A DNA stretch of 56,075 bases from Candidatus Nanopelagicales bacterium (lineage in GTDB: Bacteria > Actinomycetota > Actinomycetes > S36-B12 > UBA5976), in contig JAOATY010000015.1 of the NCBI GenBank assembly GCA_030157865.1, forward strand, positions 6,888 to 62,962, read 5' to 3'. The notes below the pieces were generated by a model. It did no database searches. It was not told where the DNA came from and saw only the letters and a program-made list of their open reading frames with translations. Each line of letters starts with the position of its first letter. The stretch's first letter is position 1. The translations under genes were made by a program, and so were the position numbers. Of the stretch, positions 1 to 56,075 are shown piece after piece.

Positions 1-24
1 AACGTTTAGTTACAGGAATTAAAA

Positions 25-504
25 ATGTCTGAATTTCTTTACGCAGTAGAGCGCGAATATCCAGTTTCCATCGAAACCCTTTGGGATGCCTGGGCAAATC
101 AAGATTCTCTTCAGGATTGGTATCACCCAGTTGATTTGTTGTGCCTGCCTAACAGCGTGGAGAACAAATCAGAAGTTGGTGGCATTTGGTCAGTTTCAGT
201 TGACGTCCCAGAACATGGTTTCGTAGCTTATTTCTACGGCGTTTACAACGAAGTAAAGAAGTATGAATTGATGACTCACACCATGAGTTACACCCAGTCC
301 AGAACGGAATGGGAGACGCGCGATATGTCAGCACCGCACCACGATGTTGTTCTAAATTTTGAAGATCGAGGCCAAAGCTCGTGGGTTAAATTCAGTCAGT
401 TCGGTGAAATGCCAGCTGAGCAAATTGAACTTACAAAAGCCGGAATGGAAAGTTATTTCGATTCGCTAGCAATCTTCTTAGAAAGTAACGCGTCCGCTAT
501 CTAA
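25..504 (+). CDS. SRPBCC / AHSA1-like START-fold protein
   Basis: A 159-aa soluble protein that fits the START/SRPBCC fold of the AHSA1-like family, small ligand-binding or Hsp90-cochaperone-like domains usually of unknown substrate. The N-terminus shows the family pattern of a beta strand followed by the helix 'ETLWDAWANQDSLQDWY', and a late Trp-Val-Lys strand precedes a C-terminal helix (about residues 130-155), as in the family. There is no signal peptide or membrane segment. AGGAATT about 8 nt upstream of the ATG serves as ribosome binding site. It is convergent with the phosphoesterase gene and overlaps its 3' end by 27 nt. The substrate cannot be read from sequence. Confidence 0.75.
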   Translation: MSEFLYAVEREYPVSIETLWDAWANQDSLQDWYHPVDLLCLPNSVENKSEVGGIWSVSVDVPEHGFVAYFYGVYNEVKKYELMTHTMSYTQSRTEWETRDMSAPHHDVVLNFEDRGQSSWVKFSQFGEMPAEQIELTKAGMESYFDSLAIFLESNASAI

Positions 505-1368
505 CTGCCGACCAAGTTTTTTGCCATTGGCATTTCGGTAAGACCAGGAGTATCCGTTATCTTCAAGCTTTAGCTGGAGGACTCCAAAGTTGTTCTTCTT
601 TCCACAAATCAACTCACCTGGAATATTTGGCGTGCTGCACTTTCGCAAATCAGCACCACCCGTGCCAACCAAGATTGTGTTTAATTTGCGTTCGTTAGCG
701 GTTCCAGCCTGAACTACTCGCTCAACTTGTTCATAGTTGTGGTCATGGCCCCACAGAACTAACTTCACATCTTTATCAGCGCTAACTAAATTCCAAAGTG
801 ATGAAGTGTCAGTTTGATCTCCGTGATACCCACGAGAAAAAGTTGGACGATGCCAAGTAACAATCGTTGGCCGGCCGTCATTACTTGCTAGTGCTTGCTG
901 CACAAATTCAAGTTGCTTCTCGCCAGTAGCACCGGTGAGAGATTCGCTATCTAAACCGATAACCGACCAGGCACCAGTTTGCTTAACCCACCAGAGATTT
1001 TCACCTGTTGCTGGCATTGAATTCTGCGAAATTAAATTTCGGTAACCTTGGGCATTTGGAGTTCGGTATTCGTGATTTCCTGGCACTGCCCAGGTCTTTG
1101 GTAACAGACTCTTCCATTTTGGCAAAAAGTATTTAGTGAATTCTTTGTCAGTCCCACTCTTGTAAACCAAGTCGCCGAGTAAAAGTATTTGTTGTGGCTT
1201 TAGATTCTTTGTCAGTGCGGCTGTCTTTGCTTGACCGCCCTTAGACATTGCCACATCTCCAACTGCAACTATCGTCACAGTCGAATTAGCTTGCGCTGGC
1301 TGCAGTGAAGAAGCGATCAGAGTAACGACCAAGGTCGCAATGATTGGAACTAGTCGGCGAAGGCGCAT
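478..1368 (-). CDS. secreted calcineurin-like metallophosphoesterase
   Basis: A 296-aa protein with a Sec-type signal peptide (residues 1-27, cleavage likely after AQA) and the full dinuclear metallophosphoesterase motif set: GDV at about 37-39, GDLVY 65-69, GNHE 97-100, a WHRP histidine at 173 and GHDH 207-210. This fits an exported phosphoesterase of the purple-acid-phosphatase/Icc-like group, probably acting on organic phosphate outside the membrane. The exact substrate is not readable. A TACCAT hexamer 6 nt before the ATG suggests a leaderless transcript. The 3' end runs 27 nt into the neighbouring convergent gene. Confidence 0.85.
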   Translation of the reverse strand: MRLRRLVPIIATLVVTLIASSLQPAQANSTVTIVAVGDVAMSKGGQAKTAALTKNLKPQQILLLGDLVYKSGTDKEFTKYFLPKWKSLLPKTWAVPGNHEYRTPNAQGYRNLISQNSMPATGENLWWVKQTGAWSVIGLDSESLTGATGEKQLEFVQQALASNDGRPTIVTWHRPTFSRGYHGDQTDTSSLWNLVSADKDVKLVLWGHDHNYEQVERVVQAGTANERKLNTILVGTGGADLRKCSTPNIPGELICGKKNNFGVLQLKLEDNGYSWSYRNANGKKLGRQLDSGRVTF

Positions 1369-1374
1369 AGTTTC

Positions 1375-1380
1375 ATGGTA
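1375..1380 (-). promoter_or_regulatory. -10-like hexamer, leaderless start of phosphoesterase gene
   Basis: TACCAT on the minus strand lies exactly 6 nt before the ATG at 1368, and no Shine-Dalgarno sequence is visible. Confidence 0.4.
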
Positions 1381-1426
1381 AATGCCACACAGTCAAGAAT
1401 CAGCCAAGAAACAAGTGGGATTGGTC

Positions 1427-2533
1427 CTATTTTGAATTCCGGTATCGATCAAGCAATGCAATTTCTGTTAAAACTTCAGCAGTTCTTCTCGCATCGTTTC
1501 CTCGATGTTCAGGATCTACATAGTGCGATATGAATTCCGTTACGCCTGGTCCTCGCAAATCGCCAGAATCCTTACGTCGAGTCTTTATTCGAGTAACACG
1601 TTTGAAGAGGCGAGTGATTCGATTGCCAACTAGCTTCAATTGGATTTGATCCAACATCATTTGCATCTCTTCTAAAGATTCAGGATGTAAGCCAATTCGA
1701 TTGCGATAGATATAAGACTCAGCGCTCAGGGGATTCCTATTTATCAATGTCTCGACATCCATTGCCCAGCGCGGAAATATAACTGGCTTTCCCAACGCCC
1801 AAGCTTCATAGACCATGGTGCCAAAGTCGCTGATAACTACATCGGACCAAACCAATTGACTGCCAGTTGGTTTTCTGTCGGAACGGTTTCTTGGATGTAA
1901 GGAAACTCGGAATATGTACCTTGCTGCCATTTGCTTAACGTGCGGTTTAAATCCTGGCAGGCTCGAAGGTGCCAAAGCGTCCACAGTTTGTTCATTCGTC
2001 CGTGGAATTACGTTGTGAGTAGGAGCCCAAAGTAATCGCAGGCGATGATGTGGTTCCTTATCTCGAGTTTTTGCCTCTTCAATCAACGGATCTAGCCGCA
2101 ACCAACCAACTTTTTTAATCTGCGATTCCAAAACTTTAATTTGGTAGTGAGGATTCTTGCGATACGTGCCTTCAATCAATCGGTTCACATGCCAGGCACC
2201 AGGAACCAACAAGAAGTCGTATTCATTTGCGAGCGGGAGTGAAGTCGTGGAATCTTGGGTAAAGAAGTAGCGCTTATCTGCAATTCCGTGAGCCAGAATT
2301 ACATCTGCTGGAACTCGATGTGCGTCTTCCTGCTCCCGACCTTGTCGAATAAACAGAGATAAGTTCACTGCACCTGCAACAGCATCCTCGATTGAATGGC
2401 TAACTGTCCCAGGCGGCAACTGAGATTCAATTAGATTGAAAATCTGCTCCTGCACATTTGCGTAAGTCTTACTGAAACTCCAACAGAAATTTATTGCACC
2501 TGGTCGCAAGTCATGCATGCTTAATTCCGTCAT
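1427..2533 (-). CDS. CDP-glycerol glycerophosphotransferase-like (GT-B) protein, paralog 1
   Basis: A 368-aa soluble protein resembling the GT-B fold of TagB/TagF-type CDP-glycerol glycerophosphotransferases and related wall-polymer glycosyltransferases. Visible marks are HGIADKRYFF, GWLRLDP, WAPTHN, SLHPRNR and the acceptor-loop-like segment VVISDFGTMVYEAWALGKPV. Its start codon overlaps the stop of the upstream gene (ATGA, 2530-2533), so the two are co-translated. It is a close paralog of that upstream gene and carries a basic insertion near residues 295-325 (RLFKRVTRIKTRRK) that the paralog lacks. A role in cell-surface polymer synthesis is inferred from the fold; donor and acceptor are unknown. 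Confidence 0.6.
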   Translation of the reverse strand: MTELSMHDLRPGAINFCWSFSKTYANVQEQIFNLIESQLPPGTVSHSIEDAVAGAVNLSLFIRQGREQEDAHRVPADVILAHGIADKRYFFTQDSTTSLPLANEYDFLLVPGAWHVNRLIEGTYRKNPHYQIKVLESQIKKVGWLRLDPLIEEAKTRDKEPHHRLRLLWAPTHNVIPRTNEQTVDALAPSSLPGFKPHVKQMAARYIFRVSLHPRNRSDRKPTGSQLVWSDVVISDFGTMVYEAWALGKPVIFPRWAMDVETLINRNPLSAESYIYRNRIGLHPESLEEMQMMLDQIQLKLVGNRITRLFKRVTRIKTRRKDSGDLRGPGVTEFISHYVDPEHRGNDARRTAEVLTEIALLDRYRNSK

Positions 2534-3549
2534 GAAATCTCACTCAAGATTGAAACCAATTCATTCGCGGTGCGCTGCGCATCAAAACCGCGTTCGGACG
2601 GGTCAATGTAATGATCAATGAAATTCGCAACCCCAGGTCCACGAGAATCAAAGCTTGGCTCTTGAATTCGTTTGCGGTTTATTTCACGCAACATCTGATG
2701 CATCTCTTTTGGTGTCTCGGGATGAAGCCCAATGCGATTGCGGTAGATAAATGCTTCAGCGCTTAGTGGGTTCCGTTCCATTAATGTTTTAACGTCAATA
2801 CACCAGCGCGGAAAAATCACAGGTTTACCTAGTGCCCAACTTTCAAACACCATCGTGCCGAAGTCGGAAATGACTACGTCAGAGTCAATTAGCTTTTCAG
2901 TAGTTGGAGTTTTAGTTCCGCGATTGCGAGGATGAAGCGAAACCTCAGCAGAATGTTTCAGATAAATCCATGGCAAATGTTTTTTGAATGCCGGAAAACT
3001 AGAAGGCGATAATTCGGAATCAGATTTATTGCTTGAAATGGTGTTATGCGTTGGCGCCCACAAAACCTTTAGTCTGCGATGCGCGCTTGGCAAGGCTGCC
3101 TTAGTTGCCGAAATCATCGGATCAAGTCTTAACCAACCAACTTTTCGAATCTGACTATCTTGAAGAGTTAGTTGGTATTTTGGGTTACGCCTAAATCGGC
3201 CTTCAACTAATCGATTTACGTGCCAATTGCCAGGAACAAAAACATACTTACATTTGTTTACAAGCGGCAGGCCATCGCTGCCCACAATAAAGAAGTATCG
3301 TTTGTCGGCAATGCCATGAGCCATCACGATGTCTGCTGGTGTGGCAGCAATTTCTTCCCGACTCTGTCTAATGAACAAGGAAAGGCTTAAAGCGCCTTCA
3401 ACTGCATCACCGACTGTGTGAACCACAGTTCCCTTGGGTAAACAGTCCTCGATTAGGCCAAAAATTTGCTCTTGAATGTAGGCATAATTTCGATGATGCT
3501 GCCAAACAAAATTTATGGATGCAGGTGGGGGATTCAGGTGTTGTGTCAT
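2530..3549 (-). CDS. CDP-glycerol glycerophosphotransferase-like (GT-B) protein, paralog 2
   Basis: A 339-aa protein and first gene of a two-gene operon with its paralog. It shares, in the same order, AHGIADKRYFF, the F/L-VPG-WHVNRL segment, KVGWLRLDP, WAPTHN, VSLHPRNR, SDVVISDFGTMV, WALGKPVIFPRW and NRIGLHPE. These match the C-terminal synthase domain of TagF-like enzymes. No transmembrane helices are visible. GAGG about 7 nt upstream of the ATG is a plausible ribosome binding site. Two diverged copies in one operon suggest either two transfer steps on one polymer or a heteromeric enzyme; this is inference. Confidence 0.6.
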   Translation of the reverse strand: MTQHLNPPPASINFVWQHHRNYAYIQEQIFGLIEDCLPKGTVVHTVGDAVEGALSLSLFIRQSREEIAATPADIVMAHGIADKRYFFIVGSDGLPLVNKCKYVFVPGNWHVNRLVEGRFRRNPKYQLTLQDSQIRKVGWLRLDPMISATKAALPSAHRRLKVLWAPTHNTISSNKSDSELSPSSFPAFKKHLPWIYLKHSAEVSLHPRNRGTKTPTTEKLIDSDVVISDFGTMVFESWALGKPVIFPRWCIDVKTLMERNPLSAEAFIYRNRIGLHPETPKEMHQMLREINRKRIQEPSFDSRGPGVANFIDHYIDPSERGFDAQRTANELVSILSEIS

Positions 3550-3629
3550 GATTTGGCCTCATGTCCACTTTAGAGCCGTTGCGCTTAAAGGCTGGTCTTA
3601 CGTGGTTCTTTAGCCCAATATTTCTCAAC

Positions 3630-3635
3630 TAGAAT
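3630..3635 (+). promoter_or_regulatory. -10-like hexamer, leaderless start of typA
   Basis: TAGAAT lies 7 nt before the GTG at 3643. The AAGGA just upstream of the GTG is only 2 nt from it, too close for a working Shine-Dalgarno, so leaderless initiation explains the layout better. Confidence 0.5.
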
Positions 3636-3642
3636 AAGGACA

Positions 3643-5514
3643 GTGACCCAATCTGCTGTCCGCAACGACCTTCGAAATGTTGCAATCATCGCCCACGTTG
3701 ACCATGGAAAAACCACACTTGTAGATGCCATGCTTTGGCAATCAGGTGCATTCCGCGCAAACCAAGACGTTAATGACCGAGTCATGGACTCGATGGATCT
3801 TGAGCGCGAAAAGGGAATTACCATCCTGGCCAAGAACACTGCCGTTCGTTATGTTGGCCCAGCCGCACCTGAAGGTGGCGTCACGCTGAACATTATCGAC
3901 ACTCCAGGTCACGCTGACTTTGGTGGCGAAGTAGAGCGCGGTCTCGAAATGGTTGATGGCGTTGTTCTGTTGGTGGATGCCAGTGAAGGCCCATTGCCTC
4001 AGACCCGATTCGTATTGCGCAAAGCTTTGCAAAAGCGCCTTCCAGTAATTCTTCTCATTAATAAGGTTGACCGACCTGATGCTCGTATCGCAGAAGTTGT
4101 CGATGAAACATATGAATTGTTCTTCGATCTAGATGCAGACGAAGAGCAAATCCAATTTCCAATCGTTTATGCCTCAGCTAAAGCCGGACGCGCTTCACTT
4201 ACCCGTCCAGTTGATGGCGGCATGCCAGACGAAGAAGATCTTGAGCCATTGTTTGCAACTTTGATCGGAAGCATTCCAGCTCCGACTTACGATCCTGAAG
4301 CTCCACTACAAGCTCACGTTACAAACCTTGACTCGTCGCCATACTTGGGTCGCTTGGCACTATGTCGCGTAATCAACGGCAACATCAACAAGGGACAGCA
4401 AGTTGCTTGGATGAAGGCCGATGGCAGCACCGAGCGCGCAAAGGTTGTCGAACTCTTGATGACTGAAGCTCTTGATCGCGTGCCAGTTGATTCTGCTGGT
4501 CCTGGCGACATCATTGCGGTTGCAGGTTTTGAAACCATCACGATTGGTGAAACTCTGGCTGATCCAGAAAATCCAGTTGCACTTCCATTATTTGTAATTG
4601 ATGAACCATCGATCTCTATGACGATCGGAATTAACAGCTCACCCCTTGCTGGTGAAACTGGTAGCAAGGTTACGGCTCGTCTGCTTAAGACTCGTTTGGA
4701 AGCAGAACTTGTAGGTAACGTATCGATTCGCGTAGTCGATACCGAACGTCCAGATACTTGGGAAGTACAAGGACGTGGTGAACTTCAACTTGCTGTGCTT
4801 GTAGAGCTAATGCGTCGTGAAAAGTTTGAAATGACTGTTGGTAAGCCACAGGTTGTTACCAAGGAAATTGGTGGCAAAATCCATGAGCCAATGGAGCGTC
4901 TAACTATCGACGTGCCAGAAGATTATGTTGGCGTTGTTACCCAGCTTCTGGGTTTGCGTAAAGGGCGCCTAGAACAAATGGTTAACCACGGAACTGGTTG
5001 GGTACGTATGGAATACATCGTGCCGGCTCGTGGTTTGATTGGTTTCCGCACCGAGTTCTTAACTGAAACTCGAGGAACTGGCCTTATGCACCACATCTTT
5101 GAAAAGTATGAGCCATGGTTTGGCGAGTTACGTACTCGTCCATCCGGTTCACTTGTTTCCGATCGACGCGGCGCAGTAACTTCCTACGCTTGCTTTGGTT
5201 TGCAAGAGCGTGGAACATTGTTCGTTTCTCCAACGACTGAAGTTTACGAAGGCATGATTGTGGGCGAGAATGCTCGCGCTGAAGACATGGACGTAAACGT
5301 AGTTCGTGAAAAGAAACTTACTAACGTCCGTTCGGCAACTGGTGATGAACTAGAACGCCTTATTCCAGCGAAGCAGCTAAGTCTTGAACAAGCTCTTGAA
5401 TTCTGTCGCGAAGACGAATGTGTAGAAGTAACACCGACTGCAGTTCGTATTCGTAAGGTTCATTTGGCAAAGGTTGACCGCGATCGCAATCGAACGAAAG
5501 CGCGCAATAACTAG
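3643..5514 (+). CDS. typA: ribosome-associated GTPase TypA/BipA
   Basis: A 623-aa translational GTPase of the EF-G/LepA superfamily that binds the ribosome and helps 50S maturation and stress adaptation. G-domain motifs are complete: G1 AHVDHGKTT at 17-25, switch region EREKGIT 54-60, G3 DTPGH 86-90 and G4 NKVD 140-143. An EF-Tu domain 2-like barrel, EF-G III/V-like domains and the family-specific C-terminal domain follow. Length matches the family (about 600-640). It starts with GTG. It ends 9 bp before a solute-binding protein gene, the order also seen in mycobacteria (typA then lpqW). Confidence 0.97.
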
Positions 5515-5523
5515 GTTGGCAAG

Positions 5524-7302
5524 ATGAAGTCGAACCCACTGAAAAAGTTTGGGACTCTTGTAGCCGTAGTGGTTGCAAGCGTCGCACTTTTGGGCGGTTC
5601 GATTATTGTCACAAATTCGCCAGGCGGATTTAATGCCGGACTTACCAGAAGCGTCGGAAGTGGCGATTCACCTGGTGGATTACTGAGACTAGGTTCGTCC
5701 GCGCCATGCGATTCATTAGACCCAGCTCAAACATTTGATCCTTGGTGTGCTGTGGTGCATCGAACTTTTTCACGAAACCTAATGGCGTTTGCTGGCAAAC
5801 CTGGCGAACAAGGCTTGATGGTTGTTCCAGACTTAGCAATTGATGTGCCGGTTTCCAATAAAGAGAAAACTTCTTGGACTTTCAAGTTGAGTCCGGATGC
5901 GCTTTGGAATGATGGGGCAGCAGTTACATCCAGCGATGTTAAGTATTCGATTCAGCGACTCTATGACGATTCACTTCAAAGCCCGATAGCACTCGACACA
6001 CTTTGCTTGATGAGCGCTTGCACTGCGGGCAAACCTGATTACAAAGGTCCATACGCTGCACCAACTGAAGACCTGCCTGCGATTGTGACCCCTGACGAAT
6101 CAACAATTATTTTTAATCTAAATCGATCATTCTTTGAATTCCCGCGCCTACTGGCCACACCGCAATTTGCTCCAATTCAAATGGCGCGAGATATCTCGTT
6201 GCGTGCATCGGGAGCTACATATGCATCTAACCCAGCATCAAATGGTCCATTTGTAATCACCATCGATCAAGCGGACTTGCAGTATTCGTTTACTAAGAAT
6301 GAGCGCTGGACTCAGACATCTGACGGAATTCGAATTCCTAAAGTTGACGCAATGTCTTGGAAGGTTTTTCCAGATGCTGAAAGCACCGATCAAGCACTTT
6401 TAAATGGCGAGATTGATGTGAAGTTGAACTATGGACTTTCACCAACAGCACGTGATGCAACGCTTGCCGAATCTTCCCAGCGCTCCCTAATCGACAACCC
6501 AGAAATGAGTTTTGTAAATTTCTTAGTTGTTAATCCAAGCGTTCCTCCGCTAGATAGAGCGCCATGTAGAGATGCAATTTTTTATGCACTAGACAAAGTC
6601 GACTTACAAAATGTTAGAGGTGGAAGTGCAACTGCAGCTATTGCACATTCGCTAAGTCCTTCGACAATTCTTGGGCACGATAATTCTTACAACCCATATC
6701 CAAGTGGCAGTGACGAAACTGGAAACATCCGTAAGGCGAGAGCGAGTCTTGCTCAGTGTGGCTACCCAGACGGTTTTCAGTTAAAGATGGCATACGTTGC
6801 AATTGGTATTGGAAAAGAAATTTTTATTTCAGTCCAAAAGAGTTTGGCTCGCGTAGGAATTGTTGTCGATCCAGTTGAGTACGCAAACTTTGCTGAGTAC
6901 TTCACCACAGGACTTGGATCTCCAGAAACCATGGCTGCACAGGAAATTGGAATGGCGTCCACTGGTTGGGGCCCAGATTATTCGTCCGCATATTCTTTTT
7001 GGGCACCACTTGTTGACGGTCGAAAAATAAAGCCTTCATCCAATCAAAACTTTGCTGAACTTAATCTCGATGAGGTAAACGCTCTTTTGGACTCATTAGA
7101 AGCAGCCGAGACATTGGTCGAAGCTGCTGCGATCAATCGCGAAATTGAAAAGATAATCATGCAAGAAGCCGTTTATTTGCCCTATGCAGTAGATCGCATT
7201 GTTTTGTACCGGCCAGAGGCATTAACGGACGTTTATGTTCAAATTGCTCTAGGCAACCAATATGACTTGGTCAACATCGGAAAACGGGATATAACCCCGT
7301 AA
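5524..7302 (+). CDS. family 5 solute-binding protein (OppA/DppA or LpqW-like)
   Basis: A 592-aa extracytoplasmic protein of the SBP_bac_5 family. Residues 8-30 form a hydrophobic signal or anchor. There is no lipobox cysteine, so it is either cleaved by signal peptidase I or stays membrane-anchored, unlike the second binding protein in this locus. Family marks include the early SSAPCDSLDPAQTFDPW segment, the SSDVKYSIQRL helix and a GWGPDYSSAYSFW segment typical of oligopeptide binders. It is the positional counterpart of mycobacterial LpqW, so a role outside transport is possible. It ends in a GC-rich hairpin just before the OppC-type permease gene. Confidence 0.8.
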   Translation: MKSNPLKKFGTLVAVVVASVALLGGSIIVTNSPGGFNAGLTRSVGSGDSPGGLLRLGSSAPCDSLDPAQTFDPWCAVVHRTFSRNLMAFAGKPGEQGLMVVPDLAIDVPVSNKEKTSWTFKLSPDALWNDGAAVTSSDVKYSIQRLYDDSLQSPIALDTLCLMSACTAGKPDYKGPYAAPTEDLPAIVTPDESTIIFNLNRSFFEFPRLLATPQFAPIQMARDISLRASGATYASNPASNGPFVITIDQADLQYSFTKNERWTQTSDGIRIPKVDAMSWKVFPDAESTDQALLNGEIDVKLNYGLSPTARDATLAESSQRSLIDNPEMSFVNFLVVNPSVPPLDRAPCRDAIFYALDKVDLQNVRGGSATAAIAHSLSPSTILGHDNSYNPYPSGSDETGNIRKARASLAQCGYPDGFQLKMAYVAIGIGKEIFISVQKSLARVGIVVDPVEYANFAEYFTTGLGSPETMAAQEIGMASTGWGPDYSSAYSFWAPLVDGRKIKPSSNQNFAELNLDEVNALLDSLEAAETLVEAAAINREIEKIIMQEAVYLPYAVDRIVLYRPEALTDVYVQIALGNQYDLVNIGKRDITP

Positions 7303-7310
7303 ATACGGGG
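7295..7310 (+). terminator. GC-rich hairpin at the 3' end of the first binding-protein gene
   Basis: CCCCGTA and TACGGGG arms overlap the stop codon. No T-run follows, so it may act as a 3' stabiliser or weak attenuator and not as a full terminator. Confidence 0.35.
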
Positions 7311-7423
7311 ATTTCCCGGGTAACAAGTATCACAAAGCGGTTAATCGGGTACCAGTGCAGGTATCAACCCAAATAGACTTCATAGGTCACGAACCGGTAA
7401 CAGACGCGAAAGGTAATTCTTAA

Positions 7424-8389
7424 ATGTCTATGGTCGAAGCCACTAAATCTGAAGCAGTCGTTGGGCGTACCCTGCGACAGCTGGCTTGGGCTCGACTGCG
7501 AAAAGACCGCGTTGCTGTTGCCAGCATGTTTGTTTTGGCTTTCATTGTTTTCATTGCCATCTTTGGACCACTCATTTCCAAGTGGCTTGGGGTTAATCCA
7601 TATGACTTCAATACAGACTTGTTAAGCGACGCTGGGAGTCTTCCGCTTGGACCATTTGGTGGCGTTTCACTCGATCACCCACTTGGCGTAGAACCACTTA
7701 CTGGCCGAGATATTTTGGCTCGACTACTTTATGGTTCTCGAATCTCGCTTTTCATTGCGCTATCCGCAACAGTTATTACGGTTGTCGTGGGAACCATAGT
7801 CGGAATTGTTGCCGGATATTCCCGCGGCCGAACTGACACAGTTTTGAGTCGGTTCATGGACATTACTTTGGCCTTCCCGCTCCTTCTTGTGATTATCGCG
7901 ATGTCACCTGTGCTGGAACAGCGACTTCAAGCCTGGGGATTACCGGCAGGAAATCCATCCCGCATTACAACATTAATTCTGGTTCTAAGCGTTTTTGGAT
8001 GGCCGTACTTAGCTCGCTTAATTAGAGGACAAGTACTTTCATTGCGCGAGCGTGAATTCGTGGAAGCGGCAGTGTCAATTGGTTCTAGCAAGCGAAGAAT
8101 ATTGTTTCGCGAATTGCTACCTAACTTGTGGGCGCCAATTTTGGTTTACGCAACAATCGCAATGCCTGGACTAATTGGTGCTGAAGCCGCACTTGCTTAC
8201 TTAGGTATTTCAGTAGTGCCGCCAACGCCAACGTGGGGATCCATGCTGCAGGAATCAGTTGGTTACTTCACGGTAGATCCGTTCTATTTCTTCGTACCGT
8301 TGACCATGTTGTTAGCGGCAGTTCTGTCTTTTAATCTGTTGGGCGATTCATTGCGAGATGCCCTAGACCCTAAGGCAGATCGAAACTAA
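7424..8389 (+). CDS. peptide ABC transporter permease, DppC/OppC type
   Basis: A 321-aa inner-membrane permease with about six helices. A cytoplasmic N-terminal segment leads into helix 1 (about 30-52), and a long periplasmic loop carries GVEPLTGRDILARLLYGSRIS, shortened here as PLTGRDILARL. The EAA loop that contacts the ATPase is FVEAAVSIGSS near 210-225. This is the C-type partner of the Opp/Dpp heterodimer. It sits upstream of the second binding protein and is separated from the B-type permease by 1.9 kb, whereas B and C are normally adjacent. AAAGG lies 8-10 nt before the ATG. Confidence 0.9.
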   Translation: MSMVEATKSEAVVGRTLRQLAWARLRKDRVAVASMFVLAFIVFIAIFGPLISKWLGVNPYDFNTDLLSDAGSLPLGPFGGVSLDHPLGVEPLTGRDILARLLYGSRISLFIALSATVITVVVGTIVGIVAGYSRGRTDTVLSRFMDITLAFPLLLVIIAMSPVLEQRLQAWGLPAGNPSRITTLILVLSVFGWPYLARLIRGQVLSLREREFVEAAVSIGSSKRRILFRELLPNLWAPILVYATIAMPGLIGAEAALAYLGISVVPPTPTWGSMLQESVGYFTVDPFYFFVPLTMLLAAVLSFNLLGDSLRDALDPKADRN

Positions 8390-8390
8390 G

Positions 8391-8417
8391 TTTTTCGGTT
8401 TCTCGAGAACCGAAAAA
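8391..8417 (+). terminator. rho-independent-type hairpin after the OppC-type gene
   Basis: A ten-base inverted repeat (TTTTTCGGTT / AACCGAAAAA) encloses a 7-nt loop. T and A runs on the two sides make it usable on either strand. It isolates the permease mRNA from the following highly structured leader. Confidence 0.65.
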
Positions 8418-8447
8418 ATCACAACCTCAACCGGGGGAGTGAAAAAA

Positions 8448-8490
8448 GTGATTCACCCGAATCACGACCTAAAGATGCGAAGTCGCATCT
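8448..8490 (+). promoter_or_regulatory. two tandem hairpins in the leader of the second binding protein
   Basis: Hairpin 1 is GTGATTC/GAATCAC (8448-8465, loop ACCC). Hairpin 2 is AGATGCG/CGCATCT (8473-8490, loop AAGT). They are followed at once by GGAGGAA and the ATG at 8504. They may stabilise the message or control access to the ribosome binding site. Confidence 0.4.
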
Positions 8491-8503
8491 CAATGGAGGA
8501 AAT

Positions 8504-10195
8504 ATGAAGAAGTCGACAGGCATCCGCTTCGGCGTTGGTGCAGTGTCGCTAGCTCTTTTGCTAACCGCATGCGGTGGCGGAAGTGACTCAGCGACAGGAG
8601 AAGGTTCGAAAGGTGGAACGCTAACAATCCTTACGGAAGCAGAGCAGATTCTTCACTTAGATCCACAACGTAACTACACAGGTGAAGATCTAGCTTTTGC
8701 TAGTGCTTACCTAAACCGCACCCTTACTCAGTACACAGTGAGCAAGGACAACAATGAAGCCAGCCAGCTAGTTGCAGATGCAGCTACTGACACTGGTACC
8801 ACACCTGATGGCGGTCTAACTTGGGAGTTCACTCTTAAGGACGGCATGAAGTGGGAAGACGGCAAGGATGTAACTTGTGAAGACTTCAAGTACGGCATCT
8901 CCCGCACCTTCGCAACTGACATCATCACTGATGGTCCTGCATATGCAATGACAATGCTTAACGTCACTGACTACAAGGGTCCATACGTTGATGACGCTGC
9001 CGGCCAAGCATCATATGATGCAGCTGTTGTTTGTGAAGGCAACAAGATTACTTTCAATCTTGCAAAGCCTGCATCTGACTTCAACTACGCAGTTACCCTA
9101 AGTGCATTCGCTGCTGTTCGTGAAGACGCTGACACTGGCGAAACTTACGATGACAACGTATTGTCAAACGGCCCATACAAGATCGAGTCCTACGTAAAGA
9201 AGGACAAGCTGGTATTGGTACGTAACGAAAACTGGGATCCAGCAACGGATACATTCCGTGGCGCATTCCCAGATCGCATCGAATATGTATTCTCACAACC
9301 AGCTGCAGTTATCACAGAACGTTTGATGGCTGATGCAGGCGACGATCAGACTGCGATATCACCAGATTCAGTTGACTCAGCAAAGCTTGCTGTTGTTTTC
9401 TCTGATGCTAAGTATGAAAAGCGTCGTTACGACGAATTAGATCCATACGTTCGTTACTACGCAATCAACACCAAGAAGGTTCCAAACGTTAAGCACCGCC
9501 AAGCAATCCTTGCCGCTGTAAACCGTGACGAACTTCGCACAATTGCTGGTGGCGAGTACGCAGGCGATTACGCAGATGGCGTTGTAAAGCCAAACATTGG
9601 TGCAGACTATGCTCCAACTGGCTTGTGGGACGGTCTTCTAGGTGAAGCAGTTCCAGCTGAAGGTAACCCAGAATTGGCAATCAAGTTGATTGCTGAATCA
9701 GGCGAACCATTCCCTCAGCCATTCGTATTCGATTACGCAAAGAGCGAGACCAATGACAAGGCTGCAGCATCACTTGTTGCTTCCTTGGAAAAGGCTGGCA
9801 TTACTGTGACTCTGAATGCACTAGAAGCCGGCGCCTACTACGGCGTAGTTCTTGATCCAGAAAAGCAGGGCTCAATGTCTGCTGCTGGCTGGGCTCCGGA
9901 CTGGTCAAATGCATCAACAGTTATTCCAGAACTGTTTGCTGCTAATGGTGGATTCAACCTTTCACAGTGGGATGACGAAGCCTTCTTGGCTGAATCAGAC
10001 GCTGCAAAGGTAATCACCGATCGCGCAGAACAAGCTAAGGCTTGGCAGGCACTAAGCAAGAAGTCAATGGAATTGGCACTTGCTTTACCTACCCGCTTTG
10101 GTAAGGAACAGCGCATTCATGGCTCAAAGGTTAGCGGTGCCTACATTTGGGGACCGTACGGCTCTTGGCCATACGCAGCACTATCAGTTAACTAG
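8504..10195 (+). CDS. lipoprotein oligopeptide/dipeptide-binding protein (SBP_bac_5)
   Basis: A 563-aa lipoprotein with basic N-terminus, hydrophobic stretch and lipobox LLTAC, so Cys23 is the lipidated residue, followed by a Gly/Ser linker. The mature part carries the family 5 pattern: LHLDPQRNY early, a WEDGKDVTCEDFKYGISR segment (typical 'DVTxxD' site) and GWAPDWSNASTVIPELF late. It should capture peptides and deliver them to the adjacent permease and ATPases. An excellent SD (GGAGGAA) and a structured leader, with a stable hairpin immediately downstream, suggest it is made in excess over the membrane components. Confidence 0.9.
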   Translation: MKKSTGIRFGVGAVSLALLLTACGGGSDSATGEGSKGGTLTILTEAEQILHLDPQRNYTGEDLAFASAYLNRTLTQYTVSKDNNEASQLVADAATDTGTTPDGGLTWEFTLKDGMKWEDGKDVTCEDFKYGISRTFATDIITDGPAYAMTMLNVTDYKGPYVDDAAGQASYDAAVVCEGNKITFNLAKPASDFNYAVTLSAFAAVREDADTGETYDDNVLSNGPYKIESYVKKDKLVLVRNENWDPATDTFRGAFPDRIEYVFSQPAAVITERLMADAGDDQTAISPDSVDSAKLAVVFSDAKYEKRRYDELDPYVRYYAINTKKVPNVKHRQAILAAVNRDELRTIAGGEYAGDYADGVVKPNIGADYAPTGLWDGLLGEAVPAEGNPELAIKLIAESGEPFPQPFVFDYAKSETNDKAAASLVASLEKAGITVTLNALEAGAYYGVVLDPEKQGSMSAAGWAPDWSNASTVIPELFAANGGFNLSQWDDEAFLAESDAAKVITDRAEQAKAWQALSKKSMELALALPTRFGKEQRIHGSKVSGAYIWGPYGSWPYAALSVN

Positions 10196-10210
10196 TTAAC
10201 TAACGTTGGC

Positions 10211-10242
10211 GTCTGCGGGCGAACTTAGGTTCGTCCGCAGAC
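10211..10242 (+). terminator. long stem-loop between binding protein and permease genes
   Basis: A 14-bp stem with one G-T wobble (arms 10211-10224 and 10229-10242) closes on a TTAG loop. No T-run follows, so it probably protects the 3' end of the binding-protein message after processing, or attenuates read-through into the permease gene. Confidence 0.5.
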
Positions 10243-10278
10243 AGCCCTCGTAAATCTAATTCCAACCCAGAAAGGTAA

Positions 10279-11271
10279 ATGATGTTCCCTTACATCGTGC
10301 GACGAGTTTTTGTCATGGCATTCATGTTGACAATCTTGAGCATCATTACTTTCTTGTTGTTTAATGCCGTTCCAACTGACCCAGCGATGTTGACTTGTGG
10401 CAAGACGTGTACTCCGGACATCGTCGCAGCTAATCGAATCAGACTTGGCCTTGATCAACCGCTTTACGTTCAGTACGCGGAATGGATCAAAGGAATATTT
10501 GTTGGACGCACCTATGGCAGCGGCTCAGCAACTTTTGAATGCTCCACACCTTGCTTGGGATACTCATTCCGAAATGGTGAAGAAGTCACAACCATGATTG
10601 TTGATGCACTTCCAGTAACTCTTTACTTAGCCCTTGGCGCATTCATTTTATGGATGCTAATCGGAATTTCTGCAGGCATTGTTGCCGCGAAGAACCACGG
10701 CAAGTGGCAAGACCGAACCATTATGGGTGTTTCCTTGATTGGTTACTCGCTACCGGTTTTCTTTGTTGGTCTTTTGCTTCTGGTTTTCGTAGTTGTGCGC
10801 TGGAATCTATTGCCTTATCCGGATTATGAATCACCTTTTGATGATCCGGTTGCGTTCTTCCAAACCATGCTTTTGCCATGGATTACTTTGGCGATTCTTT
10901 ACGCGGCCTATTACGCCCGACTTACTCGTTCTCAAATGCTCGAGACAATGGGCGAGGACTACATCCGTACCGCAAGAGCTAAAGGTCTTTCCGAGCGGGT
11001 GGTTTTCCGTAAGCACGCATTCCGCGCTGGATTAACTCCAATTGTTACTTCAGCCGGACTTGACCTTGCTGGTCTACTTGGTGGCGCAGTAATTACTGAA
11101 TACATTTTCAGCCTGCCAGGACTTGGTCGCCTTGCAATTGGCGCTGTAACTGAATATGACTTACCGACAATCACCGCAACAGTTTTGGTAGCAGCGGTTT
11201 TCGTAATTGTTTCTAATCTTGTTGTCGACATTCTTTATGCCGCAATTGACCCACGGGTGCGTCTGACATGA
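10279..11271 (+). CDS. peptide ABC transporter permease, DppB/OppB type
   Basis: A 330-aa membrane permease. Helix 1 is at about 10-32, with PTDPAMLTCGKTCTPD after it, a periplasmic loop with Cys pairs, then five helices. The EAA loop is DYIRTARAKGLSE and the C-terminal [13 protein letters not shown] is typical of the B subunit. Two ATGs are adjacent (10279 and 10282). AAAGG at 10271-10275 is spaced better for the second. The 3' end overlaps the next gene by 4 nt (ATGA), so permease and ATPase are translationally coupled. Confidence 0.92.
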   Translation: MMFPYIVRRVFVMAFMLTILSIITFLLFNAVPTDPAMLTCGKTCTPDIVAANRIRLGLDQPLYVQYAEWIKGIFVGRTYGSGSATFECSTPCLGYSFRNGEEVTTMIVDALPVTLYLALGAFILWMLIGISAGIVAAKNHGKWQDRTIMGVSLIGYSLPVFFVGLLLLVFVVVRWNLLPYPDYESPFDDPVAFFQTMLLPWITLAILYAAYYARLTRSQMLETMGEDYIRTARAKGLSERVVFRKHAFRAGLTPIVTSAGLDLAGLLGGAVITEYIFSLPGLGRLAIGAVTEYDLPTITATVLVAAVFVIVSNLVVDILYAAIDPRVRLT

Positions 11272-12299
11272 CCAACGAGGCAAACGTGATTTTAGAAGTT
11301 AAGAACTTAAATGTTGAATTCACCACTGATGATGGAATTGTTCACGCCGTAAACAACGTTTCTTACAAAGTTGAACGTGGCAAGACGCTAGCTATCGTTG
11401 GCGAATCGGGTTCTGGCAAGAGTGTTTCGAGCCTGGCAGTTATGGGACTAGTAACGGGATCTAATTCAAAGATCACAGGCGAAGTGTTCTTCAACGGTCG
11501 CGAATTAGTTGGAGCCGATCCCGAAGAAGTTCGTAAACTTCGTGGCGACGAGATGGCAATGATCTTCCAGGATCCATTAAGCGCATTGCATCCTTATTAC
11601 ACAATCGGCGACCAGCTAGCCGAAGCAGTTCAGGTTCACCACAATGTTAAGGAAGCTGAAGCTCGCTCCCGTGCTGCTGAAATGTTGACTAAAGTTGGCA
11701 TTCCATCGGTTGAACAGCGCATGGATGAATATCCGCATCAGCTCTCAGGTGGCATGCGCCAACGTGTAATGATCGCGATGGCATTGATTAACGGCCCTGA
11801 ACTGTTAATTGCTGACGAACCGACTACCGCTCTAGACGTAACAGTTCAAGCCCAGATTCTTGACCTATTGCGTGAACTGCAAAAAGAATTTGGCACTGCA
11901 ATTGTTTTGATCACACATGATTTAGGTGTCGTGGCCGACTTAGCTGATGAAGTTCTTGTTATGTACGGCGGAAGCGCTGTTGAACATGCACCAGTTCGAG
12001 AAATTTTCTATGAACCACAAATGCCGTACACCTGGGGACTGCTTGCTTCGATCCCACAGATTTCGGCTAAGAAGGCGCAGCTTGATCCAATTCCAGGATC
12101 TCCGCCTTCGCTACTGAATATGCCAAAGGGTTGCGTGTTTGCTCCTCGTTGCACATTTAAGGATCAAGTGCCTGGCGATGCTTGCGCTAATGAGTTCCCA
12201 GATCTATTGGCAGTTTCAAAAGATCATGAAGCACGTTGCCATTTAACCGAATCTCAGCGAACTGCGATTCGGACTGAACGCAAGATCGGCAGGGTTTAG
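11268..12299 (+). CDS. peptide ABC transporter ATPase, OppD/DppD type
   Basis: A 343-aa ATPase with Walker A GESGSGKS at 45-52, Q-loop [10 protein letters not shown], signature LSGGMRQR, Walker [13 protein letters not shown] and switch His in ITHDLG. The C-terminal oligopeptide-transporter extension contains [10 protein letters not shown] and further Cys residues, which in the family can hold an Fe-S cluster. It pairs with the OppF-type ATPase that follows 2 bp later. Together they power the B/C permease pair. Confidence 0.95.
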
Positions 12300-12301
12300 T
12301 C

Positions 12302-13324
12302 ATGACCGAACCAATTCTGAAAGTAAAAGACCTTCAGAAGTTTTTCCCAATTCAAGGTGGCGGACTTTTTAACCGAGTCGTTGGAAATGTTCGCGCTGTC
12401 GATGGTTTGAATCTTGAAGTTTTCCCAGGCGAAACCTTAGGCCTTGTAGGCGAAAGTGGTTGTGGCAAATCAACCGCTGGCCGAGCCATGCTTCGATTAA
12501 TTGAGCCAACTGGTGGATCCATTGAGTTCAACGGGCAAGACATCACAAACTTGAAGAAGAAGGACATAGTTCCGCTTCGCCGAGAAATGCAAATGATTTT
12601 CCAAGATCCGTTTTCATCCCTGAACCCTCGACACACAATCGGCGACATCATCGGTGCACCATTTCGAGTTCAAGGGGTAAAGCCTGAAGGCGGCCTTACG
12701 AAGGCTGTTCAAGGCCTTATGGATCGCGTTGGATTAAATCCTGAGCACTTCAACCGTTACCCAAATGAATTTTCTGGCGGTCAGCGCCAACGTATTGGTA
12801 TTGCACGTGCCATCGCGTTGAAACCAAAGCTAATCGTTTGTGACGAACCGGTTTCGGCGCTTGACGTTTCAATTCAAGCTCAGGTTCTTAATTTGCTGGA
12901 TGACATTCAAAAAGATTTCGGACTTGCCTACATTTTCATCGCGCATGACTTGTCAGTGGTTCGACATATTTCAGATCGCGTTGCCGTTATGTACCTTGGC
13001 AAGATTATGGAACAAGCACCACAAGACGTTTTGTATCAAGCGCCATTGCATCCTTACACACACGCATTGCTTTCAGCAGTTCCTATCGCAGACCCGGACT
13101 TAGAGCGATCCCGAGAGCGGATCATTCTTTCTGGCGATCTCCCGAGTCCAAGTAATCCACCAAGTGGTTGTGTGTTCAGAACCCGTTGCTTCAAGGCGCA
13201 GGCACGTTGCGAGTCTGAGGTTCCAGAATTACGTGAACTAACAACAGGTCACAAGGTTGCTTGCCATTACCCAATGGATGTAACTGGTGGTGCTTCAGCT
13301 TCTGGAAATGACTTTATAAGTTAA
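12302..13324 (+). CDS. peptide ABC transporter ATPase, OppF/DppF type
   Basis: A 340-aa ATPase with Walker A GESGCGKS at 50-57, Q-loop [11 protein letters not shown], signature FSGGQRQR, Walker [13 protein letters not shown] and switch His IAHDLS. The C-terminal oligo_HPY-like segment [11 protein letters not shown] with later Cys is present. It is the last gene of the four-gene run from 8504. It converges with the dipeptidyl peptidase gene with only 15 bp between stops, so no separate terminator hairpin fits there. Confidence 0.95.
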
Positions 13325-13339
13325 TTGCAGTCGCAAGGA

Positions 13340-15421
13340 CTACTCAACGCCTAGTTGCTCTTTCAAGTACTCGACTGTTAACAGCATTAAGTTTTCCGAA
13401 ATTATTTCTTGCGGAGTCATGTGAGTTACCCCTGAAAGTGGCAGCACAGTATGTGGCTTCTTATTTGCCAAGAGTGCACCACTTAGCGAAAGCGAATGGG
13501 CCGCTACGACATTGTCATCGGCTAGTCCATGAACCAACATCAATGGTCGTTCCAGCTGGTTTGCCATTGGCATCAGAGAATGATCTTCATAGATCTCTGG
13601 AAACTTTTCTGGATGTCCCAGGTAGCGCTCGGTGTAAGCAGTGTCGTACCAAAGCCACTCAGTCACCGGAGCGCCAGCAACGGCAGCATGGAATACATCT
13701 GGTCGCTTCATAACGGCTAGTGCTGAAAGGTAACCACCAAATGACCAGCCAGTAATGCCAACTCGACTGGCATCCACATCGTCTGGGAAATGCTTAGCCA
13801 CATCAGCGATCGCGTTCACTTGATCTTCAATTACTGGAGCTACAAAGTCTTGGTAAATCGCATGATCCCATGCCGGGCCTCTGCCACCAGTTCCACGATT
13901 GTCAGCTACAACAACTACGAATCCTTGGTCCGCAAACCACTGATCGATTGCGTAGCTGAGTGCACCGTTAAGTACCTGTGGTCCATGCGGACCGCCGTAC
14001 GGACGCATCATGATCGGAAGTTTCTTGCTGCCGTATACGTGATCCCGAGGGAAAAGCACCGCAGTGTTTACTTTGTGGGTTCCGGTTTGAAGTACATGAA
14101 CCTGTGATGTGAAGTTTGGCGATTCAGCCAAGGAATCGAAGTAATGCTCAGTCTTTACCCCGCGACGAAGTTGGTAGCTGCGGGTGTGGGTATCCAGACG
14201 AGATTCGATCACTACCTGTAAGTCAGAGGTAGTCGAAGTTGCTGAGGCAATACCGCCTTGGGAAATCTCGGTGATCGATCCATCAAATCCAATTCGAAGC
14301 AAGTCGCGAGATAACGCATCTTGCGTTGCAATCACATCAATGTAGTCATCCTTGATATCAACGATTGACATGACTTGAAGTCCAACAGGGGACAAAGCCT
14401 TTCCGGCAATCTGCAATTCGCGGGTATCCGTTTGGCGGTTATCGATTACTGAAACGATTTGCCCGTTATGCCAACGTGGTTGACCTGAAATCACTTCAAC
14501 AAATTCGTGGTCAGTCACTTCATGGACCTTCTCTAAGCCAGAGTCAGTTGCAGCGTAAGTTACGAAATTTTGTTGCGCGCGATCAGCAACCGTAATTAAC
14601 GCATTGCAATCCTTTTGCCAGGAAACGGAAATCAAGTATTCGAATGCGTCGTTATCCCAGCGAAGAGACTCGCGTTCACCGATGACTGAAATTTTCTGTA
14701 AACCAACAGTTGCATTTTTAGTTCCGGCAGCTGGATATCGAATTTCTTGTGGCGCTTTCGCTGGCGTTGCGGGATCTGAAATCCACCAAGTTTGAACGGC
14801 TGAGTCATCGACGGATTCAACAATCAAGTGATCGCTCTCTGGCGACCACCAGTAACCATGCATCCGATTAAATTCCTCCGATGCAATAAAGTCCGCTAAG
14901 CCCCAAGAAATACTTGTTGATTCTTCATTCGTTAAATTACGAATGCTACTGCCTGAAAAATCAACAATGAATAAATCTTTGCCGTCAGACCAAGCTACAA
15001 ATTTTCCATCAGGGGATAGGCGCGGATCAATAACAGGGCCAGCTACATCTAAATTCTTTAACTCCGCAGTGGCGACCTCGCCAACAAATAGTTGCCCCGA
15101 CAACGCAAATGCAACTTTGGTGCCTGAGCTATCAGTTGAATAAGAAGTTATGCCAGAGGTGGTTTCTCGCATGCGCTCACGTCGAGCCCGTTCCGCTGCG
15201 GGAACTTCGGCATCATCAGCAAGCAGAACTCGTGGGTCAGCAAATTTAGTTTCGATTCGCTTTGCAACGTCGTATATCCAAAGCGAATTTACGGAATCCC
15301 GCCCGCTGTCGCTGCGTAAAAACAGGACCTGATCACCAGATTCAGATACTGCGAAACTTCGCGGCGCACCCAATTGAAAATTGCGAGTGGCAGCACTTTG
15401 GCGAGGAAAGGATTCGGTCAC
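13340..15421 (-). CDS. dipeptidyl peptidase IV family serine peptidase (S9B)
   Basis: A 693-aa prolyl-oligopeptidase-clan enzyme that removes N-terminal dipeptides. The N-terminal half is the beta-propeller. SEEFNRMHGYWWSPES near residue 180 carries the Glu-Glu pair that binds the substrate N-terminus in DPP-IV enzymes. The catalytic triad reads Ser560 (GWSFGGY), Asp635 (HGLADDN) and His667 (GVTHM). There is no signal peptide, so it acts in the cytoplasm. Lying opposite the peptide importer, it probably processes imported Pro-containing peptides. The start is GTG at 15421. Confidence 0.92.
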   Translation of the reverse strand: MTESFPRQSAATRNFQLGAPRSFAVSESGDQVLFLRSDSGRDSVNSLWIYDVAKRIETKFADPRVLLADDAEVPAAERARRERMRETTSGITSYSTDSSGTKVAFALSGQLFVGEVATAELKNLDVAGPVIDPRLSPDGKFVAWSDGKDLFIVDFSGSSIRNLTNEESTSISWGLADFIASEEFNRMHGYWWSPESDHLIVESVDDSAVQTWWISDPATPAKAPQEIRYPAAGTKNATVGLQKISVIGERESLRWDNDAFEYLISVSWQKDCNALITVADRAQQNFVTYAATDSGLEKVHEVTDHEFVEVISGQPRWHNGQIVSVIDNRQTDTRELQIAGKALSPVGLQVMSIVDIKDDYIDVIATQDALSRDLLRIGFDGSITEISQGGIASATSTTSDLQVVIESRLDTHTRSYQLRRGVKTEHYFDSLAESPNFTSQVHVLQTGTHKVNTAVLFPRDHVYGSKKLPIMMRPYGGPHGPQVLNGALSYAIDQWFADQGFVVVVADNRGTGGRGPAWDHAIYQDFVAPVIEDQVNAIADVAKHFPDDVDASRVGITGWSFGGYLSALAVMKRPDVFHAAVAGAPVTEWLWYDTAYTERYLGHPEKFPEIYEDHSLMPMANQLERPLMLVHGLADDNVVAAHSLSLSGALLANKKPHTVLPLSGVTHMTPQEIISENLMLLTVEYLKEQLGVE

Positions 15422-15458
15422 CCCTTGATCCTGCCATGTTTAACTCGTGAGTGTCTCG

Positions 15459-15464
15459 TACAGT
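15459..15464 (+). promoter_or_regulatory. -10-like hexamer, leaderless start of mshB
   Basis: TACAGT lies exactly 6 nt before the ATG at 15471. This favours 15471 over the in-frame GTG at 15447, which would place the hexamer inside the coding region. Confidence 0.5.
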
Positions 15465-15470
15465 TGGTAC

Positions 15471-16385
15471 ATGACATTGAGTTCAGTCGCCCAACCAAAT
15501 CAACGCTTGTTGTTGGTGCATGCGCATCCCGACGATGAAACCATCGGAAGTGGCGCCACCATGGCCAGGTATGTATCGGCTGGGGCGCAAGTCACTTTAG
15601 TTACCTGCACCCTGGGCGAAGAAGGCGAAATCTTAGTTCCAGAACTTGCTCATCTGGCTGCTGACCAATCAGATGAACTGGGTAAACATCGCATTACGGA
15701 ATTAGCAGCAGCTATGGCGGAACTTGGCGTGACTGACTGGCGACTTTTGGGTGGACCTGGCGCGTACCGAGACAGTGGAATGATCGGCACCCCACCAAAT
15801 GATCGCGTTGATTGTTTTTGGCGATCTGATCTATTGGATGCAGCAAAGCATTTGGTGAAGATCATTCGCGAAACTCGCCCACAGGTTTTAGTTACTTATG
15901 ACGACTTCGGCGGGTACGGTCATCCAGACCACATCCAAGCGCATCGCGTTGCAACTTACGCGCGGGATTTAGCGTCCATTGCAACATTTGCTCCAGAGCT
16001 GGGCGAACCCTGGTTAATCGAAAAGGTTTATTGGACTGCTTTCCCAGTAAGTGTGATGCGCGCTGGAATTGAAATGTTAAAAGCCGCAGGCGAAGACACC
16101 GGATTTGCTGCGCAAGATCCAGATGAAATTCCATTTGCTTGCCCGGATGAGTACGTAACCACTGCGATTGATGGTGGAGATTTTGCAGACCAGAAAATGC
16201 GGGCTTTGCGAGCGCATGCAACTCAGATCAGTACTGAAGAAGGATTCTTTGCACTTTCGAACAACCTCGGTTCGCAGGTTATGGGAACTGAGTACTACCG
16301 CTTAGTGGCTGGTACACCTGCGGGACCGTTTGATGAACTTGGTAGAGAAACTGATTTGTTCAATGGCATTGTCAGCGGCCAATAG
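15471..16385 (+). CDS. mshB: GlcNAc-Ins deacetylase of mycothiol biosynthesis (MshB)
   Basis: A 304-aa zinc deacetylase of the PIG-L/LmbE family that deacetylates 1-O-(2-acetamido-2-deoxy-glucopyranosyl)-inositol in mycothiol synthesis. Zinc and catalytic residues are visible: HAHPDDE with His19, Asp21 and Asp22, then [11 protein letters not shown]. The segment [17 protein letters not shown] and the ending are typical of MshB rather than Mca. The start at 15471 is preferred over GTG 15447 on promoter spacing. The same order mshB, small membrane protein, ferredoxin, dapC occurs in other actinobacteria. Confidence 0.92.
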
Positions 16386-16388
16386 ATT
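16383..16388 (+). promoter_or_regulatory. -10-like hexamer before the small membrane protein gene
   Basis: TAGATT overlaps the mshB stop codon and lies 6 nt before the ATG at 16395. It may be an internal leaderless promoter; coincidence is possible. Confidence 0.3.
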
Positions 16389-16394
16389 AGTCAA

Positions 16395-16817
16395 ATGACA
16401 AAGCTTCGGATCGTTTTATTCAGTGCAATTGTTGGCACGTTCGTAAGCATCATCGCTGGCTTTGCTCACGCCGATCGAATTGTGATCCTTGGGATGAGAA
16501 TTCCATATGGCTTGATTCTTGCCTTGAGTATTTGTGTGCTGACTAATTTGTGGCTGAATCGACAATTTCAGACTCGGTTAGCGGGAACCGTATTTGTAGT
16601 TTCCTGGGTATTGGTAACCCTTCGGATGGCAATCGAGTCACCAACTGGAGATCTAATCTTTACGGTTACCTGGTATTCGACGGCTTACATAATTGCCGGC
16701 GCAGTTTTGCTTTCCATGGCTGCAGTTCTTCCAGCAATGCGCCAGCCAGAAACCCACAAGCCAGAAATCAATGGGCCAGAACTTGCTCAGCAGATAGACC
16801 CGCAATCCCAAGCCTGA
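16395..16817 (+). CDS. small four-helix membrane protein (DUF6113-like position)
   Basis: A 140-aa protein with about four predicted transmembrane helices (roughly residues 4-26, 34-50, 58-76 and 88-110) and a short polar Pro/Glu/Gln-rich tail. No catalytic motif is visible. It follows mshB by 9 bp, where other actinobacteria carry a small membrane protein (Rv1171 in M. tuberculosis, DUF6113 in others, from memory). The function is unknown; its fixed place beside mshB hints at a mycothiol-related or simply syntenic role. Confidence 0.7.
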   Translation: MTKLRIVLFSAIVGTFVSIIAGFAHADRIVILGMRIPYGLILALSICVLTNLWLNRQFQTRLAGTVFVVSWVLVTLRMAIESPTGDLIFTVTWYSTAYIIAGAVLLSMAAVLPAMRQPETHKPEINGPELAQQIDPQSQA

Positions 16818-16888
16818 TGCGACAAAATTCCCAATAGGCAGGTAGGTTTGTACTGCTGAGAAAGTTACTTTTCTCGCGGGATTTGTAT

Positions 16889-16894
16889 GGAGGT
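16889..16894 (+). promoter_or_regulatory. Shine-Dalgarno deciding the ferredoxin start
   Basis: GGAGGT ends 4 nt before the ATG at 16899. It overlaps the upstream in-frame ATG at 16887, which therefore cannot be the start. Confidence 0.7.
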
Positions 16895-16898
16895 CGAA

Positions 16899-17219
16899 AT
16901 GACTTATGTGATTGCACTGCCTTGTGTAGACGTTAAAGACAAGGCTTGTATTGAAGAATGCCCAGTAGATTGCATCTACGAAGGCGATCGCATGATGTAC
17001 ATCCAGGCCGACGAATGCGTTGACTGTGGCGCCTGCGAACCAGTGTGCCCAACTGAAGCTATCTACTACGAAGATGATGTCCCAGAAAAGTGGGAAAACT
17101 TCAAGGGCGTTAACACTGCATTCTTTGAAACTCTTGGTTCACCAGGTGGCGCTTCAAAGACTGGCAAGACCAGCAATGACCCAGAAGAAATTAAGTCGCT
17201 TCCACCACAGGTGAGTTAA
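16899..17219 (+). CDS. fdxA: 7Fe ferredoxin (FdxA/FdxC type)
   Basis: A 106-aa ferredoxin carrying one [3Fe-4S] and one [4Fe-4S] cluster. Cys9, Cys17, Cys21 and Cys25 lie in the N-terminal CVDVKDKACIEECPVDC region and CVDCGACEPVCP supplies the second set. The conserved tail EAIYYEDDVPEKW matches actinobacterial FdxA very closely. It acts as a low-potential electron carrier in the cytoplasm. A stem GAGAAA/TTTCTC lies in the short leader upstream. The stop is followed at once by the probable dapC initiation region, so the two genes look coupled. Confidence 0.95.
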   Translation: MTYVIALPCVDVKDKACIEECPVDCIYEGDRMMYIQADECVDCGACEPVCPTEAIYYEDDVPEKWENFKGVNTAFFETLGSPGGASKTGKTSNDPEEIKSLPPQVS

Positions 17220-17225
17220 CTGATT
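17209..17225 (+). promoter_or_regulatory. Shine-Dalgarno with non-ATG start candidates for dapC
   Basis: AGGTGA (17209-17214) is a strong anti-SD match. The only in-frame initiator candidates at suitable distance are CTG 17220 (5 nt away) and ATT 17223 (8 nt away). Both lie just after the ferredoxin stop at 17217-17219. Confidence 0.5.
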
Positions 17226-17243
17226 TCACCACTTGCAAATGGG

Positions 17244-18317
17244 TTGCCAGATTTTCCCTGGGATCGAATTGCAGCTGCGGGTGACTTCGCCAGAAAACAC
17301 CCGGACGGAATTGTTGACCTTTCGATAGGTACACCTGTCGATGACACCCCTGAAATAATTACAGCTGCGCTCGCTACTGCAGCAAATGCACCGGGCTACC
17401 CGACAGCTGCCGGACTCATTGAATTACGACAAGCCTGGGTGTCTTGGGCTTCGCGAATTCTGTCCGCGGATTTAAGTGTCGATCAAGTTGTACCTTCGAT
17501 CGGATCTAAAGAAATCGTTGCTTGGCTTCCAATTGTTTTTGGATTGAATGAAAACAGCACAGTTGCGATTCCAGAACTTGCTTACCCAACTTATGCAGTT
17601 GGCGCATTGATGGCGCATGCAAAATTTGTAACTTACAAGCAAGCTTCAGATATCCCTGACAACGCAGACCTGATTTGGGTTAATTCTCCAAGTAATCCAA
17701 CTGGAGAAGTCCTAACTGCAGATCAGTTAAAAGAAGTGGTTGCGCGGGGTCGTGAATTATCTGCACCAGTTGTAAGCGATGAGTGCTACATCGAACTTGG
17801 TTGGGAAGCTGAGCCAATTTCAATTCTGGATCCACGAGTATGCGGCACTGATCACCGCGGCATTTTGGCAGTCCATTCACTCTCAAAGCGATCAAATCTT
17901 GCGGGCTATCGATCCGGCGCAGTTCTAGGTGACCCTAAGTTGATTGCAGATATCGTTTCGCTTCGAAAGCATGCAGGCATGTTGGTCTCAACCCCAGTGC
18001 AACTAGCAACCGTGGCAGCTCTTGGCGACGACGCACACGTAGCAGTTCAAAAAGCTCGTTACGCCAAGCGACGTGATGTACTTCACACAGCTCTTATTTC
18101 CGCTGGGTTCAAAATCGAACACTCTCAGGCAGGTCTATACCTATGGGCAACCAATGGAACTGACTGCCTTGAAACGGTGAACTGGCTGGCCGAGAGGGGC
18201 ATTTTGGCAGCCCCGGGAGATTTCTATGGCCCAGCAGGACAACAGCATGTACGCCTTGCACTGACGGCCACAGATGAACGAATCGCAAGCGCCGCAGCCC
18301 GATTAACGGGCAATTAG
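17244..18317 (+). CDS. dapC: succinyldiaminopimelate transaminase (DapC)
   Basis: A PLP fold-type I aminotransferase of the actinobacterial DapC group, converting N-succinyl-2-amino-6-ketopimelate to N-succinyl-LL-diaminopimelate for lysine and peptidoglycan. Visible marks are FPWDRI, HPDGIVDLSIGTPVD, VNSPSNPTGE, SDECYIELGW and the PLP-lysine motif SLSKRSNLAGYRSG. The stated start is TTG 17244 (357 aa), but homologs keep about ten or more residues before FPWD, and the only good ribosome binding site points to CTG 17220 or ATT 17223. No in-frame ATG or GTG exists between the previous stop and the conserved region. Confidence 0.9.
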   Translation: MPDFPWDRIAAAGDFARKHPDGIVDLSIGTPVDDTPEIITAALATAANAPGYPTAAGLIELRQAWVSWASRILSADLSVDQVVPSIGSKEIVAWLPIVFGLNENSTVAIPELAYPTYAVGALMAHAKFVTYKQASDIPDNADLIWVNSPSNPTGEVLTADQLKEVVARGRELSAPVVSDECYIELGWEAEPISILDPRVCGTDHRGILAVHSLSKRSNLAGYRSGAVLGDPKLIADIVSLRKHAGMLVSTPVQLATVAALGDDAHVAVQKARYAKRRDVLHTALISAGFKIEHSQAGLYLWATNGTDCLETVNWLAERGILAAPGDFYGPAGQQHVRLALTATDERIASAAARLTGN

Positions 18318-18354
18318 TACATAACCTGATTAGTCCTTGCGACGCGGAAAATAG

Positions 18355-18360
18355 TAAGTT
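18355..18360 (+). promoter_or_regulatory. -10-like hexamer, leaderless start of gltA
   Basis: TAAGTT lies exactly 6 nt before the ATG at 18367; no Shine-Dalgarno is visible. Confidence 0.5.
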
Positions 18361-18366
18361 TGACCT

Positions 18367-19650
18367 ATGTCCCAAGCAAAACTTGTCCACCCAAATGGCG
18401 AACTACTTCTTGGTGAGGTCCCAGCTACGGTTGGCGCTTCGGGTTATGACGTGTCCGCACTTCTTAAAGAGACCGGTCACATAACACTTGACCACGGCTT
18501 CATGAACACTGCTTCATGTGAATCTGCAATCACATACATCGATGGCGACAATGGAATTTTGCGTTACCGCGGTTACCCAATTGAACAGCTTGCAGAGAAA
18601 AGCACATTTCTAGAAACCTCATACCTTTTGATTTACGGTCACTTGCCAAGCGCAAGCGAGCTAAGCAAATTCACCGAAGACATCAGCATGCACACTATGG
18701 TGCACGAAGACCTTCGTCGATTCTTTGATGGTTTCCCACGCGATGCACATCCAATGCCAGTTTTGAGTAGTGCAGTTAGCGCGCTTTCAACTTTCTACCA
18801 AGATTCACTTGACCCGTTCAACGAACGCCAAGTTGAGATCTCAACAATTCGCTTGATGGCAAAGATTCCAACTCTTGCTGCGTACGCATACAAGAAGACA
18901 ATCGGTCAGCCTTCGCGCTACCCAGATAATTCTCTTGACTATGTTTCAAACTTCATGAACATGACATTTGGTGTTCCAGCTGAACCTTACGAAGTTAATC
19001 CAGCAATCGTTAAAGCACTAGACATGCTTTTCATTTTGCACGCAGATCACGAACAGAACTGCTCAACTTCTACGGTTCGTATGGTTGGTTCATCACACGC
19101 AAACTTGTTCGCTTCCGTTTCCGCAGGTATCAATGCATTGTTCGGACCACTTCATGGTGGGGCTAACCAAGCAGTTCTTGAAATGCTTGAAGAGATTCAA
19201 GCATCTGGTGACACAGTTCAGCAGTTCATTGAGCGCGTTAAGAACCGTGAAGAAGGCGTAAAGCTTATGGGCTTTGGTCACCGCGTTTACAAGAGTTACG
19301 ATCCACGTGCGGCAATTGTTCGCAAACATGCACATGACATTTTGACCATGCTTGGCGTTCAGGATCCACTATTCGATATCGCTCGCGAACTCGAAGACGC
19401 TGCTCTAAATGATGAGTTCTTTATTGAGCGCAAGCTTTACCCGAACGTCGACTTCTACACCGGTTTGATCTACCGTGCGATTGGTTTCCCAACTCGCATG
19501 TTTACCGTGCTATTCGCAATTGGTCGCGTACCGGGATGGATTGCACAGTGGCAGGAAATGATTACTGATCCAGACACCAAGATTGGTCGTCCGCGTCAGG
19601 TTTACATCGGTGAAGCTGAGCGTGGCTACGTCGATCTAGCTAAGCGCTAA
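18367..19650 (+). CDS. gltA: citrate synthase, type II
   Basis: A 427-aa enzyme condensing acetyl-CoA and oxaloacetate at the entry to the TCA cycle. Active-site residues read His263 (PLHGGANQ), His305 (GFGHRVYK) and Asp362 (NVDFYTG). Full length with the N-terminal beta-rich domain that marks the large hexameric type II form, which in proteobacteria is NADH-inhibited. It is placed between dapC and dapD. It converges with dapD with 7 bp between stops. Confidence 0.97.
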   Translation: MSQAKLVHPNGELLLGEVPATVGASGYDVSALLKETGHITLDHGFMNTASCESAITYIDGDNGILRYRGYPIEQLAEKSTFLETSYLLIYGHLPSASELSKFTEDISMHTMVHEDLRRFFDGFPRDAHPMPVLSSAVSALSTFYQDSLDPFNERQVEISTIRLMAKIPTLAAYAYKKTIGQPSRYPDNSLDYVSNFMNMTFGVPAEPYEVNPAIVKALDMLFILHADHEQNCSTSTVRMVGSSHANLFASVSAGINALFGPLHGGANQAVLEMLEEIQASGDTVQQFIERVKNREEGVKLMGFGHRVYKSYDPRAAIVRKHAHDILTMLGVQDPLFDIARELEDAALNDEFFIERKLYPNVDFYTGLIYRAIGFPTRMFTVLFAIGRVPGWIAQWQEMITDPDTKIGRPRQVYIGEAERGYVDLAKR

Positions 19651-19657
19651 TTAACAC

Positions 19658-20578
19658 TTAGTTTTTATGAAGGGCTTCGTTTAGTCCGCCCCATGTGCCT
19701 TCTCGGGTTACCGCTTCAAGTGCACCGGAAACTGAGTTACGGCGGAACAGCAAACCATTTGCGCCCGATAACTCTTTTGCCTTAATCACTGTGTTATCTG
19801 GCAAAGTAATTTTTGATCCGCCTGTGATGTAGCAGCCCGCTTCAACTACGCAGCTATCACCAAGGGAAATGCCAACACCTGCATTTGCGCCGACTAAGCA
19901 GTTCTCACCAATTGTGATTACTTCTTTACCGCCACCGGAAAGGGTGCCCATGATGCTGGCGCCGCCACCAATGTCAGAACCGTTACCAACAACTACGCCA
20001 GCCGAGATTCGGCCTTCAACCATGCTGGCACCGAGAGTGCCAGCGTTGAAGTTAACAAAGCCTTCATGCATGACAGTTGTGCCAGAAGCTAGATGCGCAC
20101 CAAGGCGGACACGATCTGCATCTGCAATTCGAACGCCAGTTGGAACCACGTAATCCAGCATGCGCGGAAACTTATCTAAACCAAAAACATTTAGGTTGAT
20201 GCCTTTTGCTCGCGCCTTAATTGCTACTTCAGTTACGTTTTCTACGGCTACTGGACCAAGTGAAGTCCAGGCAACATTTGTTAATAGCCCAAATAGACCA
20301 TCGAGATTTATGGTTCGAGGTGCCATCAAACGATGGGAAAGCAGATGCAGGCGCAAATAGGCGTCAGCTGCATCCGTTGGGGCAGAGTTCAAATCTGAAG
20401 TGGTTGTAATTACTTCAACGCGGACACCGCGAAGTGAATCGGTATCAATTCCGCGCTCAAGTCCAGTTACATGAGCAGCCTTGTCGCCGAGAGCCGGTTG
20501 CGGATACCAAACATCCAGAAGCACATCAGCCGAGTAGGTGGCTAATCCGGTTGCTGTTGCAATTTGACTCTGGCTCAT
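19658..20578 (-). CDS. dapD: tetrahydrodipicolinate N-succinyltransferase (DapD, actinobacterial type)
   Basis: A 306-aa acyltransferase making N-succinyl-2-amino-6-ketopimelate, the step before DapC. The C-terminal half is a left-handed beta helix of hexapeptide repeats ([19 protein letters not shown], then [10 protein letters not shown] and [14 protein letters not shown]). The N-terminal region is the actinobacterial form, unlike the shorter E. coli enzyme. AAGGAA is spaced 6 nt before the ATG. It diverges from dapE with 30 bp between start codons, so the two share one compact promoter region. Confidence 0.95.
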
Positions 20579-20608
20579 GTCATTCCTTGAATTTAGGGGT
20601 CTTAAGTA

Positions 20609-21751
20609 GTGAAAAAAGCGTTACAGGACTACCGTAGTCGTGTGGACATAGTTGCGTTAAACCCGCACGCCGACATCGTTGCGTTGACGACAGATCTGGT
20701 CAATATTCCAAGTGTTTCTGGCAATGAAGCTGCCTTGGCCGATGCCATTTTTCAGGAATTAAGTAAGTGCGGCTGGTTAGAAGTTCATCGTTTCAAGAAT
20801 TCCGTTGTAGCCAAAACAAACATGGGCAAAGCATCGCGAGTTATTGTGGCTGGCCATATCGATACTGTTCCAGTTGCCGACAATGGCAGTGCCGTGTTTG
20901 TGGCAAGTGGGCAAGAGCTACCAAGTGATGGAACGATCGTTCCTGAAGATGTGGTTTTTGGCCTTGGGTCCTGCGACATGAAGGGTGGCGTTGCCGTTGC
21001 TCTCCGGGCAGCAGTGACTATCGAGAATCCGCAGTTTGACGTTACCTACATTTTTTATGAATGCGAAGAAGTTGATAGTGAGCGAAATGGCTTGACATTG
21101 ATTTCTGCCGAACATCCAGAATGGCTGGCCGCCGACATTGCAGTCTTGTTGGAGCCGTCTAATGCAAACATCGAAGCTGGTTGCCAAGGTACGTTGCGGG
21201 CAAAAGTTTCTACCGTTGGCACTCGGGCTCACAGCGCTCGTTCCTGGCTCGGGGATAACGCAATTCATAATCTTGGTGAAATTTTGGCAAGGCTGAATTC
21301 CTATGTCCCAGCAAAAGTTTTAATTGATGGTCTTGAATATCGCGAAGGCTTGAATGCCGTCCAGGTAACTGGAGGCATCGCTGGGAACGTGATTCCTGAT
21401 ACGGCAACTGTTGAAGTGAACTATCGATATGCACCGAGCAAGAGCGGATCTGATGCTGAAGCACACATTCGAGAAGTTTTCGATGGCTTCTTGGTTGAGT
21501 TTGTCGATAACGCACCAGGTGCAATGCCAGGACTCGATCGCCCAGCGCTAGCTGATTTGGTTTCACGTGTTGGTGGAAAAGTAGCACCTAAGTTTGGTTG
21601 GACTGACGTTGCAAGATTTTCTGCAATGGGAGTTCCAGCCGTAAACCTTGGACCTGGTGATCCAGGCTTAGCGCATTCGCGCAATGAACATGTTTCTGTC
21701 TCTCAGCTCAAGCAGTGTGAAGAAACCGTATTTGATTGGCTAAAGGGTTAA
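20609..21751 (+). CDS. dapE: succinyl-diaminopimelate desuccinylase (DapE)
   Basis: A 380-aa M20 metallopeptidase-family enzyme that hydrolyses N-succinyl-LL-diaminopimelate, the step after DapC. Metal and catalytic marks are GHIDTVP (His83, Asp85), the [13 protein letters not shown] segment with the bridging Asp, [11 protein letters not shown] with the general-base Glu pair, and a C-terminal [10 protein letters not shown]. The start is GTG 20609; GTG 20642 is a shorter alternative. Its stop TAA overlaps the next start (TAATG), so the downstream SRPBCC gene is coupled. Confidence 0.95.
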
Positions 21752-22197
21752 TGGAACACATTGAACTAGAAGTATCGATTCAAGCTCCAGCACAAAAAGT
21801 TTGGGACGCAATCACAAACTGGGAAGCCCAAAGCCAGTGGATGCTGGGAACGAAAGTTTGGCCAGTTGATGGCGATGGCACGGGAGTTGGCGGAAAGATC
21901 GAAGCCTTTACTGGAGTTTGGCGTATTGGATTCTTGGACACTATGGAGATCACTTCGTGGCAGCCACCAAACCGATGCGACGTTCTCCACACCGGTCGAG
22001 TCGTAAAGGGCACTGGCACATTTGAGGTCGTTGCAACTAGTGATGTGACTTCAAAGTTCGTTTGGAGCGAAGATTTGGACTTGCCACTTGGCCTTCTGGG
22101 CAAAGTTGGATTCGTTTTCGTTAAGCCTGGATTTGTCTATGGCGTCCGTAAGTCACTGGAGAAGTTTGCCCGCCAAGTCGAGCAAGGCAAGCTTTAA
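21751..22197 (+). CDS. SRPBCC (polyketide cyclase/START-like) protein
   Basis: A 148-aa protein of the polyketide-cyclase/dehydrase-like START superfamily, with IELEVSIQAPAQKVWDAITN at the front, a central W-R beta region and a C-terminal long helix. The ATG at 21751 is chosen over TTG 21736 because AAAGGG is correctly spaced and the start overlaps the dapE stop. It is the second START-like protein in the window but not a close copy of the first. The ligand is unknown. Confidence 0.75.
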   Translation: MEHIELEVSIQAPAQKVWDAITNWEAQSQWMLGTKVWPVDGDGTGVGGKIEAFTGVWRIGFLDTMEITSWQPPNRCDVLHTGRVVKGTGTFEVVATSDVTSKFVWSEDLDLPLGLLGKVGFVFVKPGFVYGVRKSLEKFARQVEQGKL

Positions 22198-22235
22198 AAA
22201 GTCTTCAATCTTTGGGCAGAATTGCCTTTAAAATA

Positions 22236-22257
22236 CCCATTATTTAGTGGGGTTTTT
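22236..22257 (+). terminator. terminator after the SRPBCC gene
   Basis: A short CCCAT/GTGGG stem with a 6-nt AT-rich loop is followed by GGTTTTT. It separates the dapE operon from the DUF3117 gene. Confidence 0.5.
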
Positions 22258-22295
22258 AGCAAATATCCGGATTTCGTAACCGCCTGTTTTTAAGG

Positions 22296-22301
22296 GATAA
22301 T
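22296..22301 (+). promoter_or_regulatory. candidate -10 of the DUF3117 gene
   Basis: GATAAT within AAGGGATAATAGAGG lies about 48 nt before the ATG at 22349. The -35 box is not clear. Confidence 0.4.
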
Positions 22302-22348
22302 AGAGGTACTAAAGCGTAATTCACGGAACTTATCGGAAGGTGACCAAA

Positions 22349-22531
22349 ATGGCAGCTATGAAGCCACGCACTGGCGACGGCCCAATGGAATGCCCTAAAG
22401 AAGGTCGCGGCTATGTCCTTCGAGTACCTCTTGAAGGCGGCGGACGCTTAGTTGTTGAACTTAATGCTCAGGAAGTAAAAGACCTTGGAGCAGTTCTAAA
22501 AGACACAGTAAGTGCAATGCCGAAGAAGTAA
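22349..22531 (+). CDS. DUF3117 family protein
   Basis: A 60-aa actinobacterial protein with the family core KPRTGDGPMECPKEGRG and RVPLEGGGRLVVELN, ending in a short helix. The start at 22349 is chosen over GTG 22340 because AAGGTGA (22336-22342) is spaced 6 nt away and known members begin MAAMKPRTGDGP. The M. tuberculosis homolog Rv1211 has been described as calmodulin-like; otherwise the role is unknown. The last codons form the left arm of a perfect 12-bp hairpin. Confidence 0.92.
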   Translation: MAAMKPRTGDGPMECPKEGRGYVLRVPLEGGGRLVVELNAQEVKDLGAVLKDTVSAMPKK

Positions 22532-22545
22532 AACTTCTTCGGCAT
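22517..22545 (+). terminator. 12-bp hairpin over the DUF3117 stop codon
   Basis: Perfect arms ATGCCGAAGAAG and CTTCTTCGGCAT enclose loop TAAAA (22529-22533), which contains the stop codon. It is the first of three consecutive hairpins. Confidence 0.6.
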
Positions 22546-22651
22546 CAATAAACACTGCCTATGGCAAGAATCTGCAGCGCAGATTCTTGATTAGAAGTAA
22601 CTCCGTTACTTCTTTGGCATTAAAAGATATTGCATCAATAAACACTGCCTA
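22542..22651. repeat. 20-bp direct repeats flanking two hairpins
   Basis: GCATCAATAAACACTGCCTA occurs at 22542-22561 and again at 22632-22651, 90 bp apart. Between them are two perfect hairpins: CAAGAATCTGC/GCAGATTCTTG (22565-22589, loop AGC) and AGAAGTAAC/GTTACTTCT (22593-22613, loop TCC). The block sits between convergent genes. It may be a duplicated 3'-end unit, a bidirectional terminator or a small structured RNA. Confidence 0.7.
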
Positions 22652-22663
22652 AACCGGCACGGC

Positions 22664-23317
22664 TTATTTCTTAACAGCCACGAGCAATCCGCCACCAACT
22701 GGTAGCAACGATCCAACAAAATCCTCATTGCTAGCTAGCGCTTCAATCGCGCCGCGCATTGCAACGGTATCTGGATCACGCTGAGCTGGATCAGCTAATT
22801 TATCGTTCCAAAGAGCGCGATCAATAATTAGCAATCCACCACTACGCAGCAACTTCTGTGCCCGAATAATGTGGTCTGCCAAATCAACTGGCTTTCCAGC
22901 GATCAAAACAATGTCATACGCGGATTCGGTTAGGCGATCTAAAACTTCATCAGCTCGTCCATTAATCAGGCGAACTCGGTTTGCTGCAATTCCGGCCTGT
23001 GCAATTGCATCTTTGGCAATTAGTTGATGTTCAGCTTCAACGTCAACGCTGGTTAGGACCCCTTCAGGATTCATGCCATCCAACAACCAAAGGGCTGATA
23101 CGCCCGCACCGGTTCCGATTTCAACTACATTCTTGGCATCAACAGCTGCCGCCAGCGTGCGAACAATGCTGCCAGCGCCTGGACCCATTGCTACGCAACC
23201 AATTTCCGCAGCCTTTGCTCGCGCATGAGAGCGGATTCCATCCTCGCCAGCCCAGCTTTCGGCGTAGTCAGTAGAAGCGCGGTGGATTGCCAGAATTCGT
23301 GGATCAGTTGGTGCCAT
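22664..23317 (-). CDS. SAM-dependent O-methyltransferase (class I, MT3/COMT-like)
   Basis: A 217-aa methyltransferase with motif I NVVEIGTGAGVSALWLLDG, an acidic residue after VLTSVDVEAEH, and the DIVLIAGKP segment where caffeoyl-CoA OMT-like enzymes show the metal-binding Asp. It corresponds in position to Rv1220c of M. tuberculosis. The substrate is unknown. Although divergent from htrA, the sigE and rseA genes normally found between the two are missing. TACGCT 6 nt before the ATG suggests a leaderless message. Confidence 0.85.
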   Translation of the reverse strand: MAPTDPRILAIHRASTDYAESWAGEDGIRSHARAKAAEIGCVAMGPGAGSIVRTLAAAVDAKNVVEIGTGAGVSALWLLDGMNPEGVLTSVDVEAEHQLIAKDAIAQAGIAANRVRLINGRADEVLDRLTESAYDIVLIAGKPVDLADHIIRAQKLLRSGGLLIIDRALWNDKLADPAQRDPDTVAMRGAIEALASNEDFVGSLLPVGGGLLVAVKK

Positions 23318-23323
23318 AAGGCA

Positions 23324-23329
23324 AGCGTA
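23324..23329 (-). promoter_or_regulatory. -10-like hexamer, leaderless start of the O-methyltransferase gene
   Basis: TACGCT on the minus strand is 6 nt before the ATG at 23317. Confidence 0.4.
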
Positions 23330-23485
23330 CGGCCCTGGCTGGAATTTTGCGAAGGTCCTGCCAATTTTTGGTTAAGTCTAAATCTGGATCATGTAATGAA
23401 GGGCAATTCAAATGGCAAGGCCGTGGATTGATCAGAGAGAATAGGGGTAGAACAAAATCCCAAGCTTTAGCAAGAAAGATAGGTC

Positions 23486-24769
23486 ATGACTCAGACACCG
23501 GAAGATCCGCAGAACTTGCCCGAGACCCCTGCACCTGTCGAATCACCTGTCAGCGATTCCAACGTTGCTCCGGTCGAATCTGAAAATTCTCCAGAGACAA
23601 GCCCAGCTGCTGAAGTAACTGAAGTTGTACCAGCTGTGATTGCTCCAATTCCGACTCCAACTTATGTCTATGCACCCCCTATGACGTTCTCCGAGCAATC
23701 AGCAGGTAGCGCGTCACCTGCAGTGAAGAAGGCGATTGTTGCTGGCGTAATCAGTGGATTACTTGCCGGCATGCTTGGATTTATGGGTGCTTCCATGATT
23801 GGAAATACCCCAGCACCATCGATTTCCTTGCCTGCATCTAGCGGTGACACTTCACCACGCGCCGATGATTCAATTGCCGGCATCGCGCAGGCAGTTCTTC
23901 CGGTTGTTGTTTCAATCGATGTCTCATCAAATCAAGGTTCAGGAACCGGTTCCGGTTTTGTAATCCGAAGCACAGCGAAAGAATCATTTGTCTTAACAAA
24001 TAATCACGTTGTAGCAGGTGCCGGTGGCGAGCAAGACATAACGGTTACGTTCCAAGATCAAACTCAAGCAACAGCAACAATCGTTGGCACTGATGCATCG
24101 TATGACTTAGCGGTATTGCGTTTAGATCGCGGCAACTTGCCAGTTGCCGCTCTAGGTGATTCGGATGCTGTTGTTGTTGGAGATGCCACAATTGCGATCG
24201 GTTCACCGCTTGGTTTAACTGGAACTGTTACCAGTGGAATCGTTTCGGCATTAAACCGTCCCGTAACAGCAGGTGATGCAACTGATGTTTCCTTCATCAG
24301 TGCCATTCAAACTGATGCAGCTATCAATCCAGGTAACTCTGGTGGCCCACTTGTTAATTCCCGTGGCGAAGTTATCGGAGTTAACTCTGCGATTGCGACA
24401 ACTGGAAGTTCAGTCTCAGGACAAAGCGGCAGCATTGGCCTAGGTTTTGCAATCCCAATTAACCAGGCTCGAAGAGTTGCAACTGAACTTATCGAAACTG
24501 GATCTTCGAGTTACCCAGTAATCGGTGTGCAGCTGGATATGACTTACTCAGGTCAAGGCGCATTGGTTCAGTCTGTCGTTGAAGGTGGACCGGCTTCTGA
24601 AACTGAACTTGCAGCTGGCGATGTGATCACTGAAATCGATGGCGTCAAAGTTAGTGATGGTACAGAACTTGTAGTTCGAATTAGAGCAAAAAACCCAGGT
24701 GATGTTGTTGAGTTAACACTTGAGGATGGCACTGTAATCGAAGTAACTTTGGGTTCTGATCAGAACTAG
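23486..24769 (+). CDS. htrA: membrane-anchored HtrA/DegP-type serine protease (S1C) with PDZ domain
   Basis: A 427-aa protease. A 75-residue Pro/Glu-rich cytoplasmic tail is followed by one transmembrane segment (about 82-105), so the protease domain lies outside the membrane. The triad reads His174 (TNNHVVAG), Asp207 (SYDLAVLRL) and Ser285 (NPGNSGGPLV). One PDZ domain occupies about 335-420 and regulates substrate access. It should degrade or refold damaged envelope proteins. It is followed by tatB after 27 bp. In mycobacteria the equivalent htrA lies in the sigE-rseA stress operon, which is not present here. Confidence 0.93.
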   Translation: MTQTPEDPQNLPETPAPVESPVSDSNVAPVESENSPETSPAAEVTEVVPAVIAPIPTPTYVYAPPMTFSEQSAGSASPAVKKAIVAGVISGLLAGMLGFMGASMIGNTPAPSISLPASSGDTSPRADDSIAGIAQAVLPVVVSIDVSSNQGSGTGSGFVIRSTAKESFVLTNNHVVAGAGGEQDITVTFQDQTQATATIVGTDASYDLAVLRLDRGNLPVAALGDSDAVVVGDATIAIGSPLGLTGTVTSGIVSALNRPVTAGDATDVSFISAIQTDAAINPGNSGGPLVNSRGEVIGVNSAIATTGSSVSGQSGSIGLGFAIPINQARRVATELIETGSSSYPVIGVQLDMTYSGQGALVQSVVEGGPASETELAAGDVITEIDGVKVSDGTELVVRIRAKNPGDVVELTLEDGTVIEVTLGSDQN

Positions 24770-24784
24770 GTTTCACTGGGGGAG

Positions 24785-24790
24785 TAAAGT
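24785..24790 (+). promoter_or_regulatory. -10-like hexamer, leaderless start of tatB
   Basis: TAAAGT is exactly 6 nt before the ATG at 24797. Confidence 0.45.
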
Positions 24791-24796
24791 CAGAAC

Positions 24797-25126
24797 ATGA
24801 ACATCGGCTGGACAGAATTTTTGGTCATTGCGATGATTGGCCTGATTGTTTTTGGACCAGAGCGCTTGCCAGAAATGAGCGCACAATTCGCAAAATTCAT
24901 TAAGGCCATGCGCACCAAGGCAAGTGAAGCAACTGCTGAACTCACTGGCTCTGTCGATACCAAAGCCGTAACTGATTTGGCTAAAGACCTGCGTGGTCTG
25001 ACGCCTCGTGGATTAACAACTACAGCCGTAACTTCAGTAGCGGGATTAAACGGAAAGTCCGGACGAACAAATAATCCGTCCGGATCCGCAAAAGTAAATC
25101 CAGTTTTTGACCCAGACGCTACTTAA
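24797..25126 (+). CDS. tatB: Sec-independent translocase subunit TatB
   Basis: A 109-aa protein with an N-terminal transmembrane helix (about 5-20), the TatA/B hinge FGPERLPEM and a following amphipathic helix, then a polar tail. The GPERLP form and the htrA neighbour favour TatB over TatA. It should act with TatC as receptor for twin-arginine proteins at the inner membrane. Its stop overlaps the convergent mrp stop by 4 nt. Confidence 0.88.
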   Translation: MNIGWTEFLVIAMIGLIVFGPERLPEMSAQFAKFIKAMRTKASEATAELTGSVDTKAVTDLAKDLRGLTPRGLTTTAVTSVAGLNGKSGRTNNPSGSAKVNPVFDPDAT

Positions 25127-26253
25127 TCGCGATTAGGCGTAACGCCTAAGTTCATACCAACCAACCCACGTGGACGAGTTCCCAGCTTTGTAGCCATTTC
25201 AATTATCGCCTTAGACGCTGGTGCATCTGGGTGAGAAAGTACGAATGGCATGCCAGCATCTCCGCCTTCGCGAAGACCTGGATCAAATGGAATTCGACCC
25301 AATAGTGGAACTTCTTGTCCAACATTTTGGCTCAAAGTTTCGGCAACCATCTTTCCGCCACCGGAACCAAACATGTCGATTGGCTCGCCGCAATGTGGGC
25401 AAGCAAATGCTGACATGTTTTCAATTACGCCACTGACTCGTTGATTAACCTGTGGTGCCAACATGCCAGCACGGATTGCAACATCAGCTGCGGCTGGTTG
25501 AGGTGTCGTAACAATAATCAATTCACTCTGTGGCAAAAGGTGCGCAGTGCTAATTGCAATATCACCAGTGCCTGGTGGCAAGTCAAGAAGTAATACGTCT
25601 AGGTCGCCCCACCAAACTTCACTTAAGAATGACTCAAGGTAGCGATGCAGCATCGGGCCACGCATCGCAACTGGTTCGTGACGACCCTTTGGCTTAAGCG
25701 GCAGCATCGACATAACGCGCACATCATGACCCTGCGGTGGCATGATCATGTTCTCGACCTTGAGCGGGGCTTGAGTAACGCCCATCATGTCGGGAATTGA
25801 GTGACCATAAATGTCTGCGTCAACAATTCCAACGGCTAAACCTTGTGCAGCCATCGCAGCAGCAAGGTTAGTTGTAACTGAGGATTTTCCAACGCCACCC
25901 TTGCCCGAAGCAATTGCATAAATTCGAGTTAGAGATCCAGGCATGTTGAATCGAATCTCTTTTGTTGGGCCTTGCAGCTTTTCCCGAAGCGCAGTTCTTT
26001 GTTCTGGGCTCATGACATCTAGTTCAACTTCAACGCTGGTTACGTCGCGGACTTTAGAAACTGCATCTTTAACGTTGTTAACAATTGTGTCCTGCATTGG
26101 GCAGGCAGAAATCGTCAAATAAACACCGACAGTTACTTTGCCGCCATCGATTGCAACGTCTTTAACCATTCCAATTTCAGTTATAGGTCGACGGATTTCA
26201 GGATCAATTACGGTTGCGAGAGCGGCTTGAACGGCTTCTTGGTTAACACTCAT
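25123..26253 (-). CDS. mrp: Mrp/NBP35-type iron-sulfur cluster carrier ATPase
   Basis: A 376-aa P-loop protein. Residues 1-90 form a MIP18 (DUF59) domain. The deviant Walker A GKGGVGKSS is at 117-125, DADIYGHSIP at 145-154, LPPGTGD at 225-231 and the CPHC cluster-binding pair at 285-288. It should carry and transfer [4Fe-4S] clusters as a homodimer. It is the last gene of a three-gene operon and overlaps the DUF1003 stop by 4 nt. Confidence 0.95.
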   Translation of the reverse strand: MSVNQEAVQAALATVIDPEIRRPITEIGMVKDVAIDGGKVTVGVYLTISACPMQDTIVNNVKDAVSKVRDVTSVEVELDVMSPEQRTALREKLQGPTKEIRFNMPGSLTRIYAIASGKGGVGKSSVTTNLAAAMAAQGLAVGIVDADIYGHSIPDMMGVTQAPLKVENMIMPPQGHDVRVMSMLPLKPKGRHEPVAMRGPMLHRYLESFLSEVWWGDLDVLLLDLPPGTGDIAISTAHLLPQSELIIVTTPQPAAADVAIRAGMLAPQVNQRVSGVIENMSAFACPHCGEPIDMFGSGGGKMVAETLSQNVGQEVPLLGRIPFDPGLREGGDAGMPFVLSHPDAPASKAIIEMATKLGTRPRGLVGMNLGVTPNRD

Positions 26254-26774
26254 GAAGTTTCTGGGTCATCCTTTTTGTCAGCATTTTGTATGTCTTTGAA
26301 TTCTTCCAGTAAGTCACGGATCTCGCCACGTAGGTAATCGCGTGTGACAACTTCACCCAGTGCAAGTCGCAGTGAAGCAATCTCACGGGTTAAGAAATCT
26401 GAATCAGCCATTAGTCGCGCAGTGCGATCGCGATCATCCTGCAAAATTGCACGCTCGCGGTCAGCCTGTCGGTTTTGCGCCAACAAAATAAGCGGTGCAG
26501 CGTAAGAAGCCTGCAGCGACAAACACAAAGTTAGAAATAGGAAGGGGAAGGCGTCTACCCGAAGGTTGCTTGGGGCAAAAACATTCCACGCAATCCAACT
26601 AAAAACCACAAATGACATGTAGCCCAAGAAGCGCCACGAGCCAATGAATCGAGCAACTCGTTCGCTGACGCGACCGGCAACTTCAGAATCAACGGTTGGA
26701 CGTATGGAGCGACCTCTTTCTAATGGCTGATCCAAACGTGGTCCTCTACGTTCTATACGTTCGTTACGTGCCAT
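26250..26774 (-). CDS. DUF1003 membrane protein
   Basis: A 174-aa protein with two central transmembrane helices (about 47-65 and 76-98) matching DUF1003: FIGSWRFLGYMSFVVFSWIA, then FPFLFLTLCLSLQASYAAP and the polar QNRQADRERAILQDDRD. The C-terminus is an acidic coiled-coil-like helix. It lies between mgtE-N/CBS and mrp, as in M. tuberculosis (Rv1231c). The function is unknown; the pairing with an MgtE-like regulator suggests a role in cation homeostasis. Confidence 0.88.
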   Translation of the reverse strand: MARNERIERRGPRLDQPLERGRSIRPTVDSEVAGRVSERVARFIGSWRFLGYMSFVVFSWIAWNVFAPSNLRVDAFPFLFLTLCLSLQASYAAPLILLAQNRQADRERAILQDDRDRTARLMADSDFLTREIASLRLALGEVVTRDYLRGEIRDLLEEFKDIQNADKKDDPETS

Positions 26775-26776
26775 GA

Positions 26777-28027
26777 TCAGCCCTCCTCGTCTATCTCGTT
26801 TTCCCGCCAGTCATCAGGCAGCATGTGGTCGATTACGTCATCAATAGTTACGGCGCCAAGCAAATGGCCATCTGAATCAACTACCGGTAACGCAACCAGG
26901 TTGTAAGTCGCAAAATATCTTGCTACTTGTCCAAGCGGCGCAGCTGGTCCGATTGGAACCAGCGAAGTGTCCAAAACTCCTGAAACCAAACTTGAAGGTG
27001 GTTCCCGAAGCAATCTTTGAACGTGAGCAACGCCTAAGTATTTTCCAGTTGGTGTCTCAAGTGGTTGCCGAGTTACATAAACCTGAGATGCAAGTGCGGG
27101 AGACAGTTGTTCCTCGCGTACTCGAGCTAAGGCCTCCGCAACGGTTGCATCCGCCGAAAGCACGATTGGTTCGGTGGTCATCATGCCACCGGCGCTGAAG
27201 TCATCGTAAGTTAAGAGCCTTCGTAGGTCCTCAGCTTCATCTGGCTCCATTGCTTCCAAATACTCTTCAGCCTGCTCTGGTGGTAATTCAGAAAGCAAGT
27301 CAGCAGCGTCGTCTGGATCCATTTCTTCCAAAACGTCAGTTGCGCGCTCTAAACCAAGTTCAGACATGATCTCGACGCGATCATCTTCTGGAAGTTCTTC
27401 GAAAACGTCTGCAAGCTTTTCAACGTCAAGACCTTGAATAAGTTCTAGACGACGCTTTTGTGGCAACTCTTGTAGCAAGTTTGCTAAGTCAGCTGGTCGC
27501 ATTGTTTCGATGGTAGCCAAAAGGTGGTCAACCGGCTGTTGTTCACTTTCGGTAAACAAACCAGTTACTGCGCTCCATTCAACCGCAACGGTTTCGCCGC
27601 GACGGCCAAAACCTGAACCAGCCTTGCGAATGAATAGGCGACTAATAGTCCAGTCTTGAGTACGCTCTTGCGTCATACCAATGTCTTGAACGGTTACCGC
27701 TTCACTGGTTTCAATTAATGTGACTCGACGATCAAGTAGTTCAGCAATAACTAGAGTTTCTTCGGCGCGACCTTCAAATCTGCGAAGGTTAACGACACCA
27801 CTTGTTACAACAGACCCTGGCTCAATTGAGGTAATGCGCGCCATTGGCACGAAAATCCGACGGCGAGGCGCAACTTCAACAACAAAACCCAAAACAGAAG
27901 GAGCTCTGCCAGTTGAGCGCGAGGTAACGACGACATCACGAATCTTGCCTACTTGATCTCCCACGGAGTCAAATACGGCAGTCCCAGCCAGTCTGGCTAG
28001 GTAGATGCGGGTCTGTGTTGTGCTCAC
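26777..28027 (-). CDS. PRC-barrel / MgtE-N / CBS-domain protein (soluble, no channel)
   Basis: A 416-aa cytoplasmic protein. A PRC-barrel-like domain (about 5-130) is followed by the MgtE intracellular N-domain with acidic repeats (EELPEDDRVEIMSELG, EEMDPDDAADLLSELP) and two CBS motifs (about 285-405). The transmembrane channel part of true MgtE magnesium transporters is absent. It may be a Mg2+ or nucleotide sensor acting on a partner, possibly the DUF1003 membrane protein encoded 2 bp downstream. The start is GTG with TAATCT 6 nt upstream. Confidence 0.88.
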   Translation of the reverse strand: MSTTQTRIYLARLAGTAVFDSVGDQVGKIRDVVVTSRSTGRAPSVLGFVVEVAPRRRIFVPMARITSIEPGSVVTSGVVNLRRFEGRAEETLVIAELLDRRVTLIETSEAVTVQDIGMTQERTQDWTISRLFIRKAGSGFGRRGETVAVEWSAVTGLFTESEQQPVDHLLATIETMRPADLANLLQELPQKRRLELIQGLDVEKLADVFEELPEDDRVEIMSELGLERATDVLEEMDPDDAADLLSELPPEQAEEYLEAMEPDEAEDLRRLLTYDDFSAGGMMTTEPIVLSADATVAEALARVREEQLSPALASQVYVTRQPLETPTGKYLGVAHVQRLLREPPSSLVSGVLDTSLVPIGPAAPLGQVARYFATYNLVALPVVDSDGHLLGAVTIDDVIDHMLPDDWRENEIDEEG

Positions 28028-28033
28028 GTGTCG

Positions 28034-28039
28034 AGATTA
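28034..28039 (-). promoter_or_regulatory. -10-like hexamer, leaderless start of the MgtE-N/CBS operon
   Basis: TAATCT on the minus strand is 6 nt before the GTG at 28027. Confidence 0.45.
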
Positions 28040-28067
28040 CCCGTTAAGGCCTATATCTAAAGAATCC

Positions 28068-28073
28068 TAAGTT
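28068..28073 (+). promoter_or_regulatory. -10-like hexamer before the SDR gene
   Basis: TAAGTT, the same hexamer as at gltA, is 7 nt before the ATG at 28081. It supports that start, or a transcript start with a leader if translation begins at 28186. Confidence 0.4.
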
Positions 28074-28080
28074 TGCCCAA

Positions 28081-28950
28081 ATGGCTGATTTCCTATTGAA
28101 TTCAGGGGATATTCATCTAAGGTCAATCTTCAAAGCAGGTTTGGCTGCGGGATACCGCATTACTGGCACTGGAAATGAGAATTTAATGAACCCGACAACT
28201 CGATTCACTGGAAAAACAGCGATTGTCACTGGCGGTGCCGGTGGAATTGGAACAGCTATTTGTCAGCGCTTAGCTAGCGAAGGTGCATTTGTAGTTGTCA
28301 CTGATACCAACGCTGACAATGCACATAAAGTTGCCGCAGACATCACAGCAGGCGGTGGATCTGCGATTGCAATCCCGGCTGATATTTCAAACGAGTCGGA
28401 GTGCAAAAATTTAATTGCGCAAGCATTTGAACTTCGCGGCCAGATCGATGTACTTGTGAACAACGCTGGAATCATGCGTCGTGGAAATATCTTAGACATC
28501 AGTGTTGATGATTGGAATGACTTGTTTGCAGTGAACATAACTGCGATGTTCCATTTATGTCGCGCTGCGCTTCCACACATGATTGCTGGCGGAGGTGGCG
28601 CAATTGTTAACACTGCATCGCAATGGGGATTGCATCCAGCACCTAACTGCATCGGCTACAACGTAACTAAGGCAGCCGTTGCATCCTTCTCACAGAATTT
28701 AGCTCGCGATTACGCACCACACAACGTTCGAGTGAATGCTGTATGTCCAGGTGAAATTCACACACCGATGCTTGAAGCAGGTGCAAAGCGATCGGGACGA
28801 ACCATTGCAGATCTTGACGCATTAGTTCCATTTGGACGAGTTGGTCGCCCGGATGAAGTTGCTGCGTTGGTTGCTTTCTTAGCTTCCGAAGAAGCTGCAT
28901 TCATGTGTGGCTCACTTGTGGAGATCACTGGCGCCCAACCTGTTGCTTAA
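28081..28950 (+). CDS. short-chain dehydrogenase/reductase (SDR, classical)
   Basis: An NAD(P)-dependent oxidoreductase with TGGAGGIG cofactor motif, NNAG, a catalytic Ser in NTASQWG, YNVTK for Tyr/Lys, and PGEIHTP. An Asp after the second strand (TDTNAD) favours NAD(H). The first 35 residues from ATG 28081 precede the normal SDR start. ATG 28186 would give a typical 254-aa enzyme, but the promoter hexamer fits 28081. The substrate is unknown. The gene is followed after 34 bp by an acyltransferase gene. Confidence 0.85.
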   Translation: MADFLLNSGDIHLRSIFKAGLAAGYRITGTGNENLMNPTTRFTGKTAIVTGGAGGIGTAICQRLASEGAFVVVTDTNADNAHKVAADITAGGGSAIAIPADISNESECKNLIAQAFELRGQIDVLVNNAGIMRRGNILDISVDDWNDLFAVNITAMFHLCRAALPHMIAGGGGAIVNTASQWGLHPAPNCIGYNVTKAAVASFSQNLARDYAPHNVRVNAVCPGEIHTPMLEAGAKRSGRTIADLDALVPFGRVGRPDEVAALVAFLASEEAAFMCGSLVEITGAQPVA

Positions 28951-28972
28951 TTTGTCTTTCAACACCTTGAAG

Positions 28973-28978
28973 TAGAAT
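28973..28978 (+). promoter_or_regulatory. -10-like hexamer, leaderless start of plsC-like gene
   Basis: TAGAAT, the same hexamer as at typA, is 6 nt before the ATG at 28985. Confidence 0.45.
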
Positions 28979-28984
28979 TAAGAA

Positions 28985-29680
28985 ATGCGCGGTCAACCTG
29001 GATCCTTTTTGTATTTCCTGTCGCGCAGACTTACAAAAATTCAAGTTCACGGTGCCGAAAATCTGCGCGCATTAGATATACCTGGGCCAGCCATGATCGT
29101 AATCAACCACACCACAGTCGTTGATGTTGTTGTGGTCGTAGGCACATTGCACAAACTCGGTTACACAGTTGATGGTCCATGTAAGGGAACTTGTTCACAT
29201 CACCGACATCTGCGTCCAGTCGGAACTTCAGATATGTGGAACTTCCCGCTCGCCAAACAGATTGTGACGGGTAGCGGAATCATCGCAACCGATCAACACG
29301 ATGGACGCAGTGCATATCGTGCAGCTCGAACTGCACTGAAAAACAATGAATGTGTATTGATGTATCCCGAAGGTGATGTACAGATCAATGCGGAAGCATC
29401 CCCAAGACCTTGGCGACCGGGCGCTGCAGCTTTAGCTAAATCTGTATCAATGCCAATCGTGCCGATTGCGCATCATGACACTAGAAAGCTTGGCTCTGGT
29501 TCGGTTGAAAGAAGTATTCTGCAGGCGCTATCAAAAGTTTTCCGCAGACCAAAAATTCAATTATTGATTGGTAGGCCAGTTGTAGCTAATGAGATTGCCG
29601 AACTGAGCATGCAGGAAGCGAACGATTACTTAGAAGCCAAGTTGAATCAAACTTGGCTGCAAGTAAAAGCCTTGAGTTAA
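28985..29680 (+). CDS. 1-acylglycerol-3-phosphate acyltransferase-like protein (PlsC/LPLAT)
   Basis: A 231-aa acyltransferase with the NHTTVVD form of the H-x4-D catalytic motif (His42, Asp47), a phosphate-binding PEG at 128-130 and a late MPIVPIAHHD. It should acylate lysophosphatidate or a related lysolipid at the inner membrane. It converges with the DEAD helicase gene with a 4-nt overlap of stops. Confidence 0.88.
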   Translation: MRGQPGSFLYFLSRRLTKIQVHGAENLRALDIPGPAMIVINHTTVVDVVVVVGTLHKLGYTVDGPCKGTCSHHRHLRPVGTSDMWNFPLAKQIVTGSGIIATDQHDGRSAYRAARTALKNNECVLMYPEGDVQINAEASPRPWRPGAAALAKSVSMPIVPIAHHDTRKLGSGSVERSILQALSKVFRRPKIQLLIGRPVVANEIAELSMQEANDYLEAKLNQTWLQVKALS

Positions 29681-31164
29681 GCGTCCTTTTGCGTGCCGCG
29701 AGTGCGATTACGCTGCCGCGGTGCACGTTCTTTAGTAGGGGCCTTTTCGGCAGAACTCTTTGTATCAGAACCGGGAGTAGCTGAACGTGGCTTTGATGAA
29801 GAACCCTTATTTCCGCCGCTTGATCGATTGCTTGATCCAGATTTTCCAGTTTGTGGTTTTCCGGAACCGCCGCGACGACCTTTATTAGCTCCGGTTTCGC
29901 CCAAGTCTTCAAGTTTTTCACTCGACAAACCTTCACGAGTTCGCGCTGAGCCTGGAAGTTCACCGGTTGTACCCTTTGGGATACCTAGGCCTTCATAAAC
30001 ATGGTCGCTTGATGAGTAAGTTTCGATTGGATCATTGAAGTCCATACCAAGCATGCGATTAATCATTTGCCAACGATTAATGTCTTGCCAGTCAACAAGT
30101 GTGATCGCAACACCTGATGCACCTGCGCGACCAGTTCGGCCAACACGGTGCAAGTAAGTCTTTTCATCGTCTGGACATTCGTAGTTGATTACGTGGGTGA
30201 CGTCAGCAACGTCAATGCCTCGTGCTGCAACGTCAGTTGCAACTAACACGTCGATCTTTCCGCTGCGGAATGCGCGAAGTGCTTGTTCGCGGGCACCTTG
30301 ACCTAGGTCGCCGTGCACGGCAGCAGAAGCGAAACCACGATTAGCTAAATCTTCGGCAAGATTTCCGGCCACGCGCTTAGTGCGACAGAAAATCATGGTT
30401 AGGCCGCGACCTTCGGCCTGAAGTACGCGAGCCACAAGTTCTGGTTTATCCATTTGATGACAGCGCCAAACGTGCTGTTCGATCGCATCGACAGTTGAAG
30501 AGTCACTGGTTGGATCAGATGCACGAATGTGTGTTGGCTGTGTCATGTAGCGACGAGCTAGCGCAACAATTTGTCCTGGCATAGTTGCCGAGAACAACAT
30601 GGTCTGGCGACTAGCTGGAGTCTTGCTAACCAGAGTTTCAACATCAGGCAAGAAGCCCATGTCTAACATTTCGTCAGCTTCATCTAGAACTAAAACTTTG
30701 ATTGCGCTTAAGTCCAAGTGACCTTGCTTGATCATGTCGATCAAACGACCTGGAGTTCCAGCAATAACTTCAACACCATTCTTAAGTGCTTCAACTTGTG
30801 GTTCGTAGGCCTTGCCACCGTAAAGACTTAGAACGCGAGCGCCCATGTTCTTACCAGCAGTTTCTAAATCGTCAGCTACCTGGATTGCAAGTTCGCGAGT
30901 AGGAACAATTACCAGACCTTGCGGCTTGCCGGCATGCTTGAACTCGGCCCATTCTGGATTTTTCGGTGTAATTACCTGAGTGAGAAGCGGAATTCCAAAC
31001 CCTAAGGTTTTTCCAGTTCCAGTCTTTGCTTGACCAATTAGATCTTGGCCAGACATGGCTAAAGGCAAAGTCATTTCTTGAATTGGGAAGGCATCAACAA
31101 TGCCCTTGCTGGCTAATGCCGAGCAGATGTCTTGGGGAACGCCGAGATCGGCAAAACTAGCGAT
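29677..31164 (-). CDS. DEAD-box RNA helicase (RhlE/DeaD-like)
   Basis: A helicase with Walker A AKTGTGKT, VLVLDEADEML, LFSATMPG and HRVGRTGRAG, and a basic low-complexity C-terminal tail (about 90 residues) for RNA binding. The first ATG (31074) would cut off the Q motif. Translation continues upstream in frame through ADLGVPQDI and AFPIQE, the expected Q-motif region. The reading starts best at ATC 31164, 7 nt after AGGAG (31176-31172). No ATG, GTG or TTG lies between the upstream stop and 31074. This gives 495 aa beginning (M)ASFADLG, matching family starts. It is the counterpart of Rv3211. Confidence 0.93.
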   Translation of the reverse strand: MASFADLGVPQDICSALASKGIVDAFPIQEMTLPLAMSGQDLIGQAKTGTGKTLGFGIPLLTQVITPKNPEWAEFKHAGKPQGLVIVPTRELAIQVADDLETAGKNMGARVLSLYGGKAYEPQVEALKNGVEVIAGTPGRLIDMIKQGHLDLSAIKVLVLDEADEMLDMGFLPDVETLVSKTPASRQTMLFSATMPGQIVALARRYMTQPTHIRASDPTSDSSTVDAIEQHVWRCHQMDKPELVARVLQAEGRGLTMIFCRTKRVAGNLAEDLANRGFASAAVHGDLGQGAREQALRAFRSGKIDVLVATDVAARGIDVADVTHVINYECPDDEKTYLHRVGRTGRAGASGVAITLVDWQDINRWQMINRMLGMDFNDPIETYSSSDHVYEGLGIPKGTTGELPGSARTREGLSSEKLEDLGETGANKGRRGGSGKPQTGKSGSSNRSSGGNKGSSSKPRSATPGSDTKSSAEKAPTKERAPRQRNRTRGTQKDA

Positions 31165-31176
31165 GAGAAAACTCCT
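31162..31176 (-). promoter_or_regulatory. Shine-Dalgarno and candidate ATC start of the DEAD helicase
   Basis: On the minus strand AGGAG (31176-31172) is followed by 7 nt and ATC (31164-31162). A TATATC -10-like hexamer lies just upstream (31186-31181), which argues against any earlier start. Confidence 0.55.
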
Positions 31177-31238
31177 GGTAGATATACGGCAAACACGTAC
31201 ATTTTCGTGGCCGACTTCAATTGTACCCGTTTATCGCC

Positions 31239-31244
31239 TACCCT
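31239..31244 (+). promoter_or_regulatory. -10-like hexamer before the ferritin-like gene
   Basis: TACCCT is 8 nt before the GTG at 31253, supporting that start over the upstream in-frame ATGs at 31100 and 31163. Confidence 0.35.
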
Positions 31245-31252
31245 TAAGCGTT

Positions 31253-31909
31253 GTGACTACTCCTGCCGTTATTGACCTTCTGGGTGTCCTCGCATATGGC
31301 GAGTTAGTAGCCTTTGAGCGCACTGCTGCCGATGCGAGCCTGGCTCCTACATTGGAAGATAAAGCTGCACTTGCACAGATGGCGGCTAAAGAGTTCGCAC
31401 ACTTTGAACAGATTTCTGCTCATTTAACTGCGCTCGGCTCCGATCCAATTGCAGCCATGCAACCGTTTGTTACTCCACTCAATCAATTTCATAACACGCT
31501 TACCCCGCGTGATTGGCTAGAAGGATTACTTAAGGCCTATGTAGGTGATGGAATCGCAAACGATTTCTATCGTGAGATTTCTTCGCACATGGATGCGGAA
31601 ACTGCAAAGTTAGTTACAGAAGTTTTGTCTGATGTTGGCCATGCTGAATTTGCAGTGGATCGAATTAAAGCTGCTATCGAACAAGACCCTAAGGTTGCGG
31701 GCCGGTTAGCGCTATGGGGCAGACGCCTGATGGGCGAAATGATTAGCCAAGCAACTTTGGTTGCGGGATCACGTCCGGCATTACAAGAACTTTTCTTACG
31801 CTCACCTAATGGCGAAACATCAGTAACAGCTAATGAGTTAACGGCAATGGTTAATCGACTGACTGTCGGCCATGCAAAGCGAATGGATGTGTTAGGACTT
31901 GCGTCCTAA
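31253..31909 (+). CDS. ferritin-like protein (MiaE-like fold, Rv3210c-type)
   Basis: An all-helical protein of about 218 aa from GTG 31253, with the family segments LLGVLAYGELVAFERTA, KEFAHFEQI, TPRDWLEGLLKAYVGDG, NDFYRE and GRLALWGRRLMGE. ELVAFE, EFAH and later Glu/His pairs could form a di-iron site as in ferritin-like hydroxylases. The longer reading from 31100 would overlap the helicase gene on the other strand and adds unconserved residues. It is a conserved neighbour of the DEAD helicase and DUF3107 in actinobacteria. Its substrate is unknown. Confidence 0.8.
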   Translation: MTTPAVIDLLGVLAYGELVAFERTAADASLAPTLEDKAALAQMAAKEFAHFEQISAHLTALGSDPIAAMQPFVTPLNQFHNTLTPRDWLEGLLKAYVGDGIANDFYREISSHMDAETAKLVTEVLSDVGHAEFAVDRIKAAIEQDPKVAGRLALWGRRLMGEMISQATLVAGSRPALQELFLRSPNGETSVTANELTAMVNRLTVGHAKRMDVLGLAS

Positions 31910-31913
31910 AAAA

Positions 31914-32141
31914 TTAAGAAGTAGTTGCGAATCCCACACGACCAGCAGCTTGCGCGCCGATTTCGATGAAAGCGATTTTGTCACCAGGCACAATTACGGT
32001 TCGGCCTTTTTCGTCAGTAAGCGTCAAAAGTGAACCATTTGCAAGAGCGGCATCAACAGACTTCTGAACTGCAGCTAAAGTTTCGTTGCTTTCAAGAACA
32101 ACTTCACGATTTACGTGCTGAATACCAATTCGAATTTCCAT
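31914..32141 (-). CDS. DUF3107 protein (TB9.4-like)
   Basis: A 75-aa protein beginning MEIRIGIQHVNREVVLES, with LTLTDEKGRTVIVPGDKIAFIEIG and a short tail, matching DUF3107 (Rv3208A in M. tuberculosis) over its full length. GGAGAAG lies upstream of the ATG as ribosome binding site. It is probably encoded with the TetR gene 44 bp upstream on the same strand. The function is unknown. Confidence 0.9.
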   Translation of the reverse strand: MEIRIGIQHVNREVVLESNETLAAVQKSVDAALANGSLLTLTDEKGRTVIVPGDKIAFIEIGAQAAGRVGFATTS

Positions 32142-32185
32142 GCCGGCTTCTCCAAAAGTTTTATGCGGTTAGCAATGAGTCTACG

Positions 32186-32881
32186 TTAACTGATGCGATT
32201 TTCTAGGTGAAGTACGTCAGCCTCGGGCGAACTAGCTTTTGCATTAATTGCGCTTAATCCGTTCCAAGCCAAATCAAGAGTTTGGGAAATCGCAAGCTCC
32301 ATGGAGATTGGTCGGCCAAGTCGAAGCCAGCGCCAGGCTGCCGCTTGAGCCATGCCGCAAAGTCCACCGGCCAAAATGTTAGCTTCACCAATTGATTTGC
32401 CGGTTTGGTTTGCAACTTCAGTTCCAACAACGCGGGAAACTTGGGCGACTACGTCTTCTACCCGAGCACGAACTGCATGATTCATAGTGAAGTCAGATTC
32501 AAAAATTAATCTAAACCCATGATCAGCATCGTCGACTAATTTGAAGTAACAGGAAACGGCCGCTTCAAGACGGTTGCGATTTCCTTCAGCGGAATCGATG
32601 GCATCGGAGATTTGTTGGACAATCACTTCAACACGTTCATCCAGAATTCCAAGGTAAAAATCTTCTTTTGAAGAAAAATGCTGGTACAAAATGGGCTTAC
32701 TTACACCGGCTCGCTTAGCGATGTCATCCATTGATGCCAGATGGAACCCTTTTTCGGTGAATACCTCTAGACCAGAAACCATGATCTGGGTTCGCCGAGT
32801 CGAGTTCGTGGAGACCGGGACTCCACCCAAATCTCCATCTTGAGATTTAAGGGCCTGGCCGAAAAACGGGACTTCATCCAT
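32186..32881 (-). CDS. TetR family transcriptional regulator
   Basis: A 231-aa regulator. After a 25-residue variable N-terminus the HTH reads MDDIAKRAGVSKPILYQHFSS, slightly shortened in this quotation, at about 50-70. The C-terminal helical domain would bind an unknown ligand. It is the counterpart of Rv3208. The 150-bp gap toward moeZ contains GCGATAA/TTATCGC arms (32947-32971), which could be its operator. TAACGT 7 nt before the ATG suggests a leaderless message. Confidence 0.88.
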   Translation of the reverse strand: MDEVPFFGQALKSQDGDLGGVPVSTNSTRRTQIMVSGLEVFTEKGFHLASMDDIAKRAGVSKPILYQHFSSKEDFYLGILDERVEVIVQQISDAIDSAEGNRNRLEAAVSCYFKLVDDADHGFRLIFESDFTMNHAVRARVEDVVAQVSRVVGTEVANQTGKSIGEANILAGGLCGMAQAAAWRWLRLGRPISMELAISQTLDLAWNGLSAINAKASSPEADVLHLENRIS

Positions 32882-32888
32882 GGCTCTT

Positions 32889-32894
32889 ACGTTA
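32889..32894 (-). promoter_or_regulatory. -10-like hexamer, leaderless start of the TetR gene
   Basis: TAACGT on the minus strand is 7 nt before the ATG at 32881. Confidence 0.4.
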
Positions 32895-33031
32895 GGGGTT
32901 GGGGCTTCACCTGTCCGACCGACTGTTACATTTCCGCAAAAACCTTGCGATAACTGTCCACGATTTATCGCGATTAAACATGAAACCGAAAAACAGGGTT
33001 GGATAGAGACATAACGTTCACAGGAGTCAAA

Positions 33032-34222
33032 ATGTCTTTACCCCCATTAGTTGAACCAGCCGCAGAGCTGACCGTTGATGAAGTGCGTCGCTACAGCCGC
33101 CACTTGATCATTCCTGATGTCGGCATGGCAGGGCAGAAGCGCCTGAAGAATGCAAAAGTCTTGTGTGTTGGCGCAGGTGGACTTGGAAGCCCAGCGCTTA
33201 TGTATTTAGCTGCTGCTGGTGTTGGCACTTTAGGCATTGTCGAATTCGACACCGTTGATGAATCAAACTTGCAGCGTCAAATCATTCACAGCCAAAGTGA
33301 CATTGATCGTCCAAAGGTTGATAGCGCCGCTGACACGGTTAAGGGAATCAACCCTTATGTAAATGTGATCAAGCATGAAACTCGACTTGATTCAACGAAC
33401 GTAATGGAATTATTTGCGCAGTATGACTTGATCGTTGACGGCACAGATAATTTCGCAACACGTTACTTAGTAAACGATGCATGCGTATTGCTGAACAAGC
33501 CATACGTGTGGGGTTCGATTTATCGTTTCGATGGTCAAGCAAGCGTCTTCTGGTCCGAACATGGTCCGTGCTACCGATGCCTTTACCCAGAACCACCGCC
33601 TCCAGGAATGGTGCCATCCTGTTCTGAAGGTGGCGTACTTGGTGTGCTTTGTGCATCAATTGGTTCAATTCAAGTTACTGAAGCAATCAAGGTGTTAACT
33701 GGAGTTGGCGATCCACTTGTTGGCTCGCTAATTGTGTACGACGCATTAGAAATGACTTACCGCAAAATCAAGATGCGCAAAGATCCAAACTGTGCAGTCT
33801 GTGGCGAAAACCCAACTGTTACCGAATTGATTGATTACGAAGCATTCTGTGGCGCAGTATCGACAGAGGCAGCTGAAGCAATTGTTGATTCAACAATCAA
33901 CGTCAAGCAGCTCGATGAAATGTTGAAGGCTCGGGAACGTGGCGAGAAAGACTTCTTACTCATCGATGTTCGCGAACCAAATGAATATGACATTGTTAGC
34001 ATTCCTGGCGCTGTATTGATTCCAAAGAATGAATTCTTGATGGGCGATGCTTTAACCAAGATGCCAACCGACAAGCAAATCGTTTTGCATTGCAAAGTTG
34101 GTGGCCGATCAGCTGAAGTATTAGCGGCGGTTAAGGGTGCGGGCTTTAAAGATGCCATCCACGTTGGTGGCGGAATTCTTGCTTGGGTCAGCCAGATCGA
34201 ACCTGACAAACCTTCTTACTAA
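33032..34222 (+). CDS. moeZ: adenylyltransferase/sulfurtransferase MoeZ (ThiF domain + rhodanese)
   Basis: A 396-aa two-domain protein. The N-terminal E1-like domain has GAGGLGSPALMYLA, DGTDNFATR and two zinc CxxC pairs (CYRC and CAVC). The C-terminal rhodanese has the active Cys in LHCKVGGRS. It adenylates and thiolates the C-terminal glycine of ubiquitin-fold carriers such as MoaD and, in mycobacteria, CysO, for molybdopterin and cysteine synthesis. The ATG at 33032 is chosen over TTG 32999 because AGGAG is spaced correctly. It converges with the UPF0104 gene with 6 bp between stops. Confidence 0.95.
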   Translation: MSLPPLVEPAAELTVDEVRRYSRHLIIPDVGMAGQKRLKNAKVLCVGAGGLGSPALMYLAAAGVGTLGIVEFDTVDESNLQRQIIHSQSDIDRPKVDSAADTVKGINPYVNVIKHETRLDSTNVMELFAQYDLIVDGTDNFATRYLVNDACVLLNKPYVWGSIYRFDGQASVFWSEHGPCYRCLYPEPPPPGMVPSCSEGGVLGVLCASIGSIQVTEAIKVLTGVGDPLVGSLIVYDALEMTYRKIKMRKDPNCAVCGENPTVTELIDYEAFCGAVSTEAAEAIVDSTINVKQLDEMLKARERGEKDFLLIDVREPNEYDIVSIPGAVLIPKNEFLMGDALTKMPTDKQIVLHCKVGGRSAEVLAAVKGAGFKDAIHVGGGILAWVSQIEPDKPSY

Positions 34223-34228
34223 TTCGAA

Positions 34229-36613
34229 CTAGAGATCACCAGTTCGCTGCAGATTCTGGAAAGCAAACCAACCAGGAATGGTTGGAATCCAGAACGTCAT
34301 TAAGCGGAATACCAAGGTTGCGGAAATTGCGATGCCTGGATCGATTCCAGCTGCAGTAAGACCGGCAGCAAGGGCGGCTTCAACGGCTCCCAAACCACCA
34401 GGAGTTGGCGCGGCTTGACCGACAACCGAACCTGCCAAATAGACCAATGCAATCGCAGCTACGGATGCATCTGTAGTGAAGGCGCGAACCGAGGCGACTA
34501 AGCATGCGCAGTAAGCGATGTTTAGGAGCAATACGCCAAATACTCCGGTTACCAGCTTTGCTGGTTGATTAGCCAGCGAGGAAAGCCGGGGCAGTACCTG
34601 GGAAAAAATCGGCTGAATCTTTTCAGTTGCCCAACGCCGCACATTAGGAATCGTGAACAGAGCCGAAGCTGAAAGCGCAACCACCAAGAACACGATGATT
34701 GCGGTGCGCGGTGGGCGGAAGGAAAAGTCGCTTGAAGTTCCAGCCACAATTACCGCAATAAAGAGCAAAAAAATGTGACTAAAAAAGGCCATTGCTTGGG
34801 CAACTGCAACGCTGGCCCCAGCTAATGCGGTGTGCATACCTTGCTTTGAAAGGTACCTAACATTGATTGCAACAGACCCCAAGGTTGGCGGGGCTACCAA
34901 AGTTGCAAACGATGCAGCCCATTGAGCCTGGAAAGTTTTCCAAAAGGAAAGTCGCTCGGGAACAACACCAGAAAGAGCTAACGTCGCCGCAACGTAAGTG
35001 AGCGCAGAAAAACCTAAACCAATTAATAGCCAGCTTGTGTTGGCAACTCGGAATACCTCAGCGAAATTGACCTGACCGAGTTGCGTTAATAGAAGGTAAG
35101 CCGCAATGGTTCCAGCAAAGATGGTTACTAAAGTTCTTGGCTTTACTCGCTCAATTTCAATTTCTTCGACATCAGTTTCGGGAAGGTTCTGCAAAATTGT
35201 GGCGCGAAGCGTTGTAAGCAATTCGCGATTTTCTTTTAGCTGGGCACGAGTGTTTGGTGAAAGTGCAACCGGTTGCAAGGCAGGCAAAGCGCGGGCCAGG
35301 CCAGCATCTCCTAACACAACCCGACCGGCTTGAATTGCGCGAACTGGATCAGCAGCAAGGGAAAGTGTTACGAGTGCTTCCGCAAGATCAATTCGTAGTA
35401 AAACTTCAGAAGCAGCAATCGTTCCGTCTTCAAGACCTTGAATGTAAACCTTGCCGTCGTTTGCCTGCAAGAAGTTTTCTGCGATCAAAGCGCGATGTGC
35501 GATTCGAGCGGACTGTAAATCGCGCACGATTTCCCAGGCCCCAGCAAGCTCGGCATCGCCCAGCGTGTGCCCAACTGAATCAAAGGTACGACCTGGAACA
35601 TGTTGAAATGCAAGTACTGCAGCATCTGGTCCAACTTCGGCAACTGCAATTAAGTGTTGCGTTGGAATTCCAGCAGTAGAGATTGCCCAGCTGTTAAGTG
35701 CGATTCTTTCAAGGCGCCGGCGCATTGAAGTTCCAGAACCTGCGGAATCATCGCGTAGTCGTACGGAACGATAAATTGCTTGAGCTAAACCAGCGCCTTC
35801 GAGGTCGCGATCTAACACAATCAAATCAATGCGCTGGCCATCAGTTGTGCTGGCATCGTATTTTCGACCAGACTCTAAAACTTCCGCAGCGCGAAGCAAA
35901 GTTAACGGTAAACCAAGTGCTGTCATTGCCTTTGCAATTTCATTACCTGATGGGCGAGTGGTGTCAGTTCCAAGTAAGTAGCGAATCAATAAACCAGTTG
36001 CCCAACCAGCAAGTAATGAAATACCAAGACCAGCAGCGGTCACACCACCACTGACAATGTTTGCCAAAGCAATCGAGCCGATAACAATTCCGGCAACTAC
36101 ATTCCATCGTGGGCGAGACATGATTCGAGCCACGGTTGTGAAGGCAGCTAAACCACCAACAACAATGCTGAATGGAACCGCAGTTGCGGGATCGGTAGTG
36201 CCAGCGAACGTGAGAAGCAATCTCTCAGATCCCGACTGAATCAACGCCCACGAAGAAGTTGAAAGAATTACAACGGTCACCAACAGAGCAGCAATTGATT
36301 CAACGAGTTGGCGGGTGCGCTTTCGAATCAATAGATCAAGCGCAGCAGCGGCTGGAAAAATCAGTGCACCGAAACCACTGACCAAGTTTGTGATCAGAAT
36401 GATTGGTCCCGGCAATCGATTAGCGCCTTGTGAAATGTCTTGATCGATTCCAGTCGTTGTACTTTGAGCCAGAAACGCTAAAAGGCCGACAACAACAATC
36501 GCGATAACCGTGAAGGCAAAGCGAGCTAGGTCGGCTGGTCGACGCAATCGACGATCTATGACTGCGTCTTCGATGACCAATGTTGAGTTAGATGCCGTTG
36601 GTGCCACGGACAT
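34229..36613 (-). CDS. UPF0104 (LPG synthase TM domain) membrane protein with degenerate kinase-like domain
   Basis: A 794-aa three-part protein. The N-terminal membrane part has about six helices (25-215). A soluble kinase-like middle (about 220-470) carries HRALIAENFLQANDGKVYIQ where active kinases show HRD...N and DFG; the catalytic Asp of HRD is Ala and the DFG motif is replaced by GLEDG. The C-terminal membrane part (about 490-790) matches UPF0104/AglD-MprF flippase-like domains, with GGLGAVEAALAAGL. It may flip or modify a lipid, with the middle domain as a pseudokinase or nucleotide sensor. Similar three-part proteins occur beside moeZ in other actinobacteria. Confidence 0.8.
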   Translation of the reverse strand: MSVAPTASNSTLVIEDAVIDRRLRRPADLARFAFTVIAIVVVGLLAFLAQSTTTGIDQDISQGANRLPGPIILITNLVSGFGALIFPAAAALDLLIRKRTRQLVESIAALLVTVVILSTSSWALIQSGSERLLLTFAGTTDPATAVPFSIVVGGLAAFTTVARIMSRPRWNVVAGIVIGSIALANIVSGGVTAAGLGISLLAGWATGLLIRYLLGTDTTRPSGNEIAKAMTALGLPLTLLRAAEVLESGRKYDASTTDGQRIDLIVLDRDLEGAGLAQAIYRSVRLRDDSAGSGTSMRRRLERIALNSWAISTAGIPTQHLIAVAEVGPDAAVLAFQHVPGRTFDSVGHTLGDAELAGAWEIVRDLQSARIAHRALIAENFLQANDGKVYIQGLEDGTIAASEVLLRIDLAEALVTLSLAADPVRAIQAGRVVLGDAGLARALPALQPVALSPNTRAQLKENRELLTTLRATILQNLPETDVEEIEIERVKPRTLVTIFAGTIAAYLLLTQLGQVNFAEVFRVANTSWLLIGLGFSALTYVAATLALSGVVPERLSFWKTFQAQWAASFATLVAPPTLGSVAINVRYLSKQGMHTALAGASVAVAQAMAFFSHIFLLFIAVIVAGTSSDFSFRPPRTAIIVFLVVALSASALFTIPNVRRWATEKIQPIFSQVLPRLSSLANQPAKLVTGVFGVLLLNIAYCACLVASVRAFTTDASVAAIALVYLAGSVVGQAAPTPGGLGAVEAALAAGLTAAGIDPGIAISATLVFRLMTFWIPTIPGWFAFQNLQRTGDL

Positions 36614-36727
36614 CCCCCAATCAAAAGGCCAATTAAAAGTACTTACTCCAATAATCTTGCCTTAATAATCGGGGAATGCGAAAGCCTGCCGCAGATTTGT
36701 CACTGGTACATGGTGGAATAAGGAGCA

Positions 36728-39700
36728 ATGACTCGCTTAATCCTTGATCGCACCCCGGCATTGCCTTATGTTGCGCCGATCCTTGATGAGGACCAACTTC
36801 GCGTTGTGAATCATCGACATGGGGCAATGCGTGTTCTCGCGGGTCCAGGTACGGGCAAAACCACCACTTTGGTCGCGGCAATGGCGGCTCGACTTTCAGG
36901 ACCAGATGCGTTGCATCCAAATCAAGTGCTTGGTTTAACGTTTGGCCGTCGCGCGGCAATTGATTGGCGCGATCAAGTTACTGCGGCTGTTGGCGGTGGC
37001 GTAGTGCCACTTGTGAGCACGTTCCATTCCTTTTGTTACGCCTTAGTCAGACAGTTCCAATCTGATGAAGCCTATGTTTCGGCAACTCGACTATTGTCCG
37101 GCCCTGAACAACAAGTTAGATCCCGACAACTTTTTGCGGATGCAATTACTGACCAAAGACTTAATTGGCCAGAAGATTTAATGCCAGCAGTTGGCACCAG
37201 GGGATTAGCTGAAGAAATTCGCGCAGTTATGTCGCGCACTCGATCGCACATCATGGATCCCGAAGATTTAGTAAGACTTGGCAACGAAACTGGAAGACAA
37301 ACTTGGGCATCAATTGGTGTCTTCATGGATGAGTATTTAGATGTCTTGGATGCGGAAGGCGTTTTAGATTACTCAGAGTTAATTCATCGCGCCGTTCTAT
37401 TAAGTCATCGCCCAGACGTCCAGGAATATTTACACAAAACATTTAGTGCAATTTATGTTGATGAATATCAAGACACCGACCCAGGCCAAGTTGCGCTACT
37501 TAAGGCAATGGTCAACGTTGATAGCGCATTAGTTATTGTCGGCGATGTTGATCAAGCCATCTATGGATTCCGTGGCGCGGATGAAGCCGGCATCAGAAAC
37601 TTTGAAACAGAATTTGAATCGGTATTTGCTAAGCCGGTTGAAAACGTTGTACTTTCAACTTGTCGCCGCTTCGGCGCAGAGATCCGATCCGCTGCAAGTG
37701 CAGTGATTGGTGATCGAATTCCAGCCGGCTTCAATTCAGTTGATATAAATAAGCACCGCAATCCAAAATGCATTTCTGAAAATATTGGCGAACTTAAGAT
37801 CAAAACATTTGATTCACCTGGTGCCGAGGCATCGCATATTGCAGACCTGATTGCCCGAGCTCATGCAAATGAAAACTTGCAATGGTCGGATTTCGCAGTG
37901 ATTGTTCGATCTGCGGTCGTTTCCATCCCAACCATTTACCGAGCATTCGTTGCCGCCGGAATTCCGGTTGAAGTTGCTGCTGATGAAATTCCACTTCATC
38001 AAGACCCAGCTGTCTCACCATTAGTCACTGCACTTCGCATTATCGATAACCAAAGGCATGCCACCGTTGAAGTCGTTGCAGATTTACTTAGTGGACCATT
38101 GGCCACAATCGATCCAGTTGACCTAAGGCGATTTGGCAGTTACCTGCGTATGGCCGATCGAACCGCGGATCATGCACCGCGGCCAGCTTTAGTGCTAATC
38201 GGCGAAGCACTGCTTGACCCAAAGCTGTTACTTGATGTGCCACCTGGCAGACACGATTCAGTCGTCGCTGCGATTCAAAAAATCGGAACTGTCCTAATTG
38301 ACGCTCGCAAGCAAATGCAATCAGGAGCCAGTCCGCATGAAGTTCTTTGGAGCATATGGCAGGGAACTTCATGGCCAACGCGACTGCAAGAGCAAGCATT
38401 GGGATTTGGTACCCAAAGCACTCGTGCGCATCGAGATCTTGATGCAATATGTTCACTGTTTGATTTAGCGAATCGATTCGTTGCCCGAGGTAGAGGCAAA
38501 GATTTAACTAATTTCCTGGACGAAATTGAAGCCCAAGAGATTCCAGCTGAAGCGTTAGCCGAGAACGATGTTCGCAATGATTCGGTTCGGTTATTAACTG
38601 CGCACCGATCTAAAGGCTTGCAGTGGAAGTATGTAGTGGTCGCTGGGGCACAAGAAGAACTTTGGCCAGATCTTCGCCAACATCAGACTTTGCTCCAGTC
38701 AGATCGCATCGGTCCAAATTCGGAGTTGATGCCACTGACTATGCGTGAGTTACTTGCCCAAGAACGAAGACTGTTTTATGTGGCCCTCACCCGCGCAATG
38801 CAAACCCTAATCATTACAGCCACTGACACTTCAGTTCGTGACGATGGCGTAGTACCAACCAGATTCATTACAGACATCGTTGAGACAATGCCACAGGTTG
38901 TTGTGGAGCACACTTCTGGTCGCCCTAAGAGACCACTTAGCCCTGAAGGTGTAATCGCAAATTTGCGAAGGATGATTAGTTCGCCTGACACCTCCGAAGC
39001 ACTCAAACTTGCCGCCGCAAATCGTCTTGCGAAACTACGCGAAACTCATGGGGCGTTGTTCTTCCATGCTGACCCAGATAAATGGTGGGGAGTCTTAGAG
39101 CCGACTCAGAATTTGCGACCCGCTAATTCGCAAGTATCAATTTCAGCTTCCGGAATTACTGCGATTGAACATTGTCCAGCTCAGTGGTTCTTGGAGCGAA
39201 AGCTAAATGCACTTTCGCAATCGGCAACTCCAATGATTTTTGGAAACGCTTTGCACGCCATCGCACAAGGCTTATCTTCAGGCGAACTCGAGTATGACAT
39301 CTCAGTAATTGATGAGCAGTTGGATCGACTCTGGCCAGGAATGGGATACGAAGCGGAATGGGAGAGTTCACGTGAACGAACTGCCGCTCATGATGCTTCA
39401 GTACGTCTCTTAACTTGGATGCTGAGTCATAAAGATCAGACCAGCATCACTGAGTCGGAACTTTCTTGGAAGACCAAAATTGACGTTGAATCGCCAGATG
39501 GTGGCTTACGTGAAGTAGATATTGCAATTACGGGTCGAGCAGATCGAATTGAATTTACTGAAGACGGAATCATGATTTTTGATTTCAAAACAAGTAAAGA
39601 GGCCAAGAAGAACAAGGACTTGTTTAAGGATGTCCAGCTAGCCCTTTATGCGTTTTTGTTAGAGCACGGAAACTTCACGCAAGAAGACGTGGTTACAAAG

Positions 39701-39970
39701 CGGGAACCAAATCAATCAGTGCAAGGTGCTGCTTTAGTTCAATTGCGCGTTGGCGAAAAGGACAACTCAGATCTTGCTTTAGTTCAACAAGTTTCGCCTG
39801 AAACTCATGATGAAAATTCGGCTACGCCACTTGACCAAAGAATTGGGCAAGCTGCACTAGTAGTTCTAGACGAACAGTACGAAGCGCGTTATGAGGAACA
39901 AAAATGCAAACTTTGTAAAGTTCGAACACTTTGTCCGGCAACACCTGAAGGAAAGCAGGTGTTCTCGTGA
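36728..39970 (+). CDS. adnA: UvrD-like helicase / RecB-type nuclease with Fe-S cysteines (AdnA-like)
   Basis: A 1080-aa SF1 motor-nuclease. Motor motifs are Walker A AGPGTGKTT (38-46), YVDEYQDTDPGQ and TAHRSKGLQW with LFYVALTRA. The C-terminal PD-(D/E)XK domain has GRADRIEFTEDGIMIFDFKT with the metal-binding Asp and the Asp-x-Lys catalytic pair. A Cys (ITAIEHCPAQWFLERK) plus the C-terminal CKLCKVRTLCP supply four cysteines for an AddB-like [4Fe-4S] cluster. It resects double-strand breaks with its partner. The 3' end overlaps the next start by 4 nt (GTGA), so the subunits are coupled. The adnA/adnB assignment follows gene order. Confidence 0.88.
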   Translation: MTRLILDRTPALPYVAPILDEDQLRVVNHRHGAMRVLAGPGTGKTTTLVAAMAARLSGPDALHPNQVLGLTFGRRAAIDWRDQVTAAVGGGVVPLVSTFHSFCYALVRQFQSDEAYVSATRLLSGPEQQVRSRQLFADAITDQRLNWPEDLMPAVGTRGLAEEIRAVMSRTRSHIMDPEDLVRLGNETGRQTWASIGVFMDEYLDVLDAEGVLDYSELIHRAVLLSHRPDVQEYLHKTFSAIYVDEYQDTDPGQVALLKAMVNVDSALVIVGDVDQAIYGFRGADEAGIRNFETEFESVFAKPVENVVLSTCRRFGAEIRSAASAVIGDRIPAGFNSVDINKHRNPKCISENIGELKIKTFDSPGAEASHIADLIARAHANENLQWSDFAVIVRSAVVSIPTIYRAFVAAGIPVEVAADEIPLHQDPAVSPLVTALRIIDNQRHATVEVVADLLSGPLATIDPVDLRRFGSYLRMADRTADHAPRPALVLIGEALLDPKLLLDVPPGRHDSVVAAIQKIGTVLIDARKQMQSGASPHEVLWSIWQGTSWPTRLQEQALGFGTQSTRAHRDLDAICSLFDLANRFVARGRGKDLTNFLDEIEAQEIPAEALAENDVRNDSVRLLTAHRSKGLQWKYVVVAGAQEELWPDLRQHQTLLQSDRIGPNSELMPLTMRELLAQERRLFYVALTRAMQTLIITATDTSVRDDGVVPTRFITDIVETMPQVVVEHTSGRPKRPLSPEGVIANLRRMISSPDTSEALKLAAANRLAKLRETHGALFFHADPDKWWGVLEPTQNLRPANSQVSISASGITAIEHCPAQWFLERKLNALSQSATPMIFGNALHAIAQGLSSGELEYDISVIDEQLDRLWPGMGYEAEWESSRERTAAHDASVRLLTWMLSHKDQTSITESELSWKTKIDVESPDGGLREVDIAITGRADRIEFTEDGIMIFDFKTSKEAKKNKDLFKDVQLALYAFLLEHGNFTQEDVVTKREPNQSVQGAALVQLRVGEKDNSDLALVQQVSPETHDENSATPLDQRIGQAALVVLDEQYEARYEEQKCKLCKVRTLCPATPEGKQVFS

Positions 39971-42900
39971 AAGAAATTACAACAACGGATTTAACAAAAG
40001 TTTTAGGATTCAATCCAAGTGCTGAACAGTTAGCCGCAATCGTTTCGCCCTTAGAGCCAAGCATGATTGTTGCAGGTGCCGGAACTGGAAAAACTACGGT
40101 TATGGCTGGGCGAATTGCCTGGTTAATCATGACGCAACAAGTCGCGCCGGATCGAATTCTTGGCCTTACCTTCACAACCAAGGCTGCAAACGAATTGCTG
40201 ACGCGAGTTCGAAGTTTCTTGCCAGCTGCACTTAAATACTTGCCAGATGAATCTGCCTTCGCAGACTTAGGCGAGCCAGTGATTTCGACCTACAACGCTT
40301 TTGGTTCCCGCTTGCTAAAAGAACATGCACTTCGACTGGGTCTAGAGCCGGATGCTCGAGTAGTTGTTGATGCAACTCGATATCAACTGGCGATGCGGGT
40401 TGTTTGTGAATCGAATTATGACCTTGGCGGACTTGGCTACAGCCCAACAACAGCCGTCACAGAAATGTTAAAACTAGACGAACAATGTTCTAACTATTTA
40501 GTTGATCCAAATCAAATCGTTGAAAAGGATTCACAGCGCCTAGTAGGTCTTGAGCAAATCGAAAAGAAGCAAGAACTAACACATGACATGATCAAGACTT
40601 GCCAAAAGCGAATTGCCCTTGCCAAGTTAGTCATTGATTTTAGGCAAGCGAAGATTTCAAACGATGTAATTGATTACGCTGATCAAATTCGTCTAGCTGC
40701 TCAAGCGGCACAGAGTTCACAACCAATGCGAGACATCCTGAAAGAACAGTTCCACGTTGTTTTGCTGGATGAGTATCAGGACACTTCGTTGTCGCAAAAA
40801 GTTTTGCTACAAGAACTTTTTGGTCACGGACATCCAGTAATGGCTGTTGGAGATCCTTGCCAAGCGATTTATGGTTGGCGTGGGGCCGAAATCACCAACA
40901 TGGAAAACTTCAAAACTGAATTTGAACGAAATGTTGCTGGGAATTGGGAGCCGGCCCAGATTTATAAGTTAACGGCGAACCGACGTTCAGGAAACAACAT
41001 CTTGACTGCCGCTAATTCACTTAGTAATAAATTGCGTGAGATTCACCCAGAGATTGTTGAACTGGTAACTGCGGATGATGCAAAACCAAAGGGCGAAATC
41101 CACACTGCACTACTTCAAACCTTTGCTGATGAAGTTGAGTGGGTTGCCGATCAAATTTCTAAAGTTAAGCCAGTCAAGAGCTGGAATGAAGTTGCGGTCT
41201 TATTGCGCGAGAAAAAGAATGCTCAGTACTACGTTGAAGCGTTGGAAGCTCGGGGGATTCCAGTGCAGGTTGTTGACCCAGGTGCGCTGGTCAATCTTCC
41301 TGAAGTTCGCGAAGTAGTTAGCTATCTCGAAGCAATCTACGATCCGACTGCAAATTCAGCATTGGCTCGAATTTTGCTAAGCCCTCGTTGGCAAATCGGC
41401 TCCCGTGATCTGGCCATTCTTGGAAGGCATGCCGCTGAACTAGTTCGCGTTGATGTCACCCCGGAAATGCCTATCGATGTTCAGCTCGATCACATAGTTT
41501 CCGCAGTAGATAAATCTCAGCGCGTGAGTTTGCTCGATGCGCTTGAACTTGTGGCCGAAGAAGAGTCACTTCCATACTCACCTGAGGCACGAGTGCGCCT
41601 AATTGAATTAGCTGCCCAGCTGCGCACCTTAAGAAAGTTTTGCAATGAGTCGGCAATCGATTTGATTTCCCGAATCATTCGCGTCACTGGCATCGGAATT
41701 GAATCGATGATTATCAATTCACCCGAAGGTTCCACTCATTTTGATCGCCTTGCTGCCTTGATCGACTTGGCTGGAAATTTCCGAAATCTTGATGGCGACT
41801 CAAGTGTTGCCGCTTTCTTGGAATACCTACGAACCGGTCAAAGGTTTAACTCACTCGTTGAAGCGGATGTAACGCTTAGCGACAATGCCGTAATTGTGAT
41901 GTCAGTGCATAAATCTAAAGGCCTTGAATTCCCAATAGTTGTAGTGCCTGATTTAACGGTTGGCGTTTTCCCATCAACTCCTAAGGATCGTCATTGGCCA
42001 AAGAATGCCTTCCGCATTCCGCCCGATGCGCTTGGCGCTCCAATCAATCCGCTACTCCCTGAATTTCCAAGTGCAACTGGTCCACGTGGTGTTGATTTCA
42101 AGGCCTTCACAACCGCAGCTGGTGAACTTGCCACGATTGATGAGCGACGACTTGCTTATGTAGCCATTACGCGAGCGGAACAAAAAGTCATTGCGAGTGG
42201 ATCTTGGTGGGGTCCAACCCAATCTAAGCGACGTGGGCCGAGCGACTTCCTAATCGATTTACATAATGGTGCAACCAATCCGGATGTGTGGACCGCTACT
42301 CCAGACGATGACGCTACAAATCCATTGCTGGCAGATATTCAATATTTATCTTGGCCAGCCCAGATGGAGGCGGATAAGCGGGTGCAAATCCAGCAGGAAG
42401 CCGAACTTGTAAAGTCCGCTGCAAAGACGTTGCATGATGAATCTGGATTGACGCAAGAAGAATCTGCGCTTGTTGATTCGTGGGATCAAGATATAGAAGC
42501 GCTGGTCAGCCAAGCAACTCAATATGAATCGCTCGACAGATTGGTTCGGTTACCAAGTTCGTTGTCTGCAAGTCAGTTGATTGCGTTAAACACCAACGAA
42601 GACGAATTCTTAAAATCCTTAGTTCGGCCAATGCCAAGAAAACCATCAAGTGCCGCAGATCGTGGAACCACCTTCCACTCGTGGGTAGAAACTTTCTATG
42701 GCAGAAGAACTTTGATTGACGCTGAGACATTGCCGGGCGCAATGGACGATGAAATCTACACAGACGAACAGCTTCAGGCACTTAAGACAGCGTTTGAATC
42801 CGGACCATTTGTAGATAGAACGCCGGCATCGCTGGAATTACCATTTGCTTTGGTATTGGGTGGAAGAACTTTGCGCGGCCGCTTAGATGCATTGTTCACG

Positions 42901-43134
42901 GGAACACTTGAAGACCCAACAGCAAGCGATAACTGGTTAGTAGTTGACTGGAAAACCGGAAAGCCAGGATCGGCCAATGATCTACAGTTGAGCATTTATC
43001 GCCAGGCTGCAGCGCTAACACTTGGTGTTAATCCAGATCAGGTTCAAGCGGTTTTCTATTACGTGGCTGATCAGGTAATAACCTCACCGGATACATTGCT
43101 TTCACTTGATGAGTTAAGTGAACTTATTTCGTAA
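39967..43134 (+). CDS. adnB: UvrD-like helicase / RecB-type nuclease (AdnB-like)
   Basis: A 1055-aa partner of the upstream motor-nuclease. Walker A AGAGTGKTT is at 36-44, followed by LDEYQDTSLSQK, VGDPCQAIYGWRGA, SVHKSKGLEFP and LAYVAITRA. The C-terminal nuclease has RGTTFHSWVE, LRGRLDALF and WLVVDWKTGKPG, the RecB-family metal and catalytic residues. The Fe-S cysteines seen in the partner are absent. It probably forms the heterodimer that replaces RecBCD/AddAB in actinobacteria. The start is GTG. It converges with the next gene with an 11-nt overlap. Confidence 0.88.
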   Translation: MKEITTTDLTKVLGFNPSAEQLAAIVSPLEPSMIVAGAGTGKTTVMAGRIAWLIMTQQVAPDRILGLTFTTKAANELLTRVRSFLPAALKYLPDESAFADLGEPVISTYNAFGSRLLKEHALRLGLEPDARVVVDATRYQLAMRVVCESNYDLGGLGYSPTTAVTEMLKLDEQCSNYLVDPNQIVEKDSQRLVGLEQIEKKQELTHDMIKTCQKRIALAKLVIDFRQAKISNDVIDYADQIRLAAQAAQSSQPMRDILKEQFHVVLLDEYQDTSLSQKVLLQELFGHGHPVMAVGDPCQAIYGWRGAEITNMENFKTEFERNVAGNWEPAQIYKLTANRRSGNNILTAANSLSNKLREIHPEIVELVTADDAKPKGEIHTALLQTFADEVEWVADQISKVKPVKSWNEVAVLLREKKNAQYYVEALEARGIPVQVVDPGALVNLPEVREVVSYLEAIYDPTANSALARILLSPRWQIGSRDLAILGRHAAELVRVDVTPEMPIDVQLDHIVSAVDKSQRVSLLDALELVAEEESLPYSPEARVRLIELAAQLRTLRKFCNESAIDLISRIIRVTGIGIESMIINSPEGSTHFDRLAALIDLAGNFRNLDGDSSVAAFLEYLRTGQRFNSLVEADVTLSDNAVIVMSVHKSKGLEFPIVVVPDLTVGVFPSTPKDRHWPKNAFRIPPDALGAPINPLLPEFPSATGPRGVDFKAFTTAAGELATIDERRLAYVAITRAEQKVIASGSWWGPTQSKRRGPSDFLIDLHNGATNPDVWTATPDDDATNPLLADIQYLSWPAQMEADKRVQIQQEAELVKSAAKTLHDESGLTQEESALVDSWDQDIEALVSQATQYESLDRLVRLPSSLSASQLIALNTNEDEFLKSLVRPMPRKPSSAADRGTTFHSWVETFYGRRTLIDAETLPGAMDDEIYTDEQLQALKTAFESGPFVDRTPASLELPFALVLGGRTLRGRLDALFTGTLEDPTASDNWLVVDWKTGKPGSANDLQLSIYRQAAALTLGVNPDQVQAVFYYVADQVITSPDTLLSLDELSELIS

Positions 43135-43933
43135 TTTCAACTACAAGTGCGCAGTGATCACTAATTGCTAATGCCATAACTTCAGCAGATGCTTTAGCGC
43201 GCTGAATTGTTTCTTCAGTTAGTCCGCGGGAAATTACGTGATCAAACTGAATCCGTGGCTTAAAGGTTGGGTATGTAGGTAGCTCGGCTAGCGAGTCCCA
43301 TCGAGAAACCAGCTTTGCCGTTTTTCCAGGAAGATTAAAGTCGCCAAAAATAATTACCGGATTTGAACGCGCACTTAGGTGTTTCGTTAGTTTGCGTAAC
43401 TGCTTAACGTTGAAGCCTGGAACGAAACTCAAGTGCGCTGTAGCCACGGTAAACAAACCAAGCGGAGTTTCGACATCGGCAATGATTGCTACTCGCGGCT
43501 CATCTGCAACTTTGATTACTCGCGGGCGAGGATTACTGGGAACTAGCAATGGCAAAGATAACGGTGCTGCTTTAAATCTCATGACTTCGATGTTGCTCAT
43601 TGGATATCGCGAAGCTAAGCCAACTCCATAGTGAGGTTGATCTTGCTCTTGTTCTGAATGCTCATGCGAGTGAATGTGCGAGTCAGTTGCTCCTTCCCAG
43701 GATTCACCTGGGGTACCGGTGATTGCAGGAGCGTAAACCCAATAGGGAAGTCCCATTGCGTCAGCAATTGTTTTTGTTTGATGTTCAAGGTTGCTGCGCT
43801 CTTGCTGCCTATCAACTTCTTGCAAACCAATCAGGTCTGCCGAAATGGAACTGGCAACTTGAGCAAGATCTGGTGCCTCACTTGGATCAACGAGCGCGAT
43901 TCCATGCAGCAGGTTCCAGGTAGCAACTCTCAT
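43124..43933 (-). CDS. endonuclease/exonuclease/phosphatase (EEP) family protein
   Basis: A 269-aa hydrolase of the EEP superfamily with RVATWNLLHG at the start, IGLQEVDRQQ (metal-binding Glu), GVGLASRYP, FGDFNLPG and the terminal SDHCALVVEI (catalytic Asp-His). This is a DNase-I-like fold acting on nucleic acid, lipid or inositol phosphate; the substrate cannot be read. No signal peptide is present. TAGTCT 6 nt before the ATG, next to the divergent nudC signal, suggests a leaderless start. Confidence 0.88.
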   Translation of the reverse strand: MRVATWNLLHGIALVDPSEAPDLAQVASSISADLIGLQEVDRQQERSNLEHQTKTIADAMGLPYWVYAPAITGTPGESWEGATDSHIHSHEHSEQEQDQPHYGVGLASRYPMSNIEVMRFKAAPLSLPLLVPSNPRPRVIKVADEPRVAIIADVETPLGLFTVATAHLSFVPGFNVKQLRKLTKHLSARSNPVIIFGDFNLPGKTAKLVSRWDSLAELPTYPTFKPRIQFDHVISRGLTEETIQRAKASAEVMALAISDHCALVVEITK

Positions 43934-43939
43934 ATCTGC

Positions 43940-43945
43940 AGACTA
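43940..43945 (-). promoter_or_regulatory. -10-like hexamer, leaderless start of the EEP gene
   Basis: TAGTCT on the minus strand is 6 nt before the ATG at 43933. Together with the plus-strand hexamer 43958-43963 it makes a very compact divergent promoter. Confidence 0.45.
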
Positions 43946-43957
43946 TGCGCAGGAGCG

Positions 43958-43963
43958 TAAGAT
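43958..43963 (+). promoter_or_regulatory. -10-like hexamer before nudC
   Basis: TAAGAT is 8 nt before the GTG at 43972. It supports that start over ATG 43945, which would lie upstream of the hexamer. Confidence 0.4.
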
Positions 43964-43971
43964 CGCTATTT

Positions 43972-44895
43972 GTGGACACATTAATGAACGATTTACCGCT
44001 GGCGCGATTTACTGTTGATCGCTTGGCTGAATTACGTTCGAATCCACAATGGTTTGAGCAAGCCTGGGCCGCAGATAACACCAGGGTTTTAGTTCTGCAT
44101 GAACGAAGCATTCCAGTGACCGATGAACTTTCAATTGTTTGGGTGAAGCCTTGGTCGCTAAAGATGTCGCAGTCCGAAGCGCAGGAAGTTGCCTTGTTCC
44201 TTGGCGCTGATGAAGATCACACTTACATTGCAATCATGGAAGACGAAGTCGGATTAACTGACGTTAACTGGGCAAGCCTTCGCGATGTTGGTGCAGCGCT
44301 TTCAGCTAAAGATGTCGGATTGGCCACAGCAGCTATCGCACTTTCGGCTTGGCATGAAGGTCATCAATTTTGTCCTAAGTGCGGAGCGAAAACTGAAGTC
44401 GCTATGGCTGGCTGGTCTCGTAAATGCAACGTTCATGATTCTGAGCATTACCCAAGGACTGAACCAGCAATGATCGTTGCTGTTGAAGATCTTGCGGGGC
44501 GCATCTTGTTAGGTCGACGTCGCGAATGGCCAGAAGGTTGGCTTTCAACGCTTGCTGGGTTTGTTGAAGCAGGTGAGTCTTGTGAAGCAGCAGTGATTCG
44601 CGAAGTTTATGAAGAATCTGGAATTCATGTTGACCTGCAGTCGCTTAAATACATGGGTTCGCAGCCGTGGCCATTTCCGGCTTCGTTAATGCTGGCCTAT
44701 CGCGCAGTTGCGACCAGCACTGAAGTTGAAATGCATGATGAGGAAATGACAGAAGTGCAATGGTTTTCCAGAGATGAATTTGTGGCTGCCTGCACCGCCC
44801 AAACTTTAAAGCTTCCAAGTCCAGTGTCAATCGCATTTAGACTTATTCAGTCTTGGTACGGTGAAGACATACCAATGCAGTGGTGTCGTAGTTAG
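43972..44895 (+). CDS. nudC: NAD+ diphosphatase / RNA deNADding enzyme NudC
   Basis: A Nudix hydrolase of about 307 aa that cleaves NADH and can remove NAD caps from RNA. The four-Cys-type zinc region reads CPKCGAKTEV then WSRKCN (one position appears as His in the following CNVHD stretch). The Nudix box is GFVEAGESCEAAVIREVYEE, and the NudC signature SQPWPFPASLM follows. GTG 43972 is preferred; ATG 43984 is a shorter alternative and ATG 43945 a longer one. It is the first gene of a nudC-mycoredoxin-uvrD2 run, matching Rv3199c-Rv3198c order. Confidence 0.9.
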   Translation: MDTLMNDLPLARFTVDRLAELRSNPQWFEQAWAADNTRVLVLHERSIPVTDELSIVWVKPWSLKMSQSEAQEVALFLGADEDHTYIAIMEDEVGLTDVNWASLRDVGAALSAKDVGLATAAIALSAWHEGHQFCPKCGAKTEVAMAGWSRKCNVHDSEHYPRTEPAMIVAVEDLAGRILLGRRREWPEGWLSTLAGFVEAGESCEAAVIREVYEESGIHVDLQSLKYMGSQPWPFPASLMLAYRAVATSTEVEMHDEEMTEVQWFSRDEFVAACTAQTLKLPSPVSIAFRLIQSWYGEDIPMQWCRS

Positions 44896-44929
44896 TATTC
44901 AATTCTCAGTTAACGAGTTCGGAGAAATC

Positions 44930-45172
44930 ATGAGTGACAAAGTAACCATGTACAGCACCCCATGGTGCGGCTACTGCCAACGTTTGAAAGCTCAAATGGG
45001 CCGTGAAGGTATTGAGTACAACGAAGTAGACATTGAGCAGGATCCAAGCGCTGCAGATTTCGTAATGAGCGTTAACGGTGGCAATGCAGTGGTTCCAACC
45101 TTGGTTTTCCCAGGTGGCGAAACTCGAACCAATCCAAGCATTGGCGAAGTTAAATCCTTACTAGGACTGTAA
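44930..45172 (+). CDS. mrx1: mycoredoxin (Mrx1-type glutaredoxin-like)
   Basis: An 80-aa thioredoxin-fold protein with active site TPWCGYCQRLK; CGYC is the mycoredoxin form. NAVVPTLVFPGG contains the cis-Pro loop. It should reduce mycothiol mixed disulfides, which ties it to mshB elsewhere in the window. The ATG at 44930 with GGAG upstream is chosen over the in-frame ATG at 44861, which would overlap nudC. Confidence 0.93.
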   Translation: MSDKVTMYSTPWCGYCQRLKAQMGREGIEYNEVDIEQDPSAADFVMSVNGGNAVVPTLVFPGGETRTNPSIGEVKSLLGL

Positions 45173-45233
45173 ACCTGAAGATATCTGCGATGTCCCTGCC
45201 GAGACTGTCGTAGGGGCTTGGCACAATAGGGCA

Positions 45234-46922
45234 GTGCCCGACATTCTTGATGCTCTCGATGACCAGCAGCGCGCTGCGGCCGAATGCGTGTCTGGGCCGG
45301 TAGCAATTTTTGCGGGTGCTGGTACAGGTAAAACTCGAACAATTACACACAGAATTGCTCATGCCGTAGCAAGTGGCGTACATGATCCAAGCCAAACATT
45401 GGCAGTTACGTTCACCACTCGAGCTGCTGGAGAACTCAGAAACCGTCTCGGTCAACTTGGAGTCTCAGGTGTTCAGGTGCGCACTTTTCACAGCGCCGCA
45501 TTGCGACAACTTAGATTTTTCTATCCGCAATTTTTTAATTCGAGCCTGCCGGATTTAATGCCAAGTAAGTTCCGCTTTGTCGCAGATGCTGCGACTCTTT
45601 GTCGAGTTGCCAACGACAAGGATTCAATTCGGGATTTAGCCGCTGAGATCGAATGGGCAAAAGTAAATATCCTTTCCCCAGATGCATATCGCGAAAAAGC
45701 AGTTCAAGTTCGCCGCGACTTAAGTGGCGATCTGACTATCGAAAAAGTTTCGAAAGTTTTTGAGGCTTACTTAACTCGTCTTGATGAAGCGCATGCGATG
45801 GATTTTGAAGACGTGCTTTTGTTAACGACAGCCATGATGGAAAACTACCCAGAAATGGCGACTGCAGTTCGAAAGCAATATCGACACTTCACCGTCGACG
45901 AATTTCAGGACGTTAGCCCGGTTCAATTTGAATTACTAAGTCTTTGGTTAGGCGATCGTGACGATGTTTGTGTCGTTGGCGATCCAGCACAGACGATTTA
46001 TTCATTCTCTGGAGCAACCTCAAAGTATTTAATTGACTTCAAAACTCACTTTGCTCGCACTCAAGATTTTCAACTAAGTCATTCATACCGAAGCACTGAA
46101 CCAATCGTTGCGGTAGCAAATCAAGTTCTTGCAAAAGACGCCACCAGCCCAGTTCGACTTGTCTCGCAACGAGGTAAGGGGCCAGATGTTTCGTTGACTG
46201 CTTATGCCAATGACGAAGAGGAAGCCAAGATAATCGGCACCCAAATTTTAGAACTGATCGCAAAGGGAATTGCGCCACGCGATATTGCGGTTCTGTATCG
46301 CATCAATAGTCAGTCCGAAATTTTTGAAGCGGAGTTAAGCGCTCTTGGTGTGCCAATTTCGCTTCGCGGTGCGGAACGTTTCTTTGAGCGCGCTGAAGTT
46401 AAGAATGCGCTATTGAATTTACGTGCCGGCCTACATGTAACTGGAACTAAAGCCATGGCTGAAACGGTTCGAGATATCTTGAGCTCGGTTGGATGGCGAG
46501 CGCAGGCTCCAGACAGTGGCCGAGCAGCTCGAGAAACTTGGGAATCCTTGAACACCATCGTTGATCTAGCTGATGAACTACAAGTTAAAGATCCAGCGGC
46601 CCAACTTCCAGACTTTGTGAAGTCTCTGGATTTGAGAAGTGAAATGGAATTCGCGCCAAGTGCCAATGCCGTGACCCTGGCGTCGATTCACGCGGCTAAA
46701 GGCTTGGAATGGGATGCAGTTTTCGTTGTGGGTGTCAGTGAGGGACTACTTCCAATATCGCACGCTTCTACGGCTGCTGAATTCAATGAAGAACGCAGGT
46801 TGTTGTACGTTGCAATGACCCGAGCAAAGACACACTTGAATATCTCGTGGGCTAAATCTCGCCACACAGATGGCAAGGGATATCGCGAACAATCAACGCT
46901 GTTGCGCGACTTAAAGTTCTAA
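45234..46922 (+). CDS. uvrD2: UvrD2-like SF1A helicase, C-terminally short
   Basis: A 562-aa helicase with Walker A GAGTGKT (28-34), VDEFQDVSPVQ, VGDPAQTIYSFSGA, LSHSYRS, SIHAAKGLEWD and LLYVAMTRA, so the motor is complete. It stops about 30 residues after the last helicase motif. The mycobacterial UvrD2 (about 700 aa) continues into a tetracysteine segment and an HRDC domain, both absent here. The start is GTG. Place after mycoredoxin and before the ABC1 gene matches uvrD2. It converges with that gene with a 4-nt overlap. Confidence 0.88.
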   Translation: MPDILDALDDQQRAAAECVSGPVAIFAGAGTGKTRTITHRIAHAVASGVHDPSQTLAVTFTTRAAGELRNRLGQLGVSGVQVRTFHSAALRQLRFFYPQFFNSSLPDLMPSKFRFVADAATLCRVANDKDSIRDLAAEIEWAKVNILSPDAYREKAVQVRRDLSGDLTIEKVSKVFEAYLTRLDEAHAMDFEDVLLLTTAMMENYPEMATAVRKQYRHFTVDEFQDVSPVQFELLSLWLGDRDDVCVVGDPAQTIYSFSGATSKYLIDFKTHFARTQDFQLSHSYRSTEPIVAVANQVLAKDATSPVRLVSQRGKGPDVSLTAYANDEEEAKIIGTQILELIAKGIAPRDIAVLYRINSQSEIFEAELSALGVPISLRGAERFFERAEVKNALLNLRAGLHVTGTKAMAETVRDILSSVGWRAQAPDSGRAARETWESLNTIVDLADELQVKDPAAQLPDFVKSLDLRSEMEFAPSANAVTLASIHAAKGLEWDAVFVVGVSEGLLPISHASTAAEFNEERRLLYVAMTRAKTHLNISWAKSRHTDGKGYREQSTLLRDLKF

Positions 46923-48241
46923 CTCTTAACTTCCTCAGCAAAACCTGGAACCCACTGCGCGAACTCATCGCGAACCGAGAACTCAGATTCCAGCTGACAC
47001 AGCACGCCAATACTGCCAAGCCAAACTCGATGAATCATTACGTAGTTCGGCGGCAAGTTAATCTTCATGCCAATTGACCAGTCCGCATTGCGTGGGTCAC
47101 TTGTACGTTCGAACTGTTCCCGAATCCAGTCACGACTGTGCTTGAACACTGGTACTTGAGCAGGTTCAGTGAACGGACCTAGGTAATCAAGTAGCGACTG
47201 CGGATCCAGTTCAATACCAGGACGGATAAATCCTTCTTCGCGCAAACCAGCAACAACGGATTCAGAGTCTCCAACCAGCGCAATCTTTAGCAGCGTTCCC
47301 ATTGCAGGTGGTAATCCATCAGGAAGATCTGCAGTTGCTCCAAAATCTAGAATTGCGAGTCTGCCATCAGGCATGACTTTAAAGTTTCCAGGATGCGGAT
47401 CTGCGTGAAGCAATCCGACTTGGCTAGGTCCAGACAGCAAGAACCTCAAATACATCTTTCCAAAGTGATCGCGTTCTTCTTGAGTTCCAGATTCAATTAG
47501 TCGAGCAAGAGATTTGCCTTCGACCCACTCGGTCACAATCACATTTTCGGCAGCTGCCAAAACATGCGGAATGAAGTAATCCGGATGACCATCAAAACCA
47601 ACCGCAAACTTTCGCTGAATTTTCGATTCATGTAAGTAATCAAGTTCTTCGGCAACACAATCGGTAAGCTCGCGCAAAATTGCTCGAACATCAATGCCAG
47701 GGAAGAAGCCCGCAAACAATCTGCCAAAGCGAGAAAGCTGTTGCAGGTCTGCAAGTAGCGCGCCTGATGCTCCTGGGTACTGAATTTTCACAGCAACATC
47801 GCGGCCATCATGCCAAACTGCGCGATGGACTTGTCCGATTGAGGCAGCGGCAGTTGGTTCGTCATCGAATGATGCAAAGCGGTCACGCCAGTTTTCGCCG
47901 AGTGACTCCTCTAGAACTTGGTGGACAGATTCGATCGGCATTGGTGGCGCAGAGTCTTGAAGTTTTGTTAGTGATTCTCGATAAGGCCCGGCGACATCAT
48001 CTGGAAGTACGGATTCAAAGACGCTCAGCGCCTGTCCCAGCTTCATAGCGCCACCCTTTAGCTCGCCAAGGACGCTGAAGATCTGTTCGGCGGTCTTGGC
48101 CTGTGCTTGGGCTGTGGCGTCCTGAGCAGACATTCCGCCGAGGCGTTTACCCAGGCCTACTGCGCGACGGCCAGCATGGCGAATCGGCAAGGATGCAATT
48201 CGCGCACTTCTGGTTAGGCCACTTTGGGATAAATCGCTCAC
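46919..48241 (-). CDS. ABC1/UbiB family atypical kinase
   Basis: A 440-aa protein of the ABC1/ADCK/UbiB family. The family KxGQ helix reads GGAMKLGQALS, the Ala-rich nucleotide loop AAASIGQVHRA, the lysine strand VAVKIQYPG, and the catalytic region LHADPHPGNF and AILDFGATA. Such proteins are membrane-linked ATPases associated with quinone or lipid metabolism. Counterpart of Rv3197. The start is GTG, 9 bp after the stop of the ThiF-like gene, so the two form an operon. Confidence 0.9.
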   Translation of the reverse strand: MSDLSQSGLTRSARIASLPIRHAGRRAVGLGKRLGGMSAQDATAQAQAKTAEQIFSVLGELKGGAMKLGQALSVFESVLPDDVAGPYRESLTKLQDSAPPMPIESVHQVLEESLGENWRDRFASFDDEPTAAASIGQVHRAVWHDGRDVAVKIQYPGASGALLADLQQLSRFGRLFAGFFPGIDVRAILRELTDCVAEELDYLHESKIQRKFAVGFDGHPDYFIPHVLAAAENVIVTEWVEGKSLARLIESGTQEERDHFGKMYLRFLLSGPSQVGLLHADPHPGNFKVMPDGRLAILDFGATADLPDGLPPAMGTLLKIALVGDSESVVAGLREEGFIRPGIELDPQSLLDYLGPFTEPAQVPVFKHSRDWIREQFERTSDPRNADWSIGMKINLPPNYVMIHRVWLGSIGVLCQLESEFSVRDEFAQWVPGFAEEVKS

Positions 48242-48250
48242 ACCTAATTG

Positions 48251-49294
48251 TCAGGCAGTTAAGTCCCATCGGCATCCGCAGGAAGGATGAAAGAAGGTGG
48301 GATACATCTCACCGGAATCAGCATCTCTGCTCAACTTAAGGAGATGAGGCTCCGATATTTGGCTGCCATCTACCCAGGAACAAACTCTCTGAACGACTTC
48401 TAAGGCAGTTCTCAGAATCAGTGAAATCGAAGCACTATCAACAACTGGGTTCTGTGAAATCTGAAGATCAATTAACGGCCATTGCGAATCTTGATCGCAT
48501 CTGTGCAGATGAAGGCATCGCAAACAAGGTGCCTTACCTGGATGAATCACAGAGCTAACTAATCCAGCCCCAGAACTAGTTGTCGCAAACATGTGTGGAG
48601 TGTCCGTTGCCACAAACTGATCCGCACTGATTGCAGAAATCCAAGGAAAGTCTGCCCGTTGATCTGGCAGCAATATTTCAATGCGTTTGTTTGATTTGTA
48701 GCGAAGTTCGTTTTTGTGCGAAGCAGCACCACGAATCATTCGTTCAATCAAGCTCTTTGCCGCTGTATCTCGCCGGATTCCGATGTCTAGCCGTGAGGCG
48801 CCCCAAGGAGTTAGGTCAGATTCACTGACGATGGCTGAATCATGAACTGTGATGTTTGGAAAACCAGCACTAGCCATCAAGAGGCAAACCGTCATGCCAA
48901 GTCGGCCGGCACCTTGGATTGAAATCTCGCACCCAATTCGCTGCTTGATCGCCTCCAAGTCACCAAAAGTTTCCCGGGAAAGGTTCAATCGTTGGATTTC
49001 ACTTACCGGATTTTGGTGGTCATAGGTGATTGCGACGGGTCCTGGTTCCACTAAGCCAAGTTCAACTAATTGGTTTAAGAAATTTTCACTTGATTGAAAG
49101 TTGTGGCCAGCGGATTCCAATTGGCCACAAATTTCAAAAACAGAATGCGCTCCATCAAGAAGCTTTCCAATGATTTGGCCAACCTTTTGATCAATAACTA
49201 TTGCTGAATCCGGATCAACACCAATTTGAACTTGCGAATTGCCACGCTCATAAAGCCGCACACCAGGCGCGAGTTTGGGATTAGAAATTTTCAT
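48251..49294 (-). CDS. ThiF-like adenylyltransferase-fold protein (TOMM-cyclodehydratase-like N-domain)
   Basis: A 347-aa protein. The N-terminal part (about 1-100) resembles the winged-helix leader-binding region of azole-forming cyclodehydratases; the centre has a Rossmann SIQGAGRLGMTVCLLMASAG with a following VHD. Two zinc Cys pairs are visible (PCLRCLHLHRC and SCGCRW). No peptide precursor or YcaO partner is nearby. It is a conserved neighbour of ABC1/uvrD2 in actinobacteria. ATG 49294 is chosen because homologs begin near KLAPGVRLY. The upstream extension to 49474 has no family similarity and would cover the DnaA-like boxes. Confidence 0.7.
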   Translation of the reverse strand: MKISNPKLAPGVRLYERGNSQVQIGVDPDSAIVIDQKVGQIIGKLLDGAHSVFEICGQLESAGHNFQSSENFLNQLVELGLVEPGPVAITYDHQNPVSEIQRLNLSRETFGDLEAIKQRIGCEISIQGAGRLGMTVCLLMASAGFPNITVHDSAIVSESDLTPWGASRLDIGIRRDTAAKSLIERMIRGAASHKNELRYKSNKRIEILLPDQRADFPWISAISADQFVATDTPHMFATTSSGAGLVSSVIHPGKAPCLRCLHLHRCDQDSQWPLIDLQISQNPVVDSASISLILRTALEVVQRVCSWVDGSQISEPHLLKLSRDADSGEMYPTFFHPSCGCRWDLTA

Positions 49295-49432
49295 TTCTGA
49301 ATCTTGCTGAACCCAACTTGTGTAAGAAGATGACCTTCCACAAAGCGTTTGTGTTACTTTCCGCGACAGTTTTTTGATCGATAAATAGCTCTTCAAAAAT
49401 AGTGAAAACTTCCAAGTTAGACATTTGCCCCA

Positions 49433-49591
49433 TGGGGATAAAACTTTTTTCTTTCCACATTCCGTGGACAACATAATGCCTGATGAAAGTGGATATTCAC
49501 AGGGTCACAATCGTTTTGTCCCCAAGTTGTTCACTAGTAATCCCCAGGTATATCGGCATCTATCCCCAGTTAGTCCCCAGCCTTGTCCACA
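49433..49591. other. cluster of DnaA-box-like 9-mers, partly phased at 11 bp
   Basis: Nine-mers close to TTGTCCACA/TTATCCACA occur at 49433 (-), 49451 (+), 49463 (-), 49488 (-), 49493 (+), 49516 (+), 49527 (+), 49538 (+), 49560 (+), 49571 (+) and 49583 (+). The last is a perfect TTGTCCACA; 49433, 49463 and 49516 match 8 of 9. From 49516 the plus-strand boxes step by 11, 11, 22, 11 and 12 bp with 2-3 nt gaps. An AT-rich stretch (49592-49620) follows. This fits a DnaA oligomerisation array: an origin, a titration site or a regulatory site. Confidence 0.6.
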
Positions 49592-49656
49592 GCAAAATTC
49601 AATACTTGTTAATTCACGTTGCATTAGTGCGTTACTTGCGCGTAAGTTTCACGAGT

Positions 49657-49730
49657 TGAAGCTCTCGAGATAACGAGCCGACATTCGCAAGGGGAAGGCG
49701 AATGTTCGAGCACGCGGCTCGAGAGCTTCA
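49657..49730. repeat. large nested dyad upstream of the metallopeptidase gene
   Basis: Perfect 13-bp outer arms TGAAGCTCTCGAG (49657-49669) and CTCGAGAGCTTCA (49718-49730) enclose an inner 8-bp stem ACATTCGC/GCGAATGT (49681-49688 and 49698-49705) with a purine loop AAGGGGAAG. CGAGCCG (49674-49680) and CGGCTCG (49715-49721) give an alternative pairing. Could be a structured RNA, a cruciform or a protein-binding dyad. It does not fold as a tRNA. Confidence 0.7.
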
Positions 49731-49753
49731 TCATTTTCGGCAGACCTCTGGAC

Positions 49754-49759
49754 TAGCCT
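49754..49759 (+). promoter_or_regulatory. -10-like hexamer, leaderless start of the metallopeptidase gene
   Basis: TAGCCT is 7 nt before the GTG at 49767. The nearby ATG at 49762 runs straight into a stop. Confidence 0.45.
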
Positions 49760-49766
49760 GAATGCT

Positions 49767-50390
49767 GTGACCGGACAAAATCAGCCATCGCTATTCGATT
49801 CTGGCGACGACTTTTCTGTCCCCGAAGTGGATTCCGCTGATGCTGGGGAATTTGTCTATAAGCGAACTGATTTATCTAAAGTCGAAATTAAACGCAGTAA
49901 GCGAGCAAAACGGAACGTAACTGCTTATCGCGATAACGACAAAACAGTTGTCACCGTTCCCACCAGAATGGCAAAGCGCGACATCGATGCATACGTTACC
50001 GAGTTAGTTAATCGGCTAGATGATCGTGACGAGCGAACCAGTTCCCAAGAATCATTGGAACAGCGTGCTCGGGTCCTTTCAAAGAAATATCTAGGGCAAG
50101 ATCTTTTTGAAACTCATAAGGTGCCCGTAAAGATTCGTTGGGTGACCAATCAAAATTCGCGCTGGGGCTCTTGCACTCCCGATGAAGGCACTATCCGCCT
50201 GTCACATCGGATGCAGCGAATGCCGAGTTATGTAATTGATTCAGTGATTGTTCACGAGCTGATTCACTTGCTTGTTACAGACCACAGTCCGGCATTTTAT
50301 GAATTTATGAATAAGTATCCGCAACATGAAAAAGCGAAAGCGTATCTAGATGGCTATTCTCATGCGCAGCAATATTTCAAGCCGGAATAG
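49767..50390 (+). CDS. YgjP/SprT-like zinc metallopeptidase (M48-type annotation)
   Basis: A 207-aa soluble protein. NQNSRWGSCTPDEGTIRLSH precedes the zinc site HELIH (163-167) with a third His at 173 (TDHSPAFYE). This is the pattern of the YgjP/DUF45 metallopeptidases. The first 60 residues are polar and variable; the substrate is unknown. The start is GTG. It is separated from the ThiF-like gene by 472 bp that hold the DnaA-box-like array and dyad, so its promoter may respond to whatever binds there. Confidence 0.88.
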   Translation: MTGQNQPSLFDSGDDFSVPEVDSADAGEFVYKRTDLSKVEIKRSKRAKRNVTAYRDNDKTVVTVPTRMAKRDIDAYVTELVNRLDDRDERTSSQESLEQRARVLSKKYLGQDLFETHKVPVKIRWVTNQNSRWGSCTPDEGTIRLSHRMQRMPSYVIDSVIVHELIHLLVTDHSPAFYEFMNKYPQHEKAKAYLDGYSHAQQYFKPE

Positions 50391-50410
50391 TCTTCGTTAA
50401 AGCCTTCGAT

Positions 50411-51745
50411 TTAAGAATTGTTCTCTGGATCTTCTTTTGAGGATTCAATCGCCTTGTTAAGTTCCGCCATTAGGTCCTCAGTTCCAGTCGAAAGAAATGC
50501 ATCGATGTCGTCTATGTCTGAGTCTCTAGGAAGCAAGTCAGGGTGAGACCACAGTGCATCTCGGGCTGCTAAGCCTTGGGTGTCTGCAAGTCGCTGCCAT
50601 AAGGCCGCAGCTTCACGCATTCGACGCGGACGCATCTCAAGGCCGATTAATCCGCCAAAGACTTTCTCTGCAGGACCACCTTCTGCTCGGCGACGTCGAA
50701 ACACTTCCTCGAGCGCGCTAGCACTTTGTAGGCGAGTGCCAGCGGCCTGAGTAACGACGACCGTGACCCAGCCTTCAATCAGTGCCAATAGAAGCTCGAT
50801 GCGAGTTAGTGCAGCAACCTGCTCTGGGGTTTGAGTTGGTTCAAACAGGGATGAGGTCATCATGCTGTTGATGCTGTCTGGATTGGTTGGATCAATCTGA
50901 GTCATCGCTTCTTCGATCGCACTGGTGTCGATCTTCACGCCACGGGCATAGTCCGAAATTGCTGCCATCAATTGAGACTGAATCCAAGGAGCTGCCGTAA
51001 ACAATCTTTGGTGGGCGAGTTCGCGAAGTGTTATGTAGAGCCTGGCTTCAGACTCATCAATTGATAAGCCCTTAATGAATTCATTAGCATTCGAAATCAC
51101 TAAACCTGGCTTACCGGATGCATTCAATGGAATGCCAACATCGGAGTTACTCAAAACTTCGGTAGTCATCTGTCCAAGTGCCTGGCCAAACTGTGTGCCA
51201 AACATCGTTGCTCCCATAGATTTGGCCATGGCCATGAGAGGTCCGGTGATTGCTGCAAAGTCAGGAGATGCCAAAGTTTCCCGCAGATTTGCAGCGACCT
51301 CGTCAGGAAGACTTGAGAGCAACTCTTCAGGAATATTCAGAGCACCAGCATCGTTACCTGAAGGCAGCATGCCAGTCATTACACCTGCCATGGCATCGGC
51401 AACTGGCTGCACAACTACTTTCCAGGAATCAAAAGTCGATGCAAGCCATTGCGTGCGAGTTACGCCATTGATGGTGTGACCAGCACTTGGAATCGTGGTT
51501 GCATCATTGAGCCACAAATCGGCTAGGTCGGCAGCAGCGCGCAGTTTTTCATTATCGGATTCATTGATTGAGGGGTCGCCAGCTTTTTTCAGAGCCTGAT
51601 CCGAAGCGGTGTGAGCACTGGTCCAGTTAACAGAGCCACCCGATGGATCGCCGCCGTTACGAAGCATGCGACCCATGTTTTCGAGCATGTCGGCCAGCTC
51701 GTTGTTATCGTCGCCACCTGGTGCAAATCCGAACGGAATACTCAT
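50411..51745 (-). CDS. DUF2342 zinc-dependent metalloprotease-like protein
   Basis: A 444-aa protein of the DUF2342/hydrolase TIGR03624 group. SIPFGFAPGG at the N-terminus, a Gly-rich helix with FGTQFGQALGQM and the segment RELAHQRLFTAAPW match the family. At the presumed zinc site the sequence reads RELAH in place of HExxH, so hydrolytic activity is doubtful. ATG 51745 is chosen over 51790 because a good promoter (TTGACA at 51795-51790, TACTTA at 51771-51766) overlaps the longer reading. It is the counterpart of Rv3195. Confidence 0.85.
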   Translation of the reverse strand: MSIPFGFAPGGDDNNELADMLENMGRMLRNGGDPSGGSVNWTSAHTASDQALKKAGDPSINESDNEKLRAAADLADLWLNDATTIPSAGHTINGVTRTQWLASTFDSWKVVVQPVADAMAGVMTGMLPSGNDAGALNIPEELLSSLPDEVAANLRETLASPDFAAITGPLMAMAKSMGATMFGTQFGQALGQMTTEVLSNSDVGIPLNASGKPGLVISNANEFIKGLSIDESEARLYITLRELAHQRLFTAAPWIQSQLMAAISDYARGVKIDTSAIEEAMTQIDPTNPDSINSMMTSSLFEPTQTPEQVAALTRIELLLALIEGWVTVVVTQAAGTRLQSASALEEVFRRRRAEGGPAEKVFGGLIGLEMRPRRMREAAALWQRLADTQGLAARDALWSHPDLLPRDSDIDDIDAFLSTGTEDLMAELNKAIESSKEDPENNS

Positions 51746-51765
51746 AACGCCTACTTTTCTGGTCT

Positions 51766-51795
51766 TAAGTAGTTTTAAGGTTATGCCCATGTCAA
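51766..51795 (-). promoter_or_regulatory. sigma70-type promoter of the DUF2342 gene
   Basis: On the minus strand TTGACA (51795-51790) is followed after 18 nt by TACTTA (51771-51766), about 20 nt before the ATG at 51745. This is the clearest two-box promoter in the window. Confidence 0.5.
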
Positions 51796-51900
51796 CGTTT
51801 CGTTAATCATTTTTGCTATTGCTATGGGCGAACAAAACTTTAAATGTTTTCACGTACGCTGTAATCCTTAAGGCTTTGGACTTCAGGGAAGGGCTAGCAA

Positions 51901-52959
51901 ATGCGATTTCGGTTTAAGCCATCTCTGACGTGGTCGTTACTGGTATTGCTCGGAGCTGCAATGTTTATCCCAGTTCCATATGTGATGACCTCGCCAGGTC
52001 CGGTATTTAACACCATCGGCGAAGTGAATGACATCGAATTGATTTCCATATCGGGCACTCAGACTTATCCAACTGAGGGTGAACTCGATATGACCACCGT
52101 GAGCGAATACGGAGGTCCGCAGGATGGCCTTGATATGTTCCAGGCAATTTGGGGATGGATTAGTCCGGATAGAAAAGTTGTGCCACGCGAATCGGTTTAC
52201 CCAGAGGGCGAGACTGAGGAAGAGAACACCGCACGAAATGTAGAGGCGTTCAGCACATCGCAAAGTTATGCAATTGCAGCGGCAATGGATTACCTGGACC
52301 AACCAATCAACGAACAAGTAATTGTCACGAGTGTTGGGTTAGATACTCCCGCCCAAGACAAGCTGCGCGCGGGCGATGAAATTTTGGCAGTGGACGGCGT
52401 CCAAATGAAGACGCCAGAACAAGTTGTTGATGCGGTGCGATCAAAACCAATCGGAACCGATTTGAACTTCTCGGTAGTACGTGACGGCTCCAAGTTAGAC
52501 GTAGTAGTTACTTCGAGTAATCGGCCAGATGATCCTGCTACCGATCAGGATGAAACGACAATTCCTTACATCGGAATTGGAATTGATTTGAATTACACAG
52601 CGGACTTTGAAATTGAGTTTGGTGTTACTGGTGTGGGCGGACCAAGTGCCGGCACGATGTTTGCTGTTGGAATCATCGACAAGTTAACTCCTGGCGCATT
52701 GACGCAAGGCAAAATCATTGCTGGCACTGGAACCATCGATCCTGCTGGAAACGTTGGTGATATTGGTGGAATTCAGCAAAAGCTAATTGGCGCTCGAAAT
52801 GAAGGTGCCTTGCTGTTTCTAGCCCCACAGGGCAATTGTGACGAAGTTATTGGTCACATTCCAGACGGTTTAACAGTGGCTGCGATTGAGACGCTTGAGG
52901 ACGCCATGGATGAAATCGAGTCATTTAACAGCGGTGCCCAGGTTACGAGCTGTAGCTAA
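51901..52959 (+). CDS. PDZ / Lon-type (S16) membrane-anchored protease (YlbL-like)
   Basis: A 352-aa protein with an N-terminal signal anchor (about 10-28), a PDZ domain (about 125-205) and a Lon-type catalytic domain. The dyad reads Ser249 (GGPSAGTMFAVG) and Lys294 (GGIQQKLIGARNEG), 45 residues apart as in Lon. The protease faces outward from the membrane, unlike cytoplasmic Lon. Family members process or degrade envelope proteins. It is the counterpart of Rv3194c. AGGGAAGG lies upstream of the ATG. Confidence 0.92.
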   Translation: MRFRFKPSLTWSLLVLLGAAMFIPVPYVMTSPGPVFNTIGEVNDIELISISGTQTYPTEGELDMTTVSEYGGPQDGLDMFQAIWGWISPDRKVVPRESVYPEGETEEENTARNVEAFSTSQSYAIAAAMDYLDQPINEQVIVTSVGLDTPAQDKLRAGDEILAVDGVQMKTPEQVVDAVRSKPIGTDLNFSVVRDGSKLDVVVTSSNRPDDPATDQDETTIPYIGIGIDLNYTADFEIEFGVTGVGGPSAGTMFAVGIIDKLTPGALTQGKIIAGTGTIDPAGNVGDIGGIQQKLIGARNEGALLFLAPQGNCDEVIGHIPDGLTVAAIETLEDAMDEIESFNSGAQVTSCS

Positions 52960-52960
52960 C

Positions 52961-53707
52961 TTAAAAGCCCCGACTAATCAAGATAAAGGTCGCAGCGATA
53001 GTTACGAAGACGGCAAATCCCTTTTGCAGTGTCCTGGCATTTAGTTTGCCTGCTATTGGCGCAGCCAAGAATGAAGCGATGATTGCTGCCAAGGTAAATG
53101 CTGCGATTGGAGCAACTGGAACTTCAGTCCAATATTCATAACGCATCAAGAAGGCGATTGCTGATGTGCTTGAAATTGCAACTAGGGAAGTACCGGCTGC
53201 GGTTTTAGTTGGAACCTTAAGAATTAGTACTAGTGCGGGCACAATTAAGAACCCACCGCCAACACCAAGTAATCCAGTTAGAACTCCAATAGCACTAGCC
53301 ACAACAAAAACCAATGGCCATTGCGACTTAACTGGAGCATTGGTTTCCGAAACCGGACCACGCCACATTGCAATTGCGGCACCAAACATCAAGGTCGCAA
53401 ACAAAATCATTTGAACTGAATCAGGAACAACTTTCACAAGTTGAGTGCCAACGAAAGTTCCCAATATTCCAAGTGCGGAAAATGTCAGGCCAAGACGAAC
53501 ATCAACAGCTTTGGTTTTTAACCGTGGAACGAATCCAGCAACTGCAGCTGAACCTACGATCACCAAAGACGAAGTTGTTGCAGCAACAGTCGACAGACCC
53601 ATAACAGCAATCAGTCCGGGAACCGCAAGGATTGCGCCACCAGCACCGATGGTGCCCAGTACTAAGCCAATGAAAATGCCAAGGACAATACCCTCTAAAA
53701 GCATCAT
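52961..53707 (-). CDS. TauE/SafE-type sulfite exporter family permease
   Basis: A 248-aa membrane protein with about eight helices in two similar halves, including GAGGAILAVPGL and the mirrored GVGGGFLIVPALV typical of TauE/SafE. Within this operon it probably exports sulfite or thiosulfate made from persulfide. It starts 3 bp after the rhodanese stop, so it is the last gene of a three-gene operon. Confidence 0.9.
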   Translation of the reverse strand: MMLLEGIVLGIFIGLVLGTIGAGGAILAVPGLIAVMGLSTVAATTSSLVIVGSAAVAGFVPRLKTKAVDVRLGLTFSALGILGTFVGTQLVKVVPDSVQMILFATLMFGAAIAMWRGPVSETNAPVKSQWPLVFVVASAIGVLTGLLGVGGGFLIVPALVLILKVPTKTAAGTSLVAISSTSAIAFLMRYEYWTEVPVAPIAAFTLAAIIASFLAAPIAGKLNARTLQKGFAVFVTIAATFILISRGF

Positions 53708-53710
53708 GAT

Positions 53711-54034
53711 TTAAGCGACTTCTGGATTTCCGTTATCGCTAACCATGGCTAATCCAGCTTCATTCCAAGCTTTCATTCCACCTGTCATGTTGAAAACATT
53801 TTCCAATTGCCCAGCCACTGCGCTAGCTACTTGGCCAGAGCGGTTGCCGGAGCGACAAATAAAAATCAGAGGCTTGTTAGTTGGCAGAGCATTGATATCG
53901 AAAGCGCTCATTGGGTTCCAGGAAACATTTTCAGCGTGACCTGCTTCCCACTCGTGAGACTCTCTAACATCAATACCAACTGCGCTACCGCTAGCTATTT
54001 GGGCAAATGCTTCTTGCGGAGTTATGTCCTGCAT
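53711..54034 (-). CDS. single-domain rhodanese
   Basis: A 107-aa sulfurtransferase with IDVRESHEWEAGHAE and the active-site loop FICRSGNRSG, whose Cys carries the persulfide. It has no signal peptide, so it acts in the cytoplasm, taking sulfur from the MBL-rhodanese protein encoded 10 bp upstream or passing it to acceptors. AAAGGA is spaced 6 nt before the ATG. Confidence 0.92.
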   Translation of the reverse strand: MQDITPQEAFAQIASGSAVGIDVRESHEWEAGHAENVSWNPMSAFDINALPTNKPLIFICRSGNRSGQVASAVAGQLENVFNMTGGMKAWNEAGLAMVSDNGNPEVA

Positions 54035-54044
54035 CGTAAATCCT

Positions 54045-55451
54045 TTAAGCGTTTGCAGTTACGTCGGAAGGTGAAACTGGACCTGCATCCATGTGACCGG
54101 TAACGATGTTTAGACCGTCAACAGTTAAACATGCGTCGTAAGGCTCGTTAATTAGGACTGCGGTTCGCTTGGAGTCCTCGATGATTCCAAGGGCTGCAGC
54201 AGCGCGGTAAGCGCCTGCACAGTGAACCCAAATTTCGCCATCAGTTGGCAATTCGTTAACCCGACCTTCAAGTTCATGAAGTGGAATGTGAAGTGAAGGT
54301 TCAATATGTGAAGCTTCACGCTCACTTGCGCGACGCACATCAAGGACATGTACGCCAGGTGTTCCGATAACGGCTGGAACGTCCTTAAAGCTAACCGCGC
54401 GAGTGGATTTGGATTCGCCGAACTCTGCAACGTCACCAACAAACGAACCGGATGGTCGATCGATTCCAATGCGAACTAATTCGCGCTGCGCTTCTGCAAT
54501 GTCAGATGCCTTATCGGACATTAGGACCAGTTGCTTTTCGTATGGGAACATCCAGCCAAAGTAAGTGGCCATAGAACCGTCTATGCCAAATGACATAGTT
54601 CCTGGAACGTGTGCGGCAGCCCATGAACTTCTGGTGCGAAGATCAACGATCCAAGCTCCAGCCTTCATGGCCTTCATAACTTCTTCAGTCGACATTCTGG
54701 CCAATTCAGATAAGTCAATTGGACCTGGGCCAGCATGATTCGCAGGTCCCATGTGCTTGTAGTAAGCCGGGAAAACATCTAGACCAGCAAGAGTCTGAAC
54801 TATGTAGGCCTCTTTCTCTAACAGAAGCGCCGGATTGGTTTTCTTCTCATCGGCAATGGTTGAAGAATCGCCACAAGTTGCAGTTGCTGCACAGAAAGAT
54901 CCGAAACCATGTGTTGGATGAACGTTCACGCCGTCTTCAAGCATTTCTGCTAAGCGATTTAAGGAACCGTGTTGCAGTCCTGCAAGTTCGCGAGCTTTAT
55001 CCAAGCCAAGCAAGTCTGGACGACCAGTAGAACCATGAAGCATTGAGCCACCAGTGAATACACCATGTGCCTTTTGCGCGTCATCTAGAAGCGCATATGA
55101 CATGTGAGTGAAGGTATGTCCTGGAGTATGGATTGCTTGCACTGCGAAATCGCCGATTGTTTCGATTTGCTTGTCGGCAACGGTTACGCGTTCGAAGGTA
55201 ACAGGATCCATCTCGCTAACGATGTACTTAGCTCCGTGCTCGTGTGCCAGGACAAGGCCACCTGAGACGTAGTCGTTATGCATGTGGGTTTCAACAACTC
55301 CACCCAAAGTCAGACCTTCGCGATCAAGGATGGCCTGTACACGATCGATGTCGCGCTGCGGATCGACAGCGAGCGCAGTCTTGCCATCATGTGCGATGTA
55401 AGAGCGGTCGCCTAACGTTGGCGTATCCAAATTAATAACGGTTAATGACAT
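54045..55451 (-). CDS. MBL-fold / rhodanese fusion, CstB-like
   Basis: A 468-aa three-domain protein: metallo-beta-lactamase domain (about 1-250), a rhodanese-like domain without Cys (about 255-345) and an active rhodanese with HCAGAYRA near 410. This is the order found in S. aureus CstB, a persulfide dioxygenase-sulfurtransferase. The MBL site has HMHND (His56, His58, Asp60) and HTPGHT (His112). The segment FTGGSMLHGSTGRPD has Gly where ETHE1-type enzymes have the iron-binding Asp, so dioxygenase activity is uncertain. GGAGGA precedes the ATG and a CsoR/CstR-like operator lies upstream. Confidence 0.85.
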   Translation of the reverse strand: MSLTVINLDTPTLGDRSYIAHDGKTALAVDPQRDIDRVQAILDREGLTLGGVVETHMHNDYVSGGLVLAHEHGAKYIVSEMDPVTFERVTVADKQIETIGDFAVQAIHTPGHTFTHMSYALLDDAQKAHGVFTGGSMLHGSTGRPDLLGLDKARELAGLQHGSLNRLAEMLEDGVNVHPTHGFGSFCAATATCGDSSTIADEKKTNPALLLEKEAYIVQTLAGLDVFPAYYKHMGPANHAGPGPIDLSELARMSTEEVMKAMKAGAWIVDLRTRSSWAAAHVPGTMSFGIDGSMATYFGWMFPYEKQLVLMSDKASDIAEAQRELVRIGIDRPSGSFVGDVAEFGESKSTRAVSFKDVPAVIGTPGVHVLDVRRASEREASHIEPSLHIPLHELEGRVNELPTDGEIWVHCAGAYRAAAALGIIEDSKRTAVLINEPYDACLTVDGLNIVTGHMDAGPVSPSDVTANA

Positions 55452-55478
55452 GATTCCTCCACTTGGTGATTTCAGTGT

Positions 55479-55494
55479 ATACCCTAGGGGGTAT
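55479..55494. promoter_or_regulatory. CsoR/CstR-like operator of the sulfur operon
   Basis: ATACCC and GGGTAT arms separated by TAGG, with a CCCTAGGG palindrome inside, lie 28-43 bp upstream of the CstB-like ATG and overlap its likely promoter. CsoR-family persulfide or copper sensors bind such G/C-tract palindromes flanked by AT. Confidence 0.5.
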
Positions 55495-56075
55495 CTACTT
55501 ACTAACGTCCCACCAGATGGTGGCTAACGCGCGCGACTCCATGGGCGCTTGGGATTCTAGGTATTTGCGAATCTCGGGATCTCGTTTGCTATCTATACAA
55601 AGTCGAATTCGCAGAAACCTCACGTCATCTTCGATATCGAGTGGCCTTAATTTAGGTCCTTGCCACAACTCCAAATTGGCAGTTATTCCCATTTCGGCCA
55701 GCACCTCAATTAAATCTTGGGGAGTGGGGTTTACCGGGCGATCTAGATCCCAGAATGTCTTCCAGGCATTACGCATTGATGAGAGTGGGTGTTGCTGAGG
55801 CAACTCAATAACCACACGTTTTGTGGCATGTGAATCCAATTCGCGAAGAAATGGTTCGATATCGGCAACGTTGTAGGCAACATGATGGCAAGTAACAACA
55901 TCTGCTTTTGGAGTTTGAGGTGAAACGTCGGGCCAATCGCCGAGGACTTCTTGGTGCGCGAACCCTTTTGTGTTTGCAGTCTCAGAAAACATTTTGAGCA
56001 TCTCATCCTGATGATCAACGCCAATTACGGTTCCAGCTGGTGGCGCTATTGCAAATGCAGCGATGCCACCACCGC
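55495..56075 (-). CDS. class I SAM-dependent methyltransferase (partial, 5' end beyond window)
   Basis: A partial protein running off the right edge. The readable part begins with the end of motif I (GGGIAAFAIAPPAG), then GVDHQDEMLKMFSE with the acidic ribose-binding residue, ADVVTCHHVAYNVADI and a C-terminal half of about 110 residues. This is a Rossmann methyltransferase; the substrate is unknown. ATG 56001 is internal, because the reading frame stays open upstream through conserved sequence. Its stop lies directly beside the CsoR/CstR-like operator. Confidence 0.8.
   Translation of the reverse strand, partial: GGGIAAFAIAPPAGTVIGVDHQDEMLKMFSETANTKGFAHQEVLGDWPDVSPQTPKADVVTCHHVAYNVADIEPFLRELDSHATKRVVIELPQQHPLSSMRNAWKTFWDLDRPVNPTPQDLIEVLAEMGITANLELWQGPKLRPLDIEDDVRFLRIRLCIDSKRDPEIRKYLESQAPMESRALATIWWDVSK

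Follow-up and report, generated by a model that had tools for sequence, protein, structure and literature searches.

What a dense, phased group of DnaA-box-like 9-mers does at a distance from dnaA is the question raised by this locus. The window (the whole stretch of 56,075 nucleotides that was analysed) belongs to contig C15 of an actinobacterial draft genome of 1.61 Mb in 45 contigs. The original prediction, made from the letters of the window, offered four readings of the boxes: a relocated origin, a site for titration or reactivation of DnaA, a DnaA-controlled promoter, or iterons for another factor.

The phased array

Twelve 9-mers with at most two mismatches from TTRTCCMCA are found at 49424–49591, and seven of them have at most one mismatch (Table 1). 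The distal block TTTTCTTTCCACA...GTGGACA is conserved genus-wide, as revealed by the alignment. The proximal boxes keep the predicted 11-bp helical step, with a degenerate slot at 49549, and include the single perfect box that had been reported. Many boxes have weak 5′ ends, that is, TCCCCA cores lacking TT.

The predicted cluster at 49433–49591 proved to be real. The 160 bp of the array contain seven boxes with no more than one mismatch to TTRTCCMCA, against a maximum of one per 160 bp elsewhere in the window; among 200 sequences simulated with a first-order Markov model of the whole window, the maximum was mostly 2–3, and two reached four. With the stricter TTRTCCACA, four boxes were counted in the array and a Markov maximum of three. 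Words resembling TTGTCCACA show no enrichment when counted over the whole window, so the signal consists in the clustering and phasing.

Table 1. Features of the array locus and its surroundings (positions in the window)
Feature	Position	Strand	Sequence or remark
ThiF-family protein (PF00899)	48251–49294	−	syntenic neighbour; corrected start near 49294
Distal part of conserved region	49424–49501		six DnaA-box-like 9-mers, both strands
Box	49424	+	TTTGCCCCA
Box	49433	−	TTATCCCCA
Box	49451	+	CTTTCCACA
Box	49463	−	TTGTCCACG
Box	49488	−	ATATCCACT
Box	49493	+	ATATTCACA
Proximal head-to-tail DnaA-box array	49516–49591	+	six boxes, steps 11/11/22/11/12 bp
Box	49516	+	TTGTCCCCA
Box	49527	+	TTGTTCACT
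Box	49538	+	TAATCCCCA
Box	49560	+	CTATCCCCA
Box	49571	+	TAGTCCCCA
Box	49583	+	TTGTCCACA, perfect match, nearest to promoter
Putative −35	49619–49624	+	TTGCAT, 27 bp past last box; TTGAC in most relatives (alignments)
Putative −10	49643–49648	+	TAAGTT, 18-bp spacer; TAGGTT or TAGCGT in relatives
Conserved structured RNA (predicted)	49655–49737	+	long closing helix, short internal pairs, apical 7-bp stem, 3′ T-run
Apical motif	49686–49700	+	CGCAAGGGGAAGGCG; 9-nt loop AAGGGGAAG at 49689–49697
YgjP-like metallopeptidase (PF01863)	49767–50390	+	syntenic neighbour
Zincin-like metallopeptidase (PF10103)	50411–51790	−	syntenic neighbour

A predicted hairpin RNA and its putative promoter

Directly downstream of the array lie a putative promoter and a predicted hairpin RNA of about 83 nt, both missed by the original prediction. 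The AT-rich stretch said to follow the boxes is in fact a short AT-richer spacer that ends in the putative promoter and shows no evident unwinding element. In the alignments of relatives, the array is followed on its 3′ side by TTGAC, 17–18 bp and TAGGTT or TAGCGT, with the predicted start of the RNA some 6–7 nt further on. The −35/−10 pattern is conserved in the alignments, and in AT-richer genomes a T-run stands behind the hairpin. A simple consensus scan of the window scored neither promoter nor terminator; the TTGCAT of the window itself is a poor match.

The covariance model matches the window at 49654–49739 with 90.4 bits (E 6e-21). The predicted fold has an energy of −41.3 kcal/mol and a z-score of −5.24, and none of 200 shuffled sequences folded as well. 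In the alignment of 22 loci of the genus, the array makes up one half of the conserved block and an almost invariant hairpin containing TTCGCAAGGGGAAGGCG, followed by T-runs, makes up the other. The first covariance model, built from 26 sequences, had compensatory changes in 17 of 24 pairs, and in the refined alignment A3, with 88 distinct sequences, all 24 pairs demonstrate two-sided changes. Pairing in A3 amounts to 93.9% of cells, a figure somewhat inflated by the fitting of A3 to the structure, compared to 77% in shuffled alignments (0 of 500 shuffles reach it) and 42–48% in slid controls; an independent MAFFT alignment gave the same helices. The covariation and the compensatory changes found in favour of the hairpin RNA fold are overwhelming.

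The loop AAGGGGAAG varies hardly at all within the class and can be recognised in other classes. The exposed loop is likely the functional contact, to an RNA or a protein. No target of the hairpin RNA was found, and the matches of the loop complement CTTCCCC near dnaA are scattered, with no consistent place. As a speculative observation, AAGGGG within the loop could pair with the 16S anti-Shine-Dalgarno CUCCUU with one G-U pair. The viral contigs L303 and L304 also match the loop pattern with unusually long spacers, probably by chance.

None of the 4227 families of Rfam 15 reaches its gathering threshold with the hairpin. A few weak matches by E-value were rejected as a possible identity; they concern unrelated families or are located elsewhere. 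Judged against Rfam 15 and the open-access literature, the putative RNA gene is previously uncatalogued.

Conservation and context of the array and the RNA

The RNA was found with the first model in 70 of 197 genomes of the class, and with the refined 88-sequence model in 112 of 296 (about 38%), essentially once per genome; the refined model also detected it beyond the class, in a few genomes of some other classes. It was undetected in many families of the class, where absence means no match under strict filters. Orthologues of YgjP are present in 46 of 60 relatives. Nearly all of the 30 loci examined around YgjP have an intergenic box cluster, weaker in some, and all eight loci of the order-level relatives carry the same array-RNA element.

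The scan of relatives that had been proposed for the array revealed conservation of both boxes and RNA from the genus to about 24 families, of which three are outside the class (L267–L270). In these families 3–7 TCCMCA boxes lie at a constant position upstream of the promoter and RNA, and nearly every one of them has the orientation of the RNA. Over 90 upstream regions, which cover about 24 families and include 22 near relatives that are not independent, the RNA strand has a mean of 4.97 TCCMCA, compared to 0.32 for the opposite strand and 0.19 for shuffled controls. The distance between neighbouring cores in the same 90 loci is 11, 12, 22 and 23 bp in 61, 77, 66 and 30 cases, respectively, with weaker multiples near 33, 44, 54 and 65 bp.

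The RNA without the array was found in the Nanopelagicales-type family f27, in f21 (L055, L061, L064, L066, L070, L071, L101 and L102 for these two) and at one f11 locus; in these lineages the array is either lost or was never present. Neighbourhoods negative for the RNA mostly have no array either, as counted in 13 of 20 control loci, and scoring of all 20 with the RNA model gave one weak match, in the f28 locus L321. Another f21 locus (L310:2894-2950, genome G091) has three TCCACA boxes at intervals of 11–13 bp ahead of a ThiF-like region, and no RNA was detected there; this may be a relic. The conservation of the array-RNA pair across much of Actinomycetota suggests a small RNA tied to a DNA-replication switch.

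The open reading frame of the ThiF-family protein was listed from 49474. Homology sets in some 398 bp ahead of the RNA loop; the true start is therefore almost certainly close to 49294, which makes the array intergenic. The commonest arrangement in relatives is Zincin(+), YgjP(−), array and RNA in the same forward direction, DUF5679(+) and ThiF(+). In the genus of the window, the array and RNA as one block have the opposite orientation with respect to YgjP, ThiF and Zincin (49295–49766 in the window, compared to the arrangement of the order in L035–L042), and in other lineages the block is located between Zincin and a PDZ protein. The gene on the 3′ side of the RNA varies as well, being YgjP, DUF5679, PDZ or Zincin in various orientations. 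The joint inversion and the variable flanks indicate that the array and the RNA form one unit, independent of a particular neighbour. The possibility that the RNA is a cis-leader of YgjP or another gene was rejected on account of the same variability of neighbours and orientations. In the window, YgjP seems to have a leaderless promoter of its own after the T-run of the RNA, with a conserved TAGCCT about 7 nt before the GTG at 49767.

DnaA control and its alternatives

A normal oriC beside dnaA, for which a search had been recommended, is present in the same genome. Contig C3 has the gene order yidC-dnaA-dnaN-recF-gyrB with parA/parB nearby (names were assigned from translations), and the gap between dnaA and dnaN contains five exact TTATCCACA boxes and four that differ at one position. 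The pair TCCCCA-N5/6-TCCACA has exactly two matches in the genome of the window, the array and oriC. Across 23 genomes of the genus there are 44 matches to TCCCCAN5-6TCCACA, compared to two for the reversed control, and the 30 pair loci classified in the genus comprise 15 arrays, 12 oriC regions between dnaA and dnaN, and three found elsewhere. A third recurrent TCCCCA-N6-TCCACA pair, mostly TCCCCAAAAGGATCCACA, occupies another locus (L302 and matches in G001, G004 and G016).

The boxes of the array have the canonical or a nearly canonical form of DnaA boxes, and the strongest is the one closest to the promoter. The array and oriC of the same or related genomes share a box type, and in order-level relatives oriC itself is built of YYRTCCCCA boxes. 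The protein bound at the array is thus inferred to be DnaA. The experimentally defined spacing agrees with this, as binding of E. coli DnaA to box pairs requires a gap of 2 or 3 bp (an 11–12 bp step) and is disrupted by an additional 1 bp (PMC11317965); the same-direction boxes of the array show this gap of 2–3 bp. It is unlikely that a different transcription factor binds here, at direct repeats merely resembling DnaA boxes. That reading draws on the many boxes reduced to a TCCMCAG core without the 5′ TT, and the original suggestion of iterons likewise relied on the TCCCCAG core. The use of YYRTCCCCA in the oriC of order-level relatives answers this concern, and the near confinement of the boxes and their pair signature to oriC and the array in the genus, together with the DnaA pair spacing, weakens it further.

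The main rival explanation, improbable as the main function, is that the array titrates, inactivates or reactivates DnaA in the manner of datA or DARS, the transcription of the RNA being incidental or clearing DnaA from the array. The single locus per genome, far from oriC and with several phased boxes, speaks for such a role, and E. coli has loci of this kind, including transcription-dependent effects at datA according to PMC4585315 and PMC10950094. Against it stand the fixed distance of the array from the promoter and RNA in many families and its inversion along with the RNA. The mid-replichore position also varies: in the four large complete genomes of the class that carry the array, the locus is at 50–79% of the distance from dnaA to the terminus. 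In three of them dnaA is at the record start and the locus is 0.67–0.75 round the circle; in the fourth, G237, the locus is 1.73 Mb from dnaA in a genome of 4.41 Mb. Titration or recycling of DnaA may coexist with control of the RNA as a second role.

In some plasmids, DnaA arrays beside hairpins load the helicase. By this precedent the hairpin could function as DNA, for instance as an extruded hairpin that loads a primosome together with the DnaA boxes, with no RNA made. This is very unlikely in view of the putative promoter with conserved spacing between array and hairpin, the T-run after the hairpin in AT-richer genomes, and the 139 G-U cells compared to 32 A-C cells in the RNA alignment; such an excess is expected if this strand is the transcript. 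Finally, a relocated or second chromosomal origin, which the dense phased boxes and the following AT-richer stretch might recall, was rejected and has a negligible probability, given the normal dnaA-dnaN oriC in the same genome, the distance of the locus from dnaA in complete relatives and the GC skew along the window, which has no clear switch at the array.

Among the four readings offered originally, the DnaA-controlled promoter is the best supported, and the owner of the promoter, a predicted structured RNA gene, is what had remained unseen. Probably, as far as can be judged from sequence, DnaA oligomerises on the array and controls the transcription of the hairpin RNA, the array being fused to the RNA promoter. 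DnaA, probably in its ATP form, would assemble head to tail on the boxes phased at 11–12 bp, with nucleation at the strong promoter-proximal TTGTCCACA/TTATCCACA box, and this assembly would set the activity of the putative sigma-70-type promoter 27 bp downstream. The effect on the promoter may be activation or repression, the sequence being compatible with either. The hairpin RNA of about 83 nt would then be made in step with initiator activity and would probably act in trans through the conserved AAGGGGAAG loop. The weak 5′ ends of the boxes, the poor −35 of the window and the many families of the class in which the RNA was undetected count against this explanation. The RNA can do without DnaA control, since it persists in f27, f21 and one f11 locus where the array is absent.

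DnaA-regulated promoters are already known, and several systems are comparable in part. Like datA, DARS1 and DARS2 of E. coli, the array is a conserved non-oriC cluster of DnaA boxes far from dnaA; those loci are defined by their effect on the nucleotide state of DnaA (its ATP/ADP ratio) and need sites for accessory proteins, whereas the array is known from sequence and is locked to a promoter and an RNA. Streptomyces, also an actinobacterium, has DnaA-box clusters outside oriC (D78 and H69), for which we know of no associated RNA. The RNA model had no match in f22, a family of large genomes that may be Streptomyces. The hairpin resembles 6C and other actinobacterial small RNAs of Rfam in being a small hairpin RNA but differs in having no gathering-level match. 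The "double DnaA box" sites of E. coli at purH, polA and mutH/DARS2 consist of two same-direction boxes with a 2–3 bp gap, in many cases a strong one and a weak one, and precede transcription units (PMC11317965). The direction, gaps and upstream location are alike; here, in Actinomycetota, 3–7 phased boxes precede a putative non-coding RNA. At the DnaA-activated sda promoter of Bacillus subtilis, a DnaA-box cluster couples the state of the initiator to another process (PMC4447404); the link of cluster and promoter is shared, but sda encodes a protein and no homologous element is present at the array. CcnA of Caulobacter crescentus is a non-coding RNA in a cell-cycle circuit, as is proposed here, but the accessible part of its description mentions no DnaA-box array promoter (PMC8959179).

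The open-access literature yielded no description of the array-RNA unit, nor of a phylum-wide non-coding RNA with a phased DnaA-box promoter. In Actinomycetota, little is understood of how replication is coupled to growth and, to our knowledge, classical datA/DARS loci are not established. A more tentative proposal, for which the odds are somewhat less than even, is an ancient phylum-level circuit in which a dedicated small RNA is directly driven or repressed by DnaA and, through its conserved loop AAGGGGAAG, would pass the state of replication back to genes of translation or replication. If true, this circuit would represent a cell-cycle RNA switch of a kind so far undescribed. The unit can be tested in culturable relatives such as Brevibacterium and Planktophila, the latter, without the array, being a natural control. 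If control by DnaA is confirmed, the unit could serve directly as a reporter of initiator activity, and perhaps also act as its effector.
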